DNA of 64,000 nucleotides, taken from Ilumatobacteraceae bacterium. Its GTDB lineage: Bacteria > Actinomycetota > Acidimicrobiia > Acidimicrobiales > Ilumatobacteraceae. Shown here one piece after another: positions 1 to 64,000 of this stretch (its first letter is position 1; every line of letters starts with the position of its first letter). The translations under genes and the position numbers were made by a program. A model generated the notes under the pieces. The model did no database searches. It worked only from the letters and a program-made list of their open reading frames with translations, and was not told the origin of the DNA. Location of the stretch: assembly GCA_025463305.1 (NCBI GenBank), contig JAOBWK010000097.1, forward strand, positions 3,519-67,518, given 5' to 3'.

Positions 1-144
1 GTGCACGACAACGGACCCGGCGCGCCGATGACGGCCGAGCAGGCGGCCGAGGTCGTGCTGCTCACGTTGACCTCACCGGTGTGGCTCCGCGAGCTCACGG
101 TCGTGTCCGATCCAGGCCGTTACACGCCGCCGATCAGGCCGTGA
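1..144 (+). CDS. SDR-family oxidoreductase, C-terminal end only (partial)
   Basis: The reading frame is open from the left edge to a TGA at 142-144, so only the last 47 residues are present. The segment TAEQAAEVVLLTLTSPVW followed by LRELTV resembles the C-terminal end of short-chain dehydrogenases, where a helix that excludes neighbouring pathways is followed by a strand reading 'eltv'. The NAD(P)-binding and catalytic regions lie outside the window, so the assignment rests on a short tail and is tentative. The gene runs in the same direction as the acyl-CoA operon that starts at 262. Confidence 0.5.
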   Translation: MHDNGPGAPMTAEQAAEVVLLTLTSPVWLRELTVVSDPGRYTPPIRP

Positions 145-261
145 GCAGGTGCTCCGCTCGACGTGACGGGCGGGCGTGACGCACGCCGCACCGTCCGAGT
201 TGACTCGCCGCGACCGCTCTCGACATCATAGAACCAGAGTCTAAATCTGGGGGTACCACCT
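145..261 (+). promoter_or_regulatory. Leader/promoter region of the DUF35-thiolase operon
   Basis: This 117-base gap precedes the first gene of a seven-gene operon. A TTGACT hexamer lies at 199-204. An imperfect inverted repeat, CCAGA-N7-TCTGG, lies just upstream of the GTG start and could be an operator for the TetR regulator encoded inside the operon. No -10 element is convincing, so the promoter position is a guess. Confidence 0.3.
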
Positions 262-1227
262 GTGACTGTGACAACCGAAGCGACCATTCGCTTCCCCTAT
301 CGGCGATCGCTGGGCCCGGTGATGGGCGCGTTCATGACGGCCCTCGCCGATCAGCGCTTCCTCGGCATCCGCAGCGGTGACCGTGTGATCGTCCCGCCGC
401 ACGAGTGGGATCCCGACACCGGCGTGGAACTCGCGGTCGACCTCGTCGAGGTCGGCCCGGCCGGCACGGTGGAGACGTGGTGCTGGGTCGACAAGCCGAC
501 GTCGCAGCACCCGCTCGACCACGCCTTCGCCTGGGCGCTCGTCAAGCTCGATGGGGCCGACACGGCGATCATGCACGCCGTCGACGCCGGCTCCGCCGAT
601 GCGATGAGCACCGGCATGCGCGTCGCTCCGCGCTGGAAGCAGGAACGTCACGGACACATCACCGACCTCGATGCGTTCGTGCCCGGCGAGACGGCGGAGA
701 CCAACGATGGTCCCGCGCTCGACGAGCCCGTGACGATGATGGACTACAACGCCACGATCACGTACACCACGCCCGTGCCCACCAACCTCGTGCGCTACGA
801 GCAAGCCACCGGTGAAGGCCGTCTGCTCGGGCTGAAGTGCCCCGGCTGTGGCCGGCTGTACACGCAGGGCAAGGGCTTCTGCCCGATCGACTGCGTCGAG
901 CTCACCCCTGAGCACGAGATCACGCTTCCCGAGACCGGTGTCATCACCAACTACACGATCATCACGCCCACGCCGTACCCCGGCCAGACCGAGACCGAGC
1001 CGTTCGCTCGCGTCCACGTGCTGCTCGACGGTGCCGAGATCGTCCTCGGCTACCAGGGCATGGTCGACACGCCCAACGAGGACGTGCACGTCGGCATGAA
1101 GGTCGCTGCGGTGTGGGCATCGCCCGCCGAGCGCGACGAGAACGATCCGATGAGCAACTTCGTCGGTTGGGTCCCTACTGGTGAGCCGGACGACACCACC
1201 CCCGGCCTCGTGAACAGGTTGAACTGA
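262..1227 (+). CDS. Double DUF35 (Zn-ribbon/OB-fold) acyl-CoA-associated protein
   Basis: DUF35 proteins pair an N-terminal zinc ribbon with an OB fold and act as partners of thiolase-fold aldolases or thiolases on acyl-CoA substrates. This 321-residue protein appears to hold two such modules. The C-terminal one (about 175-310) has zinc cysteines at 193, 196, 207 and 211 (CPGC and CPIDC). The N-terminal one (about 15-130) has the same layout (ALADQRFLGIRSGDRVIVPP), but its first cysteine pair is replaced by RSGD. The GTG start at 262 has a G-rich ribosome site just upstream; GTG 268 is an alternative. The stop is one base from the next start. By analogy with Ltp2-ChsH2 of steroid side-chain degradation, it probably binds the two thiolase-like proteins downstream. 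Confidence 0.8.
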   Translation: MTVTTEATIRFPYRRSLGPVMGAFMTALADQRFLGIRSGDRVIVPPHEWDPDTGVELAVDLVEVGPAGTVETWCWVDKPTSQHPLDHAFAWALVKLDGADTAIMHAVDAGSADAMSTGMRVAPRWKQERHGHITDLDAFVPGETAETNDGPALDEPVTMMDYNATITYTTPVPTNLVRYEQATGEGRLLGLKCPGCGRLYTQGKGFCPIDCVELTPEHEITLPETGVITNYTIITPTPYPGQTETEPFARVHVLLDGAEIVLGYQGMVDTPNEDVHVGMKVAAVWASPAERDENDPMSNFVGWVPTGEPDDTTPGLVNRLN

Positions 1228-1228
1228 G

Positions 1229-2305
1229 ATGGCTGCTGACCCACACGAACACGACATCGCGATCATCGGCTGGAGCATCTCCCCGATGGTGCGCAACATC
1301 GAGTACACCGAGGCGCGCATGCTCCTCGACGTCGTCACCGGTGCCGTCAACGACGCGGGCATCACCCGCGACGACGTCGACTTCACCTGCGCCGGCAGCT
1401 GCGACTACGTCGCCGGCCAGGCGTTCTCGTTCGTCCAGAACATCGACGCCGTCGGGGCGTGGCCGCCCAAGCGCGACTCGCACGTCGAGATGGACGGCGC
1501 CTGGGCGCTGTACGAGGCCTGGCTGCGCCTGCAGATCGGCGACATCGACGTCGCCCTGGCGATGGGCTCGGGCCGGTCGAGCACCAGCGATCCCGAGCTC
1601 CTGTACTCGATGGAGATGGACCCCTACTACCTCGCCCCGCTCGGCACCGACGCGATCAGCTTCGCGGCGATGCAGGCCCGGGCGTTGATCGAGTCCGGCA
1701 AGGTCACCGAGCGGCAGATGGCCGAGATCGCCGTCCGCACCCGCAAGGCCGGCAAGGACTCGCCGTACTCGCAGGTCACCGGCGACTTCGACGCCGACGA
1801 ACTGCTGAAGGCCGACTACATCCGCAACCCGCTGCGCCGCCACGACCTGCCGCCGATCACCGACGGTTCGGCCGCAGTGGTCATCGCGACGGCGGCCAAG
1901 GCTCGCGAGCTGTGCGAGAACCCGATCTGGATCACGGGCTTCGCGCACTACACCGAGTCGCACTACGTCGGCATGCGCGACCTGCGCACGTCGCCGTCCA
2001 CCACGCTCGCCGCCAAGGCCGCGCACATCGAAGACGGTGCGCCGATCGAGGTCGCCGAGATCCAGTCCGCCTTCACTCACGAAGAGCCGCTGCTCGTCGA
2101 GGCCCTCGGCCTCGGCGCCGACGTGCCGATCAACCCATCCGGCGGGCCGCTGTCCGCCAACCCGGTCATGGCGACCGGCCTCGTGCGCATCGCCGAAGCC
2201 GCCGACCAGATCCGCACCAAGGGCAAGCACCGCACGCTCGGTCACTCGACCTCCGGGCCGTGCCTCCAACAGAACCTGGTCTGCATCCTCGAAGGGGGTA
2301 AGTGA
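1229..2305 (+). CDS. Thiolase-like protein (SCP2-thiolase/Ltp type) lacking the nucleophilic Cys
   Basis: This 358-residue protein has the thiolase fold order: an N-terminal segment IAIIGWSISPMV, a central GDIDVALAMGSG strand-turn, and a C-terminal NPSGGPLSANPVMATG loop. The usual CaSG nucleophile position reads EMDG, and the HP histidine of the C-terminal loop is Asn (ANP). It is therefore unlikely to be a conventional acetyl-CoA acetyltransferase. Members of this superfamily that lack the Cys, such as Ltp2, work as retro-aldolases with a DUF35 partner, and a DUF35 gene lies directly upstream. Its stop overlaps the start of the second thiolase-like gene. The exact reaction is inferred. Confidence 0.8.
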   Translation: MAADPHEHDIAIIGWSISPMVRNIEYTEARMLLDVVTGAVNDAGITRDDVDFTCAGSCDYVAGQAFSFVQNIDAVGAWPPKRDSHVEMDGAWALYEAWLRLQIGDIDVALAMGSGRSSTSDPELLYSMEMDPYYLAPLGTDAISFAAMQARALIESGKVTERQMAEIAVRTRKAGKDSPYSQVTGDFDADELLKADYIRNPLRRHDLPPITDGSAAVVIATAAKARELCENPIWITGFAHYTESHYVGMRDLRTSPSTTLAAKAAHIEDGAPIEVAEIQSAFTHEEPLLVEALGLGADVPINPSGGPLSANPVMATGLVRIAEAADQIRTKGKHRTLGHSTSGPCLQQNLVCILEGGK

Positions 2306-3471
2306 TGAGTCACCAACCATGCGCGATCGTCGGCGTCGGCCAGACGCAGCACAAGACCCGTCGTTGGGACGTGTCGCTCGGCGGCCTCGTCCGCGAGGCC
2401 GCCCAGCGCGCCCTCGACGACGCCGAGATGACGTGGAAGGACATCGACGCCGTCGTCGTCGGCAAGGCCCCCGACCTGTTCGAGGGCGTGATGAAGCCGG
2501 AGCTGTACCTCAGCGACGCGCTCGGCGCCACCGGCAAGCCGATGTTCCGGGTCCACACGGCGGGCTCCGTCGGTGGCACCACCGGCATCGTCGCCGCCCA
2601 CCACGTCGAGACCGGCCGCCACAAGCGGGTCCTCGCCGTCGGCTACCAGAAGCAGTCCGAGGGCAACGCCCAGTTCGCGCTGGGTTCCGGCAAGGGCGCC
2701 TCGATCGGCGCCGGCGGCGCGTTCGCGCCGTACATGCGCTCGTACATCGCCCGCTCCGGCGCGCCGCTCGACGTCGGCCCGATGGTCGCCGTCAAGGACC
2801 GCAAGAACGCGTTGAAGAACCCGTACGCCCACCTCAAGATCGAAGACATCTCGCTCGAGAAGGTCAAGGCCTCCCCGATGATGTGGGACCCGGTGCGCTT
2901 CCTCGAGTCGTGCCCGTCGTCCGACGGCGCCTGCGCGGTGATCTTCACCGACGAGGAAGGTGGCAAGGCCGCGGCCGCTGCCGGTCGCAAGCCGGCATGG
3001 ATCCTCGGCTCCGCGGTGCGCTCCGAGCCCTCGTCGTTCCCGGGCCGCGATCCCGTGGCGCCCGTCGGTGCTGCCGACTGCGCGATGGACATCTACAAGC
3101 AGGCCGGCATCAAGAACCCGCGCAAGGACATCGACTGCGCCGAGCTCTACGTGCCGTTCAGCTGGTACGAGCCGATGTGGCTCGAGGGTCACCTGATCGC
3201 CGAGAAGGGCGAGGGCTGGAAGATGGTCGAGAGCGGCGAGACCGCACTCGACGGTGCGTTCCCGGTGAACATGTCCGGTGGCGTGCTGTCCTCCAACCCG
3301 ATCGGTGCCTCCGGTCTGCTGCGATTCGCCGAAGCGGCCAACCAGGTCCGTGGCATGGCCGGCGAGCACCAGGTCGACGGTGCCAAGGTGGCCATCGCCC
3401 AGGCGTACGGCGCGTCGGCGCAGTACTTCGCGATGTGGGCCGTCGGCTCCTCGCTCGATCCGTTCGGCTGA
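2305..3471 (+). CDS. Second thiolase-like protein (lipid-transfer/aldolase type)
   Basis: The 388-residue product begins CAIVGVGQTQHKTRR, typical of SCP2-type thiolases, and is only distantly similar to its upstream neighbour. The nucleophile region reads HTAGSVGGTTG where Cys is expected. The C-terminal loop reads NMSGGVLSSNPIGASG with Asn for the usual His. I chose ATG 2305, which overlaps the previous stop as TGATG and has GAAGGGGG at 2291-2298; GTG 2302 is also in frame. A pair of Cys-less thiolase homologs beside a DUF35 protein suggests a hetero-oligomeric acyl-CoA lyase, with one subunit possibly structural. Confidence 0.8.
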   Translation: MSHQPCAIVGVGQTQHKTRRWDVSLGGLVREAAQRALDDAEMTWKDIDAVVVGKAPDLFEGVMKPELYLSDALGATGKPMFRVHTAGSVGGTTGIVAAHHVETGRHKRVLAVGYQKQSEGNAQFALGSGKGASIGAGGAFAPYMRSYIARSGAPLDVGPMVAVKDRKNALKNPYAHLKIEDISLEKVKASPMMWDPVRFLESCPSSDGACAVIFTDEEGGKAAAAAGRKPAWILGSAVRSEPSSFPGRDPVAPVGAADCAMDIYKQAGIKNPRKDIDCAELYVPFSWYEPMWLEGHLIAEKGEGWKMVESGETALDGAFPVNMSGGVLSSNPIGASGLLRFAEAANQVRGMAGEHQVDGAKVAIAQAYGASAQYFAMWAVGSSLDPFG

Positions 3472-3493
3472 TCGACATGTCGACGCCGGCTCC

Positions 3494-4144
3494 ATGACAG
3501 CGGCGGTGCAGCGGGCAGCGCCCCCGGCGCTCGCCTCGCTGCCACCCGCGCAGCGCAAGCGCTGGGACGGCATCGTCCGCGCCGCCCTCGAGATGCTCGA
3601 GGCCGGTGAGTACGAGGACATCCAGATGCGCGACGTCGCCAAACGGGCCGGCGTCGCGCTCGGGACGTTGTACCGCTACTTCGCGTCGAAGGAGCACCTC
3701 TACGCCGCGGTCATGCTGCTCTGGGTCGACTCCTACAACCGCGGCGTGCGGCGCAAGCCACTGCCCGCCGCACCGCCCGACGCCTTGAAGGAGCTGCTCC
3801 GCCGTTCCATCGCGGCGTTCGTCGCCAAGCCGCAGTTCCTCCGCGTCGAGCTGGTGATGGAGGGCTCGAACGACATCCACGCGCGGGAGATCATCAGCGA
3901 GTTCTCCCGTGCCTACGCCTCGGCGTACCACACGATCCTCGGCCAGCTCCCGGACAAGGAAGCGGCGCAGATCGAGATCGTGATCCAGTGCGTGCTCACC
4001 AAGATGCTGCACTCGTTCGCGCTCGACCGGGCCACCGTCGACCGGGTCTACGACGTCGTGCTCGGCACCGTCGACCTGATCTTCTCACCACCGAACCTCG
4101 ATACGACCGCCGTCGCACGGCGACAGAAAGCAGCATCCGCATGA
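3494..4144 (+). CDS. TetR-family regulator, KstR-like
   Basis: The start is ATG 3494 (protein MTAAVQRAAPP), giving 216 residues; longer in-frame starts read into unrelated sequence. The N-terminal helix-turn-helix is clear: IVRAALEMLEAGEYEDIQMR, then DVAKRAGVALGTLYRYFASK. That spacing and the GTLYRYF recognition helix resemble KstR, the repressor of cholesterol catabolism in mycobacteria. The C-terminal ligand domain has no further recognisable motif. It sits inside the operon, 22 bases after the second thiolase, and its stop overlaps the next start (ATGA), so it probably autoregulates the cluster in response to an acyl-CoA. The ligand is unknown. Confidence 0.85.
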   Translation: MTAAVQRAAPPALASLPPAQRKRWDGIVRAALEMLEAGEYEDIQMRDVAKRAGVALGTLYRYFASKEHLYAAVMLLWVDSYNRGVRRKPLPAAPPDALKELLRRSIAAFVAKPQFLRVELVMEGSNDIHAREIISEFSRAYASAYHTILGQLPDKEAAQIEIVIQCVLTKMLHSFALDRATVDRVYDVVLGTVDLIFSPPNLDTTAVARRQKAASA

Positions 4145-5043
4145 TCATCCCAGAGGGTGGCATCGTCGATCTCGGCATCGGCTTCCCGCACCAGTCCATC
4201 GCCGAGAAGAAGGCCACGTACGACTTCTTCCGACCGTTGCTGAAGGACAAGCAGAGCCTCGAGGAGTTCGACTTCCCGGCGCAGTACATGTTCAAGGACG
4301 TGCCCGACATCGTCGCGCCCGACGTCGATCCCGTCGCCTGGGTCGTCGCCAAGATGGACGAGTTCCACATCCAGCAGGCGATGACCGGCTTGACGGAGAA
4401 GGGCATCCGCGCCAAGCGCGAGCACCCCGACCGCTTCCACCTCTTCGCGCAGGCCAACCCGAACAAGGGCGTCGAGACGTTGCGGCTGATGGACGCGGCG
4501 AAGGCCGAGCACGACATCAAAGGCGTGATGACGTTCCCGTCGGGCATGTTCCCGCAGGTCGCCGTGAACGACAAGAAGATGTACCCGATCTACATGAAGT
4601 GCGTGGAGCTCGGGCTGCCGATCATGATCAACGGCGGCATCGTCGGCCCGCGCATGCCGTCGTGGCCGCAGCTCGTCGAGCACTTCGACGAGGTCTGCTA
4701 CGACTTCCCCGAGCTGACGATGGTGATGATGCACGGCGGCGAGCCGTGGACCGCGCTCGCCGTGAAGCTGATGCTGAAGTGGCCCGGGTTGCACTACATG
4801 ACGAGCGCGTTCGCGCCGAAGCACTACCCGAAGGACATCATCAACTACGCCAACAGCCGCGGCTCGGACAAGATCATGTACTGCGGCTACTTCCCGGCCG
4901 GACTGTCGCTCGAGCGCCAGTTCCGCGACATGCCGAACGTGCCGTTCAACGACAACGTGTGGCCGAAGTTCCTCCGCGAGAACGCCATCCGCGTGTTCAA
5001 GCTCGACCAACCCAGCAACTCGACGACAGGAGCATCAGCGTGA
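4141..5043 (+). CDS. Amidohydrolase-2 family protein, metal ligands altered
   Basis: The 300-residue protein has the TIM-barrel pattern of the amidohydrolase-2 family, including MMHGGEPW for the strand that carries a metal histidine. Two hallmark ligands look absent: the N-terminal D/HxH motif reads IVDLGIGFPH, and the C-terminal GSDYP aspartate motif reads YCGYFPAG. The start ATG 4141 overlaps the TetR stop as ATGA. Its nearest relative is the next gene (shared QYMFKDVPD/EYMFKDVPD, SAFAPKHYPK, NYANSRG/DYANSRG), so the two arose by tandem duplication. They may form a heteromer. Family decarboxylases and hydrolases need the metal, so a catalytic role is uncertain. Confidence 0.8.
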   Translation: MIIPEGGIVDLGIGFPHQSIAEKKATYDFFRPLLKDKQSLEEFDFPAQYMFKDVPDIVAPDVDPVAWVVAKMDEFHIQQAMTGLTEKGIRAKREHPDRFHLFAQANPNKGVETLRLMDAAKAEHDIKGVMTFPSGMFPQVAVNDKKMYPIYMKCVELGLPIMINGGIVGPRMPSWPQLVEHFDEVCYDFPELTMVMMHGGEPWTALAVKLMLKWPGLHYMTSAFAPKHYPKDIINYANSRGSDKIMYCGYFPAGLSLERQFRDMPNVPFNDNVWPKFLRENAIRVFKLDQPSNSTTGASA

Positions 5044-5909
5044 GCTTCATCAGCGACATCGGGGCGATCGACACGATGATCAGCTTCCCCCACGACATGA
5101 AGGCGACGTACAAGTTCATCACCGATCAGGTGAAGGACAGCCAGAGCAAGGAAGAGTTCGAGTTCCCGGCCGAGTACATGTTCAAGGACGTGCCCGACAA
5201 GCAGTACAAGGACACCAAGGACCCCATCGGCGTGACGCTGCGCGAGATGGACCTGTGGGGCGTCGCCAAGGCGATGATCGGCGTCGGCGACGAGGCCGGC
5301 CTCGGCGAGAAGGCCATCAAGCTGCACCCCGACCGGTTCATCGCGTCGATGAGCGGCGACCCCAACAAGGGCATGGACGGCATCCGCGACATCGTCAAGA
5401 ACTTCGAGCTGCACAACATCCGCTCGGTCGGCCTGTTCCCCGCCGGCACCTTCCCGCAGGTGGCCATCAACGACAAGCTGATGTACCCGATCTACGCGAA
5501 GTGCGCCGAGCTCGGCATCGCCGTGTTCTGCTGCGCCGGCGTGCCCGGCCCTCGTCTGCGGATGGCGCCCCAGCGCGTCGAGCTGATCGACGAGGTGATG
5601 TACGACTTCCCCGACCTCACGTTCGTGACCCGTCATGGCTGCGAGCCATGGCAGGACCTGGCCGTGAAGCTGATGCTGAAGTGGCCGAACCTCTACTACT
5701 CGACCAGCGCGTTCGCGCCGAAGCACTACCCGAAGGCCATCATCGACTACGCCAACTCGCGTGGCGCCGACAAGATCATCTACGCCGGCTACTTCCCGAT
5801 GGGTCTGTCGCTCGAGCGGATCATGACCGAGATGGAGCAGGTGCCGTTCAAGGCCGAGGTGTGGCCGAAGTTCCTGCGCGACAACGCCGCCAAGGTGCTG
5901 AAGCTCTGA
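5040..5909 (+). CDS. Amidohydrolase-2 family protein, tandem paralog
   Basis: The GTG start at 5040 (protein VSFISDIGAID) overlaps the previous stop as GTGA, has AGGAG about seven bases upstream, and aligns end to end with the previous protein. The product has 289 residues. Like its partner it carries KDVPDKQYKD, SAFAPKHYPKAI and YANSRGADKII. It also has GYFPMG in place of the usual GSDYP and no N-terminal HxH. The conserved barrel histidine reads VTRHGCEPW. The shared departures from the family suggest a distinct subfamily rather than decay, because both frames are intact. It probably acts on the same substrate as the thiolase-like and ligase proteins. Confidence 0.8.
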   Translation: MSFISDIGAIDTMISFPHDMKATYKFITDQVKDSQSKEEFEFPAEYMFKDVPDKQYKDTKDPIGVTLREMDLWGVAKAMIGVGDEAGLGEKAIKLHPDRFIASMSGDPNKGMDGIRDIVKNFELHNIRSVGLFPAGTFPQVAINDKLMYPIYAKCAELGIAVFCCAGVPGPRLRMAPQRVELIDEVMYDFPDLTFVTRHGCEPWQDLAVKLMLKWPNLYYSTSAFAPKHYPKAIIDYANSRGADKIIYAGYFPMGLSLERIMTEMEQVPFKAEVWPKFLRDNAAKVLKL

Positions 5910-7597
5910 TGGCCGCGACGAAGCCCTCTCGACTGACCTGGGTCGGCGGCGGCGCACTGCCCGAGGCCGCCCGCAACGCGATCATGGGGCCCGGCGCGCG
6001 CTTCGAGATCGTCGTTGAGGACGTGCTCGGTGTGCCGACGGAAGTGTTCGCCCAGCGTCACCGCTCGCTGCGCGCGTCGATGGAAGCGGCGCGGGTCAAC
6101 TACGCCGACCGCACCTACATCTCGGCTCCCGGTGCGGACTACACGTTCGGCGAGACGGCGCGCATCGTCGGCCACCTCGCCGAGCGCCTGGCCTCCGAGT
6201 ACGGCGTCGGACCCGGCGATCGCGTCGCGTTCGCGGCCGCCAACTCGGTCGAGTACGCGATGGGCGCATGGGCCACGATCGTGCTCGGCGGCATCATCGT
6301 CGGGCTCAACGGCTGGTGGACCAGCGCCGAGCTGCAGTACGGCATCGACCTCACCGAGCCGACCGTGGTCATCGCCGACGCGGCGCGTCGCACGCGCCTC
6401 GCCGACGTCACGCTCGGGAGCACGCCGCTGGTCGAGCTGGAGACCTTGCTCGACGGTCTGCCCGACGGCCCCAGCGAGCTGCCCACCACGCCGCTGGCCG
6501 AGGACGATCCGTTCCTGATCCTGTTCACGAGTGGCACCACCGGTCGCCCCAAGGGCGCACTGCTGTCGCATCGCAACTTCCTCCACTTCAGCCAGTCGGG
6601 CCTGCTGTCCGGCGCGATCGGCGCGGTGATGTCCGGCGTCATGCCGGATCCGAACGCGAAGCAGGTCGCGTCGCTGATGGTCGGACCGCTGTTCCACGTG
6701 TCGGGCATCGTCCCGCTCGTGTTCACGATGGACAACGGCACCAAGCAGGTGCTGCCACCGTCGGGCCGTTGGAGCGAGGTCACCCACTTCGAGCTCACCG
6801 AGCAGCACGGTCTGCAGATGTGGAGCGGCGTGCCGACCCAGTTCTGGCGCCTGCTGCAGCACCCCGACTTCGACAAGTACGACCTCAGCAGCGTGTTCGC
6901 CGCGGGCGGCGGCGGGGCCAACTTCCCGCCGGATCTCGTGCGCCTGTTCCAGGAGAAGATGCCCGGGATCAGCCTGCGCAACGGCTACGGCATGAGCGAG
7001 AGCGCCGGCATGGGCACCGTCACGGTCGGGCCGATGTTCATCGCCAACCCCGATGCGGTCGGCACCGCGAACCCGGCCACCGAGGTCGAGATCCGCGACG
7101 TCGAGGGCAACGTCGTCGAAGAGGGCGAGGTCGGCGAGATCTACCTCCGCACCGCCGCCATCTTCCTCGGCTACTGGAACAACGAGGCCGCCACTCGCGA
7201 CGCACTGGTCGAGGGCCGCTGGTACCGCACCGGCGACTTCGGGCGCATCGAGGGCGGCATGCTCTACCTCGAGAGCCGGATGCGCGACCTCATCATCCGC
7301 GCCGGTGAGAACATCTACCCGCTGGAGATCGAGAACCGGCTGATCGAGCACCCCGAGATCGACGACGTCGCCGTCATCGGCAAGCCCCATCAGGTCCTCG
7401 GCCAAGAGGTCATGGCCATCGTGGTCCGCCACGCCGGCAGCGACCTCACTGTCGCCGAGGTGCAGGAGTTCGCCGGCAAGGCACTCGGTGCCTACAAGGT
7501 GCCCGCACACGTCGTGTTCGTGAACGAGCTGCCCTACACCCAGAGCGGCAAGGTCCTCAAGCACGAGCTCGAGAAGGAACACGCCCCGAGGGCGTAG
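5909..7597 (+). CDS. Acyl-CoA synthetase (class I adenylate-forming enzyme)
   Basis: The 562-residue enzyme would activate a carboxylic acid to its CoA thioester through an acyl-adenylate. The AMP-binding P-loop LFTSGTTGRPKG lies near residue 210. YGMSESAG marks the adenine site, YRTGDFGRIEGG the hinge region, and RAGENIYPLEIEN the C-terminal domain. The A10 lysine is in QSGKVLKHELEKE near 548. ATG 5909 overlaps the preceding stop as TGATG, completing an operon with almost no intergenic space. It probably primes the substrate handled by the thiolase-like and DUF35 proteins. Chain-length preference cannot be read from the sequence. Confidence 0.9.
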   Translation: MAATKPSRLTWVGGGALPEAARNAIMGPGARFEIVVEDVLGVPTEVFAQRHRSLRASMEAARVNYADRTYISAPGADYTFGETARIVGHLAERLASEYGVGPGDRVAFAAANSVEYAMGAWATIVLGGIIVGLNGWWTSAELQYGIDLTEPTVVIADAARRTRLADVTLGSTPLVELETLLDGLPDGPSELPTTPLAEDDPFLILFTSGTTGRPKGALLSHRNFLHFSQSGLLSGAIGAVMSGVMPDPNAKQVASLMVGPLFHVSGIVPLVFTMDNGTKQVLPPSGRWSEVTHFELTEQHGLQMWSGVPTQFWRLLQHPDFDKYDLSSVFAAGGGGANFPPDLVRLFQEKMPGISLRNGYGMSESAGMGTVTVGPMFIANPDAVGTANPATEVEIRDVEGNVVEEGEVGEIYLRTAAIFLGYWNNEAATRDALVEGRWYRTGDFGRIEGGMLYLESRMRDLIIRAGENIYPLEIENRLIEHPEIDDVAVIGKPHQVLGQEVMAIVVRHAGSDLTVAEVQEFAGKALGAYKVPAHVVFVNELPYTQSGKVLKHELEKEHAPRA

Positions 7598-7608
7598 TCG
7601 CATCTCAT

Positions 7609-7650
7609 CGCCCCGCGCCCCGCGCACAGCGCCCCGCGCCCCGCGCACAG
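7609..7650. repeat. Perfect 2x21-bp tandem repeat
   Basis: Two identical 21-base units (7609-7629 and 7630-7650), each beginning CGCCCCGCG and ending GCGCACAG, lie directly downstream of the acyl-CoA synthetase stop. They abut the palindromic repeat that starts at 7651. No coding function is apparent. Confidence 0.85.
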
Positions 7651-7718
7651 CGCGCACGCGTGCGCGTGTGGCGCGACCCGGGTCGCGCAGACCGAACACG
7701 CGTGATCGAACTGCGCGG
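7651..7718. repeat. Palindromic dispersed repeat, copy A
   Basis: This 68-base element matches 60532-60599 in the same orientation with five substitutions and no gaps. Its core GCGCGACCCGGGTCGCGC is a perfect 18-base palindrome. It lies between the convergent 3' ends of the acyl-CoA synthetase and PAP2 genes, where a REP-like element or bidirectional terminator would fit. Confidence 0.8.
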
Positions 7719-7737
7719 GCCGCGATCACCTCACGGC

Positions 7738-8622
7738 TCAGCCGCGCGGGCGGGGCGGGCGGGCCGGGCGGGGGCGGGTGCGTTGGAGGACGTAGAACGT
7801 GCCGACGACGGCTACGCCGGCGAGGTCGATGCCGGCGCAGGCGGCGACGTACGGCGCGGCGTAGACGACGGTGTGCAGGCCGGTCGCGCTGAGCGACTTC
7901 CAGAGCACGAACATCAGGATCCCGAGCACGCCCACCGCGGCCGCGATCAGCAGTGGCGGCGATGGTCGAGGTTCGGGAGCGGCCGCGATGCGTGCGGCAT
8001 CGCGGTGGTCGCGCTCGGCGACGAGGGCGGCGCTCGTCGCGAACCAGGCGAGGGTCACGAAGTACGCGCCGATCGTGTCGCTCGGGCGGTGCCAACCGGA
8101 CGACAGCACGGCGGTGCCGAACGCGGTCGAGATCAACGCCGCGCCCACCCCGGCGATCCGGCGCAGCGAGACGGGGGCCACCATGACGGCGCCGAGCGAC
8201 AGCGCCATGCCGATGGTGGCGTGGCCGCTCGGGTAGGTGTTGTAGTGGACGCCACCGAACACACCGAGCTCGGGCCGGGTGAGGATCCGCTTCTTGAGCA
8301 CCTCCGTGGTGACGACGGCGCCGGCCATCGCGACGCCGGCGGCGACGGCCAGGCTGATCCGTCGCCGGGCGAGACCGATCAGCACGATGGCCCCACCGAA
8401 GCCGATCAGCGACGCCACCGACACCGTGCCGAGCAAGCGGTCCGTGCGGCGCGTGGTCGTGGCGGTGACGGCCGAACGCCGGCGGAAGGCGACACCGTCG
8501 ATGCGCTGGCCGACGTGCGTGCGGATCGCGATCACGTACACGACGGCGACGACCACCACGCTCACGGCCGCGACGACGAGCAGCCGCCGACGACGGATCC
8601 GCATCGCGTCGTCGTCGGGCAT
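7738..8622 (-). CDS. PAP2-superfamily membrane phosphatase
   Basis: The PAP2 signature is complete: K-x6-RP (KKRILTRP, 110-117), PSGH (131-134) and SSGWHRPSD (174-182). This is the active site of lipid phosphatases such as phosphatidate and undecaprenyl-pyrophosphate phosphatases. Hydrophobic segments lie near residues 13-33, 65-85, 90-108, 136-152, 157-173 and in two C-terminal stretches, so it is an integral membrane enzyme. I chose ATG 8622 (MPDDDAMRIRRRR); the frame extends further upstream but would overlap the EamA gene. The specific lipid substrate is unknown. Confidence 0.85.
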   Translation of the reverse strand: MPDDDAMRIRRRRLLVVAAVSVVVVAVVYVIAIRTHVGQRIDGVAFRRRSAVTATTTRRTDRLLGTVSVASLIGFGGAIVLIGLARRRISLAVAAGVAMAGAVVTTEVLKKRILTRPELGVFGGVHYNTYPSGHATIGMALSLGAVMVAPVSLRRIAGVGAALISTAFGTAVLSSGWHRPSDTIGAYFVTLAWFATSAALVAERDHRDAARIAAAPEPRPSPPLLIAAAVGVLGILMFVLWKSLSATGLHTVVYAAPYVAACAGIDLAGVAVVGTFYVLQRTRPRPARPPRPRG

Positions 8623-8648
8623 CGACGCAGTCTGGCCCAGGCGGACGG

Positions 8649-9605
8649 TCAGTCCGTGCGCGAGGAGGCGTACACCGTGTGTGCGGCGAGTGCCACGAAC
8701 ACCGTCGTGCCGCCGATCAACGCGGCGATGCCCGGGTACTCGCCCATGAACACCCACACCCAGATCGGGCCGAAGATCGGCTCGAGCATCGAGATCAAGG
8801 CGACGTCCGTTGCCGGTGCCCGTGCCGCGCCGACGCTGAACACGGCGAGACCGATGCCCAGCTGGGCGAAGCCGTACAGCAGCAGGATCACGAAGTCGTG
8901 GCGATCGACGGACAGCGGGTGGGCGAAGGGCAGCGACACGACGGCGCCGATCACCATCGAGAGCAGCATCGCCGGCATCATCTGGATGTGTGAGTGGCGG
9001 CGGATCAGGACGGTGCCGATGCCGAACGCGAGCGGGATGATCAACGCGATCAGGGCGCCGCTCGTCGAGCCGCTCGCGCCGGGGCCGCTCACCATGTAGC
9101 CGACGCCCACCACGGTGACGCCGACCGCGAACCAGGTGTACCGGCGCACGCGCTCACCGATGAACGCCCACGCGAGCACGGCCGCGGCGAGCGGGCTGAG
9201 CGCGAAGATGACGAGCACGACGGCGACGCTGGTGCGCGACAGCGCGACCACCATCGCCACCGATGAGGCGGCGAACGCGCAGCCGACGCCGATGCCGGGC
9301 AGGCCCATCCCGGTGATCGCCTTCACCGTGTTGCGGCGCTCGCGCCAGGCGATGAGCAGGAGCAGGCTGCCGATGGCCGACGTGCATCGCCAGAACACCG
9401 TCGTCCACGGCTGCGGATCGTCGAGACCGCGGACGAACAGCGAGCCGAGGCTGAAGATCAGCGAGGAGATCACCAGCAGCAGCGCCGACTTCAACGAGAT
9501 GCGCGAGCCGGGTGCGGCATGGGAGATCGCGATGCCGCCCTCGCTGGAGACGGCGGTGACGATCTCGGGCTCCAGGTCTGGTTCGTCCTGGAGCTGCATC
9601 GTCAC
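8649..9605 (-). CDS. EamA/DMT-superfamily transporter
   Basis: The 318-residue protein has about ten hydrophobic helices in two similar halves, the layout of drug/metabolite exporters of the EamA family. Typical pieces include a first helix with SLIFSLGSLFVRG, the half-end motif FIGERVRRYTW, and a second half with LISMLEPIFGPIWVWVFMGE. The hydrophilic N-terminal 40 residues are cytoplasmic. GTG 9605 has GAGGA about ten bases upstream; ATG 9599 is an alternative. It precedes the PAP2 gene by 26 bases on the same strand, so they are probably co-transcribed. The exported compound is unknown. Confidence 0.85.
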   Translation of the reverse strand: MTMQLQDEPDLEPEIVTAVSSEGGIAISHAAPGSRISLKSALLLVISSLIFSLGSLFVRGLDDPQPWTTVFWRCTSAIGSLLLLIAWRERRNTVKAITGMGLPGIGVGCAFAASSVAMVVALSRTSVAVVLVIFALSPLAAAVLAWAFIGERVRRYTWFAVGVTVVGVGYMVSGPGASGSTSGALIALIIPLAFGIGTVLIRRHSHIQMMPAMLLSMVIGAVVSLPFAHPLSVDRHDFVILLLYGFAQLGIGLAVFSVGAARAPATDVALISMLEPIFGPIWVWVFMGEYPGIAALIGGTTVFVALAAHTVYASSRTD

Positions 9606-9668
9606 AGTCTCGCAGTCCTCGGCCCGCGATTCGGGGCCCTGACCAGCATCAATTCCGATCGAAGCGAT

Positions 9669-10451
9669 TCACGAACCTGTTGATGCCCAGAACCGATGGA
9701 TCGCCGCAGCGGTCTCGTCGAAGCGCTCCCAGTCGAGGGTGTGGCCGCTGTCGACGTGCACGACGGAGAGCTGGTCGCCGAGCTCGGCGCGCACCGTGTC
9801 GATGATCGGGGCGGTCACCAGGCCGGCGCGATCGGCCACCACCAGCAGCGCGGGCCGCTGCTCTGCGATCGCCGGCACCGGGCTGCAGAGCTCGCCCCAG
9901 CCGGCGATGACGGCCGGGCGGTGGTAGCGGAACCGGTAGCGGCCGTCGTCGCCGCGAACGAGGTGCTCGTCGACGTTCTCGATCGCCGCCGGGATGACGT
10001 GGTCCGGGTAGCCGGCGTGCTCGGCCGCGAGCGCTTCCTCGTACGATGCGAACCCGGGATTGGCCATCTCGGCCGCCGCCATCAGGTTCATCGACTCCCC
10101 GGCTCGGGCGAACGCGGGATCGAGCATCGCCAACCGGGCGATCCGGCCGGGCGAACGGGCGAGGAGGTGGAGGCCGATCATCCCGCCGTAGGAGTGGCCG
10201 ACGACGTCGGTGGTCTCGAGGCCGAGCGAGTCGAGCGTGTCGGCCACGTCGGTGACGTGCTGGCCGACCGACCACGGACCGTCGTACGTCGAGCGGCCGT
10301 GCCCGCGGAGGTCGACCGCCACCGTGCGCCGCTCGGGCCACGCTTCCTCGGCGAGGCGACGGAAGCGTCGACCGTGACCGGTGATCCCGTGGATCGCCAG
10401 CACCGGCGCACCGTCGGGGTCGCCGAGCTCGTGGACGTTGAGAACGCTCAG
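9669..10451 (-). CDS. Alpha/beta-hydrolase fold protein
   Basis: The 260-residue protein has a hydrolase core: the oxyanion segment IHGITGHGRRF, the nucleophile elbow GHSYGG (Ser near 87) and a C-terminal DSGHTLDWE histidine. The acid is probably in the VVADRAG region. The start is unusual. Homology begins right at the stop of the upstream phosphatidylcholine synthase, where the only overlapping candidate is CTG 10451 (CTGA overlap). The next in-frame GTG, at 10532, would add about 27 residues that look like out-of-frame sequence. Coupling to the synthase suggests a lipid- or ester-related role, but the substrate is not evident. Confidence 0.8.
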   Translation of the reverse strand: MSVLNVHELGDPDGAPVLAIHGITGHGRRFRRLAEEAWPERRTVAVDLRGHGRSTYDGPWSVGQHVTDVADTLDSLGLETTDVVGHSYGGMIGLHLLARSPGRIARLAMLDPAFARAGESMNLMAAAEMANPGFASYEEALAAEHAGYPDHVIPAAIENVDEHLVRGDDGRYRFRYHRPAVIAGWGELCSPVPAIAEQRPALLVVADRAGLVTAPIIDTVRAELGDQLSVVHVDSGHTLDWERFDETAAAIHRFWASTGS

Positions 10452-11212
10452 CTCGCCGCCCGACGGATGGGCCGCCCGGTGCGAACGGGGCGGCGGACCC
10501 AGGCGCGATGCGCGGTCTGGGCGATGGTCCACAGCGGGGCGACGACCAGCACCGCACGCACGGCGGGGATGTCGTGCTGGGCGAGGCCGAGCCACAGCAT
10601 CGAGCCGAGCCACGCCGTCATGAACGCCAGCGAGATGCCGCGCCGCTCGCGCACGGAGACGGGGTGGGCGAACTGGACCCTCGAGAGGGTGAGCAGCGAG
10701 AACACGACGCAGATGATGAGGTTGGCCCACGGGTTGTAGCGGAGCAGGAACAGCGAGGGGATGATCATGTTCCACTCGGCGGGGAAGCCGTTGAACCAAC
10801 GCTCCTCGTCCTCCTGGTCGGTTCGGGCCATCCACAGCGCGCTGACGAACAAGATGGTGAAGCCCACCGGGCCGCTGGTGTGCTCGGGCACGATGTCGAA
10901 CTTGTACAGGAACGCCACCGGCACGATGGCGCAGGTGAAGTAGTCGACGATCAGGTCGAGCGAGTTGCCGTTCAGGGTGGGGATGCGTCCGGCGACGTCG
11001 AGCTTGCGCGCGATCGGACCGTCGACGCCGTCGAGGATCAGCGCGACGATGAGCCAGATGATGCCGGCCCGGGCGTGGCCCTCGATGAGCGAGATGAGCC
11101 CGAGGTAGCCGACGATGACGCCGCTCGCGGTGAGGGCATGGACCGCCCAGGCAGCACGGATGTTTCGTCGCGTGTACTCGACGGCGCAGAGGGAGTCGGG
11201 TTCGGCGGTCAC
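10448..11212 (-). CDS. pcs: Phosphatidylcholine synthase (CDP-alcohol phosphatidyltransferase)
   Basis: The CDP-alcohol phosphatidyltransferase motif is present as DGVDGPIARK, followed by a spacer and NGNSLDLIVDY, covering residues about 61-91. The doubled DG-xx-DGP and the L-D-x-I-x-DY ending match bacterial phosphatidylcholine synthase, which condenses CDP-diacylglycerol directly with choline, better than PgsA or PssA. Several transmembrane helices follow. I chose GTG 11212, giving 254 residues; TTG 11245 is an alternative. It is co-transcribed with a downstream alpha/beta hydrolase. Subfamily assignment is from recall of the motif, so another CDP-alcohol transferase remains possible. Confidence 0.75.
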   Translation of the reverse strand: MTAEPDSLCAVEYTRRNIRAAWAVHALTASGVIVGYLGLISLIEGHARAGIIWLIVALILDGVDGPIARKLDVAGRIPTLNGNSLDLIVDYFTCAIVPVAFLYKFDIVPEHTSGPVGFTILFVSALWMARTDQEDEERWFNGFPAEWNMIIPSLFLLRYNPWANLIICVVFSLLTLSRVQFAHPVSVRERRGISLAFMTAWLGSMLWLGLAQHDIPAVRAVLVVAPLWTIAQTAHRAWVRRPVRTGRPIRRAAS

Positions 11213-11290
11213 AGTGGGATGTACCCTACGCTCCGCGAGGACCAAACGTGGACGCGCTGACCTGGGACGGAGCCCAGTCCGCGGCCGCTG

Positions 11291-12984
<1,694 letters not shown>

Positions 12985-12985
<1 letters not shown>

Positions 12986-13926
12986 CACCTCGGAGTCAAC
13001 AGGCGCACGGGTTCTCCCGCGCGCCACGCCACGATGTCCTCCACGATCTCGCGGTAGAAGATGTCGTAGCACTGCGACACGACGTAGCCGGTGTGCGGCG
13101 TCAGCACCGTGTTCGGCAGGGCCCGCAGCGGGTCGGTGACGGGAAGTGGCTCGTGCTCGTACACGTCGAGCCCCGCGCCGGCGATGATGTGGCGCCGCAG
13201 CGCGTCGGCGAGCGCGGGCTGGTCGATCAACGGCCCGCGCGAGGTGTTGACGAGGATCGCCGATGGCTTCATCGCCACCAGCTCGGCCGCGCCGATGATG
13301 TGATGCGTGCGCTCGCTCAGCTGGAGGTGCAGCGACACCACGTCGGAGGTCTCGATCAACTCGGTCTTGCTGACCGCGCGGATGCCGAACCTGTCCGCCT
13401 TCTCCTGGGTGAGGTTCTGGCTCCACGCGACGACGTCCATCCCGAACGCCACGCCGACCTTCGACATCAGCCCGCCGATGTTGCCGAGGCCGATCAGCCC
13501 GAGCCGCTGGCCGGCCAGGCCGGTGCCGAGGCGCGTCTGCCAGCCACCGTTGCGGATCGTGGCGTCGTCGGCGGCGATGTGCCGCCTGACGGCGAGGATC
13601 AGCGCCCACGTCAGCTCCGACGTGGAGGTGACGATGCCCATCGTGCCGCACACCGTGACACCGTGCGCAGCCGCCGCGTCGAGGTCGATGACGGCGTTGC
13701 GGTTGCCCGTCGTGACGAGCAGCTTGAGGTCGGGGAGCCGGTCGAACAGCGAGGCCGGGAAGGGCGTGCGTTCGCGCATCGCCACCACGATCTCCGCGCC
13801 CGCGAGGGCCTCGGCGAGCGCCCCTTCGTCGGCGATGTGCTCGGTGATCGAGACCGGGTCGAGATCGCCCCAATCGGTGTACGAAGCGGCGATGTCCTGA
13901 TAGTCGTCGAGCACTACAACACGCAT
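12985..13926 (-). CDS. D-isomer-specific 2-hydroxyacid dehydrogenase
   Basis: The 313-residue NAD-dependent enzyme has the Rossmann motif GLGNIGGLMSKVG near residue 150. The catalytic triad positions are Arg in NTSRGPLID, Glu in DVYEHEP and His in LTPHTGY. These are family hallmarks for oxidation of D-2-hydroxyacids or reduction of 2-oxoacids. The start is ATG 13926 (MRVVVLDDYQD). Its stop overlaps the start of the cNMP/flavoprotein gene as ATGA, so the two are translationally coupled and both are redox enzymes. The substrate is not resolved; the variant TPHTGY loop also occurs in phosphoglycerate-dehydrogenase-like branches. Confidence 0.88.
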
Positions 13927-13993
13927 GCGGCGAGCGTAGGAGACGCTCTGCTCCCCATCGTCAGCGGCCCGGAGCCCGTGCCAAGATGGCGCG

Positions 13994-14782
13994 ATGACGG
14001 ATACCTTGCCAGCGGCCCAGACCGACCGCAAAGGTGGCCTGAGCGTGTGGGCGCCCAAGATCACACCCCCGATCGGTGTCGACCTCAGCGACGAGCAGAA
14101 GCTCGCCTGCGCCTTCCGCGTCCTCGCCCGCGAGGGCTTCTCCGAGAACATCGCCGGGCACATCACCTGGCAGCGTCCTGGCGAGGACACGATGCTCGTC
14201 AACCCGTGGGGCCTGTGGTGGCGGGAGATCTCCGCGTCCGACATCTGCGAGGTCGATGCCGACGGCAACGTCGTCGCCGGGCAGTGGGACGTCACCCCCG
14301 CGATCCACATCCACACCGAGCTCCACCGCCGTCGCGCCGATGCGCGCGTGGTGATCCACAACCATCCGTACTACGTCACGTTGCTGACGGCGCTCGGCGT
14401 GCTGCCCGACCTCGTCCACCAGACCGGCTCGATGTTCCTCGACGACATCCGGTTCGTGCAGGAGTACACGGGCGAGGTCGACACGAGCGACCTCGGCGCC
14501 GACCTGGCCAACGAGATCGGCGATGCGAAGGTGGTCTTCCTCGGCTCGCACGGGATCATCGTCACCGGCGCCACGATCGAGGAGGCCGTCTACCGCGCGG
14601 CGTCGCTCGACCGGGCGTGCAAGCTCTCCTACGACGTGCTGGTGTCCGGTCGACAGCCGCTCGTCATGGGCCGCGGCCAGATGGTGGGCATGAAGGCGTC
14701 GCTGCTCGAGCGTGGCGCGCCGGTGTACTTCGCCGGCGCGACGCGTGCGTTGCTGCGCGACGAGCCCGACGTCTTGCACTGA
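13994..14782 (+). CDS. Class II aldolase/adducin-family protein
   Basis: The 262-residue protein carries the zinc site of the class II aldolase family: HIHTELH (about 98-104), IHNHP (about 116) and a third histidine in GSHGIIVTG. The Glu in HTELH matches the catalytic acid region. The N-terminal part LACAFRVLAREGFSENIAGH is typical of family members that act on phosphorylated sugars or on hydroxy-acids. It is divergent from the hydroxyacid dehydrogenase, with 67 bases between starts, and begins a rightward run of degradative genes. The aldol substrate is unknown. Confidence 0.87.
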   Translation: MTDTLPAAQTDRKGGLSVWAPKITPPIGVDLSDEQKLACAFRVLAREGFSENIAGHITWQRPGEDTMLVNPWGLWWREISASDICEVDADGNVVAGQWDVTPAIHIHTELHRRRADARVVIHNHPYYVTLLTALGVLPDLVHQTGSMFLDDIRFVQEYTGEVDTSDLGADLANEIGDAKVVFLGSHGIIVTGATIEEAVYRAASLDRACKLSYDVLVSGRQPLVMGRGQMVGMKASLLERGAPVYFAGATRALLRDEPDVLH

Positions 14783-14863
14783 CACGTCCTGCACTGAACA
14801 TCGTGCATCGTCGTCCGTCAGCGGACGCCGTTCCGAACATCCCTCGAACAACGGAGACATCCC

Positions 14864-16123
14864 ATGCGCAGCCTCGATGATCTCGCCAGCGACCTGAGCT
14901 TCACCCAGGCCACGATCGGCGACGAGCGCTCGGTCACCTTCTTGCCCGAGCCGCCTCGGGCCGAGCGCAAGTACACCGTCATCTCGGTCGACGACCACAT
15001 CGTCGAGCCGCCGCACACCTTCGAAGGCCGCGTCCCCGCGGCGATGGCCGACCGCGCCCCGAAGGTGGTCGAGACCGCCGACGGTCGCCAGACGTGGGTG
15101 TACGACGGGTTCGACCTGCCGAACGTCGGCTTCAACGCCGTCGTCGGGCGGCCGGTGTCGGAGTGGGGCTTCGAGCCGGTGCGCTTCGACCAGATGCGCC
15201 GTGGCGCGTGGGACATCGATGCCCGCGTCGCCGACATGGACCTCAACGGCGTCTACGCCTCGCTCAACTTCCCGTCGTTCCTGCCGGGCTTCGCCGGCCA
15301 GCGGCTGCAGATGACCACGCCCGACGCCGACCTCGCGATGGCATGCGTGCGGGCGTGGAACGACTGGCACCTCGAGGAGTGGGCGGGCACCCACCCGGGT
15401 CGCATCATCCCCTGCCAGCTGCCCTGGCTGCTCGATCCCGAGGTCGGCGCGAAGATGATCCGCGAGAACGCCGAGCGCGGCTACCGCGCCGTCACGTTCA
15501 CGGAGAGCCCGCATCAGCTCGGCCTGCCGACGCTGCACTCCGGCCACTGGGATCCCATCATGCGCGCGTGTGCCGAGACGGGCACCGTCGTGAACCTGCA
15601 CATCGGCTCGTCCGGCGCATCGCCCTCCACCACCGACGACGCCCCGCCCGACGTCGTCGGCGTGCTGTTCTTCGGCTACGCGATGTTCGCCGCGGTCGAC
15701 TGGCTGTTCTCGATGATGCCGGTGCGCTTCCCCGAGCTGAAGATCTGCATGTCCGAGGGCGGCATCGGCTGGGTCGCCGGCCTGCTCGATCGCCTCGACC
15801 ACATGCAGAGCTACAACTCGATGTACGGCACGTGGAAGGGCGATCTCACGCCGGCCGAGGTGCTCAAGCGGAACTTCTGGTTCTGCGCCGTCGAGGACCA
15901 GTCGTCGTTCGTGCAGCGCGAGCGGATCGGCATCGAGAACATCCTCCTCGAGTCCGACTACCCGCACTGCGACTCGACCTGGCCGCGCACCCAGCAGATC
16001 ATCGAGGAGGAGATCGGCGGCCTGCCCGCCGAGGACATCCGCAAGATCACCTGGGCGAACGCGTCCGACCTCTACCAGCACCCCGTGCCCGCAGCGATCC
16101 AGGCCGACCCCAATGCCTACTGA
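14864..16123 (+). CDS. Amidohydrolase-2 family metal-dependent hydrolase/decarboxylase
   Basis: Unlike the pair at 4.1-5.9 kb, this 419-residue protein keeps the canonical metal residues. These are DxH in ISVDDHIVEPPH near residue 45, a central histidine in VVNLHIGSSG, and the C-terminal aspartate in LLESDYPHCDSTWP. Family members hydrolyse or decarboxylate small organic acids. ATG 14864 has GGAG about seven bases upstream. The 3' end overlaps the carboxylesterase start by 11 bases, which suggests co-expression and a shared catabolic pathway. The substrate cannot be told from sequence. Confidence 0.88.
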   Translation: MRSLDDLASDLSFTQATIGDERSVTFLPEPPRAERKYTVISVDDHIVEPPHTFEGRVPAAMADRAPKVVETADGRQTWVYDGFDLPNVGFNAVVGRPVSEWGFEPVRFDQMRRGAWDIDARVADMDLNGVYASLNFPSFLPGFAGQRLQMTTPDADLAMACVRAWNDWHLEEWAGTHPGRIIPCQLPWLLDPEVGAKMIRENAERGYRAVTFTESPHQLGLPTLHSGHWDPIMRACAETGTVVNLHIGSSGASPSTTDDAPPDVVGVLFFGYAMFAAVDWLFSMMPVRFPELKICMSEGGIGWVAGLLDRLDHMQSYNSMYGTWKGDLTPAEVLKRNFWFCAVEDQSSFVQRERIGIENILLESDYPHCDSTWPRTQQIIEEEIGGLPAEDIRKITWANASDLYQHPVPAAIQADPNAY

Positions 16124-17648
16124 CCTGCGCGAGCTGCTCGGCATCCCGTACGGGATCGCACCCCTGGGCGATGGTCGGTTCCGGCGCGCCGCCGCCGCGC
16201 CGGCACCGGATTGGTCGAAGGCCTACGACGCGTTCGGCCCGGCACCCGTGCAGTCGCGCGAGGGCATGCTCGCCACGGCCGTACCGGGCATGGACCCGGG
16301 CCCCGTCGGCGAGGACTGCCTCAGCCTCAACGTCTGGACACCGGCCGCCGACGGCGAGCGGCTGCCCGTGATGGTGTGGCTGTACGGCGGCGCGTTCATC
16401 GTCGGTGGCAGTGGCTCGCCGACGTACCACGGTGCGAAGTTGGCGGCTGAGCAGCACGTCGTCGTCGTCACGATCAACTACCGCGTCGGCGCGTTCGGCT
16501 TCCTCGACCTGCGCAGCGTGCCCGGCGGCGAGACCGCCGACACCAACTGCGGCAGCCACGATCAGCGCCTCGGCCTGCAGTGGGTGCACGACCACATCGC
16601 CGAGCTCGGTGGGGACCCGGATCGTGTGACGGTGTTCGGCGAGTCCGGCGGGGCCGGCTCGATCATGCACCTGCTGCCGACGCCCGGCCTCACGTCGGTC
16701 GTGCGGCGCGCCATCGTGCAGAGCCCCGGCGTCGACTTCACCCAGACCGCCGCGATCAGCACGCGCGTCACGGAGACGCTGCTGAAGGAGACCGGCGCGA
16801 ACACGGTCGACGAGCTGCGCGCGCTCAGCGCCGAGCGGCTGCTCGAGTGCCAGACCAACGTCGCCAACCAGCTGCTGTTCGAGATCGGCACCATGCCGTT
16901 CCATCCGGTGGTCGACGACGTGTTCGTCACCACCACGCCCACGGCCGCCGTCGCGGCCGGAGCGGTCGACGATCTCGATCTGCTCATCGGCTTCACCTCC
17001 GACGAGATGCGGCTGTTCCCCGATCCGCGCGCCGACGCGCTCGGCCGCGACGGGCTCGCCAAGTGGACACGGCAGTACCTCACGACGCGGATGGGAGCCG
17101 ACCCCGGCTCCGACATCCCCGACGGTCTCGTCGGCGAGTACCTCGATCGCGCCGAGGGAACCACGCGCCCGCTCGGCTCCGACGTGTGGGCGGAGATCTC
17201 GACTGACGGAATCATGCGCCTGCCGGTCGTGCGGATCCTCGACTCACGACGCGGTCCGGCCTCGACGTACGGCTACCTGTTCTCGTGGCAGGCCAAGCGG
17301 CCCGACCGCGATGTCGGCGCGTTCCACGCGATCGATCTGCCGTTCACGTTCGACACGTTCGACGCCAAGGGCACCGACGACGCGGTGACGTGGGGAGAGT
17401 TCATCGGCGTCGATGACGGTGGTCGTTCGGTCGGGTTCGCGCTGCGTTCGGCGTGGGCGGCCTTCGCAGCGACGGGCGATCCCAGCTGCCCGGCCGTCGG
17501 CGCCTGGCCGGCCTACGACACCGAATCACGACGGACGATGGTGCTCGACGTCGAGCCGCACGTGGTCAGCGATCCGCTCGCGGTCGAGCGCGACTGGTGG
17601 GACGGGCTCTGGACCCCGAACTGCCGTCCCGCAGGCGTCGCACTCTGA
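16113..17648 (+). CDS. Type B carboxylesterase
   Basis: The 511-residue alpha/beta hydrolase has the carboxylesterase type B layout. An early Cys-containing GEDCLSLNVWTP motif is followed by the oxyanion loop YGGAFIVGG and the nucleophile elbow FGESGGAGS (Ser near 185). The acid is probably in the FTSDEMRLF region, and the catalytic histidine is in GAFHAIDLPF. There is no signal peptide, so it is cytoplasmic. It starts inside the last codons of the amidohydrolase gene. Together with the class II aldolase and SDR it may open and oxidise an ester or lactone, but that is inference. Confidence 0.9.
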   Translation: MPTDLRELLGIPYGIAPLGDGRFRRAAAAPAPDWSKAYDAFGPAPVQSREGMLATAVPGMDPGPVGEDCLSLNVWTPAADGERLPVMVWLYGGAFIVGGSGSPTYHGAKLAAEQHVVVVTINYRVGAFGFLDLRSVPGGETADTNCGSHDQRLGLQWVHDHIAELGGDPDRVTVFGESGGAGSIMHLLPTPGLTSVVRRAIVQSPGVDFTQTAAISTRVTETLLKETGANTVDELRALSAERLLECQTNVANQLLFEIGTMPFHPVVDDVFVTTTPTAAVAAGAVDDLDLLIGFTSDEMRLFPDPRADALGRDGLAKWTRQYLTTRMGADPGSDIPDGLVGEYLDRAEGTTRPLGSDVWAEISTDGIMRLPVVRILDSRRGPASTYGYLFSWQAKRPDRDVGAFHAIDLPFTFDTFDAKGTDDAVTWGEFIGVDDGGRSVGFALRSAWAAFAATGDPSCPAVGAWPAYDTESRRTMVLDVEPHVVSDPLAVERDWWDGLWTPNCRPAGVAL

Positions 17649-17658
17649 TGGCCCGCTG

Positions 17659-18414
17659 ATGTCACGGTTCGACGGGCGTGCTGTCGTCATCACCGGTGCC
17701 GCCTCCGGCGTCGGCCGCGCCACCGCGCGACGAATCGCCGCAGAGGGTGGCACGGTGACGTGCATCGACATCGCCGACGGCGGCGGAGCCGGCACGCTCG
17801 AGCTGATCCGTGCCGACGGTGGCACGGCGTTCGCCCTCGAGTGCGACGTCGCCGATCACGGCCAGGTCGCGCTGGCGATCGAGGCCGCGCGGGCCAACGG
17901 CGACGGCACCATCGACGCGCTCATCAACTGCGCGGGCACCGGGTCGTACCAACGCTTCCACGAGGTCACGCCCGAGGAGCTGCAGCGGGTGATGGCCGTC
18001 AACTTCTACGGCCCGTTCAACACCACGCACGCCGCGCTCGATGCGCTGCTGGCGTCGCGTGGATGCATCGTCAACGTGGTCTCCGCCGCGGCTGTCCGCG
18101 GCAGCGCCTACCTCACCACCTACAGCGCCACCAAGGGTGCGCTGCTGTCGTTCACGAAGTCGTTCGCCGTCGAGTACGGGCCACAGGGCGTGCGCGCCAA
18201 CGCGGTCAGCCCCGGCGCGATCGACACGCCGTTGCTGCGGCTGTTCACGCCGCCGGCCGGCGCCGACCCGCACCTCATGCACCGGTCGCATGGCCTCCTC
18301 GGGCGGATGTCGACTGCCGAGGAGATCGCTGCAACCGTCACCTTCCTCGCCTCCGACGACGCCACCCAGATCACGGGCACCAACGTCCTCGTCGACACCG
18401 GTTCCACCGCCTGA
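17659..18414 (+). CDS. Short-chain dehydrogenase/reductase
   Basis: A classical 251-residue SDR with the cofactor motif TGAASGVGRA near the N-terminus, an Asp that binds cofactor in ECDVAD, NCAG, the catalytic Ser in NVVSAAA, and YSATK for Tyr and Lys. The C-terminal ITGTNVLVDTG completes the family pattern. ATG 17659 follows the esterase stop by ten bases. An earlier ATG at 17648 is blocked by a stop. Its own stop overlaps the CapA start as TGATG. It probably oxidises a hydroxyl group in the pathway served by the preceding esterase. Confidence 0.92.
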   Translation: MSRFDGRAVVITGAASGVGRATARRIAAEGGTVTCIDIADGGGAGTLELIRADGGTAFALECDVADHGQVALAIEAARANGDGTIDALINCAGTGSYQRFHEVTPEELQRVMAVNFYGPFNTTHAALDALLASRGCIVNVVSAAAVRGSAYLTTYSATKGALLSFTKSFAVEYGPQGVRANAVSPGAIDTPLLRLFTPPAGADPHLMHRSHGLLGRMSTAEEIAATVTFLASDDATQITGTNVLVDTGSTA

Positions 18415-19586
18415 TGAGCCGCGCCCGCCTGACCGCGGGTGTGATCGCAGCCGTCACCGCGGCCACGATCTCGGCGAGCGTCGGCACCGGCGCGCATGCG
18501 GACGGCGGCGTGCAGCCGTCTGCCGCGGGTGTGTCGGCGCAGGCGGTCCGCACGGATCCACCGGGGCGCACGTTCTCCGTCGCGGCCACGGGCGACGTGC
18601 TCACCGAGGCAGCGGTCAACAACGCTGCGGCCGCGGCCGCCGGGCCCGGTGTGCGCTACGACTTCACCCCGGTGCTCGCGGCCATCGCGCCGGACCTGCA
18701 CCAGGCCGATCTGGCCATCTGCCACATGGAGATCCCCATCGGCGTGCCCGGACAGCGACCTGGCGTGTACGGCCACTCACCGTTCGGCGGCAACCTGATC
18801 GCCGCGCCGTACGAGGTGGCCGACGGGCTGCGCGACGCCGGATACGACCGGTGCAGCACGGCGTCGAACCACAGCAACGATCTCGGGCCGGTCGGCATCG
18901 ACACCACGCTCGACGCGCTCGACGCGGCCGGCATCACCCATGCCGGCACCGCGCGGACGCCGGACGAATCGACGCCCGAGACGTTCGTGGTGAACGGCGT
19001 GCGCGTGGCTCACCTGTCGTACACGACGTACTCGAACACGGTCCTGCCCGCGGATGCCTGGCGCCTGCACTACACGACCGACCCGCAGGACGTGGTCGCC
19101 GATGTGGACGCCGCGCGTGCCGCCGGTGCCGAGGTTGTCATCGTCAGCGTGCACATCTCCCAGGAGCTGCTGACGGCGCCGATCCCCGTCGACCGGGCGT
19201 TCATCACGGCCATCACGCGCGACTCCCACATCGACCTCGTGATCGAGCACGGGCCCCACACGATCCAACCGCTCGAGCAGGTCAACGGCACGTGGGTCTA
19301 CTGGAGCGTCGGCAACCTCGTGTCCGGGATGGGCTGGCACGTGGCCGGCAAGTACGCCGATCCGCGCACCCTCGACGGACTGCTCGCGACCGCCCGCTTC
19401 ACGGAGACCTCGCCGGGTCGGTTCAGCGTCGATCCCACACCGGTGTTGATCTGCGACGAGCACGTCAGCCGCACCGTGTACCCGGTGACGCAGACGCTCG
19501 CCGACCCGTCGATCTCGCCCGATCGCCGCGACCAGCTCGAGCAGTGCCTGGCCCGGTCGCTGCCGGTGGTGCCGAACCTGCGCTGA
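18414..19586 (+). CDS. CapA-like metallophosphoesterase-fold protein, secreted
   Basis: The 390-residue product begins with a signal peptide (MSRARLTAGVIAAVTAATIS, cleavage probably after AHA near residue 28). It continues as a CapA/PgsA-type domain with FSVAATGDVLTE, a central STASNHSNDLG, a glycine turn region, and VIEHGPHTIQPLE with YWSVGNLVSGM. CapA homologs are linked to poly-gamma-glutamate capsule synthesis, but many are isolated and uncharacterised. No pgsBC neighbours occur here. The gene is coupled to the SDR stop by a one-base overlap. An extracytoplasmic hydrolase role is likely. Confidence 0.85.
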   Translation: MSRARLTAGVIAAVTAATISASVGTGAHADGGVQPSAAGVSAQAVRTDPPGRTFSVAATGDVLTEAAVNNAAAAAAGPGVRYDFTPVLAAIAPDLHQADLAICHMEIPIGVPGQRPGVYGHSPFGGNLIAAPYEVADGLRDAGYDRCSTASNHSNDLGPVGIDTTLDALDAAGITHAGTARTPDESTPETFVVNGVRVAHLSYTTYSNTVLPADAWRLHYTTDPQDVVADVDAARAAGAEVVIVSVHISQELLTAPIPVDRAFITAITRDSHIDLVIEHGPHTIQPLEQVNGTWVYWSVGNLVSGMGWHVAGKYADPRTLDGLLATARFTETSPGRFSVDPTPVLICDEHVSRTVYPVTQTLADPSISPDRRDQLEQCLARSLPVVPNLR

Positions 19587-19594
19587 GCGCCCGG

Positions 19595-19650
19595 GATCAG
19601 CCGTCGGGGGATGAGCCGTCACGGGATGAGCCGTCACGGGATGAGCAGCG
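19595..19650. repeat. 15-bp tandem repeat across the quinone oxidoreductase stop codon
   Basis: The unit GATGAGCCGTCACGG occurs perfectly at 19610-19624 and 19625-19639, with a diverged copy at 19595-19609 and a partial copy at 19640-19650. Read on the minus strand, the innermost copy is the last codons and TGA stop of the quinone oxidoreductase, so the stop region has been amplified. Confidence 0.85.
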
Positions 19651-20602
19651 TCTTGCCGATCGTTCGCCGGGCCTCGATCGCGGCGTGCGCATCGGCCGCG
19701 CGGTCGAGCGGGAACCACTGCCCGATCGTCGGCGAGAGCTCACCGTCGGCGGCGAGCGAGAGGGCTCGCTCGACCAGCGCGAAGGTCGCCTCCGGCGTCG
19801 GCGCGAGCGACCACAACGGGATCACGGTGATGCCGCGTTCGACAGCCGTGGCCTGGTCGATGCCGCCGAACCGACCGCTCGCCGCGCCGTGGGGCACGTA
19901 CCGCGAGCCGCCGCGCAACCGCTCGACCAGCACAGGACTGGTGTCGCCACCCACCCCGTCGAACGCGACGTCGACCCCGGCAGGCGTCGCCGCACGCAGC
20001 TGATCGGCCCAGTCGGCGTCGCGGTAGTTGATCGCCGCGTCGGCGCCGAGCCGGCGGGCGAGCTCGAGCTTGTCCGACGCACCCGCGAGCGCGATGACCC
20101 GCGCGCCCGCGCGGGACGCGAGCTGCACGAGCAGGCTGCCCACCCCGCCGCCGGCGGCTGTCACCACCACGGTGTCGCCCCTGCCGATCGCCGCCGCCTC
20201 GGCGAGGGCCAGCGCGGTGCGGCCATCGGCGAGCAGGGCGAGCGCCGTCGTCGGCTCGAGCCCCGCGGGGACGCGGTGCAGATCGTCCACGCCGGCGACC
20301 GCCTGCGTGGCGTAGCCGCCGGTGCCGCCCGTCGACGTCACCACCATCGCGCCGAGCCACGCGGGATCCACGCCATCGCCGACGTCGGCCACCTCGCCGG
20401 CCACGCCGTTGCCGAGCACGAGCGGGAACGGCCCGGGCGAGCGCGGCGAGGTGCCCGCCCGCATCTGCGTCTCGATGAACGTGATGCCCGAGGCGTGCAC
20501 GTCGACGACGACCTGGCCCGGACCGGGTGTGAGGTTGGGCAGCTCGATCACCTCGAGCACCTCGGGTGGTCCCGGCTGCGTCGCGATGACAGCGCGCATC
20601 AT
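19634..20602 (-). CDS. Quinone oxidoreductase / zinc-independent MDR-family dehydrogenase
   Basis: The 322-residue medium-chain reductase has the GroES-like N-terminus (MRAVIATQPGPPEVLEVIEL) and the NADPH motif AAGGGVGSLLVQLA near residue 155. It keeps the general GD-V and VAFDGVGG elements but lacks the structural zinc cysteines, as in QOR-type quinone oxidoreductases. It starts seven bases after the FMN reductase stop on the same strand. Both genes probably respond to the SoxR promoter at 21.2 kb. Its likely role is reduction of quinones or enones during redox-cycling stress. Confidence 0.88.
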   Translation of the reverse strand: MMRAVIATQPGPPEVLEVIELPNLTPGPGQVVVDVHASGITFIETQMRAGTSPRSPGPFPLVLGNGVAGEVADVGDGVDPAWLGAMVVTSTGGTGGYATQAVAGVDDLHRVPAGLEPTTALALLADGRTALALAEAAAIGRGDTVVVTAAGGGVGSLLVQLASRAGARVIALAGASDKLELARRLGADAAINYRDADWADQLRAATPAGVDVAFDGVGGDTSPVLVERLRGGSRYVPHGAASGRFGGIDQATAVERGITVIPLWSLAPTPEATFALVERALSLAADGELSPTIGQWFPLDRAADAHAAIEARRTIGKTLLIP

Positions 20603-20609
20603 CGCCCGA

Positions 20610-21206
20610 TCACCAGGCCGCGTGCTCGAGTTCGGCGGCGTCCGCCGCCTTCGCGGCGCGCAGGGCCGTGGCCCACCACCGGAGGTCGTCGAGCATCGTC
20701 GCGACGGCCGCCTCCGCCATCGCCGGGTTCACCAGGTTGCCGTCGGCATCGAACTGCTGCCACGGACCCTGGAAGCTCACCGTGTCGCGAATGGTCGCGA
20801 CGTGCAGCTCGGCGAACACCTGGCGCAGGTGCTCCACCGCGCGGAGGCCGCCCGAGATCCCGCCGTACGAGACGAAGCCCAGCGGCTTGCGCTTCCACTC
20901 CGGGTTGGCGAGGTCGATGGCGTGCTTCAGCGACGCCGGGTAGCTGTGGTTGTACTCGGGCGTCACCACCACGAATGCCTCGGCCGCGTCGATCCGCTCG
21001 CGGTACGCATCGAGCGCCGGATGGTCGGCCTTGGTGAAGTGCACCGGCAGATCGAGCGCGGCGACGTCGATCACGTCCACGTCGAACGCGCCGTGCCGGC
21101 GGGCGTGGGCGATGAACCAGTTCGCGACGACGTCGGCGTAGCGGCCCTCGCGGGTGCTGCCGATGATGATGCCGAGCCGAAGGGGATCAGTGAGTGATGG
21201 GGTCAT
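20610..21206 (-). CDS. NADPH-dependent FMN reductase
   Basis: The 198-residue flavodoxin-like protein has the FMN phosphate loop LGIIIGSTREGR at the N-terminus, TPEYNHSYPASLKHAID in the middle and GFVSYGGISGG, all typical of NADPH-dependent FMN/quinone reductases. ATG 21206 lies only about two bases downstream of the predicted transcription start of the SoxR promoter, so its mRNA is probably leaderless. It is divergent from the soxR-like gene and leads a two-gene operon with the quinone oxidoreductase, consistent with defence against redox-cycling compounds. Confidence 0.9.
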   Translation of the reverse strand: MTPSLTDPLRLGIIIGSTREGRYADVVANWFIAHARRHGAFDVDVIDVAALDLPVHFTKADHPALDAYRERIDAAEAFVVVTPEYNHSYPASLKHAIDLANPEWKRKPLGFVSYGGISGGLRAVEHLRQVFAELHVATIRDTVSFQGPWQQFDADGNLVNPAMAEAAVATMLDDLRWWATALRAAKAADAAELEHAAW

Positions 21207-21214
21207 GACCGGTC

Positions 21215-21245
21215 ACGGTAAATGCTCAAGTTCACTTGAGGTCAA
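21215..21245 (-). promoter_or_regulatory. SoxR-type promoter of the FMN reductase operon
   Basis: On the minus strand, a -35 element TTGACC (21240-21245) and a -10 element TACCGT (21215-21220) are separated by 19 bases. The stretched spacer is characteristic of MerR/SoxR-activated promoters. The spacer carries the dyad CTCAAGT-TC-ACTTGAG (plus strand 21225-21240), close to the enterobacterial sox box. The soxR-like gene begins at 21272 on the other strand. Confidence 0.85.
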
Positions 21246-21271
21246 GCTCCATTCGGCGTAACCTGCGTCAC

Positions 21272-21757
21272 ATGCCGATCGCGCTCCCCACCGACGAGCT
21301 GACCATCGGCGCGCTGAGCGAGCGAACCGGTGTCGCCAGCTCCGCGCTGCGGTTCTATGAGGCCGAAGGCCTCATCGTGTCGACGCGCACCGATGGCGGC
21401 CAGCGTCGCTACCACCGTGAGACGCTGCGCCGCGTGTCCTTCGTGAAGATCGCCCAGATGGTGGGGCTGAGCCTCGAGGAGATCCGTGCCGCGCTCGCGT
21501 CGCTCCCGGATGGCCGCACGCCGACGGAGCAGGACTGGGCGGAGCTCTCGGCGTCGTGGCGGCCGCGCCTCGACGAGCACATCGCGATGATGACCCGGAT
21601 GCGCGACCGGCTCACCGCGTGCATCGGCTGCGGCTGCCTGTCATTGCGGGTCTGCGCGATGTTCAACCCGGACGACGTCGCCGGCGGCCGCGGCCCGGGA
21701 GCGCAGTACATCACCGGCGATCCCGTCAGCAGGCCACGCCCCGCTCGAAAGCGGTGA
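21272..21757 (+). CDS. soxR: Redox-sensitive MerR-family regulator SoxR
   Basis: The 161-residue regulator has an N-terminal MerR helix-turn-helix (LTIGALSERTGVASSALRFY, then EAEGLI), a dimerisation helix and the SoxR iron-sulfur motif CIGCGCLSLRVC. The motif spacing C-x2-C-x-C-x5-C holds a [2Fe-2S] cluster. Oxidation of the cluster by redox-active compounds activates target promoters. ATG 21272 gives a standard SoxR N-terminus. The gene is divergent from the FMN reductase, with its target dyad in the 65-base gap. As in other actinobacteria, it probably controls oxidoreductases directly rather than through soxS. Confidence 0.95.
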   Translation: MPIALPTDELTIGALSERTGVASSALRFYEAEGLIVSTRTDGGQRRYHRETLRRVSFVKIAQMVGLSLEEIRAALASLPDGRTPTEQDWAELSASWRPRLDEHIAMMTRMRDRLTACIGCGCLSLRVCAMFNPDDVAGGRGPGAQYITGDPVSRPRPARKR

Positions 21758-21838
21758 CTGCGTCACCGGGTCGCGGCGTCGGTGCAACGTAGGGGTTTCC
21801 CCGATTCGCCGTTCACCGTGTCGTGGTGGAATCAGGCC

Positions 21839-23806
21839 ATGATCTCCGAGCCATCGATCACTGTGCCTCGCCGCGGTGCGCGTCGTGCGGGCGCGCTCAT
21901 GACCCTCGTCCTGCTGACCGGGGCGACGGCGTGCACGTCGTCGAACAACGGGGTCACCCGCACGAAGGCCGACGCGACGACGCAGAGCACTCCGGGCACG
22001 GCCGACTCGGCCACGTCCGCTGCAGCACCCCCCTCGGCACCCGACACCGAACCGGCGGACACCACCGCCGACACGTCGACCTCCGACTCGGCGGCGCCGC
22101 CCGACGTCACCCCGTTGTCCGATGCAGGCATCCAGATCGTGTCGTCGGAGGCCGACGCAGGGAACGGGGCTCCATTGCGGCTGACCACCGTGCAGGCCGA
22201 TCGGCTCGCCGCCGACACCGATCCGGGAGCGGGCATGCTCGGCAGCGAGCTCGACGCGCTCGCGCCCGTGCCCGCTGGGGTTCCGCCGGCGAGCTACCTG
22301 CTCGCCGGTTGGGTCTCGGCGGGCACGTCCCCGGCGGCCGCGACCGTTCGCGGTTGGATGGGCGATCAAGACTGGACGATGGCCCCGACGATCCAGTTCC
22401 CGCTTGCGGCGGTGGCGATGTTCGTCAACGAGATGGCCGCGAACACCAGCCAGTTGCCGGCTGCGCCTGCCGACACGACCGGCTCGGCCGACACCACTGC
22501 CGCCACCGATGCGACCGGTTCTTCCGACACCACGCCCGCCACGGACGCTCCGGCCACCGACTCCAGCACGGTCGGCACACCGGCCGGGTTCGTCGCCAAC
22601 CGGCCCGCCGGTCCGCTCGATTCCCCGTGCAGCGCGGTGACGGGCTTCTTGAGCTCGGTGATCGACGGGCTGTTCGACGCTCTCAAGGTCAACCCGCTCA
22701 CCGGCGGCGACGGGGGGTTCTTCGACACCGCGACCAGTGTGCTGGCGTTCGCCTGGGACGTCGCGCTCGACCTGGCCAAGGGAGCGATCGAGGGTCTGGT
22801 CAAGTCGTTGACAGCACCGATCTTCAACGCGATCCGCACTGCGGTCGCAGCCCTCGGCGCGGCGACGGTCGTCGTGTCCTACTTCAAGGACCAGTCGCTC
22901 GATGTCGCCCTGGAGACTCCACAGACGAGCCGCGATCAGTACCCCTTCGCGGTCGGTGCCGGTGCGGATGTCACGGGCAAGTTCGTCGCCACGGGCCACG
23001 CGCTCTCGGACGACTGGCCGGCTGCCATCGTCGACTGCGCGGCGGTTGCAGGCGCGAAGCTGCCGCAGCTGATCAAGCCCGGCAGCCCGGCGAACTGGAC
23101 GGTGGATGGATCCGTGATCGTGCCTGGTCAGTTGAACGGAACGGTCGGCGCAGACAACACCGCAACGCTGTCGTTCACGACGGGCCGCGAATCCGACGAC
23201 GACGCCGACGGTGATCCCGTCTACGCCTATGCGTACGCGACCGTCTCGATCCCGCGCAAGGAGGTCGAGGACTTCCTCCGCCTCGCCGAGGCGCAGATCA
23301 ACGGTGTGCGCGCCCAGCTGCTCGGTCTCGTGCCGAAGATCGCCCAGCCGGCCGTGAACAACCTCCTCGCACAGACCGTGGACCCCACCATCAAGGAGGT
23401 CAGCGCCGAGATCGCCGGATCGGTCGGCGGCCCGTTGGCGGTGAAGGGCACGGGTTACGTGCTCGTGCTGCACCACGACCCGCCGGACACGACACTCCCG
23501 ACGGAGCCATCGACGCCCCCGAGCGAGCCCGATGACGGTGGCGACTTCTGCGCCCAGTACACCGACCTCTTCAACTGGACCGCCGCCAACCAGGGCGCCG
23601 ACCTCACCGCGTTCGGTGCCGAGGTCGCTCGCCGGCTCACGGCCATGCGACCGTCGGCGCCCGACGACCTGCTGCCCTCGGTCGATGCCGAGCTCGACAT
23701 CTACAGCGCCCTCGCTGCCGGTGCCGGGCCGGCGGAACTGGAGACGAAGGCCCAGGCGCTGGCGACGGCCGCCAAGGTGCTCGGCACCTACTGCGGGCTC
23801 GGCTGA
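21839..23806 (+). CDS. Large secreted lipoprotein of unknown function
   Basis: The 655-residue protein starts at ATG 21839. It has a basic N-terminus, a hydrophobic stretch ALMTLVLLTGATAC ending in a probable lipobox Cys near residue 28, and a Ser/Thr/Ala/Asp-rich linker. A second Thr/Asp-rich linker (DTTGSADTTAATDATGSSDT) lies near residue 215. Between them and beyond are mostly alpha-helical and small-residue segments with no family I recognise. The C-terminal 90 residues (DFCAQYTDLFNW to TYCGLG) have a Cys near each end and may be an independent helical domain. It is probably surface-anchored. Confidence 0.7.
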   Translation: MISEPSITVPRRGARRAGALMTLVLLTGATACTSSNNGVTRTKADATTQSTPGTADSATSAAAPPSAPDTEPADTTADTSTSDSAAPPDVTPLSDAGIQIVSSEADAGNGAPLRLTTVQADRLAADTDPGAGMLGSELDALAPVPAGVPPASYLLAGWVSAGTSPAAATVRGWMGDQDWTMAPTIQFPLAAVAMFVNEMAANTSQLPAAPADTTGSADTTAATDATGSSDTTPATDAPATDSSTVGTPAGFVANRPAGPLDSPCSAVTGFLSSVIDGLFDALKVNPLTGGDGGFFDTATSVLAFAWDVALDLAKGAIEGLVKSLTAPIFNAIRTAVAALGAATVVVSYFKDQSLDVALETPQTSRDQYPFAVGAGADVTGKFVATGHALSDDWPAAIVDCAAVAGAKLPQLIKPGSPANWTVDGSVIVPGQLNGTVGADNTATLSFTTGRESDDDADGDPVYAYAYATVSIPRKEVEDFLRLAEAQINGVRAQLLGLVPKIAQPAVNNLLAQTVDPTIKEVSAEIAGSVGGPLAVKGTGYVLVLHHDPPDTTLPTEPSTPPSEPDDGGDFCAQYTDLFNWTAANQGADLTAFGAEVARRLTAMRPSAPDDLLPSVDAELDIYSALAAGAGPAELETKAQALATAAKVLGTYCGLG

Positions 23807-23824
23807 TCCAGCACGCGGCCGCGG

Positions 23825-25021
23825 TCAGTCGGCGAGGGCTTGGTAGGTCGACGTCCAGAAGTCGAGGTAGCCGGTCCACGTCAGCGGTGGGCCGAGGCGT
23901 TGCGGCATGAAGATGGCCGTGAGGTCCTCGCGCGGATCGTTGCCCCACGAGGTGTTGAACGCGCCGTCCCATCCGTAACGACCCGGGCTGGCGGCGATGC
24001 CGGTGCGCCGGGTGACCATGCTCAGGCCGAAGCCCCAGCTGAACGTGTCCCAGAAGGCCGGAAGAAACGGTGATCGAGCCTGCTGCTCAGCGGTGAGCTG
24101 ATCGGCCGTCATCGCCTCGATCGACGCGCGGGACACGAGGCGCTGGCCGTCGTGCACGCCGCCGTTGGCGAGCAGCCGAGCGAACGCGTGGTAGTCATCG
24201 ACGGTCGAGACCAGGCCGCCGCCGCCCGACGGGAACGCTGGCCGCGATCCCCACTGCGTGTCGTCGCTGCCATCGAACAGCCGCACCTCGCCGGCCGGCG
24301 GGACGGGAACGTACGCGCTGGCCAGTCGATCACGCTTCTCGACCGGCACGCTGAACCCGGTGTCGACCATGCCCAGTGGATCGAAGATCCGCTCGCGGAG
24401 AAACGTCTCCAACGGCTGGCCGCTGGCACGCGCGATGAGCACGCCGAGCAGCTCCGATCCGGTGTTGTAGCGCCACACCTCGCCCGGCTGATCCATCAGC
24501 GGCAGCGTCCCGAACCGGCGCATCCACTCGTCGGGACCATGCGGGGTGTGCGGCCCGAACGACTGCAGCTGCAGCTCGGCGATGGCGGTCTGGATCGGCG
24601 GCGGCGTGGTCTGGCCGATCAGCATCCCCGAGCCCATCCGGAACGTGAGCAGGTCGCGCACGCTGATCGGTCGCTTCGCCGGAACCGTGTCGTCGAGCGG
24701 CCCGTCGAGACGGGTGAGCACCCGTCGATCGGCGAGCTCGGGCAGCAACCGATCGACCGGTTCGTCGAGGCGGATGACGCACTCCTCGAGCAGCATCATC
24801 GTCGCCAGCGCGGTGATGGGCTTGGTCATCGACGCGATCCGGAAGATGGTGTCGCGCTGCATCGGCGTGCCGCCGAACGACCGCGCCCCGATGACGTCGA
24901 CGTGCGCCTCGCCGTGGCGGCTGAGCAGGGTGACGATGCCCGGCACCTCGCCGCGCTCGACGAATCCGGCCATCACCTCGTGCATGCGGACCAGTCGCTC
25001 CGCCGAGAACCCGGATGCCAT
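23825..25021 (-). CDS. Serine hydrolase, beta-lactamase class C-like
   Basis: The 398-residue protein carries the penicillin-binding fold motifs: SMTK with Ser 64 and Lys 67, YNTG as the YxN motif near residue 185, and a C-terminal GWDGAFNTSW segment in place of the KTG triad. It lacks a signal peptide and is probably cytoplasmic, like EstB-type esterases and 6-aminohexanoate hydrolases of this family. It is convergent with the lipoprotein gene and lies just downstream of tRNA-Ser on the same strand. The substrate is unknown. Confidence 0.88.
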   Translation of the reverse strand: MASGFSAERLVRMHEVMAGFVERGEVPGIVTLLSRHGEAHVDVIGARSFGGTPMQRDTIFRIASMTKPITALATMMLLEECVIRLDEPVDRLLPELADRRVLTRLDGPLDDTVPAKRPISVRDLLTFRMGSGMLIGQTTPPPIQTAIAELQLQSFGPHTPHGPDEWMRRFGTLPLMDQPGEVWRYNTGSELLGVLIARASGQPLETFLRERIFDPLGMVDTGFSVPVEKRDRLASAYVPVPPAGEVRLFDGSDDTQWGSRPAFPSGGGGLVSTVDDYHAFARLLANGGVHDGQRLVSRASIEAMTADQLTAEQQARSPFLPAFWDTFSWGFGLSMVTRRTGIAASPGRYGWDGAFNTSWGNDPREDLTAIFMPQRLGPPLTWTGYLDFWTSTYQALAD

Positions 25022-25054
25022 GCCTGCCTCCTCGCCTGAGCTCGAGACCGAGAG

Positions 25055-25137
25055 CGGAACGAGAGGGATTTGAACCCCCGGGGCGTGAACCCTTCCGCTT
25101 TCAAGGCGGATGCATTTGGCCGCTCTGCCATCGTTCC
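25055..25137 (-). tRNA. tRNA-Ser (anticodon TGA)
   Basis: On the minus strand the acceptor arms GGAACGA and TCGTTCC pair with discriminator G. The anticodon loop CTTGAAA is flanked by TCCGC/GCGGA. The variable arm is long, as in serine tRNAs, and the T-loop reads TTCAAAT. No CCA is encoded. Confidence 0.95.
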
Positions 25138-25199
25138 GCCCGACACGATATCGCGAGGCTCGGGCAACCCAGGGTGGCGAACATCCGTAGTGTGAGCGG

Positions 25200-26021
25200 A
25201 TGGTCGACGACGCGCACGATCTGGTCCCACTCGATCACGCGGTGGTCGAGCGCGTCATCCGTCGGGCGGTCGAGATCGCCGGGCCGATCCTGCCCGACGA
25301 TCCGTCGTCGGCTGCGGGCATCAGCCGCGCTGCGCTCGTCGCGGCCGCCGACGAGGTCGGCCTTCCCGCAGTCGCGGTGCTGCGGTCGATCGCGGCCGAG
25401 CACCTCGGCGAGCTGCCGCCGCGCCGGCTGGTCGACCGGATCGTCGGCGTCGCCGTCGTCGCGGTCGACGACGAGATCGCCGGGTCGGCCGACGACGTGC
25501 TCGCGCGCATCGACGCGTGGCTCGTCGAAGGCCACCACCGCCGACGCGACCGGGTGCGCAACGGGCGCGGCGACTGGAGCAAGCGCTCGGGTCTCGTCGG
25601 CCTGACGATGCGCAAGATGCGCAAGGCGACGGGCGAGGGCGGGCTCAGCCACTACCAGCACGTGGCTGCCGTCGCCGAGGAGATCGGCACCGGGTCGACC
25701 GCCGTGCGCATCACCGTCGATCGCCAGGGCGAGCGCAACATGGCGGCGGCCGGCGGCGCCGTGGTCGTCGTCGGTGGGATCGGTGGCGTGGCGGCCGCTG
25801 CGGCCGGACCGCTGGTGCTGGTGGCCGCGCCGTTCGTGGTGATCGGTGGCGTCGGTGTCGCGCTGACCGGCCGCCGACGCGCGCGACGCACGGCGATGGA
25901 GGTCGAACGTCTGCTCGAGGCCGTGGCCGATCACCACTCGCCGACCCGTCTGCGCGCCGATGTGGCCCAACGGGTGATCGGGCGACGTTCCTCCATTGGC
26001 CGGGGCAGCAGCGCTGACTAA
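25200..26021 (+). CDS. Hypothetical protein with C-terminal membrane hairpin
   Basis: The 273-residue product is soluble and helical in its first two thirds. It then has two adjacent hydrophobic stretches near residues 180-200 and 203-222 (GGAVVVVGGIGGVAAAAAG and LVLVAAPFVVIGGVG) and a basic C-terminal tail. Segments such as RNGRGDWSKRSGLVGLTMRK are rich in Arg and Lys. I do not recognise the family. GTG/ATG context: ATG 25200 follows GTGAGCGG, with no strong ribosome site. It stands alone between tRNA-Ser(TGA) and the DUF1989 gene. Confidence 0.7.
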   Translation: MVDDAHDLVPLDHAVVERVIRRAVEIAGPILPDDPSSAAGISRAALVAAADEVGLPAVAVLRSIAAEHLGELPPRRLVDRIVGVAVVAVDDEIAGSADDVLARIDAWLVEGHHRRRDRVRNGRGDWSKRSGLVGLTMRKMRKATGEGGLSHYQHVAAVAEEIGTGSTAVRITVDRQGERNMAAAGGAVVVVGGIGGVAAAAAGPLVLVAAPFVVIGGVGVALTGRRRARRTAMEVERLLEAVADHHSPTRLRADVAQRVIGRRSSIGRGSSAD

Positions 26022-26081
26022 CCTGCGGACGCACCGCCGTCCCGACTGGGCGGCGCGACCAGCGCCCCGGAGGTTCCGCTC

Positions 26082-26675
26082 ATGCTCCAGACCGTTCCCG
26101 CTCGCCGTGGCAAGGCCGTCCGGCTCGCCGCCGGCGAGGCCATCAAGATCATCAACACCCACGGCACCCAGGTCGTCGACTTCTGGGCGTTCACCACGAA
26201 CATGCAGACCGAGTTCGTCGGGATGGAGCAGAGCCGGGCGACGTGGACGCACCTGTTCCCGCGCGTCGGCGATCCGCTGTACACGAACCACCGCCGGCCG
26301 CTGCTGATCCTCGAGGAGGACACCTCGCCTGGTCGTCACGACACGCTGATGGCGCCGTGCGACAACGATCGCTACGGCCTCCTCGGCTGCACCGATTACC
26401 ACGACAACTGCCGCGACAACATGCACGCCGCGCTGGCCGAGCTCGGTGTGTACGTGCCGTACACGCCCGGCTCGCTGAACGTCTTCATGAACATCCCGTG
26501 GTCCGAGGACGGCGGCCTGGCGTTCGAGCCTGCGCTGAGCAAGCCCGGTGACTACGTGATCTTCCGCGCCGTGCTCGACTGCATCGCGGTGATGTCGGCG
26601 TGCCCACAGGACATCCTCACGATCAACAGCCAGGCGCCGACCGAGGCCCACTTCGAGGTGCTCCCGGCCGCGTGA
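26082..26675 (+). CDS. DUF1989 (urea carboxylase-associated) family protein
   Basis: The 197-residue protein matches the DUF1989 family, often labelled urea-carboxylase-associated. Recognisable segments are PARRGKAVRLAAGEAIKI, NTHGTQVVDFWAF, DTLMAPCDNDRYGLLG, YHDNCRDNMHAAL and the C-terminal SACPQDILTIN. Conserved Cys and His residues suggest a metal or cofactor site. No urea carboxylase or allophanate hydrolase genes are nearby, so the function here is open. The gene is monocistronic, 60 bases after the membrane-hairpin protein and about 65 bases before tRNA-Ser(GCT). Confidence 0.85.
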   Translation: MLQTVPARRGKAVRLAAGEAIKIINTHGTQVVDFWAFTTNMQTEFVGMEQSRATWTHLFPRVGDPLYTNHRRPLLILEEDTSPGRHDTLMAPCDNDRYGLLGCTDYHDNCRDNMHAALAELGVYVPYTPGSLNVFMNIPWSEDGGLAFEPALSKPGDYVIFRAVLDCIAVMSACPQDILTINSQAPTEAHFEVLPAA

Positions 26676-26740
26676 GGCCCACCGAAGAGGTGCCATTTTG
26701 CTGATGGATGCGGGCGAGCCGCACGGATAGCATGTCGAGC

Positions 26741-26830
26741 GGAGAGCTGCCAGAGCGGCCGAATGGGGCACCCTGCTAAGGTGTTGATGGTTTCGGCCAT
26801 CCGTGGGTTCAAATCCCACGCTCTCCGCCA
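26741..26830 (+). tRNA. tRNA-Ser (anticodon GCT), CCA encoded
   Basis: The acceptor arms GGAGAGC and GCTCTCC pair with discriminator G, followed by encoded CCA at 26828-26830. The anticodon loop CTGCTAA carries GCT. A long variable arm and the T-loop TTCAAAT complete a class II serine tRNA. A strong terminator follows at 26836. Confidence 0.95.
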
Positions 26831-26835
26831 TCGTC

Positions 26836-26878
26836 ACGAACCCCGGGCAGCTGCAGCGGCCCGGGGTTCGTCATTTTT
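26836..26878 (+). terminator. Rho-independent terminator after tRNA-Ser
   Basis: A 13-base-pair GC-rich stem pairs 26836-26848 (ACGAACCCCGGGC) with 26859-26871. A ten-base loop separates the arms, and a CATTTTT tract follows. Confidence 0.9.
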
Positions 26879-26983
26879 CGGCCATCGGTCGCGCGCCGTC
26901 GTGCCTGGTGGGCGCGCTCATGTTGCAATCTCATGACAGGACGTGTAGAACTTTCGTCAAGAAGCCATGCGATTGCTCGTGTG

Positions 26984-27004
26984 GGGGGCGGACGATTCGC
27001 CCCC
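26984..27004 (+). promoter_or_regulatory. Hairpin in the leader of the LysM gene
   Basis: GGGGGCG (26984-26990) and CGCCCCC (26998-27004) form a seven-base-pair stem with a seven-base loop, about 60 bases upstream of the start. The 236-base leader (26831-27066) otherwise shows no recognised riboswitch motif. Confidence 0.45.
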
Positions 27005-27066
27005 TCATCGCCTGCAGCAGGTCCCATCAGTTCGGGCCCGGCCGTGGACGTGAAAGGGAAGAACGA

Positions 27067-28254
27067 ATGTCCGACGACGACTACGGGTTCTGGGACGCCG
27101 ACCGCCAGCGCTCCGAGACCGGCCCGATCCCACGACTGAAACGGCCCGTCGAGCGCGTGCACCACGCAGCGCCCGGTCCGTCCGCGATGGTCAGCCGCCG
27201 CCCCGGTGCAGCGCCCAACCCGGGGCGCCGGCGCATCGCGATGCTCTGCGGTGTCTGCCTGCTGGCACTGCCGGTGGCCGTGATCGCCCGAGGCTCGAAC
27301 AACGACGCGACGATCAGCTCGGCCGAAGCCGCCGCTGCCGCCTCGGTGTCCAGCGGTGTCCCGCTTCCGGCGGTCGCCGATCCCGCCACGACCGTCGCCG
27401 TGCCGGCCGTCGCCGAGACCGGCCCCGTGAGCGTCGAGACCGTTCCCGCGATGGCCGAGGCCACCAGCCCTGCCGTCGAGACCGTGGCCACCGTCGCGGC
27501 GACTGCCGCTGCCGCCGTCGAGGTCCAGTCCGCCGACACCGCCCGACCGGTCGGGATCGCCACCCCGGCGGTCGCCGAGGCCAAGCGCACCTGCGATCAG
27601 GACTACACGGTCCAGCCCGGCGACTACTGGATCTCCATCGCCGACAGCGTCGACGTGAAGCTCTCCGAGCTCCTCACCGAGAACGGCGCCACCGTCAACT
27701 CGCCGCTGTACCCGGGCCGCTCGATCTGCCTGCCCGCCGGTGCGTCGTCCCCCACCACGGACGCGCCCAGCACGACGGCGAAGCCCACCGCGACCACCGT
27801 CAAGCCGAAGACCACGTCGACGACGGTGAAGCCGACCGCCACCACGGTGAAGCCGAAGACGACGTCGACGACGGTGAAGCCGACCGCCACGACGGTGAAG
27901 CCGAAGACGACGACCACGACGGCACCGCCGACAACAGTTGCTCCCTCGACCACGGCTGCCCCGCCGCACAACAACTACACGCGGGCCCAGGTCGAGCAGA
28001 TCATCCGCGACGTGTGGCCCGACGATCTCGAAGACGAAGCCGTCCGCATCGCCACTCGGGAGAGCAACCTGATCCCGACGGTCCGCAACGCGTGCTGCTA
28101 TGGCCTGTTCCAGATCTACTTCACGGCCAACAAGTCGTCACTCGTGTCGTGGGGCATCACCTCAGCCGCGATGCTGTACGACCCGCAGGTCAACGCCTAC
28201 GCCGCGTACGCGATGTACCTGCGTGCCGGCGGCTGGGGTCCCTGGGCGCTCTGA
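27067..28254 (+). CDS. LysM and transglycosylase-like cell-wall protein
   Basis: The 395-residue protein has a cytoplasmic Arg/Pro-rich N-terminus and one membrane anchor near 56-75. An Ala/Val/Thr-rich stretch leads to a LysM domain (about 173-225; YTVQPGDYWISIADS). A Thr/Lys/Pro linker follows, with three near-identical TATTVKPKTT units. The C-terminal domain (about 300-395) has RIATRESNLIP and CCYGLFQIYF, which resemble the catalytic Glu and GLFQI motif of lytic transglycosylases and lysozyme-like muralytic enzymes. ATG 27067 has GAAAGGGAAG upstream. It probably binds and remodels peptidoglycan at the membrane surface. Confidence 0.85.
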   Translation: MSDDDYGFWDADRQRSETGPIPRLKRPVERVHHAAPGPSAMVSRRPGAAPNPGRRRIAMLCGVCLLALPVAVIARGSNNDATISSAEAAAAASVSSGVPLPAVADPATTVAVPAVAETGPVSVETVPAMAEATSPAVETVATVAATAAAAVEVQSADTARPVGIATPAVAEAKRTCDQDYTVQPGDYWISIADSVDVKLSELLTENGATVNSPLYPGRSICLPAGASSPTTDAPSTTAKPTATTVKPKTTSTTVKPTATTVKPKTTSTTVKPTATTVKPKTTTTTAPPTTVAPSTTAAPPHNNYTRAQVEQIIRDVWPDDLEDEAVRIATRESNLIPTVRNACCYGLFQIYFTANKSSLVSWGITSAAMLYDPQVNAYAAYAMYLRAGGWGPWAL

Positions 28255-28266
28255 CTTCGTGCCTCG

Positions 28267-28779
28267 TCAGTGAGGCAGCGACTGCAGTGCGTTGCCGACC
28301 GTCTCGGCGACGGACTGCGCCGTGCTCGAGATCGACCCTGCGGCCTTGCCGGCAGCCCGACGACTCGCCCAGAACACCGACGGCCGTCCACCGGTGTCGA
28401 GCGCCGCAGTGAGCAGGCCGCCGAGCATCGTCGCGTTCTTCATCGCCTGCATCCGCTGCTGGGCCCGCTGCTGCGGGTCCTTCTCCTTCCAGAACGGATG
28501 ACCGGCGATCGTGGTCGGCACGAGCGAGGCGGCAAGTGCCACGGAGGCGACCCGCGGGAAGAACCCCAGCGCGAGCAACGCACCGGCACCGACCTGAACG
28601 CCGGCGTTGATCATGACGAGCTTCTCGGCGTCGGTCGGCAGCCCGACGACCTCCGCGATCGGCACACCCACCTCCTCGGCGGCGGGCACCACGGCCTTCG
28701 GCGAGCGCAGCGTCTGGATGCCACCAGCGATGAAGGCCGAGGCGAGCAGCGGGCGGATGAGGGTACGAGGTCCGAACAT
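28267..28779 (-). CDS. DoxX-family membrane protein
   Basis: The product is 170 residues from ATG 28779 and contains the DoxX pattern: RPLLASAFIAGGIQTLR, then hydrophobic helices around VMINAGVQVGAGALLALGFF and VASVALAASLVPTTIAG, with HPFWKEKDPQQRAQQ and MKNATMLGGLL. About four helices are expected. DoxX proteins are linked to redox or thiol stress functions, but most are uncharacterised. An upstream in-frame start at 28884 would add a basic segment without helices and reach the tRNA-Arg, so the shorter form is preferred. Confidence 0.85.
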   Translation of the reverse strand: MFGPRTLIRPLLASAFIAGGIQTLRSPKAVVPAAEEVGVPIAEVVGLPTDAEKLVMINAGVQVGAGALLALGFFPRVASVALAASLVPTTIAGHPFWKEKDPQQRAQQRMQAMKNATMLGGLLTAALDTGGRPSVFWASRRAAGKAAGSISSTAQSVAETVGNALQSLPH

Positions 28780-28886
28780 GCAGGTCGGGTACCCGATCCG
28801 GCGCCGGATCACACCGCCGCCGACCGGCCGCCGATTTCCGGGTGTTGGATCGTGCAGACCGCGACTACACTTCGTCACCGACATCT

Positions 28887-28962
28887 GCGCTCGTAGCTCA
28901 ATGGATAGAGCACTTGACTACGGATCAAGCGGTTAGGGGTTCGAGTCCCTTCGAGCGCGCCA
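28887..28962 (+). tRNA. tRNA-Arg (anticodon ACG), CCA encoded
   Basis: The acceptor arms GCGCTCG and CGAGCGC pair, with discriminator G and encoded CCA. The anticodon loop CTACGGA lies between TTGA and TCAA stem bases, and the T-loop is TTCGAGT. It is the probable integration locus of the 29-36.6 kb element. Confidence 0.95.
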
Positions 28963-28976
28963 ACTGGTTACGACAC

Positions 28977-29003
28977 GAGGATCCGGCCCTGCGTCGGGTC
29001 CTC
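28977..29003 (+). terminator. Terminator-like hairpin after tRNA-Arg, inside the left repeat
   Basis: GAGGATCCG (28977-28985) pairs with CGGGTCCTC (28995-29003) through one T-G wobble, with CGTTTTCG following. The right repeat forms the same hairpin with a C-G pair at the wobble position. Confidence 0.6.
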
Positions 29004-29042
29004 GAGCGTTTTCGCCTCATGTATTGGCGATGTATCAGTTGC
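28979..29042 (+). repeat. Left ~65-bp direct repeat (putative attL)
   Basis: This segment matches 36595-36659 in the same orientation at about 85 percent identity. A 17-base identical core reads TCGGGTCCTCGAGCGTT. It lies 16 bases after the tRNA-Arg CCA and ends just before the ribosome site of the decayed integrase. Confidence 0.75.
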
Positions 29043-29055
29043 GAAGGAGGTCGCC

Positions 29056-29298
29056 ATGTTGTGGAAGCCCTCAGGCAGACCGATGGTGCGCCAGCAACGC
29101 GACAAGTGGGTCGTCCGTATCGACGGAACCGACACCGAATTGGGCAAGACCCGACCCCGCCAGCTCGGGACGTACACGTCGACGCGCGCTGGTCGACACC
29201 GCACGACAGCGGCGACCCCGGTCTTCCACCAGCCGCACTGCCCGATCGGACCGACGTGCGATGGTTTGTGGGCCCCACCCCCAAGCGATTGCCGTCTG
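29056..29298 (+). pseudogene. Decayed tyrosine-type integrase (N-terminal remnant)
   Basis: A strong ribosome site (GAAGGAGGTCGCC) precedes ATG 29056. The first 40 or so codons read GRPMVRQQRDKWVVRIDGTD, then TELGKTRPRQLGTY, close to the N-terminal arm-binding region of actinobacterial phage-type integrases. After that the frame loses homology, while a neighbouring frame offers RRALVDTARQ and another RTDV, as expected after frameshifts. The core-binding and catalytic domains are missing before the LuxR gene begins. The position between tRNA-Arg with a flanking direct repeat and accessory genes fits the integrase end of an old integrated element. The end coordinate is approximate. Confidence 0.6.
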
Positions 29299-29375
29299 CG
29301 TGGCAGCGGCGAATTCCTCGGACATCGAGCGTCGCGTCGGGGCGCGGATCGTCTTCGAACATACGATGAGCTTTG

Positions 29376-31961
29376 ATGCTGCTGGAGCGGGACAGAGAAC
29401 TCGCTGCGCTCGATGAGCTGTTGCGAACCGTGGCGGTGTCGGGCGGGAGGGTAGTTCTGATTCGTGGTGAGGCCGGCATCGGCAAGAGCACCTTGGTCAA
29501 CGCGTTCGTCGCCGCACATGCGAGCGATGCTCGCTTCGCCGTGGGTTTCTCGGACGACATGGTCGCGGCTCGGCCGCTCGGGCCGTTCTGGGACTTTGCC
29601 CGGCAAGAGCCGTCGCTGGCCGCGGGCCTCGACTCGGGGGATCGTTTCGCGATGCTGACGGCGTGCATGGATCTGCTCTCGCGAACGACGCTGCCGACGG
29701 TCTTCGTCATCGAGGACACGCATTGGGCCGACGAGGCCACGCTCGACGCGATCCGGTTCCTCGGTCGACGGATCGGCAGGACGAGCGGGTTGCTGCTCGT
29801 CACGTATCGCGATGGCGAGGTCGACTTCGATCATCCGCTGCGGGCGGTGATCGGCGAGTTGCCGCCGGCGAACCTCGTGCGCATGCACCTCGATCCGCTG
29901 TCGAGCGATGCGGTTGCCTCGATGTTGGCGGGTTCGGCGATCGATGTCGATGACGTGATGTCGTTGACCCGTGGCAACCCGCACTTCGTCAGCGAGGTCG
30001 CCGCTTCGGGCGTGGACCATGTCCCGTCCAGCGTGCAGGACTCGGTGCTGTCCCGGGCCGCCCGCCTGTCACCCGAGGCGAGGGCGCTCCTCGATCTCGC
30101 GTCGGTCAACCTGGGACGGTGCGCGCGGACCTTCCTCGAATCCATCGTTGGGTCGACGGCGGATGCCCTCGCCGAATGCGTGCGTCTTGGTCTGCTGGAG
30201 CTCGACGGTGAGACGGTGAGCTTTCGTCACGAGCTGACGCGCCGTTCGGTCGAGTCGGCGCTGAGCAGCGCCGACCGTCGAGAGCACAACCGGCGGGTGC
30301 TGGCCGCGCTCGTGAGCGGCGACGACATGGCACGTGTGATCCACCACGCGCTCGCCGCCGGGGACCTCGATGCGTTCGTGCAGTACGCCCCGCAGGCAGC
30401 ACTCGCGGCAATGGCGTGTGAGAGCTACCGCGAAGCTGACGCCCACTTTCGGGCTTTGGAGCCGCATCTCGATCGGCTGTCCGTCGTCGACCGCGCTGAT
30501 GTGTGGGACGCGTGGGCTCGCGCCGCGGACTACGTTGCCGACTCCCGCGCGCTGGGTTTGATGGATCGTGCACTCGCGCTGCGCCGGGAGGCGGGAGACG
30601 ACCTCGCGCTGGCGAGAACGTTGACCTTCGCGTCGCTGCTGACGTTCCGCTACGGGCGACCCGATGTCGCCGAACGTCAGTCACTCGAGGCGATCGAGCT
30701 GCTCGAACGTCATCCTCCGGGCGCGGACCTCGCGTCAGCGCTGAGCTCCCGGGCGAGCCTGCTGCTCTATCGCAGCGATGACTCGGACGATACGGTCGCG
30801 CTGGCCGAACGAGCGATGGAGATCGCTACGAATGTCGGCGATGACAGGTCGATGTTCTACGCGCTGATCGCCAAGGGGTCCGTCGAGCACGGCCGCCGTC
30901 AAGCGCGCGGCATGGCGATGGTGGAGCAAGCTCACCGCCTTGCGCAGCGCAACGGGCAACGGTTCGAGGAGGTCTACGCGCTCGTCAGCATGACCGGGCT
31001 CGCCGGAGATCACCGCCAGGTACGACTGGCGCTGGACCTGGCCCGCCGGTCGCTCGCGACTGCAACTCGTTTCGAGCTCCGCGGCATGGAGGCGCACAGC
31101 AGTGCCTTGCTCGCCGAGATCCTCTTGTGGGCCGGGGAATGGGCGGAGGCCGAAGATGCCGCGATGAGCGTGCTCGGCGCGTTCCCCTTCACTGATGCGA
31201 TCTCGTGGAAGGTGCTCGCGCTGTTGCAGTTGCGCCAGGGTCGGCCGGGCGCAGCGACTGCTTTCGAGCGGATGTGGGCGATCGCGGACACCTCCGACGA
31301 GCTGCAGAGCTTCGATCCGGCTGCGGCGACGGCCGAAGACATGTGGCTCACCGGCCGTGTCGATCCGATGGCACTGGAGCGTGTTCGCGAGGCGTTCGAG
31401 CAAGGGGTCCGGGCAGGTCCGCCATGGCCGAGCGGCTCGCTCGCGTTCTGGGTGTGGAAGCTGGGAGAGCTGGGGGCCGTTCCACACGACATGGATGAGC
31501 GGTACCGGCTCATCATCGATGGCGACCCACTGGCGGCGGCAGAGCTGTGGGCGTCCGCGGGCTGCCCCTATGAGCGTGCGATCGCGCTCAGTCACGGGAA
31601 CCTGGCCGCCCAACTCGAAGCGCTCGACGTGCTGGACGCGCTCGGGGCGACCGCGGTGGCCGCCAAGCTGCGAAAGGTCATCCGTGCGAGCGGCCAACGC
31701 GCACCAAGGGGCAAGGGTCGAGCCACTCGGGCCCATTCCGCCGGCCTGACGGCACGACAGGCCGAGGTGCTCGATCTGATCGTCGCCGGCTTGTCGAACG
31801 CGGCGATCGCCGACCGGCTCTTCTTGTCGTTGCGCACCGTCGAGCACCACGTCTCGGCGATCCTGGCGCGGCTCGACGTGACCAGCCGAGAGGAAGCCGT
31901 TCGGCGGACTCTCTCCGCTCAATCGGCCCGCACGCTCCTGGCCCATTCCCCTCAGAAGTAG
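29376..31961 (+). CDS. Large ATP-binding LuxR-family regulator (LAL type)
   Basis: The 861-residue protein has a P-loop ATPase domain at the N-terminus: Walker A GEAGIGKST at 31-39 and Walker B VFVIEDTHWADE near 112. A long helical, TPR-like middle follows, and a C-terminal LuxR helix-turn-helix (LTARQAEVLDLIVAGLSNAA, then IADRLFLSLRTVEHHVSAIL) lies near 790-845. Such LAL regulators sense ligands or proteins and activate adjacent genes. ATG 29376 is preferred over TTG 29373. Immediately downstream lie the DUF4242 gene and the giant secreted protein, its most likely targets. Confidence 0.92.
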   Translation: MLLERDRELAALDELLRTVAVSGGRVVLIRGEAGIGKSTLVNAFVAAHASDARFAVGFSDDMVAARPLGPFWDFARQEPSLAAGLDSGDRFAMLTACMDLLSRTTLPTVFVIEDTHWADEATLDAIRFLGRRIGRTSGLLLVTYRDGEVDFDHPLRAVIGELPPANLVRMHLDPLSSDAVASMLAGSAIDVDDVMSLTRGNPHFVSEVAASGVDHVPSSVQDSVLSRAARLSPEARALLDLASVNLGRCARTFLESIVGSTADALAECVRLGLLELDGETVSFRHELTRRSVESALSSADRREHNRRVLAALVSGDDMARVIHHALAAGDLDAFVQYAPQAALAAMACESYREADAHFRALEPHLDRLSVVDRADVWDAWARAADYVADSRALGLMDRALALRREAGDDLALARTLTFASLLTFRYGRPDVAERQSLEAIELLERHPPGADLASALSSRASLLLYRSDDSDDTVALAERAMEIATNVGDDRSMFYALIAKGSVEHGRRQARGMAMVEQAHRLAQRNGQRFEEVYALVSMTGLAGDHRQVRLALDLARRSLATATRFELRGMEAHSSALLAEILLWAGEWAEAEDAAMSVLGAFPFTDAISWKVLALLQLRQGRPGAATAFERMWAIADTSDELQSFDPAAATAEDMWLTGRVDPMALERVREAFEQGVRAGPPWPSGSLAFWVWKLGELGAVPHDMDERYRLIIDGDPLAAAELWASAGCPYERAIALSHGNLAAQLEALDVLDALGATAVAAKLRKVIRASGQRAPRGKGRATRAHSAGLTARQAEVLDLIVAGLSNAAIADRLFLSLRTVEHHVSAILARLDVTSREEAVRRTLSAQSARTLLAHSPQK

Positions 31962-32058
31962 GGGTCTGCGCACCCATTTTTGGGGGCGGTCCTCCGATGA
32001 CCGCATCCGGCTTGGTTCGTACGTTGGAACGACACCAACCAAGTCGGAGGAAATGGCA
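31962..32058 (+). promoter_or_regulatory. Intergenic region with likely promoter for DUF4242 gene
   Basis: This 97-base gap contains GGCTTGGTTCGTACGTTGGA, with inverted TTGG/CCAA copies further on (ACACCAACCAAG), and then GGAGG at 32046-32050. A target site for the LuxR regulator is plausible but not demonstrated. Confidence 0.35.
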
Positions 32059-32310
32059 ATGGCACTCTTCATGGACGTCCACAACATCGCGGGTGGCGTC
32101 TCGGTCGATGACGTGATCGGGGCACACAAGAAGGATCTCGAGACCCAAGGCAAGTACGGCGTGAACTACTTGCGCTTCTGGGTCGATGAGTCGGCTGGGA
32201 AGATCTTCTGCCTCGTCGAGGCCGACAGCGCTGCGGACGCTCACGCCGTCCACCGTGAGGCGCACGGGCTGGTCGCCGACGAGATCTTCCCGGTCAGCGA
32301 ACACAGCTGA
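32059..32310 (+). CDS. DUF4242 (SCO4226-like, nickel-binding type) small protein
   Basis: The 83-residue protein starts best at ATG 32059 (MALFMDVHNIAGG), eight bases from GGAGG; ATG 32053 is too close to the ribosome site. It matches DUF4242 proteins such as Streptomyces SCO4226, a ferredoxin-like-fold nickel-binding protein. Matching segments are YGVNYLRFWVDESAGKIFCL and AVHREAHGLVADEI, including the conserved His-x-x-x-His pair and a Cys. It lies between the LuxR regulator and the large secreted protein. Its role there is unknown; metal or small-ligand binding is a reasonable expectation. Confidence 0.85.
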   Translation: MALFMDVHNIAGGVSVDDVIGAHKKDLETQGKYGVNYLRFWVDESAGKIFCLVEADSAADAHAVHREAHGLVADEIFPVSEHS

Positions 32311-32341
32311 TCGAGCGGCGGCGAGGGTGTCGAGGTCGACC

Positions 32342-35300
32342 ATGCATCAGCGTTCGAAGCTGGCCAGGATCGCTGCCGCGGCTGCGGTGGCGGTCGCGTC
32401 GCTCGTGACTTCAGTGCTCGCGCCCGGATCGCCGACCACGGCGTTCGCGGCAATGCAGACGGACCTCGTCGGACCGCCCGGGAGTGCACAGTTCGCACAG
32501 AACGTGCTGGTGCTGTCGAACGGCAACTTCGTGGTCACCGACCCCGGGTTCAGCAGCGGGTCCACCAACGGCGTGGGCGCCGTGTACCTCTACAGCGGCG
32601 CCACGCATGAGGTCATCAGCACACTCACGGGCAGTGAGGCCGGTGACCACGTGGGTTCGGGCTCGCTCGTCGCGGTGGGCACGAGCAACTTCGTCGTCTG
32701 GAGCCCGGACTTCCACAACGGCGGGACCACGGCTGTCGGTGCGGTGACCTGGGTGAGCGGTTCGACCGGGCTGAACAATGCGGTCACCGTGACGAACAGC
32801 CTGATCGGCGCCGGCTCGGTGAGCGTCACCACGTTGTCGAACCACAACTATGTGGTCTCCGACCCGGCGTGGAGCGTCGGGGCGTCCAAGGACATCGGGG
32901 CGGTCACGTGGGGCGACGGCAACAGCGGTGTGAGCGGCGTCGTCGGCACAGGGACCAGCCTCGTCGGATCCGCCGCAGGTGATTCCGTCGGCGTTCGCGT
33001 GCTGGCTTTGACGAACGGCAACTACGTTGTCGAGAGCCCGTCCTGGGCCAGCGGAGGCATCGCGGACGCCGGCGCGGTGACCTGGGAGCCCGGATCGTCG
33101 AGTGGCAGCCGGACCATCGGGCCCGTGAGCGCCACGAACAGCTTCGTCGGTACCACCGCTGGAGATTTCATCGGGAGCGACGGGGTCGCTCTGTCGAACG
33201 GCGACTACGTGATCGACAGTCCAGGTTGGAACCGGGCGGGTGCCGCCCATGCGGGCGCTGTCACATGGCGGGACGGCACGATTCAGGCCAGCACGTACCG
33301 GTCCCCCGTGCAATCGCACCCACTCGTGATCGACAACCAGGTGACGACCGCCAACAGCCTGGTCGGCACGTCGGCCAGCGAGTTGGTCGGCCTCGAGTCG
33401 GTGCATCCACTGGCGAACGGGAACTACGTCGTGTCGAGCCATCACTTCGGTGGACACCTCGGTGCGGTGACCCTCCGCCAGGGTGCGTATCCAGCCGGCC
33501 ACGCGGGTGCCGATCTCACCGCGGCGAACAGCCTGACGGGCTCGACACAAGGCGACGTGATCGGCGGTGGCGCGGTCGTCGCCCTGTCCGACGGGAACTT
33601 CGTCGTCGGAAGCCCGTCCTGGCACGCACCGGTCGGCAGTGTCGGCGCCGTGACCTGGGTCAGCGGCACGACGGGCGCTCCCGGGGCGACGGTCACTGCC
33701 GGCAACAGCTTGGTCGGCTCGACGGTCGACGACCTCGTGGGCGAGATCCTCGACTCGCGCCACCCCAATGTCGTCGCACTGTCCGGTGGCCGATACGCCG
33801 TGGCCGCACCGAGCTGGGACGACGGCGCGAAGCAGGACGTCGGGGCGGTGGTGCTCGGGGCCGCCGGTGGCGCCACGACCGGCACGATCGCTGCCACGAC
33901 CGCACTCGTCGGCGACCAAGCAGGCGACGCCGTCGGCGACCTGGGCCTCTCCGTGTTGACCAATGGCGACGCCGTCGTCAGCAGTGCGCACTGGCACGGG
34001 AGCGCTGGCGCGGCGACGTGGATCGACGTGGCGAGCGGTCGAACGGTCGGGGCGATCTCTCCCTCGAACAGCCTCGTTGGATCGACCCCGGGCAGCGCCG
34101 TCGCCGGCGGCGTGACCGTGCTGGCCAACGGCAACTACGTCGTCGACAGCCCGCACTGGTCGACTCCATCCACGTCAGAGGTCGGAGCTTCGACGTGGGG
34201 CAACGGCGCGTCGGGAACGATCGGTGTGGTGAGCGCGACGAACAGCCTCGTCGGGTCCGCGGCTGACGACCAGGTCGGTTGGGCCACGGATGCCCTGCCG
34301 GACGGCTCGTACGTCGTGGGGAGCAGGTCGGCGAGCGGTAACGTCGCCCACGCTGGTGCGGTGACGCTCGCCGATGTGGTTGGTTCGCACGGGACCCTCT
34401 TGGTGCAGCGCACCGTCTACGGCACAACGGACCTCGACGACTTCCAAGTGATGCCTGCCTTCGCCACGGACGGGTCCGTCGTGATCGACCGACCGCGGGA
34501 CGAGATGGTGACGCTGCTGCGACCGGACACGACGCCACCGTCGTTCACGTCCGCACACACGAACGTCGCCGTCGCCGCTGCACCGGGCTCGACGTCGGCG
34601 GTCGTCAACTACACGAACCCGATTGGTGTCGACGACGTCGGTACGCCGACCGTCGCCTGCGCCCCATCCAGCGGCTCGACGTTCTCGATCGGGACCACGA
34701 CGGTGACGTGCACGGCGACGAACTCCGAGCCCCTGACCGCAACGACGTCCTTCACGGTGACCGTGACGCAAGCCGCGTCGCCGACACCTGCGCCGACATC
34801 ACCGACCGGGTCGCCCTCGACGACCACACCGACATCTGGCTCCGAAGCCCCGGTCACCGACTATGTGGCAGTGCCACCCGCACGACTTGCCGATACACGG
34901 CCCGGACAGACAACGGTCGACGGGATGTTCGCCGGCGTCGGGCAGCTGGCAGCCGGCTCGACGCTGCAGCTGTCCGTTGCTGGGCGTGGCGGCGTCTCGC
35001 CGGGAGCGGTGGCCGCGACGTTGAACGTCACGGTGACCGAACCGATGGCGCCTGGGTTCCTCACTGTGTACCCGTGTGGCACGCCGCAGCCCACGGCGTC
35101 GAACGTCAACTACGAGGCAGGTGAGACGATCCCGAACGCGGTGCTCACCAAGATCGGAGCGAACGGTCAGGTGTGCCTGTTCGTCCAAAGCGCACTGCAG
35201 CTCGTGGTCGACGTCGACGGCTGGTACCCGCCCTCGACGTCCTACCGTTCGCTCGAGCCGGCCCGCCTGCTCGACACCCGCCCCGGATCAACGACCATCG

Positions 35301-35995
35301 ACGGGTTGGGCGCCGGCGGCGGAGCAGTTGCCGCCGGCTCGGTCACCGTGCTTCCCGTGGCCGGCCGCGCCGGTGTCGCCGCCGACGCGAGCAGTGTCGT
35401 GTTGAACGCGACCGTGACCGAACCGACCGCTGGCGGCTATGCGACCGTGTACCCCTGCGGCGACTCACCGCCGACTGCGTCGAACCTGAACTACACCACC
35501 GGGCTGACGATCCCGAACCTCGTCGTCGCCGAGGTCGGTGCCAACGGGGACGTGTGCATCTTCACGCAGGCCGCGACCCATCTGGTCATCGACGTGGACG
35601 GGTTCTTCCCGGCGGACTCGACGTACATCCCCCTGCCGCCGGCACGGCTGTTGGACACTCGCGAGGGAGGCTCGACGATCGACGGCCAACAGCTCGGTGC
35701 GGGCATCCGCGCCGCAGGAATGGTCACGGACGTGCACGTGGTCGGCCGCGGCGGAGTCGAGGCCAACGCCTCCACGGCTGTCCTCACCATCACGGTCACC
35801 GACTCGACCGGAAGCGGCTACGTGACGGTCTACCCATGCGGAACCGAGCCACCCTTGGCCTCGAACCTGAACTACTCCGCGGGTCAGACGATCCCCAACA
35901 CGGTCATCACCGAGATCGGTGCCGGCGGCGATGTTTGCATCTTCAACAGTCAACCCACCCAACTCCTGGCCGACGTCGCCGGCTCCTTCCACTGA
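32342..35995 (+). CDS. Giant secreted repeat protein with three C-terminal ARLLDTR modules
   Basis: The 1,217-residue protein has a signal peptide (cleavage near AFA, residue 36). About eleven imperfect repeats of roughly 60 residues (about 40-740) follow, pairing NSLVGS-like strands with NGNYVV-S-P-W and GAVTW, an FG-GAP or beta-propeller-like pattern. Next come a HYR/Ig-like domain (about 745-815), a Thr/Pro/Ser linker and three modules of about 126 residues at 840, 967 and 1093. Each module contains ARL-DTR, VAGRGGV-like, YPCG, SN-NY and a CIF/CLF segment with two conserved Cys. Similar modules recur at the C-termini of secreted acidimicrobial proteins. An adhesin or surface role is inferred. 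Confidence 0.85.
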   Translation: MHQRSKLARIAAAAAVAVASLVTSVLAPGSPTTAFAAMQTDLVGPPGSAQFAQNVLVLSNGNFVVTDPGFSSGSTNGVGAVYLYSGATHEVISTLTGSEAGDHVGSGSLVAVGTSNFVVWSPDFHNGGTTAVGAVTWVSGSTGLNNAVTVTNSLIGAGSVSVTTLSNHNYVVSDPAWSVGASKDIGAVTWGDGNSGVSGVVGTGTSLVGSAAGDSVGVRVLALTNGNYVVESPSWASGGIADAGAVTWEPGSSSGSRTIGPVSATNSFVGTTAGDFIGSDGVALSNGDYVIDSPGWNRAGAAHAGAVTWRDGTIQASTYRSPVQSHPLVIDNQVTTANSLVGTSASELVGLESVHPLANGNYVVSSHHFGGHLGAVTLRQGAYPAGHAGADLTAANSLTGSTQGDVIGGGAVVALSDGNFVVGSPSWHAPVGSVGAVTWVSGTTGAPGATVTAGNSLVGSTVDDLVGEILDSRHPNVVALSGGRYAVAAPSWDDGAKQDVGAVVLGAAGGATTGTIAATTALVGDQAGDAVGDLGLSVLTNGDAVVSSAHWHGSAGAATWIDVASGRTVGAISPSNSLVGSTPGSAVAGGVTVLANGNYVVDSPHWSTPSTSEVGASTWGNGASGTIGVVSATNSLVGSAADDQVGWATDALPDGSYVVGSRSASGNVAHAGAVTLADVVGSHGTLLVQRTVYGTTDLDDFQVMPAFATDGSVVIDRPRDEMVTLLRPDTTPPSFTSAHTNVAVAAAPGSTSAVVNYTNPIGVDDVGTPTVACAPSSGSTFSIGTTTVTCTATNSEPLTATTSFTVTVTQAASPTPAPTSPTGSPSTTTPTSGSEAPVTDYVAVPPARLADTRPGQTTVDGMFAGVGQLAAGSTLQLSVAGRGGVSPGAVAATLNVTVTEPMAPGFLTVYPCGTPQPTASNVNYEAGETIPNAVLTKIGANGQVCLFVQSALQLVVDVDGWYPPSTSYRSLEPARLLDTRPGSTTIDGLGAGGGAVAAGSVTVLPVAGRAGVAADASSVVLNATVTEPTAGGYATVYPCGDSPPTASNLNYTTGLTIPNLVVAEVGANGDVCIFTQAATHLVIDVDGFFPADSTYIPLPPARLLDTREGGSTIDGQQLGAGIRAAGMVTDVHVVGRGGVEANASTAVLTITVTDSTGSGYVTVYPCGTEPPLASNLNYSAGQTIPNTVITEIGAGGDVCIFNSQPTQLLADVAGSFH

Positions 35996-36007
35996 CATCG
36001 GTGCAGC

Positions 36008-36571
36008 GTGGATCCCGATCGCTCGACCGACAACGCATCGCCCGCTCCGTGGGCGGCCCCGGCGGGGAGCGTCACCGTCGACGTTTCGGTCGACGTCGAC
36101 GACGTGCGCGCGCTCGCCCGCCATCTCCTGCGCGGGCCGCGCCAGCGCCATCTACGTCGCATGCGCGCCGCATGTGTCGTCGCGCTCGTCTCCGTGTGGT
36201 GCGCGATCGTCACGACGACCGCTCCATCCGCGTCGTCGCCGATCCTCCTGGTCGCCGCAGCCGCTGCCGGGTTGATGCTGCTGATCGTGCGCAGCGCGGC
36301 GAAGCAGCAACGACAGCTCCGTCGAGACGACTACGCGGCAACCATGACCGCCGACTCGACGGGACTGACAATCGCGCGCCCACACTCGTTCACCCGCATC
36401 GAGTGGGCAGGACTCGAAGGACTCGACGTCACTCCTGTGCGCATCCTGCTCCGAACACTGTCGACCACCGGCTACGTGATCCCGTCCACATGCTTTCGGT
36501 CCGCCGAAGATCTCAGGCTGTTCGTGACCCTGGCCGGCGGCATCGACGCTGACAACGCCGGGAGGGCGTAG
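36008..36571 (+). CDS. YcxB-like membrane protein
   Basis: The 187-residue protein has a polar N-terminus and two close membrane helices near residues 57-72 and 76-94. The C-terminal domain reads TADSTGLTIARPHSFTRIEW, then GYVIPSTCFRSAEDLRLFV. This matches the YcxB-like C-terminal domain, in which a 'triew' strand and 'viPk..f' strand form a PH-like fold. I used GTG 36008. It is the last gene before the right direct repeat, 12 bases after the giant secreted protein, so it belongs to the element. Its function is unknown. Confidence 0.75.
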   Translation: MDPDRSTDNASPAPWAAPAGSVTVDVSVDVDDVRALARHLLRGPRQRHLRRMRAACVVALVSVWCAIVTTTAPSASSPILLVAAAAAGLMLLIVRSAAKQQRQLRRDDYAATMTADSTGLTIARPHSFTRIEWAGLEGLDVTPVRILLRTLSTTGYVIPSTCFRSAEDLRLFVTLAGGIDADNAGRA

Positions 36572-36594
36572 ACATTCGCCGGGTGAGCCGGAAA

Positions 36595-36659
36595 GGACCC
36601 GGCCGGGCGGTCGGGTCCTCGAGCGTTCTCGCCCCATGCATCGGCGATGTCTCGGTTGC
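36595..36659 (+). repeat. Right ~65-bp direct repeat (putative attR)
   Basis: This copy aligns with 28979-29042 over its whole length with about ten differences, mostly T-to-C changes, and one indel. It starts with the hairpin GGACCCG/CGGGTCC and carries the same 17-base core. No tRNA gene adjoins it, which marks it as the distal end of the inserted segment. Confidence 0.75.
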
Positions 36660-36680
36660 CACGTCGATCGGCGTCGTGCG

Positions 36681-37454
36681 TCACCCGACCGCGGCGGCCT
36701 TCGGCTGCGCCATCGCCCACTCGGCGGCGCTCGAGGCGAGGTGACCGATCGCGCCGCCTGCCCACATCTGGGCGGCGGCGTCACGGTCATTCGGATCCGT
36801 TCCGATGACGACGTCCGGGGCCATGTACGGAGCGAGCGGTTCGCCCACCGCTGGCGCTCGGCGCTGCGCGCCCGTGTGGACGTCGGTGCCGAACCACAGG
36901 TCCCACGCCACGTTCGCGGGACACGTCAGCTGTCGGGCGATGCGGACCGTCCAACCCTGCGCCGAGTCGATGATCTCGGGTCGGTCGAGTCCGAACTCGT
37001 GGACGAGCGCTTCGTGACGAGCGATGCCACGATCGGCCGCGGGCGGTGGCTCGTCACCGAGCACGGCACGCAGGCCGGCCAAGCACAGTTCCCATCCGGT
37101 GGCGAAGCTCGGCGCGCCGGTCCGGTCGTCGAACGAGTGGCTCAACGTGAAGGTCGTCCCGTCGCGATCCGCAGCGAGCTCGAACATCATCGTGTCCGCT
37201 CCCCACGTGAAGGTGATCATCCGCGGCGGTTCGATCTCGCGGACCGTGCCGAAGGCGGCGCCTGTTCCGTCGAAGGCGGAGAAGCGCATCGATCCGCCTG
37301 GACGCAGGTCGATCTCGACGGGGCTCGGGAACCACTGGTCGAGGTGCTCGGGTGTCGTGACCGCGCGCCACACCTTCTCGATCGGGTGCGGGTAGTGCCG
37401 CTGGACGTGGACGATGGGTCGCCCGTCGGTGGTGAAGAACGGATCAGTGGACAT
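36681..37454 (-). CDS. SRPBCC/AHSA1-family protein
   Basis: The 257-residue protein is an Aha1-like START-fold protein: HVQRHYPHPIEKVWRAVTTP at the N-terminus, then LDQWFPSPVEIDLRPGGSMRF and ITFTWGADTMMFELAADRDGT, then a family-typical GWELCLAGLRAVL. The extra C-terminal half repeats a shorter SRPBCC-like element with RIARQLTCPANVAWDLWFGT. Such genes usually follow an ArsR regulator in an operon, and a truncated ArsR gene overlaps its start by 11 bases. The function is likely ligand binding, but unproven. Confidence 0.85.
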   Translation of the reverse strand: MSTDPFFTTDGRPIVHVQRHYPHPIEKVWRAVTTPEHLDQWFPSPVEIDLRPGGSMRFSAFDGTGAAFGTVREIEPPRMITFTWGADTMMFELAADRDGTTFTLSHSFDDRTGAPSFATGWELCLAGLRAVLGDEPPPAADRGIARHEALVHEFGLDRPEIIDSAQGWTVRIARQLTCPANVAWDLWFGTDVHTGAQRRAPAVGEPLAPYMAPDVVIGTDPNDRDAAAQMWAGGAIGHLASSAAEWAMAQPKAAAVG

Positions 37455-37749
37455 CGTGCGCTCCTCGCGGATGGGTGGGATCGCGATCCTGTGGGTCGTC
37501 GTCGGGCATCGTGTCGAGGTGGTCGCCGAGGCGGTCGAGCGTGGCCTCCCACATCCAGCGATACGGCGTCAGCCAGTTGTCGACCTCGACGAATGGTTCG
37601 GCTCGCACGCTGTACCAACGCCTCGGCCCATCGACGCTGACCGCGACGAAGCCGGCCTCGCGCAGCACCGCCAGGTGCTTGGAGACCCATCGAGTGCTGC
37701 GCTCGGCGCCCTCGGCAATGCCGTCCTCGTCGGTCACCGGACCACCCAC
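37444..37749 (-). pseudogene. ArsR-family regulator, 5'-truncated
   Basis: The frame encodes RWVSKHLAVLREAGFVAV, DGPRRWYSVRAEPFVEVDNW and LTPYRWMWEATLDRLGDHLD. These are the recognition helix, wing and C-terminal part of ArsR repressors that pair with AHSA1 genes. The first helices (usual 'ADPTRRAIL..L') are missing. The sequence before RWVSKHL reads as the complement of a sortase gene. The open frame starts at 37749, but homology begins near 37690. The truncated protein would lack a complete winged helix and is probably non-functional. Confidence 0.65.
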
Positions 37750-38070
37750 TTCGCACCCTTCTTCAGCCTCGACCGGGTGGCCCCGGGCGACGAGATCGAC
37801 GTCACCACCACGCTGGGCGAGGCGTTCGTCTACACCGTGACCGATTCCGTGACCACCGACCCGAACGACACCGAGGCGATCGCATCAGATCCGAGCAGAG
37901 CGACGCTCAGCCTTGTGACGTGTACGCCGATCGGCACCAGCTCGCATCGTCTCGTCGTCCATGCCGCGCTCGACAGTGCACGGTCGTCACAGCCCGAGGA
38001 TTCGAGCGAGGTCGCCTCACCGGAGCCGTCCCAGGTGTCGGTGTGTGGCATCAGCGCACGAACACCGTGA
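37711..38070 (+). pseudogene. Class E-like sortase, C-terminal fragment
   Basis: From about 37711 the plus strand encodes LGNAVLVGHRTTHFAPFFSL, then DRVAPGDEIDV and LVTCTPIGTSSHRLVVHAAL. These are the catalytic His (GHRTTH), Cys (LVTC) and Arg (HRLVV) regions of sortases that anchor surface proteins. The N-terminal signal/membrane segment and first strands are absent, with no start codon or ribosome site at the break. All three catalytic residues survive, but without the anchor the fragment is probably inactive. The break abuts the truncated ArsR gene on the other strand. Confidence 0.65.
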
Positions 38071-38178
38071 CGCTTCTCGTCGTACGTCGGTGAAGCGGTG
38101 TCGCCATCCCTACCCTTGATCGGACGTGCCGCCGCTGTCAGGTGGCCGTGGTGCGAGACATCGGAGAGGGAGCGAGCC

Positions 38179-38877
38179 GTGGGCGAACGGGTGTCGAGTT
38201 CACAGGGACGTCGAAGCGATGAGGACGCGCGGGCGACTCGGGCCCGCCTGCTGGAGCTCGCCGGCGATCTGTTCGCTGAGCGCGGATATCTGCAGACCTC
38301 GATCCGCGATCTCGGACGGCACGCCGGGGTGACGAGCGGCGCCATCTACGGACATTTCCGCAACAAGGCCGACCTGTTGGCCGAGACGATCAACGAGGGC
38401 ACGGCTGCGCTCCTCGAGGCGGACACGATCGGCCTGGAGGCCGAGAGCGACCACGTCGAGACCCTGACCCGGCAGGCCGTTCGCGCACCGAAGCGTCGTC
38501 GGTTGCGCGCGTTGATCGTGCAGGGCGCCGCGGCGGCGCAGACCGACGGGGAGACTCGGTCCCGGTTGCGTGACGAGCAACGTGCCCACATCGACGTGTG
38601 GGTCGCTGCGCTCGAGCGCGATCGCAGCCGCCTCGGAATCGATCCGTCGGTCGATCTCGAGGCTGCCGTGCTCTACATCTGGGCGGCTGAGCTCGGCTTG
38701 GGTGTGTTGGAGAGCATGGGCATCGAGCCGAGGACCAATAGGGCGTGGACGGACATCCAGAACCGGTTGGCCCGGAGCTGGCAACTGGCGCCGGATGTGA
38801 AGCGCGTCCGGCCGCCTCGTCGTCGGCGGTCGGCCACGTCGGTCACTCAGGTCACCACGTCTTCTGGCGATCGGTGA
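38179..38877 (+). CDS. TetR-family regulator
   Basis: I chose GTG 38179, preceded by GGAGAGGGAG, giving 232 residues. The helix-turn-helix reads LLELAGDLFAERGYLQTSIR, DLGRHAGVTSGAIYGHFRNK, then ADLLAETI. The C-terminal domain is helical with an Arg-rich tail (RPPRRRRS). Upstream the frame is open to GTG 38098, but no ribosome site supports it. Its 3' end overlaps that of the convergent SnoaL-like gene by 26 bases. Target genes cannot be named; the neighbouring SnoaL and oxygenase-like genes are candidates. Confidence 0.85.
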   Translation: MGERVSSSQGRRSDEDARATRARLLELAGDLFAERGYLQTSIRDLGRHAGVTSGAIYGHFRNKADLLAETINEGTAALLEADTIGLEAESDHVETLTRQAVRAPKRRRLRALIVQGAAAAQTDGETRSRLRDEQRAHIDVWVAALERDRSRLGIDPSVDLEAAVLYIWAAELGLGVLESMGIEPRTNRAWTDIQNRLARSWQLAPDVKRVRPPRRRRSATSVTQVTTSSGDR

Positions 38878-39334
38878 CGAACTCGACCGTGTCGAACGGG
38901 GCGGATTCGATGGAGTCGAGGACGACCTCCTTGTACCGGATCCGGTAGCCGTCAGCGCTGCGGACGAGCGTGAAGTGGACGAGTCCGCTCGACAGCGTGC
39001 TCGGCTTGCGGTCGATGATCTGGGTGACGAACAGGTACGACTCGAGGTCGATCTCGTCGCCTCGTTCGGCGACGACGTGGATGTTCGCGGCGTGGTGACG
39101 CAACGGGTACGGGCTGTGCCTACGGTGCTCGGCAGTCCACGCCATCGAGCCGTCGCGACCCCGGTTGTCGGACTTGATGAAGTTCTCGTACGGATGGTTG
39201 CCGAGCTCGGTGCGCGAGATCAGGTGGCAGTCGTCGGCGAGCAGATCGGCGAGCACGTCGAGGTGGCCCTCGTCGTAGTTGAACCACCAGCGGTTGATGA
39301 GCTCGTGGGCGGCGAAGTGGTCGTGAACGGTCAT
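38852..39334 (-). CDS. SnoaL-like/NTF2-fold protein
   Basis: The 160-residue protein has the NTF2-like layout of SnoaL_4 proteins: an N-terminal helix with HELINRWWFNYDEGHLDVLA, then LLADDCHLISRT. Strands with RHHAANIHVV, ESYLFVTQI and VHFTLVRSADGYRI, then RYKEVVLD, follow. Members include ring-hydroxylating dioxygenase small subunits and hydroxysteroid isomerase or dehydratase-like enzymes. It is 28 bases downstream of the oxygenase-like gene on the same strand and probably co-transcribed with it. The specific activity is unknown. Confidence 0.82.
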   Translation of the reverse strand: MTVHDHFAAHELINRWWFNYDEGHLDVLADLLADDCHLISRTELGNHPYENFIKSDNRGRDGSMAWTAEHRRHSPYPLRHHAANIHVVAERGDEIDLESYLFVTQIIDRKPSTLSSGLVHFTLVRSADGYRIRYKEVVLDSIESAPFDTVEFVTDRQKTW

Positions 39335-39362
39335 GGGAGTCTCCAGCTGTCGAGAGGTCGAG

Positions 39363-40421
39363 TCACGCCGCGTTCGGCGTGGCCCAGTCGGTGGTGGGCT
39401 TGATCGAGTAGGTGGCGATGAGCGCGCGGATGAAGTCGCGGTCGTGGAGCGGATCGGTGGGATCGGCGACGGTCACGCCTCGGGAGTGCATGTCGGCGAG
39501 CAGACGTTCGAACACGATGTCGTGGGTGAGGTCGTCGGAGTGGTCCATGTTCTTCTTGACCTCGTCCATGTCACGGAAGATCTCGGCGCTCCAGTGCACG
39601 AGGAGCCGCATTTCGTCGGGCTGGTAGCGGCGGATGACGTTGCCGTCGGTGGTGATCGCCCAGTCGTCGCGGTCGGCGTCGTAGCCGAGCAGCGAGCGGT
39701 GCTTGAGTCCGGGGATGTCGCGCTCGTCGGGACGTCCGACGGGATCGCCGCGATGGAACATCATCTCGTTCTGGACGACCACGCCCTTGTTCCACAGCGG
39801 GTGCTCGAGGCGCACGGGTTGGCCGGCGGGTCCGTCGGGCCAGTAGGTGAACGTGCCGTTCTCGCCGAGGTACCACCATGCGATCACCTGCGCCATCTTG
39901 ATCAGGTGATCGGTGAACAAGCCGGAGCGACCCATCACGTTCTGCAGCCACACCGGCGAGTTCTCGATGCGGATCCCTCGGAACGTGACCGCGTCGAGGT
40001 GTGCGTTCAGCCCGCTGTGATGCGGCCCGCAGATGTTGAACAACATCCGCTGGGGTCGTGCATACTGCGCCCCCCAGTACGAACGCACCAGTTCGAGGAA
40101 CCGACTGTTGTAGAAGCAGTCTTCCAACTGGTTGAAGTACAGGACGGAGTCTTCGGCGATCCGGCCCCGGAAGTGGCCGGTCGCCATGTCGTCGAGCGTG
40201 AGCTCGAAGTTGTCGGGCACACCGCCGTTGGAGGTGGCCATCAGCTCCTCGACGGTGTCGAAGTGATTGGCGGTGATGGTCTTCCACGGTCCGCGCTGTT
40301 TGACGACATCGAGCAAGCGCGCGTGTTGATCGTCGCTGTAGACGCTTTCCAGCACTTGCGGCTGCGCGACCGGACGCAGGATCTCGTTCAAACGGGTGAG
40401 GTCTTCTTGGTTCATGATCAT
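39363..40421 (-). CDS. Possible non-haem Fe(II) oxygenase-like protein
   Basis: The 352-residue protein is not one I can place firmly. It contains GLNAHLDAVTFRG with an HxD pair near residue 145. A later histidine followed by Arg occurs in MMFHRGDPVGRPDERD, and an Arg in EMRLLVHWSAE. That spacing would fit a 2-oxoglutarate/Fe(II) or phytanoyl-CoA-dioxygenase-like jelly-roll site. ATG 40421 and ATG 40415 are both possible, with GGGGA just upstream. It is operonic with the SnoaL-like gene. An oxygenase acting on an acyl or steroid substrate is an inference. Confidence 0.65.
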   Translation of the reverse strand: MIMNQEDLTRLNEILRPVAQPQVLESVYSDDQHARLLDVVKQRGPWKTITANHFDTVEELMATSNGGVPDNFELTLDDMATGHFRGRIAEDSVLYFNQLEDCFYNSRFLELVRSYWGAQYARPQRMLFNICGPHHSGLNAHLDAVTFRGIRIENSPVWLQNVMGRSGLFTDHLIKMAQVIAWWYLGENGTFTYWPDGPAGQPVRLEHPLWNKGVVVQNEMMFHRGDPVGRPDERDIPGLKHRSLLGYDADRDDWAITTDGNVIRRYQPDEMRLLVHWSAEIFRDMDEVKKNMDHSDDLTHDIVFERLLADMHSRGVTVADPTDPLHDRDFIRALIATYSIKPTTDWATPNAA

Positions 40422-40521
40422 GGTCCCCGAGAGCTCATTTGTCGCCCGCAATGGACAACGCTGTTACCCTAAACTACTCTCGGCGACGGTACGAGTCGAA
40501 GTGGATCCAGGGGGACCGTGA

Positions 40522-40824
40522 TGATCATCGGGGAGACGAGGCTGGGTCGACGACCGGATGCTCGAGCCGCTGGAGACGATGGCCGAAGCCGCCGTGGCCC
40601 TGTGCTCCGGTGATCCCGCCGTGTCGACCGGGCGGATCGCGTTCAGCCTGCAGCTGCTGCTGGAGCTCCGGCGGCCGGTCCTGGATCTTCAGGGCAACGA
40701 GCTCGTCGCCGGTTGGCAGCCCGACGACCTCCGCGAAGTCATCGAACGCCAGGAAGCCCGACTCGCCGAGCAAGGCTGGCCGGACGCGTACACATTCGGG
40801 CGCGTCAACAGCCCGCGCCCGTGA
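40522..40824 (+). pseudogene. SDR C-terminal remnant
   Basis: The short frame reads DRMLEPLETMAEAAVALCSG, DPAVSTGRIAFSLQLLLELR, RPVLDLQGNELVAGWQPDD. This is very like the C-terminal 85 residues of acyl-CoA-cluster SDRs, in which 'ePvE.MAeAalaLc..dp..ltGr' closes the fold. A stop lies in frame at 40519 and there is no Rossmann domain upstream. The piece could be translated from ATG 40558 (88 residues), but it is most simply a truncated gene. It lies 25 bases before the enoyl-CoA hydratase. Confidence 0.6.
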
Positions 40825-40849
40825 TGGCGTCGGCGGCCGAGGAGGAAAC

Positions 40850-41605
40850 GTGAACGAACTGGTACAGACGGAACGGCGAGGGCACGTGCTCGTGGTCTCG
40901 ATGCAGCGCGAGCAGAAGCGCAACGCAGTGGACCGCGCCCTCGCCGACGCGATCGACGCAGCGTTGAACGAGCTCGAGGACGACGACGACCTGTGGGTCG
41001 GAATCCTCACCGGAACGGCAACCGTGTTCTGTGCCGGCAGCGACCTCGGTTCACGAGGCGACTACGTGACCGCGCGCGGTGGCGAGTACGGCGTGATCCG
41101 CCGCCCACGACGCAAGCCACTGATCGCCGCGGTCGAGGGCTTCGCGCTCGGAGGAGGCTTCGAGATCGTGCTCGCCTGCGATCTGATCGTGGCCTCCAGC
41201 GCTGCTCGGTTCGGGCTTCCCGAGGTGTGCCGCGGTCTCGTGCCCACCTGCGGCGCACTCTTCCGCGCCCCGAACGTGCTGCCCGTCAACCTCGCTCGCG
41301 AGATGACCCTCACCGGCGTCCCGGTGCCTGCCGAGCGACTCCACCAGGCCGGCGTCGTCAGCCTGGTCACCGAGCCGGGCGGAGCGCTCGCCGGCGCGAT
41401 CGGCATGGCCGAGCAGATCTGCACGAACGCACCGCTCGCGGTGCAAGCGTGCCTCACCGCGATCGGCGAGCTCGTCGACCAGCACAACGACGACGGCTGG
41501 GCCCGCACCGAAGCCGCGCAGCGAGCCATCGCCGGCAGCCACGACCAGCAGGAGGGTGTGCGCGCCTTCTTCGACAAACGACCACCGGTCTGGACCGGCC
41601 ACTAG
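40850..41605 (+). CDS. Enoyl-CoA hydratase/isomerase family protein
   Basis: A 251-residue crotonase-fold protein starting at GTG 40850, with the strong ribosome site GAGGAGG. It has the oxyanion-hole segments GTATVFCAGSDLGSRG and GFALGGGFEIVLACDLIVAS, and FGLPEVCRGLVPTCGALFRA around the second catalytic Glu region. The C-terminal PPVWTGH closes the fold. In this cluster it may hydrate or isomerise an enoyl-CoA during degradation of the same substrate as the CaiB and SDR genes. Side activity as a hydrolase is possible in this superfamily. Confidence 0.9.
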   Translation: MNELVQTERRGHVLVVSMQREQKRNAVDRALADAIDAALNELEDDDDLWVGILTGTATVFCAGSDLGSRGDYVTARGGEYGVIRRPRRKPLIAAVEGFALGGGFEIVLACDLIVASSAARFGLPEVCRGLVPTCGALFRAPNVLPVNLAREMTLTGVPVPAERLHQAGVVSLVTEPGGALAGAIGMAEQICTNAPLAVQACLTAIGELVDQHNDDGWARTEAAQRAIAGSHDQQEGVRAFFDKRPPVWTGH

Positions 41606-41622
41606 GCCCGCTCTTCTCACCA

Positions 41623-42837
41623 TCACATCACGGCGCCGCTGATCTTCCAATCGATGATCGTGTCCCAGTCATGGCCGAGCTCGAGGAGGATCTCGTCGGT
41701 GTGCTGACCGTGGTCGGGGACCGGTTGGACGCAGGGGATCGCAGACCCGGCGAAGTCGACAGGGCTTGCGACGCCGGGGATCGGCCCGTCCGGGCCGGCG
41801 ACGTCGATGAACGCTCCCGTCGAGCGGATGATGGGATCGTCGAGCGCTTCGCCGATGCTCAGCACCGGCTCGTACCAGACGCCGTGCTCGACGAACATCG
41901 CCTCCCACTCGTCTCGATCGCGGCTGGCGAACACAGCGTCGAGCTCGACGATCAACTCGCGTGAGTGCAGCCGACGGTCGGGCAGGGATGCGAACCGTTC
42001 ATCGACGGCGAGGTCGGGCCGGTCGATCGCCGCGAGCAGCGTCGGCCAATGCCGATCCGGTTGCAACCCGAGCAGCCAGAACCACCGGCCGTCGGCAGCC
42101 TGGTAGGAGTTGAGCATCGGGTTGCTCGCCACTTCGCGGGGTTGTCCCATGGGGAACGTGACGTCGGCGCGTCGCTTGACGGTGAAGTCCTGGCCGACCG
42201 CGTAGGTGCCGACGCGGGCGAGTGACGTCGTCACGTGACGTCCGCGACCGTTGGTCTGCCGCTCGAACAGCGCAGCAGCGATCCCGCCAGCGAGGGTCAT
42301 CGCCGTCATGTGATCGCCGTAACCACCACGCAACGTCGGCGGCGCCATGCCCTCCACCGTGTGCGATGCCGCACCACCGGAGCGCGCCCAGAAACCCCCG
42401 ATGTCGTAGCTCGGACGGTCCCGGTACTCCGACGTGTGGCCGAAGCCGGTGACGTTGGCGTAGACGAGCGCCGGGTAGCGCTCGAGCATCACGTCCGGAT
42501 CGATCTCGAGGGACTCGAGCGTGCTCGGACGAAGGTTCGTGATGAACACGTCGGCCTCAGCGACGAGCTGATGGAGCACGGCGAGTCCGTCCGGCGACGA
42601 GACATCGAGCGCGATGCTCCGCTTGCCGCGGTTGTCGAACTCGAACGCCGGGTTGATCCCGAGCGGACCGAGCGTGACCATCCCGCGTGCGGGATCGCCG
42701 TTGAACGGTTCGACCTTGATCACCTCTGCGCCCCAGTCGGCCAGGATCATCCCAGCGGCGGGAGCCGCAACCCACGCGGCAACCTCGATCACCCGCACGC
42801 CGGCCATCGGGCCGGGCCGTGTGGTTGCGGTGCTCAC
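41623..42837 (-). CDS. CaiB/BaiF-family CoA transferase
   Basis: The 404-residue protein matches type III CoA transferases: MAGVRVIEVAAWVAAPAAGM, then LADWGAEVIKVEPFNGDPAR, KRSIALDVSSPDG, FITNLRPSTLESL and ANVTGFGHTSEYRDRPSYD. The Asp in RPSYDIGGFWARSG is the expected covalent catalytic residue. These enzymes move CoA between acids without ATP. GTG 42837 overlaps the SDR stop as GTGA, so it is coupled to the upstream dehydrogenase. It probably activates the pathway's acid substrate. Confidence 0.9.
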   Translation of the reverse strand: MSTATTRPGPMAGVRVIEVAAWVAAPAAGMILADWGAEVIKVEPFNGDPARGMVTLGPLGINPAFEFDNRGKRSIALDVSSPDGLAVLHQLVAEADVFITNLRPSTLESLEIDPDVMLERYPALVYANVTGFGHTSEYRDRPSYDIGGFWARSGGAASHTVEGMAPPTLRGGYGDHMTAMTLAGGIAAALFERQTNGRGRHVTTSLARVGTYAVGQDFTVKRRADVTFPMGQPREVASNPMLNSYQAADGRWFWLLGLQPDRHWPTLLAAIDRPDLAVDERFASLPDRRLHSRELIVELDAVFASRDRDEWEAMFVEHGVWYEPVLSIGEALDDPIIRSTGAFIDVAGPDGPIPGVASPVDFAGSAIPCVQPVPDHGQHTDEILLELGHDWDTIIDWKISGAVM

Positions 42838-43625
42838 TTGTGCATGCCGCCGGAGACGGAGATGTCGTCGCCGGTGACGTACGACGACGCATCGCTCGCC
42901 AGGTAGACGACGGGCCCGACGATCTCTGCGGCATCGGCGACGCGCTTCTGGAAGGTGCCGCCGGCGATGAGGTCGATGAAGCCCGGGGCGTTGCGTGCTG
43001 CGCCCTCGACCATCTCGCTCATGAACGGACCGGGGGAGAGGGCGTTGACGCGCACCTTCCACGGCGCCCATTCCTGGGCCATGCTCTTGGTCAGGTTGAG
43101 CAGCGCCGCCTTGGACGCGCCGTATGCGTTGACCGCGGAGCCACCCGAGTACGCGGCCATCGTGGCGATGTTGACGATGCTGCCGCCGCCGTTGTCGCGC
43201 ATGTGCGGGGCGATGCACTGCGACATCCGCAGCGGGCCTTCGAGGTTGACCGAGAAGATCTTCCGCCAGAGATCGAGCGGCATGTCGGCGACGGACGATC
43301 GTGAGGGGCTGATGCCGGCGTTGTTCACGAGGACGTCGATGCGGCCGGTCCGTTCGATGATCGACTCGACGATGGCCGGGATCGAGTCCCAGTCGCCGAC
43401 GTGGCAGGCGATCCCGAACGTCGTCGAGCCGGTGGCTGCAGCGATCTCCTCGGCGACCGCATCGCACAGCTCCTGCTTGCGGCTGCTGACCACCACCGTC
43501 GCTCCGGCGCGGGCGCAACCTTCGACAGCGGCCCGGCCGATCCCCTTCGTCGACCCCGTGACGAGCACCACCTTGCCGCTCAGATCGAACAGTGCCGGTG
43601 TCGGCCTCATCGTGTTCTCGCTCAT
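42834..43625 (-). CDS. Short-chain dehydrogenase/reductase
   Basis: A 263-residue classical SDR with TGSTKGIGRAA, NNAGIS, NIATMAAYSGGSAVNAYGAS with catalytic Tyr and K, and the closing YVTGDDISVSGGM. ATG 43625 has GAGGGGGT upstream. The gene heads a leftward operon with the CaiB-type transferase and is divergent from a TetR gene, with the palindrome TAACATGTTA between them. It likely oxidises a beta-hydroxyacyl-CoA or alcohol intermediate. Confidence 0.92.
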   Translation of the reverse strand: MSENTMRPTPALFDLSGKVVLVTGSTKGIGRAAVEGCARAGATVVVSSRKQELCDAVAEEIAAATGSTTFGIACHVGDWDSIPAIVESIIERTGRIDVLVNNAGISPSRSSVADMPLDLWRKIFSVNLEGPLRMSQCIAPHMRDNGGGSIVNIATMAAYSGGSAVNAYGASKAALLNLTKSMAQEWAPWKVRVNALSPGPFMSEMVEGAARNAPGFIDLIAGGTFQKRVADAAEIVGPVVYLASDASSYVTGDDISVSGGMHK

Positions 43626-43652
43626 CGCTGACCCCCTCGGATCCAATCGGAG

Positions 43653-43662
43653 TAACATGTTA
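43653..43662. promoter_or_regulatory. TAACATGTTA palindrome, candidate TetR operator
   Basis: A perfect ten-base palindrome lies between the divergent SDR and TetR genes, 28 bases from the SDR start. It has the form TAAC-NN-GTTA, as does the site at 45228 in front of the enoyl-CoA hydratase. Confidence 0.6.
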
Positions 43663-43725
43663 TCCGTGCCTGCGTCTCGAGCCGTCGTCGAAGCGCCACG
43701 GGACCGCGTCGGTCGTGTCTCCCCG

Positions 43726-44316
43726 ATGAGCACGCCGGCATCCGACCCGAAGGTGGCTGTCCCGAACCGCGACGATCCGCGCTTCCACCGACTGCTCGAG
43801 GCCACGCGCCGCGCTGCCCGGAACGGGTACGACGCCGTCTCGATGCGCGATCTCGCGCGCGAGACCAAGATGTCGCTGAAGACCGTCTACATGTTCTGCA
43901 ACTCGAAGGATCAACTGATCGCCGAGGCGCACGCCGAGCAGATGAACGACTTCCGCTTGCTGCTGAACAAGCGTCCTCCGCGAGGCGACACCGCCGAGAA
44001 GCGGGTCCGGGTGGTGGTGCGCGGCATCGCCGGCGCGCTCGAGCGCGACGAAGTCCTCACCCGGGCGCTGATGCGCGCCTTCTACGCCGGCGGAGCCGGT
44101 GTTGCCGACGCGCGCCAGGGGGCCACGGACAGCTACAAGCGGATGATCGATGCGGCGATCGGTGCGGACGAGGTCGACGATCGCGCCGACATCATCGAGA
44201 TCCTCGGGCACGTGATCAACAGCGTGATCCTCAACTGGCTGAACAACGGTTGGACCGCCGCGCACGTGACCACCGTGCTCGACGACACCACTCGAACGCT
44301 GCTCCGTCGGCGCTGA
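43726..44316 (+). CDS. TetR-family regulator of the acyl-CoA cluster
   Basis: The 196-residue protein (from ATG 43726, MSTPASDPKV) carries LLEATRRAARNGYDAVSMRD, then LARETKMSLKTVYMFCNSKD for the helix-turn-helix, and a C-terminal domain with RVVVRGIAGALERDEVLTRA. This resembles acyl-CoA-responsive TetR regulators of the KstR2 type in outline. ATG 43657 lies inside the operator palindrome with GGAG four bases upstream and is less likely. It probably represses the divergent SDR-CaiB operon and the enoyl-CoA hydratase at 44.3 kb. Confidence 0.85.
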   Translation: MSTPASDPKVAVPNRDDPRFHRLLEATRRAARNGYDAVSMRDLARETKMSLKTVYMFCNSKDQLIAEAHAEQMNDFRLLLNKRPPRGDTAEKRVRVVVRGIAGALERDEVLTRALMRAFYAGGAGVADARQGATDSYKRMIDAAIGADEVDDRADIIEILGHVINSVILNWLNNGWTAAHVTTVLDDTTRTLLRRR

Positions 44317-44319
44317 AGC

Positions 44320-45141
44320 TCACAGGCTCTGCCAGGTCGCCGGACGTCCCTCACGGAACGCCTCGAACGCTGCGGTCATCTCGCCCGTCGCCGTCAGCAT
44401 GATCTGCGTCCGGTTCTCCATGTCCAACGCATGCCGCATCGACGGCGCGTCGATGGTCTGCCACATCGTCTCCTTCGTCATCCACACCGCGAGCGGCGAG
44501 AGGGCAGCGATCTGCCGAGCCGTCACGAGAGCGCGCTCGATCAATGCATCCTGCGCGACCACGTCGAGCACCAGGTCCATCCGCCGTGCCTCCTCGGCGT
44601 CGAAGATCCGACCGGTGAGCATCAACTCCGCCGCACGCGACGCGCCGACCAGTCGGGGCAGCAGGTAGCTGGTTCCCATGTCGCAGGCCGAGACGCCGAG
44701 GGTGATGAACACAGCTCCGAACCGTGCCGTCGGTGCTGCGAACCTGATGTCACACGACAGCGCGAGCGCGAACCCGCCACCGACAGCCACACCGTTGATC
44801 GCCGCGATCACCGGCTGACGAAGCCGATGGATCCGCTCGTGGAGCGATGCGAGGTGCTCCTGTGTCACGAAGTTCCTGGGGATCGCCGCCATGCCCTCGG
44901 TGCCCGGCGCCCCGGTCTCTCCGGGAACACCCTTGATGTCGGCGCCGGCGCAGAACCCGCGCCCGGCACCGGTCAGCACGATGACCCGAACGGATCGATC
45001 CGCGCCGAGCGTCTCGAAGGTGTGGTGCAGATCGGCGATCAGTCCTTGGCTGAGCGCATTGAGCCGGTCGGGCCGGTTCATGGTCACCACCACGATGCCC
45101 GGCTCGACCTCCTCGATCTCGACGTTGGTCGATGTGGCCAC
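44320..45141 (-). CDS. Enoyl-CoA hydratase/isomerase family protein
   Basis: The 273-residue crotonase homolog carries VVVTMNRPDRLNALSQGL, LTGAGRGFCAGADIKGV and AINGVAVGGGFALALSCDIR for the oxyanion hole. ITLGVSACDMGTSYLLPRLV then lacks the usual second Glu at 'PE', with Gly-Val-Ser there. GTG 45141 has GAGGGG seven bases upstream. It is convergent with the TetR gene, and its promoter region holds TAACGCGTTA. A specialised isomerase or hydratase step is likely; loss of one Glu suggests it may not be a simple hydratase. Confidence 0.88.
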   Translation of the reverse strand: MATSTNVEIEEVEPGIVVVTMNRPDRLNALSQGLIADLHHTFETLGADRSVRVIVLTGAGRGFCAGADIKGVPGETGAPGTEGMAAIPRNFVTQEHLASLHERIHRLRQPVIAAINGVAVGGGFALALSCDIRFAAPTARFGAVFITLGVSACDMGTSYLLPRLVGASRAAELMLTGRIFDAEEARRMDLVLDVVAQDALIERALVTARQIAALSPLAVWMTKETMWQTIDAPSMRHALDMENRTQIMLTATGEMTAAFEAFREGRPATWQSL

Positions 45142-45227
45142 GCTGCAACCCCTCTCGTCGGTGAGCAAGACCCTGCCACTGGTGCAGCATCACCGCGTCC
45201 GCGGGCGGGTCTCGACACGCAGTACAA

Positions 45228-45237
45228 TAACGCGTTA
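45228..45237. promoter_or_regulatory. TAACGCGTTA palindrome, candidate TetR operator
   Basis: This perfect palindrome lies 87 bases upstream of the enoyl-CoA hydratase start and overlaps a TATTGT -10-like element on the minus strand. It shares the TAAC-NN-GTTA form with the site at 43653. Confidence 0.6.
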
Positions 45238-45358
45238 CTGCATCACTCGTCACCGGGCGACATCTGGCGCCCGCTTGGCCGTTGGACGCCGCTGATCGGG
45301 CGTGTATTCTCTGGTCCTTCGGCGGCCCTGGACCCTGGCGTGCCGAGATGGGGCAGCG

Positions 45359-45517
45359 ATGGACGAGCGTGTGCACGAGTGGTTCGCGGGGCTGTCGCCC
45401 GGCGAGCAGCTGGAGGTCCGAGCAGCGGTCGTGGCGCTTCCGGCGTGGCTCGTGAACTCGATGGCCGAGAGCGACGTGAACGTCCTCGAGCTGGCCGAGT
45501 ACCTCCGTACGCCCTGA
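45359..45517 (+). CDS. Small hypothetical protein
   Basis: From ATG 45359 the frame encodes 52 residues: MDERVHEWFAGLSPGEQLEV, then RAAVVALPAWLVNSMAESDV. It is acidic and helical, with no membrane segment. A longer frame opens at 45302 but reads through GC-rich promoter-like sequence. It precedes the GAF-ANTAR genes in the same direction. The balance of residues looks coding, but no family is recognised. Confidence 0.5.
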   Translation: MDERVHEWFAGLSPGEQLEVRAAVVALPAWLVNSMAESDVNVLELAEYLRTP

Positions 45518-45576
45518 CACGCGGCGAGCCCGTACTCGACAGCAATCGATCTCGGGTTCCGTGCGAAGATGACCCG

Positions 45577-46296
45577 ATGGATGAGCAACGCCTCGGGAGG
45601 CTCCTTCTGTCCTTGCAGCACCTGCGCGGCTCGGCGTCGGTCCTGCAGCGGGTGTGTTCGATCTGTGCGGCAACGCTCGGCGTCGACGGTGCGGGGGTGT
45701 CGCAGTACATCGACGGCGACCATCGCCCGTTGGCCGCATCCGATGCGAACGTCATCACGTTCGAGGCGATGCAAGCCCGGCTCCGGGAGGGACCCGGCAT
45801 CGACGTCGTCTCGACCAAGCGACCCTCGATGGTGCCCGACCTCCGGTCGAGGAACTCGCATGATCGCTGGCCGACGTTCGCTCCGGCGGCCCTCCAGAGT
45901 GGTGTCGGCGCCGTGTTCGCGTTCCCGTTGTTCACGCAAGGCGTCGCGGTCGGTGCGCTCGACCTATACGCGGCCGAAGCCGGCGAACTCGACGACAACG
46001 AGGTCGAGGATGCGCTGATCCTCGCCGACCTGGCCGGGCTCGCCGTGGTGGGACATCTCGACGAGACATCCATCGACGGTGTCGATGCGTCGACGGAGCC
46101 ACAGGAACCCTGGGCGTACGCGGCGGTGGTCCACCACGCGTCGGGCATGGTCTCCGAGCAGCTCGAGATCGATGTCGGCAGCGCGCTGCTGAGGCTGCGG
46201 GCGGTGGCGTTCGCGACGGACCGGGACGTCGCCGACATCGCCAGGGACATCGTTGCCCGCCGGCTCCGGCTCGACGCGTGGAGCGCAGAAGGCTGA
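45577..46296 (+). CDS. GAF-ANTAR RNA-binding regulator 1
   Basis: The 239-residue protein has a GAF domain (about 15-160; RVCSICAATLGVDGAGVSQY, RWPTFAPAALQSGVGAVFAF, FTQGVAVGALDLY). A C-terminal ANTAR domain (about 180-235; HHASGMVSEQLEIDVGSALL, then RLRAVAFATDRDVADIARDI) follows. ANTAR domains bind RNA hairpins with six-base loops and act as antiterminators, usually controlled by the sensory domain. The usual A-x-G-M core is present as SGMVSEQ. It overlaps the next gene as TGATG. Confidence 0.88.
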   Translation: MDEQRLGRLLLSLQHLRGSASVLQRVCSICAATLGVDGAGVSQYIDGDHRPLAASDANVITFEAMQARLREGPGIDVVSTKRPSMVPDLRSRNSHDRWPTFAPAALQSGVGAVFAFPLFTQGVAVGALDLYAAEAGELDDNEVEDALILADLAGLAVVGHLDETSIDGVDASTEPQEPWAYAAVVHHASGMVSEQLEIDVGSALLRLRAVAFATDRDVADIARDIVARRLRLDAWSAEG

Positions 46297-47036
46297 TGGC
46301 GGACATGTCGGATGGAGACGCTGGACGCACCGTCGAGGAGACGTCGACGGTGATCGATGCGTTCGTCCGACTGTCGGACACCCTGGTCGACGACTACGAC
46401 GTCATCGACTTCCTGACCTACCTCACCCAGCGCTGCGTGGAGTTCAGCCACGCGGACGAGGCCTCGGTGATGCTCGCCGCACCCGGCGGGCGGCTGCACC
46501 ACATCGCCTCCTCGACCGAGCGGAGCCGCCTGCTCGAGCTGTTCGAAGTCCAGAACGACGACGGCCCGTGCCTCGACGCCTATCGCTCCGGCGAGGTCGT
46601 CGCCGCGGCGGACCTGACCCTCGAGGCGGAACGCTGGCCGACGTTCACGCCGGAGGCACTGGGTGTCGGCTTTCGATCCGTGTACAGCGTTCCGCTCCGG
46701 CTCCGCACCGACGTGATCGGCGCGCTCAACCTGCTCTGCGTCGACGACGGCAGCCTGTCCGCCCCCGACGCCCGCCTCGTGCGCGCGCTCGCCGACATCG
46801 CCACCATCGGCGTCCTGCAGGAGCGGACCATCAGCCGATCGCAGTCGATGGCGTCCGGCCTGCAGACCGCGCTCACCAGCCGGATCCAGATCGAGCAGGC
46901 CAAGGGCATCCTCGCGGAACGCGTCCGGATCTCCATCGACGAGGCGTTCGATCGGCTCCGCACGCACGCCCGCCAGAACCGTCTGCGCCTCACCGACGTG
47001 GCGATCGGCGTGATCGACCGCACCATCACGCTCTGA
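46296..47036 (+). CDS. GAF-ANTAR RNA-binding regulator 2
   Basis: The 246-residue paralog starts at ATG 46296, overlapping the previous stop. It has a GAF domain (FLTYLTQRCVEFSHADEASV, DDGPCLDAYRSGEVVAAADL, FRSVYSVPLRLRTDVIGALN) and an ANTAR domain (RIQIEQAKGILAERVRISID, then EAFDRLRTHARQNRLRLTDV). The QAKGILAER core is the standard ANTAR helix. Cys residues in the GAF domain (GPCL, RCVEF) could be redox or ligand sites. Two ANTAR proteins translated as a pair may act together on the same RNA targets. Confidence 0.92.
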   Translation: MADMSDGDAGRTVEETSTVIDAFVRLSDTLVDDYDVIDFLTYLTQRCVEFSHADEASVMLAAPGGRLHHIASSTERSRLLELFEVQNDDGPCLDAYRSGEVVAAADLTLEAERWPTFTPEALGVGFRSVYSVPLRLRTDVIGALNLLCVDDGSLSAPDARLVRALADIATIGVLQERTISRSQSMASGLQTALTSRIQIEQAKGILAERVRISIDEAFDRLRTHARQNRLRLTDVAIGVIDRTITL

Positions 47037-47129
47037 TCCGTCGGATCGCCGCTCATCTCCAGGGGGATCCGGCCGATACACGAGTCAGCGGGTCGGTCGG
47101 CCCGGGGCATCGACGGTGGAGGCGCTCGG

Positions 47130-47504
47130 ATGACGGTCGGTCAGGTCACGCTCCAGTCGCGGCGTCCGCACACCTGGTGGCACGTGCTGCGCTCGCCAGC
47201 GGTCGCCATCCTCTACGGGGTCGCATTCGCGGTCAGCGTCGGACTGGCGATCGGGGACATCCGCTGGATCGCGAGCAACGGGCACCAGCTGCCCCTCGGC
47301 GGACAGATCGGACTGGACCTGATGTTCTCAGTTCTGCTGGCGGCGTTCGGCGCGGTGACGACGGCCGTCGTCGTTCAACGCGCGCTGCCGGCCGGCGACG
47401 ACACGATCCCGGCCTCGACGGCGAGCCGTCGAGCGGCATGGATCGTCGGCGTCGGCGTGGCGCACATCGCCGTCGGCGTGATCATCAACCTCGCGACGCC
47501 CTGA
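47130..47504 (+). CDS. Small membrane protein, three helices
   Basis: The 124-residue protein begins at ATG 47130 with GGAGG seven bases upstream. Hydrophobic segments lie near residues 24-43 (SPAVAILYGVAFAVSVGLAI), 57-83 (GQIGLDLMFSVLLAAFGAVT) and 103-122 (AWIVGVGVAHIAVGVIINLA). No family is recognised. It follows the GAF-ANTAR pair by 93 bases in the same direction and could be under their control. Confidence 0.7.
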   Translation: MTVGQVTLQSRRPHTWWHVLRSPAVAILYGVAFAVSVGLAIGDIRWIASNGHQLPLGGQIGLDLMFSVLLAAFGAVTTAVVVQRALPAGDDTIPASTASRRAAWIVGVGVAHIAVGVIINLATP

Positions 47505-47572
47505 CGATCGCCACGCCCTGACGGTCACAGTCCGGGGCGCACGCCGTTGCCCTGGTTTGGGAGACTCCGGGC

Positions 47573-49762
47573 GTGAACGAACCCACGCCTCCGGTGATCA
47601 CCACGTTCGACGACGCGCGGCGGGCGGTGGCCGACGGGATGGCTGCCGCCGACGCAGCCGGTGCGCTGGTCGCGACGCTCACACCGGACGAGCGGCTGTG
47701 GTGCCTCGACGGCGACGCGCCGACGTGGGCGGGGCTGAAGTTCCTCAGCCATGACGGCTACCACAAGGCACCGTTCGTCGCCGCCGAGGTCGATCGTGTC
47801 GGGCTCCCGGGGATCCGGTTCAGCGACGGTCCGCGTGGCGCAGTGGTCGGGAACGCGACCTGCTTCCCCGTGTCGATGGCTCGGGGCGCGACGTGGGATC
47901 CCGAGCTCGAGGCGCGCGTCGGCGATGTGATCGGGCGCGAGCTCCGAGCCATCGGTGCGAACCTGACGGGGGCGGTGTGCGTGAACCTGCTCCGGCATCC
48001 GGCGTGGGGCCGCGCCCAGGAGACGTACGGGGAGGACCCGCACCACGTCGGTGAGATGGGCGCGGCCCTGACCCGCGGGCTGCAGCGGCATGTGATGGCG
48101 AACGTCAAGCACTTCGCCTGCAACTCGATGGAGAACGCCCGCTTCAGCGTCGACATCGAGGTCGACGACGTGGCGCTGCACGAGGTGTACCTCCCGCACT
48201 TCCGGCGCATCGTCGACGAGGGGGTGGCGTCGGTGATGTCCGCCTACAACAGTGTGAACGGCGAGTGGGCCGGCCAGAACTGCGCCCTGCTGACCGACGT
48301 GCTCCGCGGCGAATGGGGGTTCGAGGGGTTCGTCATCTCCGACTGGATCTTCGGGCTCCGCGACGCGGCCACCTCGCTCACGGCGGGGCTCGACGTCGAG
48401 ATGCCGTACCGGATGGTCAGGGCGGCGCACCTCCCCGCTGCGCTCGAGCGCGGCGACGCGTCGTGGGACGACGTCGACCGCGCCGTGGAGCGCGTCGTCG
48501 CCACCCTGCTCCGCTTCGACGATGTCCTCTCGGCGCCCTCACCGTCGCGCGCCGTGCTCGGCTCGCCCGAGCACCGCACCCTCGCACGGGAAGTCGCCGC
48601 ACGGTCGGTGGTGCTGCTGCGCAACGAGCCGGTCGACGGCTCGCCGGTGCTGCCGATGGCGGCCGACCGCTCGACGGCCGTGATCGGCCGCCTCGCCGCG
48701 TCGGTCAACGTCGGTGACGGCGGGTCGAGCGATGTCTGGGACCTCGAGTGCCGCACGGTGCTCGACGGGCTCCGCGCCGCGCTCGAGCACGTCGAGTTCG
48801 ACGATGGTTCGGACATCGCCCGTGCGGCCGAGATCGCCGCGGCAGCCGACATCGCGATCGTCGTCGTCGGGTACACGTTCGTCGACGAGGGAGAGTACAT
48901 CGGCGAGACCGACCGCACCCTGGTGTCGCTGTTCCCCGCCGCCGACGAACCCGATGTGGTCGATCTGTACCAGGGCGCGCTCGAGCAGGTCGCCCCGATC
49001 GTCAAGCCCGCCCATCTCTCGGCGCGGCCGCAGATGTTCAGCCGAGGTGGTGATCGCACGTCGCTGCGCCTGCCGGCTGACGATGTCGCGCTGATCCGCG
49101 CGGTCGCCGCTGCCAACCAGCGCACGGTGGTGGTGATCCAGGCCGGCAGTGCGGTCATCGCCACTGAATGGATCGACTCGGTGGCCGCTGTCGTCCAGGC
49201 GTGGTACGGCGGCTGTGAGGCCGGGCCCGGCTTGGCCGACGTGTTGCTCGGGGTGATCGACCCGTCGGCGCGCCTGCCGTTCAGCGTGCCCGTCGACGAG
49301 TCGCAGCTGCCCGGCTTCGACGCGAACGCGAAGCAGTTCACGTACGACCGCTGGCACGGCTGGTGGCACCTTGCCCGCAACGGCACGCCGGCAGCGTTCC
49401 CGTTCGGCTTCGGACTGTCCTACACGACGTTCGCGATCACCGACGTCGAGGTGTCCGTCGACAGCGCGGTGATCGCGGTTCGCGGCGCGGTGCGCAACAC
49501 CGGCCATCGCGACGGCGCCGATGTCGTGCAGGTGTACGCGGAGCTGCCCGACCCCGACGCGCCGGCGCGACTCGTCGGCTTCGTCCGGCTCGTCGCGTCC
49601 GCCGGCACCACGGAGCGGTTCGACCTCGCCCTGCCGCTGGACCGGTTGGCGACGCGCGATCCGGTCGCCCGGGCGTGGCGTCCCGCGTCGGGCGCCCATC
49701 GCATCGTCGTCGCTCGGTTCGCCGGTGACCCCGGCGCGTCGGCGGTCACCATCGCCGTCTGA
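47573..49762 (+). CDS. Family 3 glycoside hydrolase (beta-glucosidase type)
   Basis: The 729-residue protein has GH3 layout. The catalytic TIM barrel (about 60-340) includes GLPGIRFSDGPRG, VNLLRHPAWGRAQETYGEDP and ANVKHFACNSMENARFSVDI, with the nucleophile Asp near 257 in GFVISDWIFG. A second domain carries ARSVVLLRNEP, GDGGSSDVWD and PSARLPFSVP. A C-terminal FN3-like domain starts with FGFGLSYTTFAITDVEV. There is no signal peptide, so it acts on imported oligosaccharides or glycosides. GTG 47573 has GGGAGA upstream. Confidence 0.92.
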   Translation: MNEPTPPVITTFDDARRAVADGMAAADAAGALVATLTPDERLWCLDGDAPTWAGLKFLSHDGYHKAPFVAAEVDRVGLPGIRFSDGPRGAVVGNATCFPVSMARGATWDPELEARVGDVIGRELRAIGANLTGAVCVNLLRHPAWGRAQETYGEDPHHVGEMGAALTRGLQRHVMANVKHFACNSMENARFSVDIEVDDVALHEVYLPHFRRIVDEGVASVMSAYNSVNGEWAGQNCALLTDVLRGEWGFEGFVISDWIFGLRDAATSLTAGLDVEMPYRMVRAAHLPAALERGDASWDDVDRAVERVVATLLRFDDVLSAPSPSRAVLGSPEHRTLAREVAARSVVLLRNEPVDGSPVLPMAADRSTAVIGRLAASVNVGDGGSSDVWDLECRTVLDGLRAALEHVEFDDGSDIARAAEIAAAADIAIVVVGYTFVDEGEYIGETDRTLVSLFPAADEPDVVDLYQGALEQVAPIVKPAHLSARPQMFSRGGDRTSLRLPADDVALIRAVAAANQRTVVVIQAGSAVIATEWIDSVAAVVQAWYGGCEAGPGLADVLLGVIDPSARLPFSVPVDESQLPGFDANAKQFTYDRWHGWWHLARNGTPAAFPFGFGLSYTTFAITDVEVSVDSAVIAVRGAVRNTGHRDGADVVQVYAELPDPDAPARLVGFVRLVASAGTTERFDLALPLDRLATRDPVARAWRPASGAHRIVVARFAGDPGASAVTIAV

Positions 49763-50279
49763 GCCGACACCGTCTGAGCCAAACCCAACCCTGACCGCGA
49801 CGAAACGTTGGCACAGCGCACGCGAAGCAGGTGTTGACTTCCGCGGCCGATGGATGGACGATGGGTTCGCAAGGCACATCTCAACAGCCCATCCAGCATC
49901 GGAGGTTCCCTGATGAGGTATCGATCCATCGAGCGATCACCGCCTGCATGAGCAACGGCCCTCGGGCCGTTTGCAGCTCAGAGGCACGACTGATCGGCCG
50001 CTCGCAGAAATGGCGCGAGCCAGACGTGACGCGACAGTCACATCGCCGACACCGGGAGGGACCCGGTCCTGCCGCCGACACGGCGTCCACCGCATTTCTC
50101 TGACCAATGCGGCGCGATCGACCGTGCTTCCGAGCGACCACAACTCATGAGCATCAGCTGCGGGGTCCTTTGTCGGACCCCGTAGTCGCGTCTGTCCCCG
50201 CACCGCGCGCAGCCCGACGGATCGCCGACGCGTGCCAGACTTCCATCGCACGGGATGCACCATGCGCGAGGGGGAATCC
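49763..50279. other. 517-base region without an assigned gene
   Basis: No protein gene is supported here. The region holds a TTGACT element at 49834-49839 and GGAGG at 49901-49905 in front of a 12-codon ATG frame (49913-49951). The hairpin AACGGCCC/GGGCCGTT follows at 49954-49971. A second hairpin, CGGGGTCC with loop TTTGTC and GGACCCCG, lies at 50161-50182. It could be a leader or untranslated RNA, but the evidence is weak. Confidence 0.4.
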
Positions 50280-50753
50280 ATGTTCGGACGCCACAAGCTC
50301 ACCCACGACGGGATCGCGACGGTGGTGTCGTGCTCGAACGCAGCGCACAACATGGCGATCACCGGCGCCGGTTACACCCGGTGTGAGTACGACCTCGTGG
50401 TCGACGTGCAGACCGACGGCGTTCCACCGTTCCGCACCGAGACCAGCCACTGGTTCGCCGACCTGTTCTCACCGAACCCCGGTGATCAGCTCACGGTGCG
50501 CTGCAACCCGGAGACCAAGGACGTCGAGATCGACATCTCCCGGGATCCGCGGTTCGACCCCGCGCTGCACATGGCCGCGGAGCAGCACGCGATCGACGCG
50601 CAACGCGCCGCCGATCTCGCCGCACCCCCCGGCACGCCTCCGGCCGGTCAGGGACCGCAGACCGGGTGGGACGACGGGCTCGATCCCGAGCTGCGCGCGC
50701 TGATGCAGAACGAGGAGAACGAGCGGCGCGGCGGCGGCTCGCCCACAGGGTGA
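50280..50753 (+). CDS. Hypothetical protein with SHOCT-like or disordered tail
   Basis: From ATG 50280 (MFGRHKLTHDGI), preceded by GAGGGGGAAT, the product is 157 residues. The N-terminal half has beta-rich sequence (GIATVVSCSNAAHNMAITGA, YDLVVDVQTDGVPPFRTETS, LTVRCNPETKDVEIDI). The C-terminal half is acidic and Pro/Gly-rich (PGTPPAGQGPQTGWDDGLDP, then ELRALMQNEENERRGGGSP). No transmembrane segment is present. The family is not recognised; it stands alone. Confidence 0.65.
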   Translation: MFGRHKLTHDGIATVVSCSNAAHNMAITGAGYTRCEYDLVVDVQTDGVPPFRTETSHWFADLFSPNPGDQLTVRCNPETKDVEIDISRDPRFDPALHMAAEQHAIDAQRAADLAAPPGTPPAGQGPQTGWDDGLDPELRALMQNEENERRGGGSPTG

Positions 50754-50757
50754 ACCC

Positions 50758-51627
50758 TCACCCTCCCGTCATGAACGTGAAGAACGAGAGCTGCGTTCCG
50801 TAGGCGACGAGCACGTCGCCGTCCCAGAGAGCCATGTCGACCGAGGCGTAGCCGTCGCCGGCCCACCGAGCGGTGTTGTGAGCGAGCACCCACGGGCTCC
50901 TGCACTCACCACACAGGTGGACCGTGAGATCGACGCTCGGTCCGAACCACGGCCGGTCCACCGGGCCGAGGCGTTGGCCGATCGCGCCCGGCATCGTGTC
51001 GGCGAGCACGATCATCGCGAGGGGATCGACGCGCGACCGGTCGTCGACCCAGGGCGTGTCGTCGAACCGGTACCAGATCGCCACCTCCGCGGTCCGGTCG
51101 TCGACGACCTCCCAGGGTGCCGCGCCGGACGCAGCCCGCCCTTCGACGCGGGTTGCCCAGAACGCGTTCTGTTCGGTCACCGGCACATGTGGGGGCGGCG
51201 GGTCGCGGAACGACGGGCACTCCTCGGGCCGAGGGACGTCGGGAGCGCGTAGCTCGGTGAAGGCGAAACCCTCGCGTGTGGTGCCGAACACGGCAGTCGT
51301 GATGTGCCCGGCCTTCGCACCGGGGTTGCGGATGTGGGCGCGCACGTGCGACATCGATCGGCCTCGGCGGAGGATCTCGACCTCGATCTCGAGCTCACCG
51401 TCGGCCACCTGGCCGACGAACACGGTGTGCATCGTCCGCAACGTCTGCCCGGGATCGCCGAGCGAATCGGCCATCGCGCGCAGCGCGATGGCCGTGATGA
51501 TGCCACCCTGGGGAAGCGGTCGCAGGTTCCACGAGGCGTCGAGGAACGCCCGATGCCGACCGTCGGCGATGCGCTCGACGGAGGTGGCGGCTGCGAACGG
51601 CGTCACGCCCAGGAAAGGTAGTCGCAC
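50758..51627 (-). CDS. Acyl-CoA thioesterase-like (double hotdog) protein
   Basis: The 289-residue protein has the tandem hotdog layout of thioesterase-superfamily (TesB/4HBT_3) proteins: DASWNLRPLPQGGIITAIAL at the N-terminal hotdog helix, HTVFVGQVADGELEIEVEIL, GRSMSHVRAHIRNPGAKAGH. The second hotdog has DPLAMIVLADTMPGAIG and GPSVDLTVHLCGECRSPWVL. I used GTG 51627; GTG 51660 is possible. It is convergent with the hypothetical gene and divergent from the channel gene. A role in acyl-CoA turnover fits the many acyl-CoA genes in the window. Confidence 0.82.
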   Translation of the reverse strand: MRLPFLGVTPFAAATSVERIADGRHRAFLDASWNLRPLPQGGIITAIALRAMADSLGDPGQTLRTMHTVFVGQVADGELEIEVEILRRGRSMSHVRAHIRNPGAKAGHITTAVFGTTREGFAFTELRAPDVPRPEECPSFRDPPPPHVPVTEQNAFWATRVEGRAASGAAPWEVVDDRTAEVAIWYRFDDTPWVDDRSRVDPLAMIVLADTMPGAIGQRLGPVDRPWFGPSVDLTVHLCGECRSPWVLAHNTARWAGDGYASVDMALWDGDVLVAYGTQLSFFTFMTGG

Positions 51628-51728
51628 CCGAGGTGGCGCCCGCCGAGGATGACGCGCGGTGACACAGTTCAAAACACCCGAACCCGCATTCACGGTTGAC
51701 CTCGGCCGGCATGGCACAGTAGGCAGCC

Positions 51729-53624
51729 ATGAGCGACAAGCAGGGCGACGACAAGCACGGCCTCGGGGCCAAGATCCGGTATCGCTTCGATTCGGCGCTG
51801 TCGAAGGGTCCGTCCGTCGTCATCGGCTGGCTGGGTCTCGTGACGCTGCTGATCGTCCTCCTCGCGGCCATCGTCGACACGGCGTTCCGCCTGAGCGGGA
51901 TCAGCGGCACCACCCACGGGCTCAGCTTCCCAGAGGCGTTCTGGCAGTCGGTCCTGCGCGTGTTCGACTCAGGAACCTTCGCCGGCGATTCGGGCTGGCC
52001 CACGCGCATCGTCAGCCTGCTGACCACCCTGTCCGGCATCTTCATCGCCGGCAGCCTCATCGGTCTGATCGCCAACGCTGTCGATCAGCAGATCGAGGAG
52101 CTGCGCAAGGGGCGGTCCGATGTGCTCGAGTCCGATCACACGGTCATCCTCGGCTGGTCCGATCGCGTGCCGCCGATCATCGCCGAGCTGGTGCTCGCCA
52201 ACGAGAGCCTCAAGCGCGCCGCGGTCGTCATCGTCGCCGACAACGACAAGACCGAGATGGAAGAGGTCATCCGCCAGTCCATCAAGGACACCAAGACGAC
52301 CAAGACGGTGTGCCGCAGCGGCGAGCCCTGGCTGATCGAGAACCTCGAGCTGGCCAACATCTCCAAGGCGCGCTCGGTCATCATCATCGGCACGGACGAC
52401 GACTCGAACACGGTGAAGGTCGTCCTCGCGATCCACGCGCTCCAGCAGTCCGGCGCCGGGTTCGCCGGGCACATCGTCGCCGAGGTGCAGTACCAGGAGA
52501 CGGCGGACTCGCTCGGCTCGCTGCTGGGCGAGGGCTTGGTCACGATCCGCTCCGACGACATCGTCGCCGAGCTGACCGCGCAGGCGTGCCGCCAGCGCGG
52601 CCTCAGCACCATCTTCCGCGAGCTGCTCGGCTTCGACGGTGACGAGCTCTACTTCGCCAAGTTCCCCGAGCTCGTCGGGCGCACCTACGCCGAGACCCAG
52701 ATGGCGTTCGAGAAGTGTTCGGTCGTCGGCGTGTTCGACTCGACGGGCAAGGTCACCCTGAACCCGAGCCCCGACCGCCCGTACGGCGCCGGCGAGGAAC
52801 TGATCGGCATCGCCGAGGACGACTCCGTCTACCTCACCGCGGCGACGCCGGTCCACGGCAGCCTGCTCGCCGCCGAGGCGCGCACCATGTCCGAGCACCG
52901 CCGCCGCATCGTGATCGCCGGCTGGAGCAACCTCGGGCCGCGCGTGGTGGCCGAGCTCGACGAGTTCCTCGACGCGCAGACCACGATCGAGCTGCTCCTC
53001 GACCCCACCAAGGTCGACGTCGAGGCCATCCGCGCATCGCTCGTCACCACCAACGTGGTCGTCGAGATCAGCGAGCTCGAGGGCGGCCCGGAGTCGATCG
53101 CCCGCCACGCCGCACGGATCGCCTTCAACGAGGTGATCGTCCTCGGCTACCGCGACTCGCTGACGGTGAGCCAGGCCGACGCGCGCACGCTGCTCACCCT
53201 GGTGGCGTTCCGTCAGGTCCGCCAGACCGAAGACGTCGGCCCGGTGCGGATGGTGGCCGAGCTGCTCGATCAGCGCAACGCGCGGCTCGCCCAGGCGTCC
53301 GGCGCCGACGATTTCATCGTGTCCGACGAGCTGACCAGCCTGATGCTCGCCCAGCTGAGCGAGCGGGGCGAGCTCATCCAGGTCTTCAACGACCTCTTCG
53401 ACAAGGCCGGCTGCTCGATCGAGCTGCGCCCCGCACCGCTCTACGGCGCGCACCTCGCGACCACCTTCGCCGACGTCGTCACCACCGCGTCGTCGCTGGG
53501 CCAGTCGGCGATCGGCTACCGCCGCACCGGCACCGGCGAGGTCGTCACCAACCCGGCCAAGTCGGCGCCGCTCCAGCTGACCCGCGACGACGAGATCATC
53601 GTCCTCGCCGAGGCCACCGCCTGA
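51729..53624 (+). CDS. CASTOR/POLLUX-like ion channel with RCK/TrkA domains
   Basis: The 631-residue protein has a cytoplasmic lead and TM1 near 27-50. A pore region (SVLRVFDSGTFAGDSGWPTR) and TM2 (SLLTTLSGIFIAGSLIGLIA) follow. Two Rossmann-like RCK units start near 135 (DHTVILGWSDRVPPIIAELV) and near 390 (RRRIVIAGWSNLGPRVVAEL). The DSGTF filter region replaces the TVGYG of potassium channels, as in the CASTOR/POLLUX family of plant and bacterial channels. It is probably a ligand-gated cation channel. ATG 51729 lacks a strong ribosome site. Confidence 0.87.
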   Translation: MSDKQGDDKHGLGAKIRYRFDSALSKGPSVVIGWLGLVTLLIVLLAAIVDTAFRLSGISGTTHGLSFPEAFWQSVLRVFDSGTFAGDSGWPTRIVSLLTTLSGIFIAGSLIGLIANAVDQQIEELRKGRSDVLESDHTVILGWSDRVPPIIAELVLANESLKRAAVVIVADNDKTEMEEVIRQSIKDTKTTKTVCRSGEPWLIENLELANISKARSVIIIGTDDDSNTVKVVLAIHALQQSGAGFAGHIVAEVQYQETADSLGSLLGEGLVTIRSDDIVAELTAQACRQRGLSTIFRELLGFDGDELYFAKFPELVGRTYAETQMAFEKCSVVGVFDSTGKVTLNPSPDRPYGAGEELIGIAEDDSVYLTAATPVHGSLLAAEARTMSEHRRRIVIAGWSNLGPRVVAELDEFLDAQTTIELLLDPTKVDVEAIRASLVTTNVVVEISELEGGPESIARHAARIAFNEVIVLGYRDSLTVSQADARTLLTLVAFRQVRQTEDVGPVRMVAELLDQRNARLAQASGADDFIVSDELTSLMLAQLSERGELIQVFNDLFDKAGCSIELRPAPLYGAHLATTFADVVTTASSLGQSAIGYRRTGTGEVVTNPAKSAPLQLTRDDEIIVLAEATA

Positions 53625-53639
53625 CCCGGAGGAGACGCC

Positions 53640-54890
53640 TCAGAGCAGCCCGTTGGCGGTGAGGAAGCCCTCGACGCACTCGCCGATGTAGTGGCAGTCG
53701 TCGTCGTCGAGCGAGTGGCTGTTGGGCAGGATCAGGCCCTGCTCCATCACCCGGTCGGCGTTGGGGAGGCCACCCTCGGGCGTTCGGAAGTTGCGCCCGC
53801 GCAGCATCGGCTGACGGGTGACGTTGCCCGTCCACACCATCCGCGTGTCGACGCCGTGGCGCTCCATCCACTGCTGCAGCTGGGCGCGCACGATGCGCGG
53901 ATCGTCGATGATGATCGGGAACATGTGCCAACCGGTCTCGATGCCGTCGGTGAGCCGGGGCAGGGTGAAGAACTGGGGCCAGCGCTCGAAGTACGAGCTG
54001 GTGATGCCGAAGCTGCGCTGCCGGCGGGCGAGGTTGTCGGCGAGCTTGTCGAGCTGCACGAGCCCGAACGCTGCCGACAGCTCGGACGGCTCGAAGTTCC
54101 AGCCGTTCTCGTCGAAGATGAACAGGTTGTCGTACTCGAGCCCGTCGTCGATCTCGCTGAAGAAGCGGTTGCCGGCGCCGCGCAGCGATCCGAACAGCTG
54201 CAGCTCCGAGCGGCGTCCCCAACGACGGAACAGCAGCGCCTTGTCGGCGAGGTCGGCATCGTCGAAGCACACCATGCCGCCGGTGCCGGCCGCGGTGATG
54301 ATGTGCGACAGGGCGAAGCTGGTGAGCGAGATGTCGGCGCGGGCGCCCGTGGGCGTGCCGCGCAGGGTGAGCCCGAGCGCGTCGCACGAGTCCTCGACCA
54401 CGACGAGGTGATGCCGGTCGGCGATGGCCCGGATCGCATCCCAGTCGGGCGCGTTGCCGATCAGGTTCGGGACGAGGACGGCCTTGGTCTTCGGCGTGAT
54501 CATCGCCTCGATCGCGTCGACGTCGATCTGGAAGGTGTCGGGTGTGATGTCGACGAACGCCGGCACGACGCCCTTGCGGATCATCGGCGCGATGTCGGTC
54601 GAGAACGTGACGGCGCTGGTGACCACCTCGTCACCCGGCTGCAGGTCGAGCACCTCGAGCGCGAGGTAGATGGCCGAGCTGCCGGAGTTGCACATCACGC
54701 CGCGCTGCTTCGCGAACAGTCCGGCCACTCGCTGCTCCATGGCTCGCACGTTCTTGCCGATCCGCAGCGCCGTCGGCCCGCCACGCAGCACGTCGACCAC
54801 GGCCTGGATCTCGCGCTCGTCGTGGACGGACCCCGCGTACTCGATGCGGCGGGCTGGCTGGATCTGGTCGACGGACGGTTCGGTGCTCAC
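53640..54890 (-). CDS. DegT/DnrJ/EryC1-family protein, PLP lysine replaced
   Basis: The 416-residue protein follows the fold-type I aminotransferase pattern: GGPTALRIGKNVRAME, GVMCNSGSSAIYLALEVLDL, TSAVTFSTDIAPMIRKGVVP and VLVPNLIGNAPDWDAI, with VVEDSCDALG for the PLP-ring Asp. The Schiff-base segment usually reads SF....K..eGG; here it is SFALSHIITAAGTGG with His instead of Lys. That is the signature of PLP/PMP-dependent sugar dehydratases (E1/RfbH, ColD) rather than aminotransferases. GTG 54890 is the start. No other nucleotide-sugar genes adjoin it, so the substrate is unclear. Confidence 0.85.
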   Translation of the reverse strand: MSTEPSVDQIQPARRIEYAGSVHDEREIQAVVDVLRGGPTALRIGKNVRAMEQRVAGLFAKQRGVMCNSGSSAIYLALEVLDLQPGDEVVTSAVTFSTDIAPMIRKGVVPAFVDITPDTFQIDVDAIEAMITPKTKAVLVPNLIGNAPDWDAIRAIADRHHLVVVEDSCDALGLTLRGTPTGARADISLTSFALSHIITAAGTGGMVCFDDADLADKALLFRRWGRRSELQLFGSLRGAGNRFFSEIDDGLEYDNLFIFDENGWNFEPSELSAAFGLVQLDKLADNLARRQRSFGITSSYFERWPQFFTLPRLTDGIETGWHMFPIIIDDPRIVRAQLQQWMERHGVDTRMVWTGNVTRQPMLRGRNFRTPEGGLPNADRVMEQGLILPNSHSLDDDDCHYIGECVEGFLTANGLL

Positions 54891-54912
54891 GGGCCGAGTG
54901 TAGAGAAGTTGT

Positions 54913-54925
54913 TGGACATTGTCCA
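54913..54925. promoter_or_regulatory. TGGACATTGTCCA palindrome before the DegT gene
   Basis: A 13-base inverted repeat (TGGAC-ATT-GTCCA) sits between the MarR stop and the DegT start, 23 bases upstream of the latter. MarR regulators bind similar short dyads, so it is a candidate operator. Confidence 0.5.
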
Positions 54926-54943
54926 GTAGTTTCAGGGGAACCG

Positions 54944-55417
54944 TCAGCGCGGCGGGGCGGGCTTGAACGGCACGGCGCGCAGATCGCTCACGAGCCGATC
55001 GACGAGGCGGATCAGCTCGCGGCGATCCGCTTCGGGCCACTCGTCGAGCACCTTGGCGAGGTGGCTGGTGCGCACGTCGACGATGCGCCGGTACACCGCC
55101 CGCCCGTCGTCGGTGAGCCGCACCACCACGACGCGGCCGTCGTCGGAGCCGCCGACCCGCTCGACGATGCCGTCCTCCTCGAGCCCGCGAACCTGGCGAC
55201 CGGCCGCTGCCGGATCCATCGAGCACTCGCGGGCGAGGTCGCCCATGCTGATCTCGCCGGCCTCGTCGATGCTGCGCAGCAACGCGTAGCCGGGACGGGC
55301 GACGACGGCACCGACGGCTGCCGCCTGCTTCGCGTACATCTTGCGGTTGGAGCCCAACCGGAAGAGGCGCTCGAGCGACCGTTCGGCGTCGGCGACGAGG
55401 GAGCGGTGAGCGACCAT
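54944..55417 (-). CDS. MarR-family transcriptional regulator
   Basis: The 157-residue protein has the MarR winged helix: ARPGYALLRSIDEAGEISMG, DLARECSMDPAAAGRQVRGL, EEDGIVERVGGSDDGRVVVV, RLTDDGRAVY. Flanking helices provide dimerisation. ATG 55417 is the start. It lies 17 bases downstream of the MOSC gene stop and 53 bases upstream of the DegT-type gene, all on the minus strand. The palindrome at 54913 may be its operator. The inducer is unknown. Confidence 0.88.
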   Translation of the reverse strand: MVAHRSLVADAERSLERLFRLGSNRKMYAKQAAAVGAVVARPGYALLRSIDEAGEISMGDLARECSMDPAAAGRQVRGLEEDGIVERVGGSDDGRVVVVRLTDDGRAVYRRIVDVRTSHLAKVLDEWPEADRRELIRLVDRLVSDLRAVPFKPAPPR

Positions 55418-55434
55418 GCCCGCACGATAGGTGC

Positions 55435-56133
55435 TCACCGACCGACGGTGTAGGGGGCGCCGAGGATCCATCCGCCGAGGTGTGCCGGCAGCGCGTCCGA
55501 GTCGACCAGCCCGGCGACGTCGCCGACGCGGATCGTGCCCGGCCGGATGACCCAGCAGTTGAGCGCGAGCTCGCCGCCGAAGTCGCGGATGATGCGGCGG
55601 AAGACGTCGGGGCTCCGGTCGCCCGTGTCCGGATCGATGGACGTCACCACGCATCGCCGGCGGAGGGAGTGGACGCCGATGATCGCGTCGCCGATCGAGA
55701 GCGCGCGGCCGGGCCACGTCGCCTCGGCGGCGGCGGACACGCCGGCGAGCAGGATGTTCGGACGGATCCGGCGCACGTCGTGACCGAACGCAGCGACCGC
55801 CCCGTCGGTGGCCACGAGCAGGTTGCCGATGTCGAACCGCTCCGGTCCGTCGTACGACGCGAGCGCCGCGCCGTCGCCTGCGTGCCGGCGGATGCTCTCG
55901 GCCGCAGCAGCGCTCGTCCACGGCGATCCGTCGACCAGCGGAACGCCGTCGGCCCCCGTCGTGACCGGCAGCGTGAGCAGGCCGTGCCGGGTGCGACCGG
56001 TGATGACGCCATTCGAGTCGTGGACGTGGACGATGCGGTCGCCGGAGATGCCGTCGCTGGTGAGGTCGGCGGTGACGAGTGGCTCGCCACCGAGCGACTT
56101 GACCGGATATCGCCAGATGGCGGAGACGTGCAT
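55435..56133 (-). CDS. MOSC-domain protein
   Basis: The 232-residue protein begins MHVSAIWRYPVKSLGGEPL, the MOSC N-terminal beta-barrel. It continues through RTRHGLLTLPV and RPNILLAG to RRRCVVTSIDPDTGDRSPDV, where the conserved MOSC Cys sits. This domain occurs in molybdenum-cofactor sulfurases, amidoxime reductases (mARC) and YiiM-like proteins. ATG 56133 has GAAAGGGGA upstream. It is divergent from the CGNR regulator, with CCTCACGG repeats between them, so it is probably controlled by that regulator. Confidence 0.9.
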   Translation of the reverse strand: MHVSAIWRYPVKSLGGEPLVTADLTSDGISGDRIVHVHDSNGVITGRTRHGLLTLPVTTGADGVPLVDGSPWTSAAAAESIRRHAGDGAALASYDGPERFDIGNLLVATDGAVAAFGHDVRRIRPNILLAGVSAAAEATWPGRALSIGDAIIGVHSLRRRCVVTSIDPDTGDRSPDVFRRIIRDFGGELALNCWVIRPGTIRVGDVAGLVDSDALPAHLGGWILGAPYTVGR

Positions 56134-56160
56134 GGTTCCCCTTTCGAACGGATCGCCGCT

Positions 56161-56216
56161 CCTCACGGAACATTGGCCAGAACCCGTGAGGTCTTTCTAG
56201 CACTAGATTCTCACGG
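56161..56216. promoter_or_regulatory. Three CTCACGG half-sites between MOSC and CGNR genes
   Basis: CCTCACGG (56161-56168) and CCGTGAGG (56184-56191) form a perfect inverted repeat, and CTCACGG recurs at 56210-56216. The 116-base gap separates divergent genes, so the array probably coordinates both promoters. Confidence 0.6.
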
Positions 56217-56249
56217 ATGCAACGCCTTGTGCCGTGATAAAGTGACGGT

Positions 56250-56852
56250 ATGACGACCCGGGTGGCGGTTGACCGAGCGTGGGTGCTCCCCGACGAACCG
56301 ACGCCGGTCCGGCTGATGAACACCATCTGGGCCGATCGGACGGGGGTGCACGATCATCTGGGTGATGTCGCCGATCTGACCGCGTGGCTCGCCGATGTCC
56401 ACGACGTCGTCGGGCTGTCGGCGCCGCCTCGGCTCACGACGGCGGATGTGGCGACCACTCGGTTGCTGCGTGACTCGTTCCGCCGCGTGACGGCCGAACA
56501 CCTCGGCGACATGCGACCGGCCGCGCAGGCAGAGATCGACATCGACGCCGCGCTGGCCATCGTCAACGACGCCCTCTCGCAGCAGCCGCCCGTGCAGCTG
56601 GCCCGTCGCGGCGGGACGATCGTGCGCAGCGACCTCACCGCGCGGCCGACGATCCCCGCGATCCACGCCGCGCTGAGCGCCGCGTTGGTCGACCTGATCA
56701 CCGATCCCGAGGCCTCGCAACTGGCGGCGTGCGACGCGCCGGGGTGCGTGCTGTACTTCGCCAAGGACCACCCGCGCCGCGGTTGGTGCTCGGTCACGTG
56801 CGGCAACCGGGCGCGTGCGGCGCGGCACTACCGCCGGCACCGCCTCGACTGA
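56250..56852 (+). CDS. ABATE-CGNR zinc-finger transcription factor
   Basis: The 200-residue protein has the N-terminal ABATE-type ligand domain (PTPVRLMNTIWADRTGVHDH, VADLTAWLADV). A C-terminal CGNR zinc finger (about 155-198; LAACDAPGCVLYFAKDHPRR, then GWCSVTCGNRARAARHYRR) carries Cys pairs and the CGNR tetrapeptide. Such proteins are stress-responsive DNA-binding regulators. It is divergent from the MOSC gene and precedes an MFS exporter, so it may control efflux or detoxification functions. Confidence 0.92.
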   Translation: MTTRVAVDRAWVLPDEPTPVRLMNTIWADRTGVHDHLGDVADLTAWLADVHDVVGLSAPPRLTTADVATTRLLRDSFRRVTAEHLGDMRPAAQAEIDIDAALAIVNDALSQQPPVQLARRGGTIVRSDLTARPTIPAIHAALSAALVDLITDPEASQLAACDAPGCVLYFAKDHPRRGWCSVTCGNRARAARHYRRHRLD

Positions 56853-56956
56853 CGCCCCGCCAGCGGCGGGCGGAGCCGGTTGTGACCAAGGCAACACGTT
56901 CCAGGTCGATACGGAACGACGCAGTCTCGTAATCTGTCCGGACGGAAGGAGCCCCG

Positions 56957-58564
56957 TTGAACACCGAAGCCGCACTGATGTCCGATCCCGAAGTCGATCC
57001 CGCCGTCCATGCCCGCCGATGGTGGGTGCTCGGCGTGCTGTGCCTGAGCATGACCGTGATCGTGATGGACAACACGATCCTCAACGTCGCGATCCCGAAG
57101 CTGATCGATTCGCTCAACGCTTCGAACAGCCAGGTGCAGTGGATCATCGACAGCTACACCATCGTGTTCGCCGGGCTGCTGCTCACCACCGGCAGCATCA
57201 GCGACCGCTTCGGTCGCAAGGGCACGCTGCAGCTCGGGTTGGTCCTCTTCGTGCTCGGCTCGGCACTGTCGGCCAACGCCGGCTCGGCCACCCAGCTGAT
57301 CGGCACCCGAGCGTTCATGGGCATCGGCGGCGCGATGATCATGCCCTCCACCCTGTCGCTGCTGACGAACACGTTCCGCGATCCCAAAGAGCGCGGCCGG
57401 GCCATCGGCATCTGGGCCGGGTTCTCCGGCGTGGGACTGGCGATCGGACCGATCATCGGTGGCCTGCTGCTGAAGCACTTCTCGTGGGGCTCGGTGTTCT
57501 GGGTCAACGTGCCGATCGGGACGATCGCCCTCGTCGCCGGTGCGTTCTTGCTGCCGAAGTCGCGTGAGGACCGCTCCGACAAGCTCGACCCAGCGGGATC
57601 GCTCCTCTCCATCGTCGGCCTGGCGGCGCTGCTGTTCGGCGTCATCGAGGTGCCGTCACGCGGGTGGGGCGACGGAGAGGTGCTCGGCGGCTTCGGGCTC
57701 GGCATCGTGACGATCGCGGCCTTCATCGTCTGGGAGCGCCACACCGATCACCCGATGCTCGACATGCAGTTCTTCAAGAACCCACGGTTCACGGCCGCGA
57801 ACCTGACGATCACGCTCACGTTCTTCGCGATGTACGGCTCGCTGTTCCTGATGACGCAGTACTGGCAGTTCGTCCATGGCTACACGCCGCTGGGCGCCGG
57901 CATCCGGCTGATCCCCTACGCCTGCGGGATGATGTTCCTCGCCCCGATCGCCAGCCGGTTCGTCGAACGGTTCGGGACGAAGCGGATCATCACGTTCGGC
58001 CTGTTCGTCGTGACCGCCGGTCTGCTCGGGATGTCCTTCATCGGCAAGGACACGCCGTACATCATCGCCATCATCCCGTTCGTGCTGCTCTCGTCGGGCA
58101 TCGCGTTCGTGATGCCGCCGGCCACCGAATCGATCATGGGCTCGCTGCCACGCGACAAGGCCGGCGTCGGCTCGGCGGTCAACGACACCACCCGTCAGGT
58201 CGGTGGCGCGATCGGTGTGGCGTTGATCGGATCGATCGCCTCCAGCGTCTTCGCGAGCAAGGTCGGGTCGGTCGCCGGTCGCTACGGGCTGGCCGGCAAG
58301 GACCTCGCCGAGGCGAAGTCGTCGCTCGGTGGCGCGCTCGAGGTGGCCGGCCACGTCGGTGCAGGGTTCGCCGATGCGGCCAAGGACGCGTTCGTCAGCG
58401 GGTTCAGCCTGGGTCTGCGGATCTCCTCGCTGTTCCTGGTCGCGGCCGGCGTGATCGTCTGGCGCTACCTGCCGGCGCAGGCCCACGACGCGACCGATCT
58501 GCTGCCGGCGGCCACGCCCGAGGACATCGAGGCGCTGACGCCCTCGGTCGTCGCCGGGGACTGA
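56957..58564 (+). CDS. MFS multidrug exporter, DHA2 (14-helix) type
   Basis: The 535-residue protein starts at TTG 56957, with GGAAGGAG six bases upstream. It has about 14 hydrophobic helices. DHA2 motifs include VMDNTILNVAIPKL (motif D1 region), GSISDRFGRKGTL (motif A) and GIWAGFSGVGLAIGPIIGG (motif C). It probably exports a hydrophobic or cationic drug by proton antiport. The TetR gene follows six bases after its stop, so the regulator is co-transcribed. The upstream gap carries no obvious palindrome apart from GTCCGGAC. Confidence 0.92.
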   Translation: MNTEAALMSDPEVDPAVHARRWWVLGVLCLSMTVIVMDNTILNVAIPKLIDSLNASNSQVQWIIDSYTIVFAGLLLTTGSISDRFGRKGTLQLGLVLFVLGSALSANAGSATQLIGTRAFMGIGGAMIMPSTLSLLTNTFRDPKERGRAIGIWAGFSGVGLAIGPIIGGLLLKHFSWGSVFWVNVPIGTIALVAGAFLLPKSREDRSDKLDPAGSLLSIVGLAALLFGVIEVPSRGWGDGEVLGGFGLGIVTIAAFIVWERHTDHPMLDMQFFKNPRFTAANLTITLTFFAMYGSLFLMTQYWQFVHGYTPLGAGIRLIPYACGMMFLAPIASRFVERFGTKRIITFGLFVVTAGLLGMSFIGKDTPYIIAIIPFVLLSSGIAFVMPPATESIMGSLPRDKAGVGSAVNDTTRQVGGAIGVALIGSIASSVFASKVGSVAGRYGLAGKDLAEAKSSLGGALEVAGHVGAGFADAAKDAFVSGFSLGLRISSLFLVAAGVIVWRYLPAQAHDATDLLPAATPEDIEALTPSVVAGD

Positions 58565-58570
58565 CGTCCG

Positions 58571-59197
58571 ATGACGGCTGCCGCTTCCGCACGTGTCGAC
58601 GCCGGCGTGCACGGCGTCGATGCCGACGTCGCATCTGGGCCACCGCGTCGCGGGCGACCACGAGACGTGCGCTGTGACCACGCGATCCTCCAGGCGACGC
58701 TCGACCTCCTCGCCGAGGGTGGGGCGGCCAACCTGTCGATCGACGGCGTGGCGGCGCGCGCCGGTGTCGGCAAGGCCACGATCTATCGGCGCTGGACGTC
58801 GAAGGAAGCGCTGCTGCTGGAGGCGCTCGGCACCGACACCACGGTGATCGAGGCGCCGGACACGGGCAACCTGCGCTCCGATCTGGAGGGCTACTTCGGC
58901 GGTCTCGTCGACGGCATGCGCGACCGCGCGAACTCCGATGTGCTGCCCCACCTGATCGAGGTCGCGTTCTACGACCCGGAGGTCAAGCACGCGCTCGATC
59001 AGTACCTGGTGACCAAGCAGGAGTCCCTGCGCCAGCTGCTCGCCCGAGCTCAGTCGCGCGGTGAGATCGCGCCGACCATCGATCTCAAGGTCTTCGTCGA
59101 AGTCACGATCGGCGCCGTCGTCTACCGCCGGCTGCTCACCGGCGAGCCACTCGACCGGGTGTTCGTCGGCAAGCTGCTCGACATCGTCGTCGGTTGA
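58571..59197 (+). CDS. TetR-family regulator of the MFS exporter
   Basis: The 208-residue protein has a disordered GPPRRGRPRDV leader and the helix-turn-helix LLAEGGAANLSIDGVAARAG, VGKATIYRRWTSKEALLLEA. The C-terminal domain is helical with FVEVTIGAVVYRRLL. ATG 58571 starts six bases after the exporter stop. In this family the regulator usually represses the adjacent transporter, so it probably senses the exported compound. The operator was not located. Confidence 0.9.
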   Translation: MTAAASARVDAGVHGVDADVASGPPRRGRPRDVRCDHAILQATLDLLAEGGAANLSIDGVAARAGVGKATIYRRWTSKEALLLEALGTDTTVIEAPDTGNLRSDLEGYFGGLVDGMRDRANSDVLPHLIEVAFYDPEVKHALDQYLVTKQESLRQLLARAQSRGEIAPTIDLKVFVEVTIGAVVYRRLLTGEPLDRVFVGKLLDIVVG

Positions 59198-59203
59198 CGC
59201 GCG

Positions 59204-60172
59204 TCAGCCGTTCGGCCAGCAGACAGCCGTCTCGCCGTCGGCGGTGACGGTGAGGACCTCGACCCCGTCGGCGGTGACGATGACCGTGTGCTCGAACTGC
59301 GCGCTGGGGAGGCCGTCGGCCGTGACCTCGGTCCATCCGTCGGGCCACTGCTCGAGGCGAGTGGTGCCGGCGGTGAACATCGGCTCGACCGTCAGCGCCA
59401 TGCCCGGCACGAACACCGCGGTGTCCTTGCGGTCGTCGACGTGGTTGACGTGTGGATCGGCGTGGAACACGGCCCCGATGCCGTGCCCGCCATAGCGGGT
59501 GATGACGCCGAAGCCGTGCCGGTCGGCGATCGGCTCGATCGCCTGACCGATCACGCGGACCGAGCGACCGGGTGCGATCGCGGCGATGCCGGCGTCGGTG
59601 GCCGTGCACGTCGCGCCCACCAGCGCGGCGGTCGATGCGTCGACCGCGCCGACGGCGAACGTGGCCGAGGTGTCGCCGTGCATGCCGCCGATGTACGCCG
59701 TCACGTCGATGTTGACGATGTCGCCCTCCTGCAGTGCACGGCTGTCGGGGATGCCATGGCACGCGACCTCGTTGACCGAGAGGCAGACGGACGCCGGGAA
59801 GTCGCGGTAGCCCAGCGTGCTGGGGTAGGCACCGCGCGACACGTACGCCTCGTGGGCCACCGCGTCGAGCTCGGCGGTGGTGACGCCCGGACGGACGGTG
59901 CGTCCGGCCTCGAGCAACACGGTCGCGGCGACCTGGCACGCGTGGCGGAGCCGGGGCAGCGACTCGAAGTCGATGATCTGCGGACCCGGGCGTGCGCCCG
60001 GCTGGCCGCCCGTGGCGATGTACGGCGGGCGATCGATCGACGGTGGCACGGTTCGCAGCGAGCCGACCACACCGGGCTCGACCGGGGACCGCCGTGCGAA
60101 CGCGCCGTGGCACCGCTTCCACTTCCGTCCGCTGCCGCACCAGCAGGGATCGTTGCTGCGCAACCGGCTCAC
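59204..60172 (-). CDS. map: Methionine aminopeptidase with N-terminal SEC-C zinc motif
   Basis: The 322-residue enzyme removes N-terminal Met from nascent proteins. It has a SEC-C zinc motif at residues 6-23 (SNDPCWCGSGRKWKRCHG) and the type I aminopeptidase metal ligands: Asp in NIDVTAYIGG, Asp in HGDTSATF, His in GGHGIG, Glu in LTVEPMF and Glu in QFEHTV. The SEC-C extension is typical of MapA-like forms that dock on the ribosome. GTG 60172 overlaps the stop of the small HTH gene as GTGA, so the two are coupled. Confidence 0.92.
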   Translation of the reverse strand: MSRLRSNDPCWCGSGRKWKRCHGAFARRSPVEPGVVGSLRTVPPSIDRPPYIATGGQPGARPGPQIIDFESLPRLRHACQVAATVLLEAGRTVRPGVTTAELDAVAHEAYVSRGAYPSTLGYRDFPASVCLSVNEVACHGIPDSRALQEGDIVNIDVTAYIGGMHGDTSATFAVGAVDASTAALVGATCTATDAGIAAIAPGRSVRVIGQAIEPIADRHGFGVITRYGGHGIGAVFHADPHVNHVDDRKDTAVFVPGMALTVEPMFTAGTTRLEQWPDGWTEVTADGLPSAQFEHTVIVTADGVEVLTVTADGETAVCWPNG

Positions 60173-60399
60173 GGCGCGGGTGTGGCCTTGGCCGCCCGAC
60201 GGGGATGAGCGGCCGACCACGATTCGATCTCCGGCCGCAACCAAAGCGCGATCCGTCCCCGACCGGCCGTCACCACCGGACGGGGCAGGTCGTCGTAGCG
60301 GCGGAGGTAGCCGAACACGCTGTTGGCGTGCGACAGGCCGAGCACGTCGGCCACGTCGTGGGCATCGCAGAGATCGTCGGTGTTGACCATCGGGCACAT
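60169..60399 (-). CDS. Small HTH (MerR/excisionase-like) protein
   Basis: The 76-residue frame reads LCDAHDVADVLGLSHANSVF, then GYLRRYDDLPRPVVTAGRGR and LWLRPEIESW. This is the winged-helix pattern of AlpA/excisionase-like DNA-binding proteins with a two-part HTH and a basic tail. ATG 60399 (MCPMV) or ATG 60390 (MVNT) may be the start. It is coupled to the aminopeptidase by GTGA, and the palindrome GTAGACGTCTAC lies 17-28 bases upstream. Autoregulation of the pair is likely. Confidence 0.8.
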   Translation of the reverse strand: MCPMVNTDDLCDAHDVADVLGLSHANSVFGYLRRYDDLPRPVVTAGRGRIALWLRPEIESWSAAHPRRAAKATPAP

Positions 60400-60415
60400 C
60401 CCGATGACTCTATCC

Positions 60416-60427
60416 GTAGACGTCTAC
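60416..60427. promoter_or_regulatory. GTAGACGTCTAC palindrome before the HTH-map operon
   Basis: A perfect 12-base palindrome lies just upstream of the small HTH gene on the minus strand, next to a GATAGAGT stretch that could be the -10 region. It is a candidate operator for that HTH protein. Confidence 0.6.
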
Positions 60428-60460
60428 AGATGGAGACATCGTGAGCGCCACTCACTGCAT

Positions 60461-60491
60461 GCGTGATGTCGTCCCGCAGACGACATCACGC
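60461..60491 (+). promoter_or_regulatory. 13-bp perfect inverted repeat (hairpin)
   Basis: GCGTGATGTCGTC (60461-60473) pairs perfectly with GACGACATCACGC (60479-60491) across a CCGCA loop. It lies between the HTH operon promoter and repeat copy B. It may be a terminator-like or protein-binding site; there is no T tract. Confidence 0.6.
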
Positions 60492-60531
60492 GGTCGGACG
60501 CGGGCACCGTTGCATCGTCGATCGCGCAATC

Positions 60532-60599
60532 CGCGCGCGCGTGCGCGAGTGGCGCGACCCGGGTCGCGCAGAGCGCACACGCGTGATCGATCTGCGCGG
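60532..60599. repeat. Palindromic dispersed repeat, copy B
   Basis: This copy matches 7651-7718 with five substitutions over 68 bases, including the same 18-base palindrome GCGCGACCCGGGTCGCGC. It ends seven bases before the 3' end of the nitroreductase gene. Confidence 0.8.
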
Positions 60600-60605
60600 C
60601 GTGGA

Positions 60606-61259
60606 TCAGGGGAAGAGGGGGCCGTCGACGGCGAAGTCGAGCGGGGTGCCCCACTGGTTCTGGAAGGTCACGTCCTCGACGCGGGTGCGCGCGGCGACGC
60701 CCCACTTCCCGGTCGGGTAGCCGAACGTGACGCAGGCCGACATGTGCCAGCCCTCGCTCTCCGGCGCACCGAGCACGGCGAGCGTCTCGGCGAGCTTGAA
60801 CGCGAGCACCGAGGTCAGCGCCGAGCCGACGCCCTCACCACGCGCCGCGAGCTGCGCGCTCCACACGGCCGGGTAGATCGAGCCGCCCGAGGGATCGTGC
60901 TGGGCGAACGCGAACATCAGCAGCGGATAGCGCTCGAAGTGGTCGGCGAGGTGCTGGGCCGACTTCTTCACGCGGAAGAACTGCTTGGAGTCCTCCGAGT
61001 CGGGCTCGGCCTCGGCGGCGGCGATCCGCTCGGCGTAGAACGTGCCCCACAGCAGATCCATGCACTCGCGGTAGAGCGGACCGAGCTGGGCCTTCACCGC
61101 CGGATCGTCGACGAGCAGGAACCGCCAGTTCTGCGCGTTCCCGCCGCTCGGGGCGCGCACGGCGGCGTCGAGGATGCGCGCCTGCACGTCCTTGGGGATC
61201 GGCGTGTCCGCCACTCGTCGCATCGCCCGGGTCGTGTACAGCGCTTCACGGAGTTCCAT
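60606..61259 (-). CDS. Nitroreductase-family flavoprotein
   Basis: The 217-residue protein has the NADPH/FMN nitroreductase fold: ALYTTRAMRRVADTPIPKDV, RAPSGGNAQNWRFLLVDDP and a C-terminal GYPTGKWGVAARTRVEDV. The TTRAMRR and SGGNAQNW segments form the FMN phosphate site. It may reduce nitro compounds, quinones or activated alkenes; close relatives include coenzyme F420- and FMN-using enzymes. ATG 61259 is 90 bases from the divergent gene at 61350. Confidence 0.9.
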   Translation of the reverse strand: MELREALYTTRAMRRVADTPIPKDVQARILDAAVRAPSGGNAQNWRFLLVDDPAVKAQLGPLYRECMDLLWGTFYAERIAAAEAEPDSEDSKQFFRVKKSAQHLADHFERYPLLMFAFAQHDPSGGSIYPAVWSAQLAARGEGVGSALTSVLAFKLAETLAVLGAPESEGWHMSACVTFGYPTGKWGVAARTRVEDVTFQNQWGTPLDFAVDGPLFP

Positions 61260-61349
61260 GTCCGGAGGTTAGGAGACAGGCCCGCCGAACCCATTGGCCG
61301 AGCGGCGCGCTGCTCGCCGTACCCGCTCCGTCTGGTAGGCCTTGCCCCG

Positions 61350-61892
61350 ATGACCGAGCCCGTGACGGACCGTCGACTCACCCACGTCGAGCTGCTCGAC
61401 GCGCCGGGCGAGCGCGAGCTGGCGATCGAGCTGTTCGCGTTGCTCGGCTGCGATCCCGTCGACCGCGGTGGCACGTTCTTCACGGCGTTCATCGATCCGG
61501 TGGTGCGCGACTACTCGACGAACGTGTTCTACGCATCCGAGGTCGACGCGGAGCAGTCGGCATTGGAGCAGGCGATGATCACCCAGCTGGGAGCCGCCCG
61601 CGACGACTACGTGGCCGCGATGCGCGTCAGTCCGCAGCGGTCGACGCACTTCGGGTTCCGCGTTCCCGACGAGCCGTCGCTCGACGCTGTGCTCGAGCGG
61701 GTGCGGCGCGCTGCGGTCGAGCATCCGCGCCTGGCCGGACGCGTCGCCGTCGACCACGTCTACCGACCCGGTGACCCGGGCGCGATCGCGCCGAACATGG
61801 TGCAGGCGTTCGTCTGGACCGATGTCGTCGCTGCCGGGCTGCTGTGCCTCGGCCAGCACATCGAGGTGCAGTGGCATCTGCCGGTGTCGTGA
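61350..61892 (+). CDS. Hypothetical protein, glyoxalase-like fold possible
   Basis: The 180-residue protein starts at ATG 61350 (MTEPVTDRRLTHVELLDAPG). RELAIELFALLGCDPVDRGG, HFGFRVPDEPSLDAVLERVR and QAFVWTDVVAAGLLCLGQHI resemble vicinal-oxygen-chelate (glyoxalase/dioxygenase) folds in outline. No clear metal triad is visible. It is divergent from the nitroreductase and convergent with meaB, one base from its stop. Function unknown. Confidence 0.7.
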   Translation: MTEPVTDRRLTHVELLDAPGERELAIELFALLGCDPVDRGGTFFTAFIDPVVRDYSTNVFYASEVDAEQSALEQAMITQLGAARDDYVAAMRVSPQRSTHFGFRVPDEPSLDAVLERVRRAAVEHPRLAGRVAVDHVYRPGDPGAIAPNMVQAFVWTDVVAAGLLCLGQHIEVQWHLPVS

Positions 61893-62930
61893 TCAGGTGT
61901 CGGGCGACTCGAACTCGCTGAGGATCGCCGTTGCCGCCAACGTCGGGGTGGTGGCGCCGGCGCGCAGGGCCGCGGTGAGCTCCGCGGTGAGCGTGCGCAC
62001 GCCGTGGTGGTTGCGCAGCTGACCCATCAGGCGCTCCTCGACGGCGGCCCACATCCATCGCACCTGCTGCTGGTTGCGCTTCTCGGCGAGAGCGCCCGTA
62101 CGTTCGAGCGTGGCGCGGTGGGCGGTGATCTGCGCCCAGATGTCGTCGAGCCCGGTGTCGGCGAGCGCGCTGCACGTCAGCACCGGCGGGAACCAGTCGG
62201 GGTTGGTGGGCTGGAGGAGGTGCATCGCGTCGGCCAGCTCGCGGGCCGTGAGCTTGGCCTCGTGCACGTGCTCGCCGTCGGCCTTGTTGATCGCGACGAT
62301 GTCGGCCAGCTCGAGCACACCCTTCTTGATGCCCTGCAACGAGTCGCCACTGCGCGCCAGGAGCAGCACGACGAAGCAGTCGACCATCTCGGCCACCGAG
62401 GTCTCCGACTGGCCGACGCCGACGGTCTCGACGATGACGATGTCGAAGCCGGCCGCCTCGACCACGACGATGGCCTCGCGCGTTGCGCGGGTGACGCCGC
62501 CGAGCGTGCCCGACGTCGGCGACGGTCGGATGTACGCATCGCGGTCGTACGACAGCTTCGCCATGCGGGTCTTGTCGCCGAGGATGCTGCCGCCGGACAC
62601 CGTCGACGACGGGTCGATCGCGATCACGGCGACGCGATGACCGCGTCCGGTGAGCATCGTGCCGAACGTGTCGATGAAGGTCGACTTGCCGACGCCCGGC
62701 ACGCCGCTGATGCCGATCCGCTGCGCCGAGCCGGAGAACGGCGTCAGCCGCACGAGCAGCTCCTGGGCGGCGATCTGGTGGTCGGGGCGCGTCGACTCGA
62801 CGAGCGTGATCGCCTTGGCCAGCGTCGCCCGGTCGCCGGCGCGCACACCGTCGACGAGCGCGTCGATGTCGACCGGCCGGCGGCTCGGAGGCCCGGTCGT
62901 CGGGGACCCCGTCGACGGGGACACGGTCAT
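61893..62930 (-). CDS. meaB: MeaB-type GTPase (methylmalonyl-CoA mutase chaperone)
   Basis: The 345-residue G3E GTPase has the P-loop GVPGVGKSTFID near residue 75, IAIDPSSTVSGGSILGDKTR, the Mg region IVETVGVGQSETSVAEMVD, NKADGEHVHEA for base recognition, and a C-terminal QQQVRWMWAAVEERLM helix. MeaB protects and reactivates B12-dependent methylmalonyl-CoA mutase. ATG 62930 lies seven bases after the mutase stop on the same strand, the classic pairing. No signal peptide is present. Confidence 0.95.
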   Translation of the reverse strand: MTVSPSTGSPTTGPPSRRPVDIDALVDGVRAGDRATLAKAITLVESTRPDHQIAAQELLVRLTPFSGSAQRIGISGVPGVGKSTFIDTFGTMLTGRGHRVAVIAIDPSSTVSGGSILGDKTRMAKLSYDRDAYIRPSPTSGTLGGVTRATREAIVVVEAAGFDIVIVETVGVGQSETSVAEMVDCFVVLLLARSGDSLQGIKKGVLELADIVAINKADGEHVHEAKLTARELADAMHLLQPTNPDWFPPVLTCSALADTGLDDIWAQITAHRATLERTGALAEKRNQQQVRWMWAAVEERLMGQLRNHHGVRTLTAELTAALRAGATTPTLAATAILSEFESPDT

Positions 62931-62937
62931 CGAGCGC

Positions 62938-64000
62938 TCAGGTTGCTGCGAGGCGACGATCGAGCTCCTCGAGGAGCTCGACGGCGGCGTCCGCGATGAC
63001 CGTGCCGGGCGGGAAGATGGCCGACGCGCCGGCGGCGCGCAGCTCGTCGAAGTCCTGCGGCGGGATGACGCCGCCGGCGACGATCATGATGTCGCCGCGA
63101 CCCTGCGCGGCGAGCTCGTCGCGCAGCTGCGGCACCAGCGTGAGGTGGCCGGCGGCGAGCGACGACGCGCCGACGATGTGCACGTCGGCCTCGATCGCCT
63201 GGCGCGCCACCTCGGCCGGCGTCTGGAACAGCGCGCCGACGTCGACGTCGAAGCCGAGGTCGGCGAACGCCGTGGCGATCACCTTCTGGCCGCGGTCGTG
63301 GCCATCCTGGCCCATCTTGGCGACGAGGATGCGCGGCCGGCGACCGTGGTGCTCGGCGAACTCGGCTGTCAGCTGACGCACCTGCTCCATCCGCTCGGCG
63401 CCCAGCTCGTTGCGATACACGCCACTGATCGTACGGATCGTGGCGGTGTGCCGCCCGAACGCTGCCTCGAGCGCATCGCTGATCTCGCCGACGGTGGCAC
63501 CGGCACGGGCCGCGTCGACGGAGAGCTTGAGCAGGTTCTGGTCGAGCGAGCCGGCCGTGCGGGTGCCGGCGAGCCCGGCGTGTGCCGCCGCGGTGAGCGC
63601 ACCCAGGGCGGCGTTGCACGCATCGGTGTCGCGCTCGGCGCGCAGCTTGGCGAGCTTGGCGATCTGCTCGTTGCGCACGGCCGTGTTGTCGACCTTGAGC
63701 ACGTCGATGGTCTCGGGCACGTCGAGGCGGTACTTGTTGACGCCGATGACGGGCTGGCGACCGGAGTCGATGCGGGCCTGGGTGCGGGCAGCAGCTTCCT
63801 CGATGCGCAGCTTGGGGATGCCGGCCTCGATCGCCGCCGTCATCCCGCCGACGCGCTCGACCTCTTGGATGTGCGCCCACGCCTTCTCGGCGAGATCATG
63901 GGTGAGTCGCTCGATGTAGTACGAGCCGGCCCACGGATCGATCACCCGGCACGTCCCGGACTCCTGCTGCAGGAACAGCTGGGTGTTGCGGGCGATGCGC
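62938..64000 (-). CDS. mutB: Methylmalonyl-CoA mutase large subunit, C-terminal part (partial)
   Basis: The frame runs in from the right edge with no start. It reads [33 protein letters not shown] at the barrel end, GVNKYRLD, and ends with the B12-binding domain. There [20 protein letters not shown] carries the DxHxxG motif, followed by [11 protein letters not shown] and [14 protein letters not shown]. About 353 residues are visible. It isomerises methylmalonyl-CoA and succinyl-CoA in propionate catabolism and is followed by meaB. The small subunit would lie beyond the window. Confidence 0.95.

Follow-up and report, generated by a model that had tools for sequence, protein, structure and literature searches.

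A probable decayed and likely compound integration scar of tyrosine-integrase elements behind a tRNA-Arg gene of an uncultured actinobacterium

The locus lies in a 64,000-nt stretch of DNA from an uncultured actinobacterium, referred to here as the window, whose positions serve as coordinates throughout. An apparently intact tRNA-Arg(ACG) gene (28887..28962, forward strand; ARAGORN and Rfam), the integration target, is followed on the same strand by what we read as a damaged left element end or integrase leader (28963..29055), 84-86% identical to the leaders of two related loci (L001 and L002) and carrying a hairpin (28977-29003), ATGTATT (29019-29025) and ATGTATC (29030-29036). Directly behind it stand the first 46 codons of an integrase (29056..29193, forward strand), whose homology by tblastn stops at 29193. 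Four further forward-strand genes come next: a LAL-type LuxR regulator of 862 aa (29373..31961; Pfam AAA_16 and GerE), an SCO4226-like protein of 85 aa (32053..32310; PF14026, with NCBIfam NF033706 below cut-off), a repeat protein of 1217 aa (32342..35995) with DUF5650 in 11 matched stretches, HYR and C-terminal repeats, predicted to be secreted solely from the appearance of its N-terminus, and a small protein (36008..36571) weakly similar to YcxB. An earlier reading of the window made from the letters alone (the sequence-only reading) had named all four; its LAL LuxR, DUF4242 (the SCO4226-like protein) and repeat-protein calls stand, whereas the YcxB assignment, at 14.3 of 23.3 bits, falls below the Pfam cut-off. 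A second repeat copy (36594..36659, forward strand), probably the relic of a second integrase leader, has a hairpin (36594-36619), a degenerate ATGCATC (36636-36642) and ATGTCTC (36647-36653), and comes without a tRNA core and without a recognisable integrase gene. Beyond it lie genes for an AHSA1-family protein and an ArsR-like protein on the reverse strand (36681..37749) and a TetR regulator on the forward strand (38098..38877), the first right-hand gene common to the window and the chromosome of the related genome G001. The intervening genes have 62-69% G+C and are not clearly set apart by base composition.

The direct repeats on which the sequence-only reading was built proved real: 28978-29053 and 36594-36670 agree in 80.5% of 77 aligned columns (66.8 bits), above all 20 third-order Markov shuffles of the window (maximum 44.0 bits), and identity rises to 88% in their 50-bp core (28993-29042 and 36610-36659), which includes an uninterrupted stretch of 18 identical nt. 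BLAST found no further copies in the 64-kb window. Each copy starts with a strong hairpin, and the claim that both share it was confirmed by folding against 200 shuffles each, of which 0 for the left copy and 7 for the right folded as well as the hairpin with its surroundings. Such a pair might consist of ordinary terminators that are alike by chance, and the hairpin alone does occur behind integrase-free tRNA-Arg at G002:C165, in the G001 attR flank and, weakly, in G114. The window pair exceeds every shuffle, however, and the 77-bp right copy was matched over more than 60 nt in a single one of the 221 family genomes (at most four candidates scored per genome), where it falls at an integrase leader; on the strength of the shuffles and the 221-genome search we reject a chance or common terminator as scarcely credible. 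The next-best listed match to the right copy covers 50 nt (G214:C155), with no tRNA or integrase in the surrounding 19.5 kb.

Relatives of the locus were sought by a contig search with the protein encoded at 26082-26672, which we take to be of the DUF1989 type; the best 80 of 243 loci were kept, and five of those 80 (L001, L002, L003, L004 and L011) were aligned to the window. The syntenic relatives are only about 73-79% identical to the window in the main DNA blocks, so that the order of events is approached indirectly. The tRNA-Arg lies within the available DNA in three of the five aligned loci, namely L001 (G001, an Ilumatobacteraceae MAG), L002 (G002) and L011 (G003). At L001 and L002 it is followed by a leader and an integrase, and the 46-aa remnant of the window is 80% and 76% identical (tblastn) to the N-termini of these two integrases at the same tRNA, which confirmed its earlier identification as an integrase remnant and showed it to be the start of a tyrosine integrase. 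The L001 integrase is full length, with a PF00589 match over its catalytic part, and the L002 frame is open to the contig end; a remnant in the window and a PF00589 homologue at L001 thus adjoin the tRNA. At L011 another tyrosine integrase stands behind the tRNA, sharing about 29-31% identity with those of L001 and L002, and the tRNA-Arg site is therefore used by more than one kind. Integrases of the L001 type were found in at least 16 of the 221 family genomes (E 1e-40 or better, at most eight candidates scored per genome), among them elements such as those of G213 and G214, of the kind sought as matches to the remnant. Decay is seen elsewhere: G003 and G136 have interrupted integrases, and at G005:C116 the tRNA-Arg is accompanied by a degenerate leader and the truncated start of an integrase. 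No relative of the L001 integrase was detected in viral contigs by a search that finds close relatives only, and none of the publication titles listed by literature searches deals with this tRNA-Arg site.

An empty site, proposed from the sequence as the natural comparison, does exist: G002:C165 shares the left flank and the tRNA-Arg but has no integrase. This contig is 94.4% identical over 971 columns to the occupied G001:C647 and 86.7% identical to the occupied G002:C199, and is therefore likely to belong to a G001-like strain that ended up in the G002 bin. On its right side it agrees with the sequence that follows the G001 core. The TetR gene of G001 begins 0.55 kb after the attR core, and the window TetR (38098-38874) is 89% identical to it in amino acids; farther right, MeaB and the next gene of G001 correspond to 62.0-64.0 kb of the window (MeaB 79% identical in amino acids, with 85% DNA identity in its block). 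G002:C165 has no TetR gene but reaches MeaB (82.5% in DNA), so that the link from the empty site to the window runs over G001 and MeaB. Counterparts of the AHSA1 and ArsR genes were found neither in the G001 interval from tRNA-Arg to TetR nor at G002:C165. Judged by synteny, the DNA that the window has in excess of its relatives extends from the tRNA to TetR near 38.1 kb, AHSA1 and ArsR included, which moves the right boundary outward from the 36.66 kb first suggested. As an 861-bp DNA query, the right flank matched 23 of the 221 genomes, nearly always in short pieces; the single long match (G129:C18) covers AHSA1 and ArsR (two candidates scored per genome), and no tRNA was found on the 20 kb around it.

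The attachment core was looked for in 15 stretches with integrases of this type, as a repeat of the 250 bp preceding the integrase, and a second core was found in five of them. The elements at tRNA-Arg in G213 and G214 have exact 44-bp cores 14.1 kb and 12.1 kb apart, respectively, G114 has cores of 52 bp at tRNA-Ala and 45 bp at tRNA-Pro, and G199 has one at tRNA-Pro (58 columns, 96.6%); all five repeated cores start within the tRNA 3' half. The other ten yielded no second core in the available stretch, which in many cases ends with the contig, and G115 yielded none in 19 kb. In the window, the corresponding core in the 3' half of the tRNA (28916..28960, forward strand) has an exact 45-bp match at the presumed G001 attR (G001:C306:20277-20321), and the flank after this G001 core is the flank seen at the empty site. 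The attL and attR of G001 lie on separate contigs, as do the two G003 sites.

These cores bear directly on the sequence-only reading, according to which a single element with att sites in the tRNA terminator is bounded exactly by the two repeats. Real and unusual repeats, one of them adjoining the integrase remnant, and the absence of this DNA from the empty site are what such a model would lead one to expect. In the elements of G213 and G214 and the presumed one of G001, however, the core that bounds them is the ordinary tRNA 3' half, which led us to reject a core in the terminator; the extra DNA does not end at the right repeat but at about 38.1 kb; and the attR of G213 and G214 has a copy of the ATGTATC pair but, by BLAST, no copy of the leader hairpin. 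We therefore hold the terminator model to be very unlikely, and the most fitting reading of the right repeat is an integrase-leader relic, not an attachment site. That it could be an element's own right end is disfavoured: G213, G214 and the G001 attR contig have an ATGTATC pair left of the core, but in G213 and G214 BLAST reported no leader hairpin in that stretch.

In the window itself, a second copy of the tRNA 3' half gave no BLAST match; its best local alignment in 36001-38170 equals the median of 200 shuffles (12), and in 29061-64000 it reaches only 14 of 47. Repeats of the tRNA 3' end flank the elements of G213 and G214 and, over two contigs, that of G001, whereas a single core copy was found in the window, which for this reason we file as a scar and not as an intact element. 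The sequence after the window tRNA is CAACTG, which the attL of G213 and G214 also show, whereas the attR of G001, G213 and G214 and the empty site continue with TGA; this contrast is not general, as the attL of G207, G135 and G136 reads TG.

Compared with these relatives, the repeat corresponds to the leader between the core and the integrase gene, with its terminator-like hairpin and paired ATGTATC sites. Counted from the tRNA, the two ATGTATC-like sites begin at +80 to +82 and at +91 to +93 in eight of the nine relatives' tRNA-Arg leaders; a single site, at +80, is present in G129a, the ninth, which sits at tRNA-Arg(TCG). The window's pair starts at +56 and +67, about 24 bp having been lost. 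The pairs are putative integrase arm sites and the hairpin is a putative terminator. Past the hairpin of the right copy, the next 46 nt score 29 against the window's left leader, 27 against G002, 26 against G001 and 19-22 against six other leaders, with G129a (9) at chance level and shuffle maxima of 11-14. Against natural tRNA flanks the same 46 nt score 11 (G001) and 8 (G002:C165), and against the stretches right of attR 10 (G213) and 9 (G214), all at chance level. Since the right copy matches leaders past its hairpin and not natural flanks, it is probably a second leader relic, from a second element. To the right of attR in G213, an ATGTATC stretch is followed by an integrase-like start; this stretch scores only 10 against the right copy, and the G213 scar is thus alike in kind and not in sequence.

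The leader scores also weigh on another account of the right repeat, in which there was one insertion, the repeat is the tRNA's old terminator displaced by the element, and the attR core has been lost. Its position on the TetR side is where a displaced terminator is expected, and natural terminators, those of G001 and G002:C165, match its hairpin (25 and 27 of 41). Moreover, when the G001 DNA between core and TetR is aligned to 36501-38170 of the window, the alignment starts exactly at 36594 and scores 49, above the 95th percentile (44) and below the maximum (51) of 100 shuffles; most of this score comes from the hairpin. We nevertheless disfavour this account, since the next 46 nt match leaders (27-29) and not natural flanks (8-11); it would be partly salvaged by a terminator-leader chimera like the one beyond the attR of G213. 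A survey of tRNA loci points the same way: the tRNA-Arg sequence was matched in 149 of the 221 genomes, and among the best 30 loci, which were examined, the exact ATGTATC pair occurs in five, all with this integrase type, while L194 (G005) has an integrase remnant without the exact motif. The other 24 show neither the exact motif nor an integrase of this type or its remnant (L187 showing only 41 nt after the tRNA). A displaced terminator accordingly seems unlikely.

We next consider the genes between the repeats, which may have been brought by an element. The module of LAL regulator, SCO4226-like protein and DUF5650 protein recurs on a 6.6-kb contig (G003:C28), where the middle gene was recognised by eye and was not reported by tblastn at 1e-6, and where no tRNA or integrase was found. 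At E 1e-60 for the LAL regulator and E 1e-30 for residues 1-743 of the DUF5650 protein, homologues were found in at least 7 of the 221 family genomes each (at most four candidates scored per genome); no literature match was found for DUF5650. The suggestion that elements with matching integrases would carry the same cargo was not borne out where they were compared: in the elements of G001 (incomplete), G213, G214, G207, G135 and G005 none of the window cargo was seen, and their open reading frames match the window only at the leader and integrase start (tblastn). The G001 element encodes a MobF relaxase (NF041492 above cut-off) and a helix-turn-helix protein with sub-threshold excisionase similarity. 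That of G214 encodes an integrase and a TrwC relaxase-helicase, with a helix-turn-helix protein and ABC-transporter-like genes recognised by eye from translations and no open reading frame above 500 aa besides the relaxase. In the window, no relaxase or excisionase relic was found, nor any trace of the relatives' relaxases by tblastn.

Taking these data together, we consider it probable that the stretch at about 28963-38097 is an integration scar, decayed and probably compound, left by tyrosine-integrase mobilizable elements targeting the 3' half of tRNA-Arg, a reading that builds on the site, the integrase family, the empty and occupied relatives, the core of the relatives and the likeness of both repeats to leaders. 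What survives of the sequence-only reading is its central idea of a decayed, once-mobile element at a tRNA-Arg integration site, which the integrase remnant and the empty and occupied relatives support. Integration would give the tRNA a new 3' half and place the element leader, with its hairpin, paired ATGTATC sites and integrase gene, directly behind it; afterwards, the integrase would have been cut to 46 codons and about 24 bp of the left end lost, although the order in which element parts disappeared can only be suggested. The presence of a second leader would be explained by two related elements that entered this tRNA one after the other before decaying; integrase codons can no longer be recognised at the right repeat, and we infer two insertions rather than duplication of one leader. 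As no trace of other element genes was found in the window, the scar could also have arisen from one element together with genes acquired independently. With its integrase cut, its left end shortened and no right core or relic of a relaxase or excisionase found, the scar should not excise by itself.

As a decayed accretion scar, the locus is an ordinary case of a known kind and is well resolved. Like the integrative mobilizable elements (IMEs) described in the excerpts of PMC5704250, the related elements combine a single tyrosine integrase at a tRNA, direct repeats of the tRNA end and a relaxase; unlike the canonical IMEs known there, which lack a MobF relaxase, the G001 element has a MobF relaxase and that of G214 one with a TrwC domain, and the window copy kept the leader and integrase start alone. 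The same excerpts describe tandem accretion and CIMEs, which the window resembles as a decayed element at a site still used by related elements, and the G213 scar even adjoins an element. A CIME, however, keeps attL and attR (PMC5704250, in part), whereas the window has a cut integrase and no trace of transfer genes but also no right-hand core that was found, and is thus not cis-mobilizable as read. The AICEs, as far as the consulted portion of PMC3218068 goes, are likewise actinobacterial and use a tyrosine integrase in tRNA 3' ends, and tandem elements are described there together with a case from Frankia, at tRNA-Arg, that has three att repeats; the present elements differ in their TrwC/MobF relaxase and in that no FtsK-like Tra was seen among the subset of element proteins scanned. 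That subset, taken from L001, L011 and L170, contained no replication initiator either. In the E. coli prophage KplE1, the intS promoter region overlaps attL beside the argW tRNA gene (PMC2951348, in part), a front region of an integrase overlapping attL at a tRNA gene as here; the host and element type differ, and a target-linked hairpin is not mentioned in the portion of that source consulted. The case illustrates how easily a repeat beside a tRNA and an integrase may be taken for an attachment site, although in the relatives the tRNA 3' half forms the core and the repeated part corresponds to the integrase leader.

Finally, we compared the hairpins in the leaders of 16 integrase loci and the window. 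In the ten tRNA-Arg leaders (including the window and the partial G003 site), the best hairpin has -24.5 to -36.5 kcal/mol, compared with -13.7 to -20.1 kcal/mol in the seven tRNA-Pro/Ala leaders, where the first site lies at +45 to +48. From this pattern we tentatively propose, as a possibility that we rate below even, that tRNA-Arg elements carry their own terminator module of about 34 bp, that each integration swaps the terminator of the tRNA for one that is left behind on decay, and that the window repeats are two such modules. The module would sit between the tRNA core and the paired ATGTATC sites, would be absent from the tRNA-Pro and tRNA-Ala members seen and would resemble, to a degree and lineage by lineage, the tRNA-Arg terminator of the local host, while the terminator and leader of a decayed element would persist as the working 3' end of the tRNA. 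If true, tRNA terminators are captured by mobile elements and inherited from them. The mobilizable elements with MobF relaxases of the Ilumatobacteraceae group, together with the empty site, make such an exchange testable. Consistently with a lineage-wise likeness, the hairpins of the G001 and G002 elements score 25-38 against the G001 attR flank and C165 and 11-14 against the G213/G214 attR flanks, whereas those of G213 and G214 score 17-23 against the G213/G214 attR flanks and 8-11 against the G001 attR and C165. The G135 and G136 elements are exceptions, scoring 21-25 against the G001 attR and C165 though outside that lineage group; G207, with scores of 10-19, fits neither group clearly, G129a scores 8-12 (chance), and single loci among 22 other tRNA-Arg flanks reach 19-20.

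The three-gene order of LAL regulator, SCO4226-like protein and DUF5650 repeat protein, which occupies positions 29373-35995 of the window, was found again in the family genome G003, on contig C28 (L237, 921-6640), where the middle, SCO4226-like gene was identified by eye. The G003 locus is unrelated to that of the window, and this recurrence suggests that the module is a regulated surface-protein unit. The repeats of the window's giant DUF5650 protein were also observed in another genome of the family, G116, in several side-by-side stretches (L241, 2616-14073). Within the window, tandem repeats coding Thr/Lys/Pro are located at 27745-27932, inside a protein (26803-28254) that had no match in NCBIfam.

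Among the relatives using tRNA-Arg, a TrwC/MobF relaxase-helicase is carried by the mobilizable elements of G214 (L170, 906-12888) and G001 (L106, 3960-9667); besides this protein, the G214 element contains no ORF longer than 500 aa. MobF is absent from canonical IMEs according to a 2017 review (PMC5704250).

At one G003 site (L011, 3590-8023), tRNA-Arg is followed by a tyrosine integrase of a different kind, and about 3.7 kb of extra DNA separates DoxX from the tRNA. On a separate G003 contig (L109, 4865-6093), only the tRNA 3' half is present, followed by an interrupted integrase of the L001-like type. The two sites are possibly a tandem array split by the assembly.
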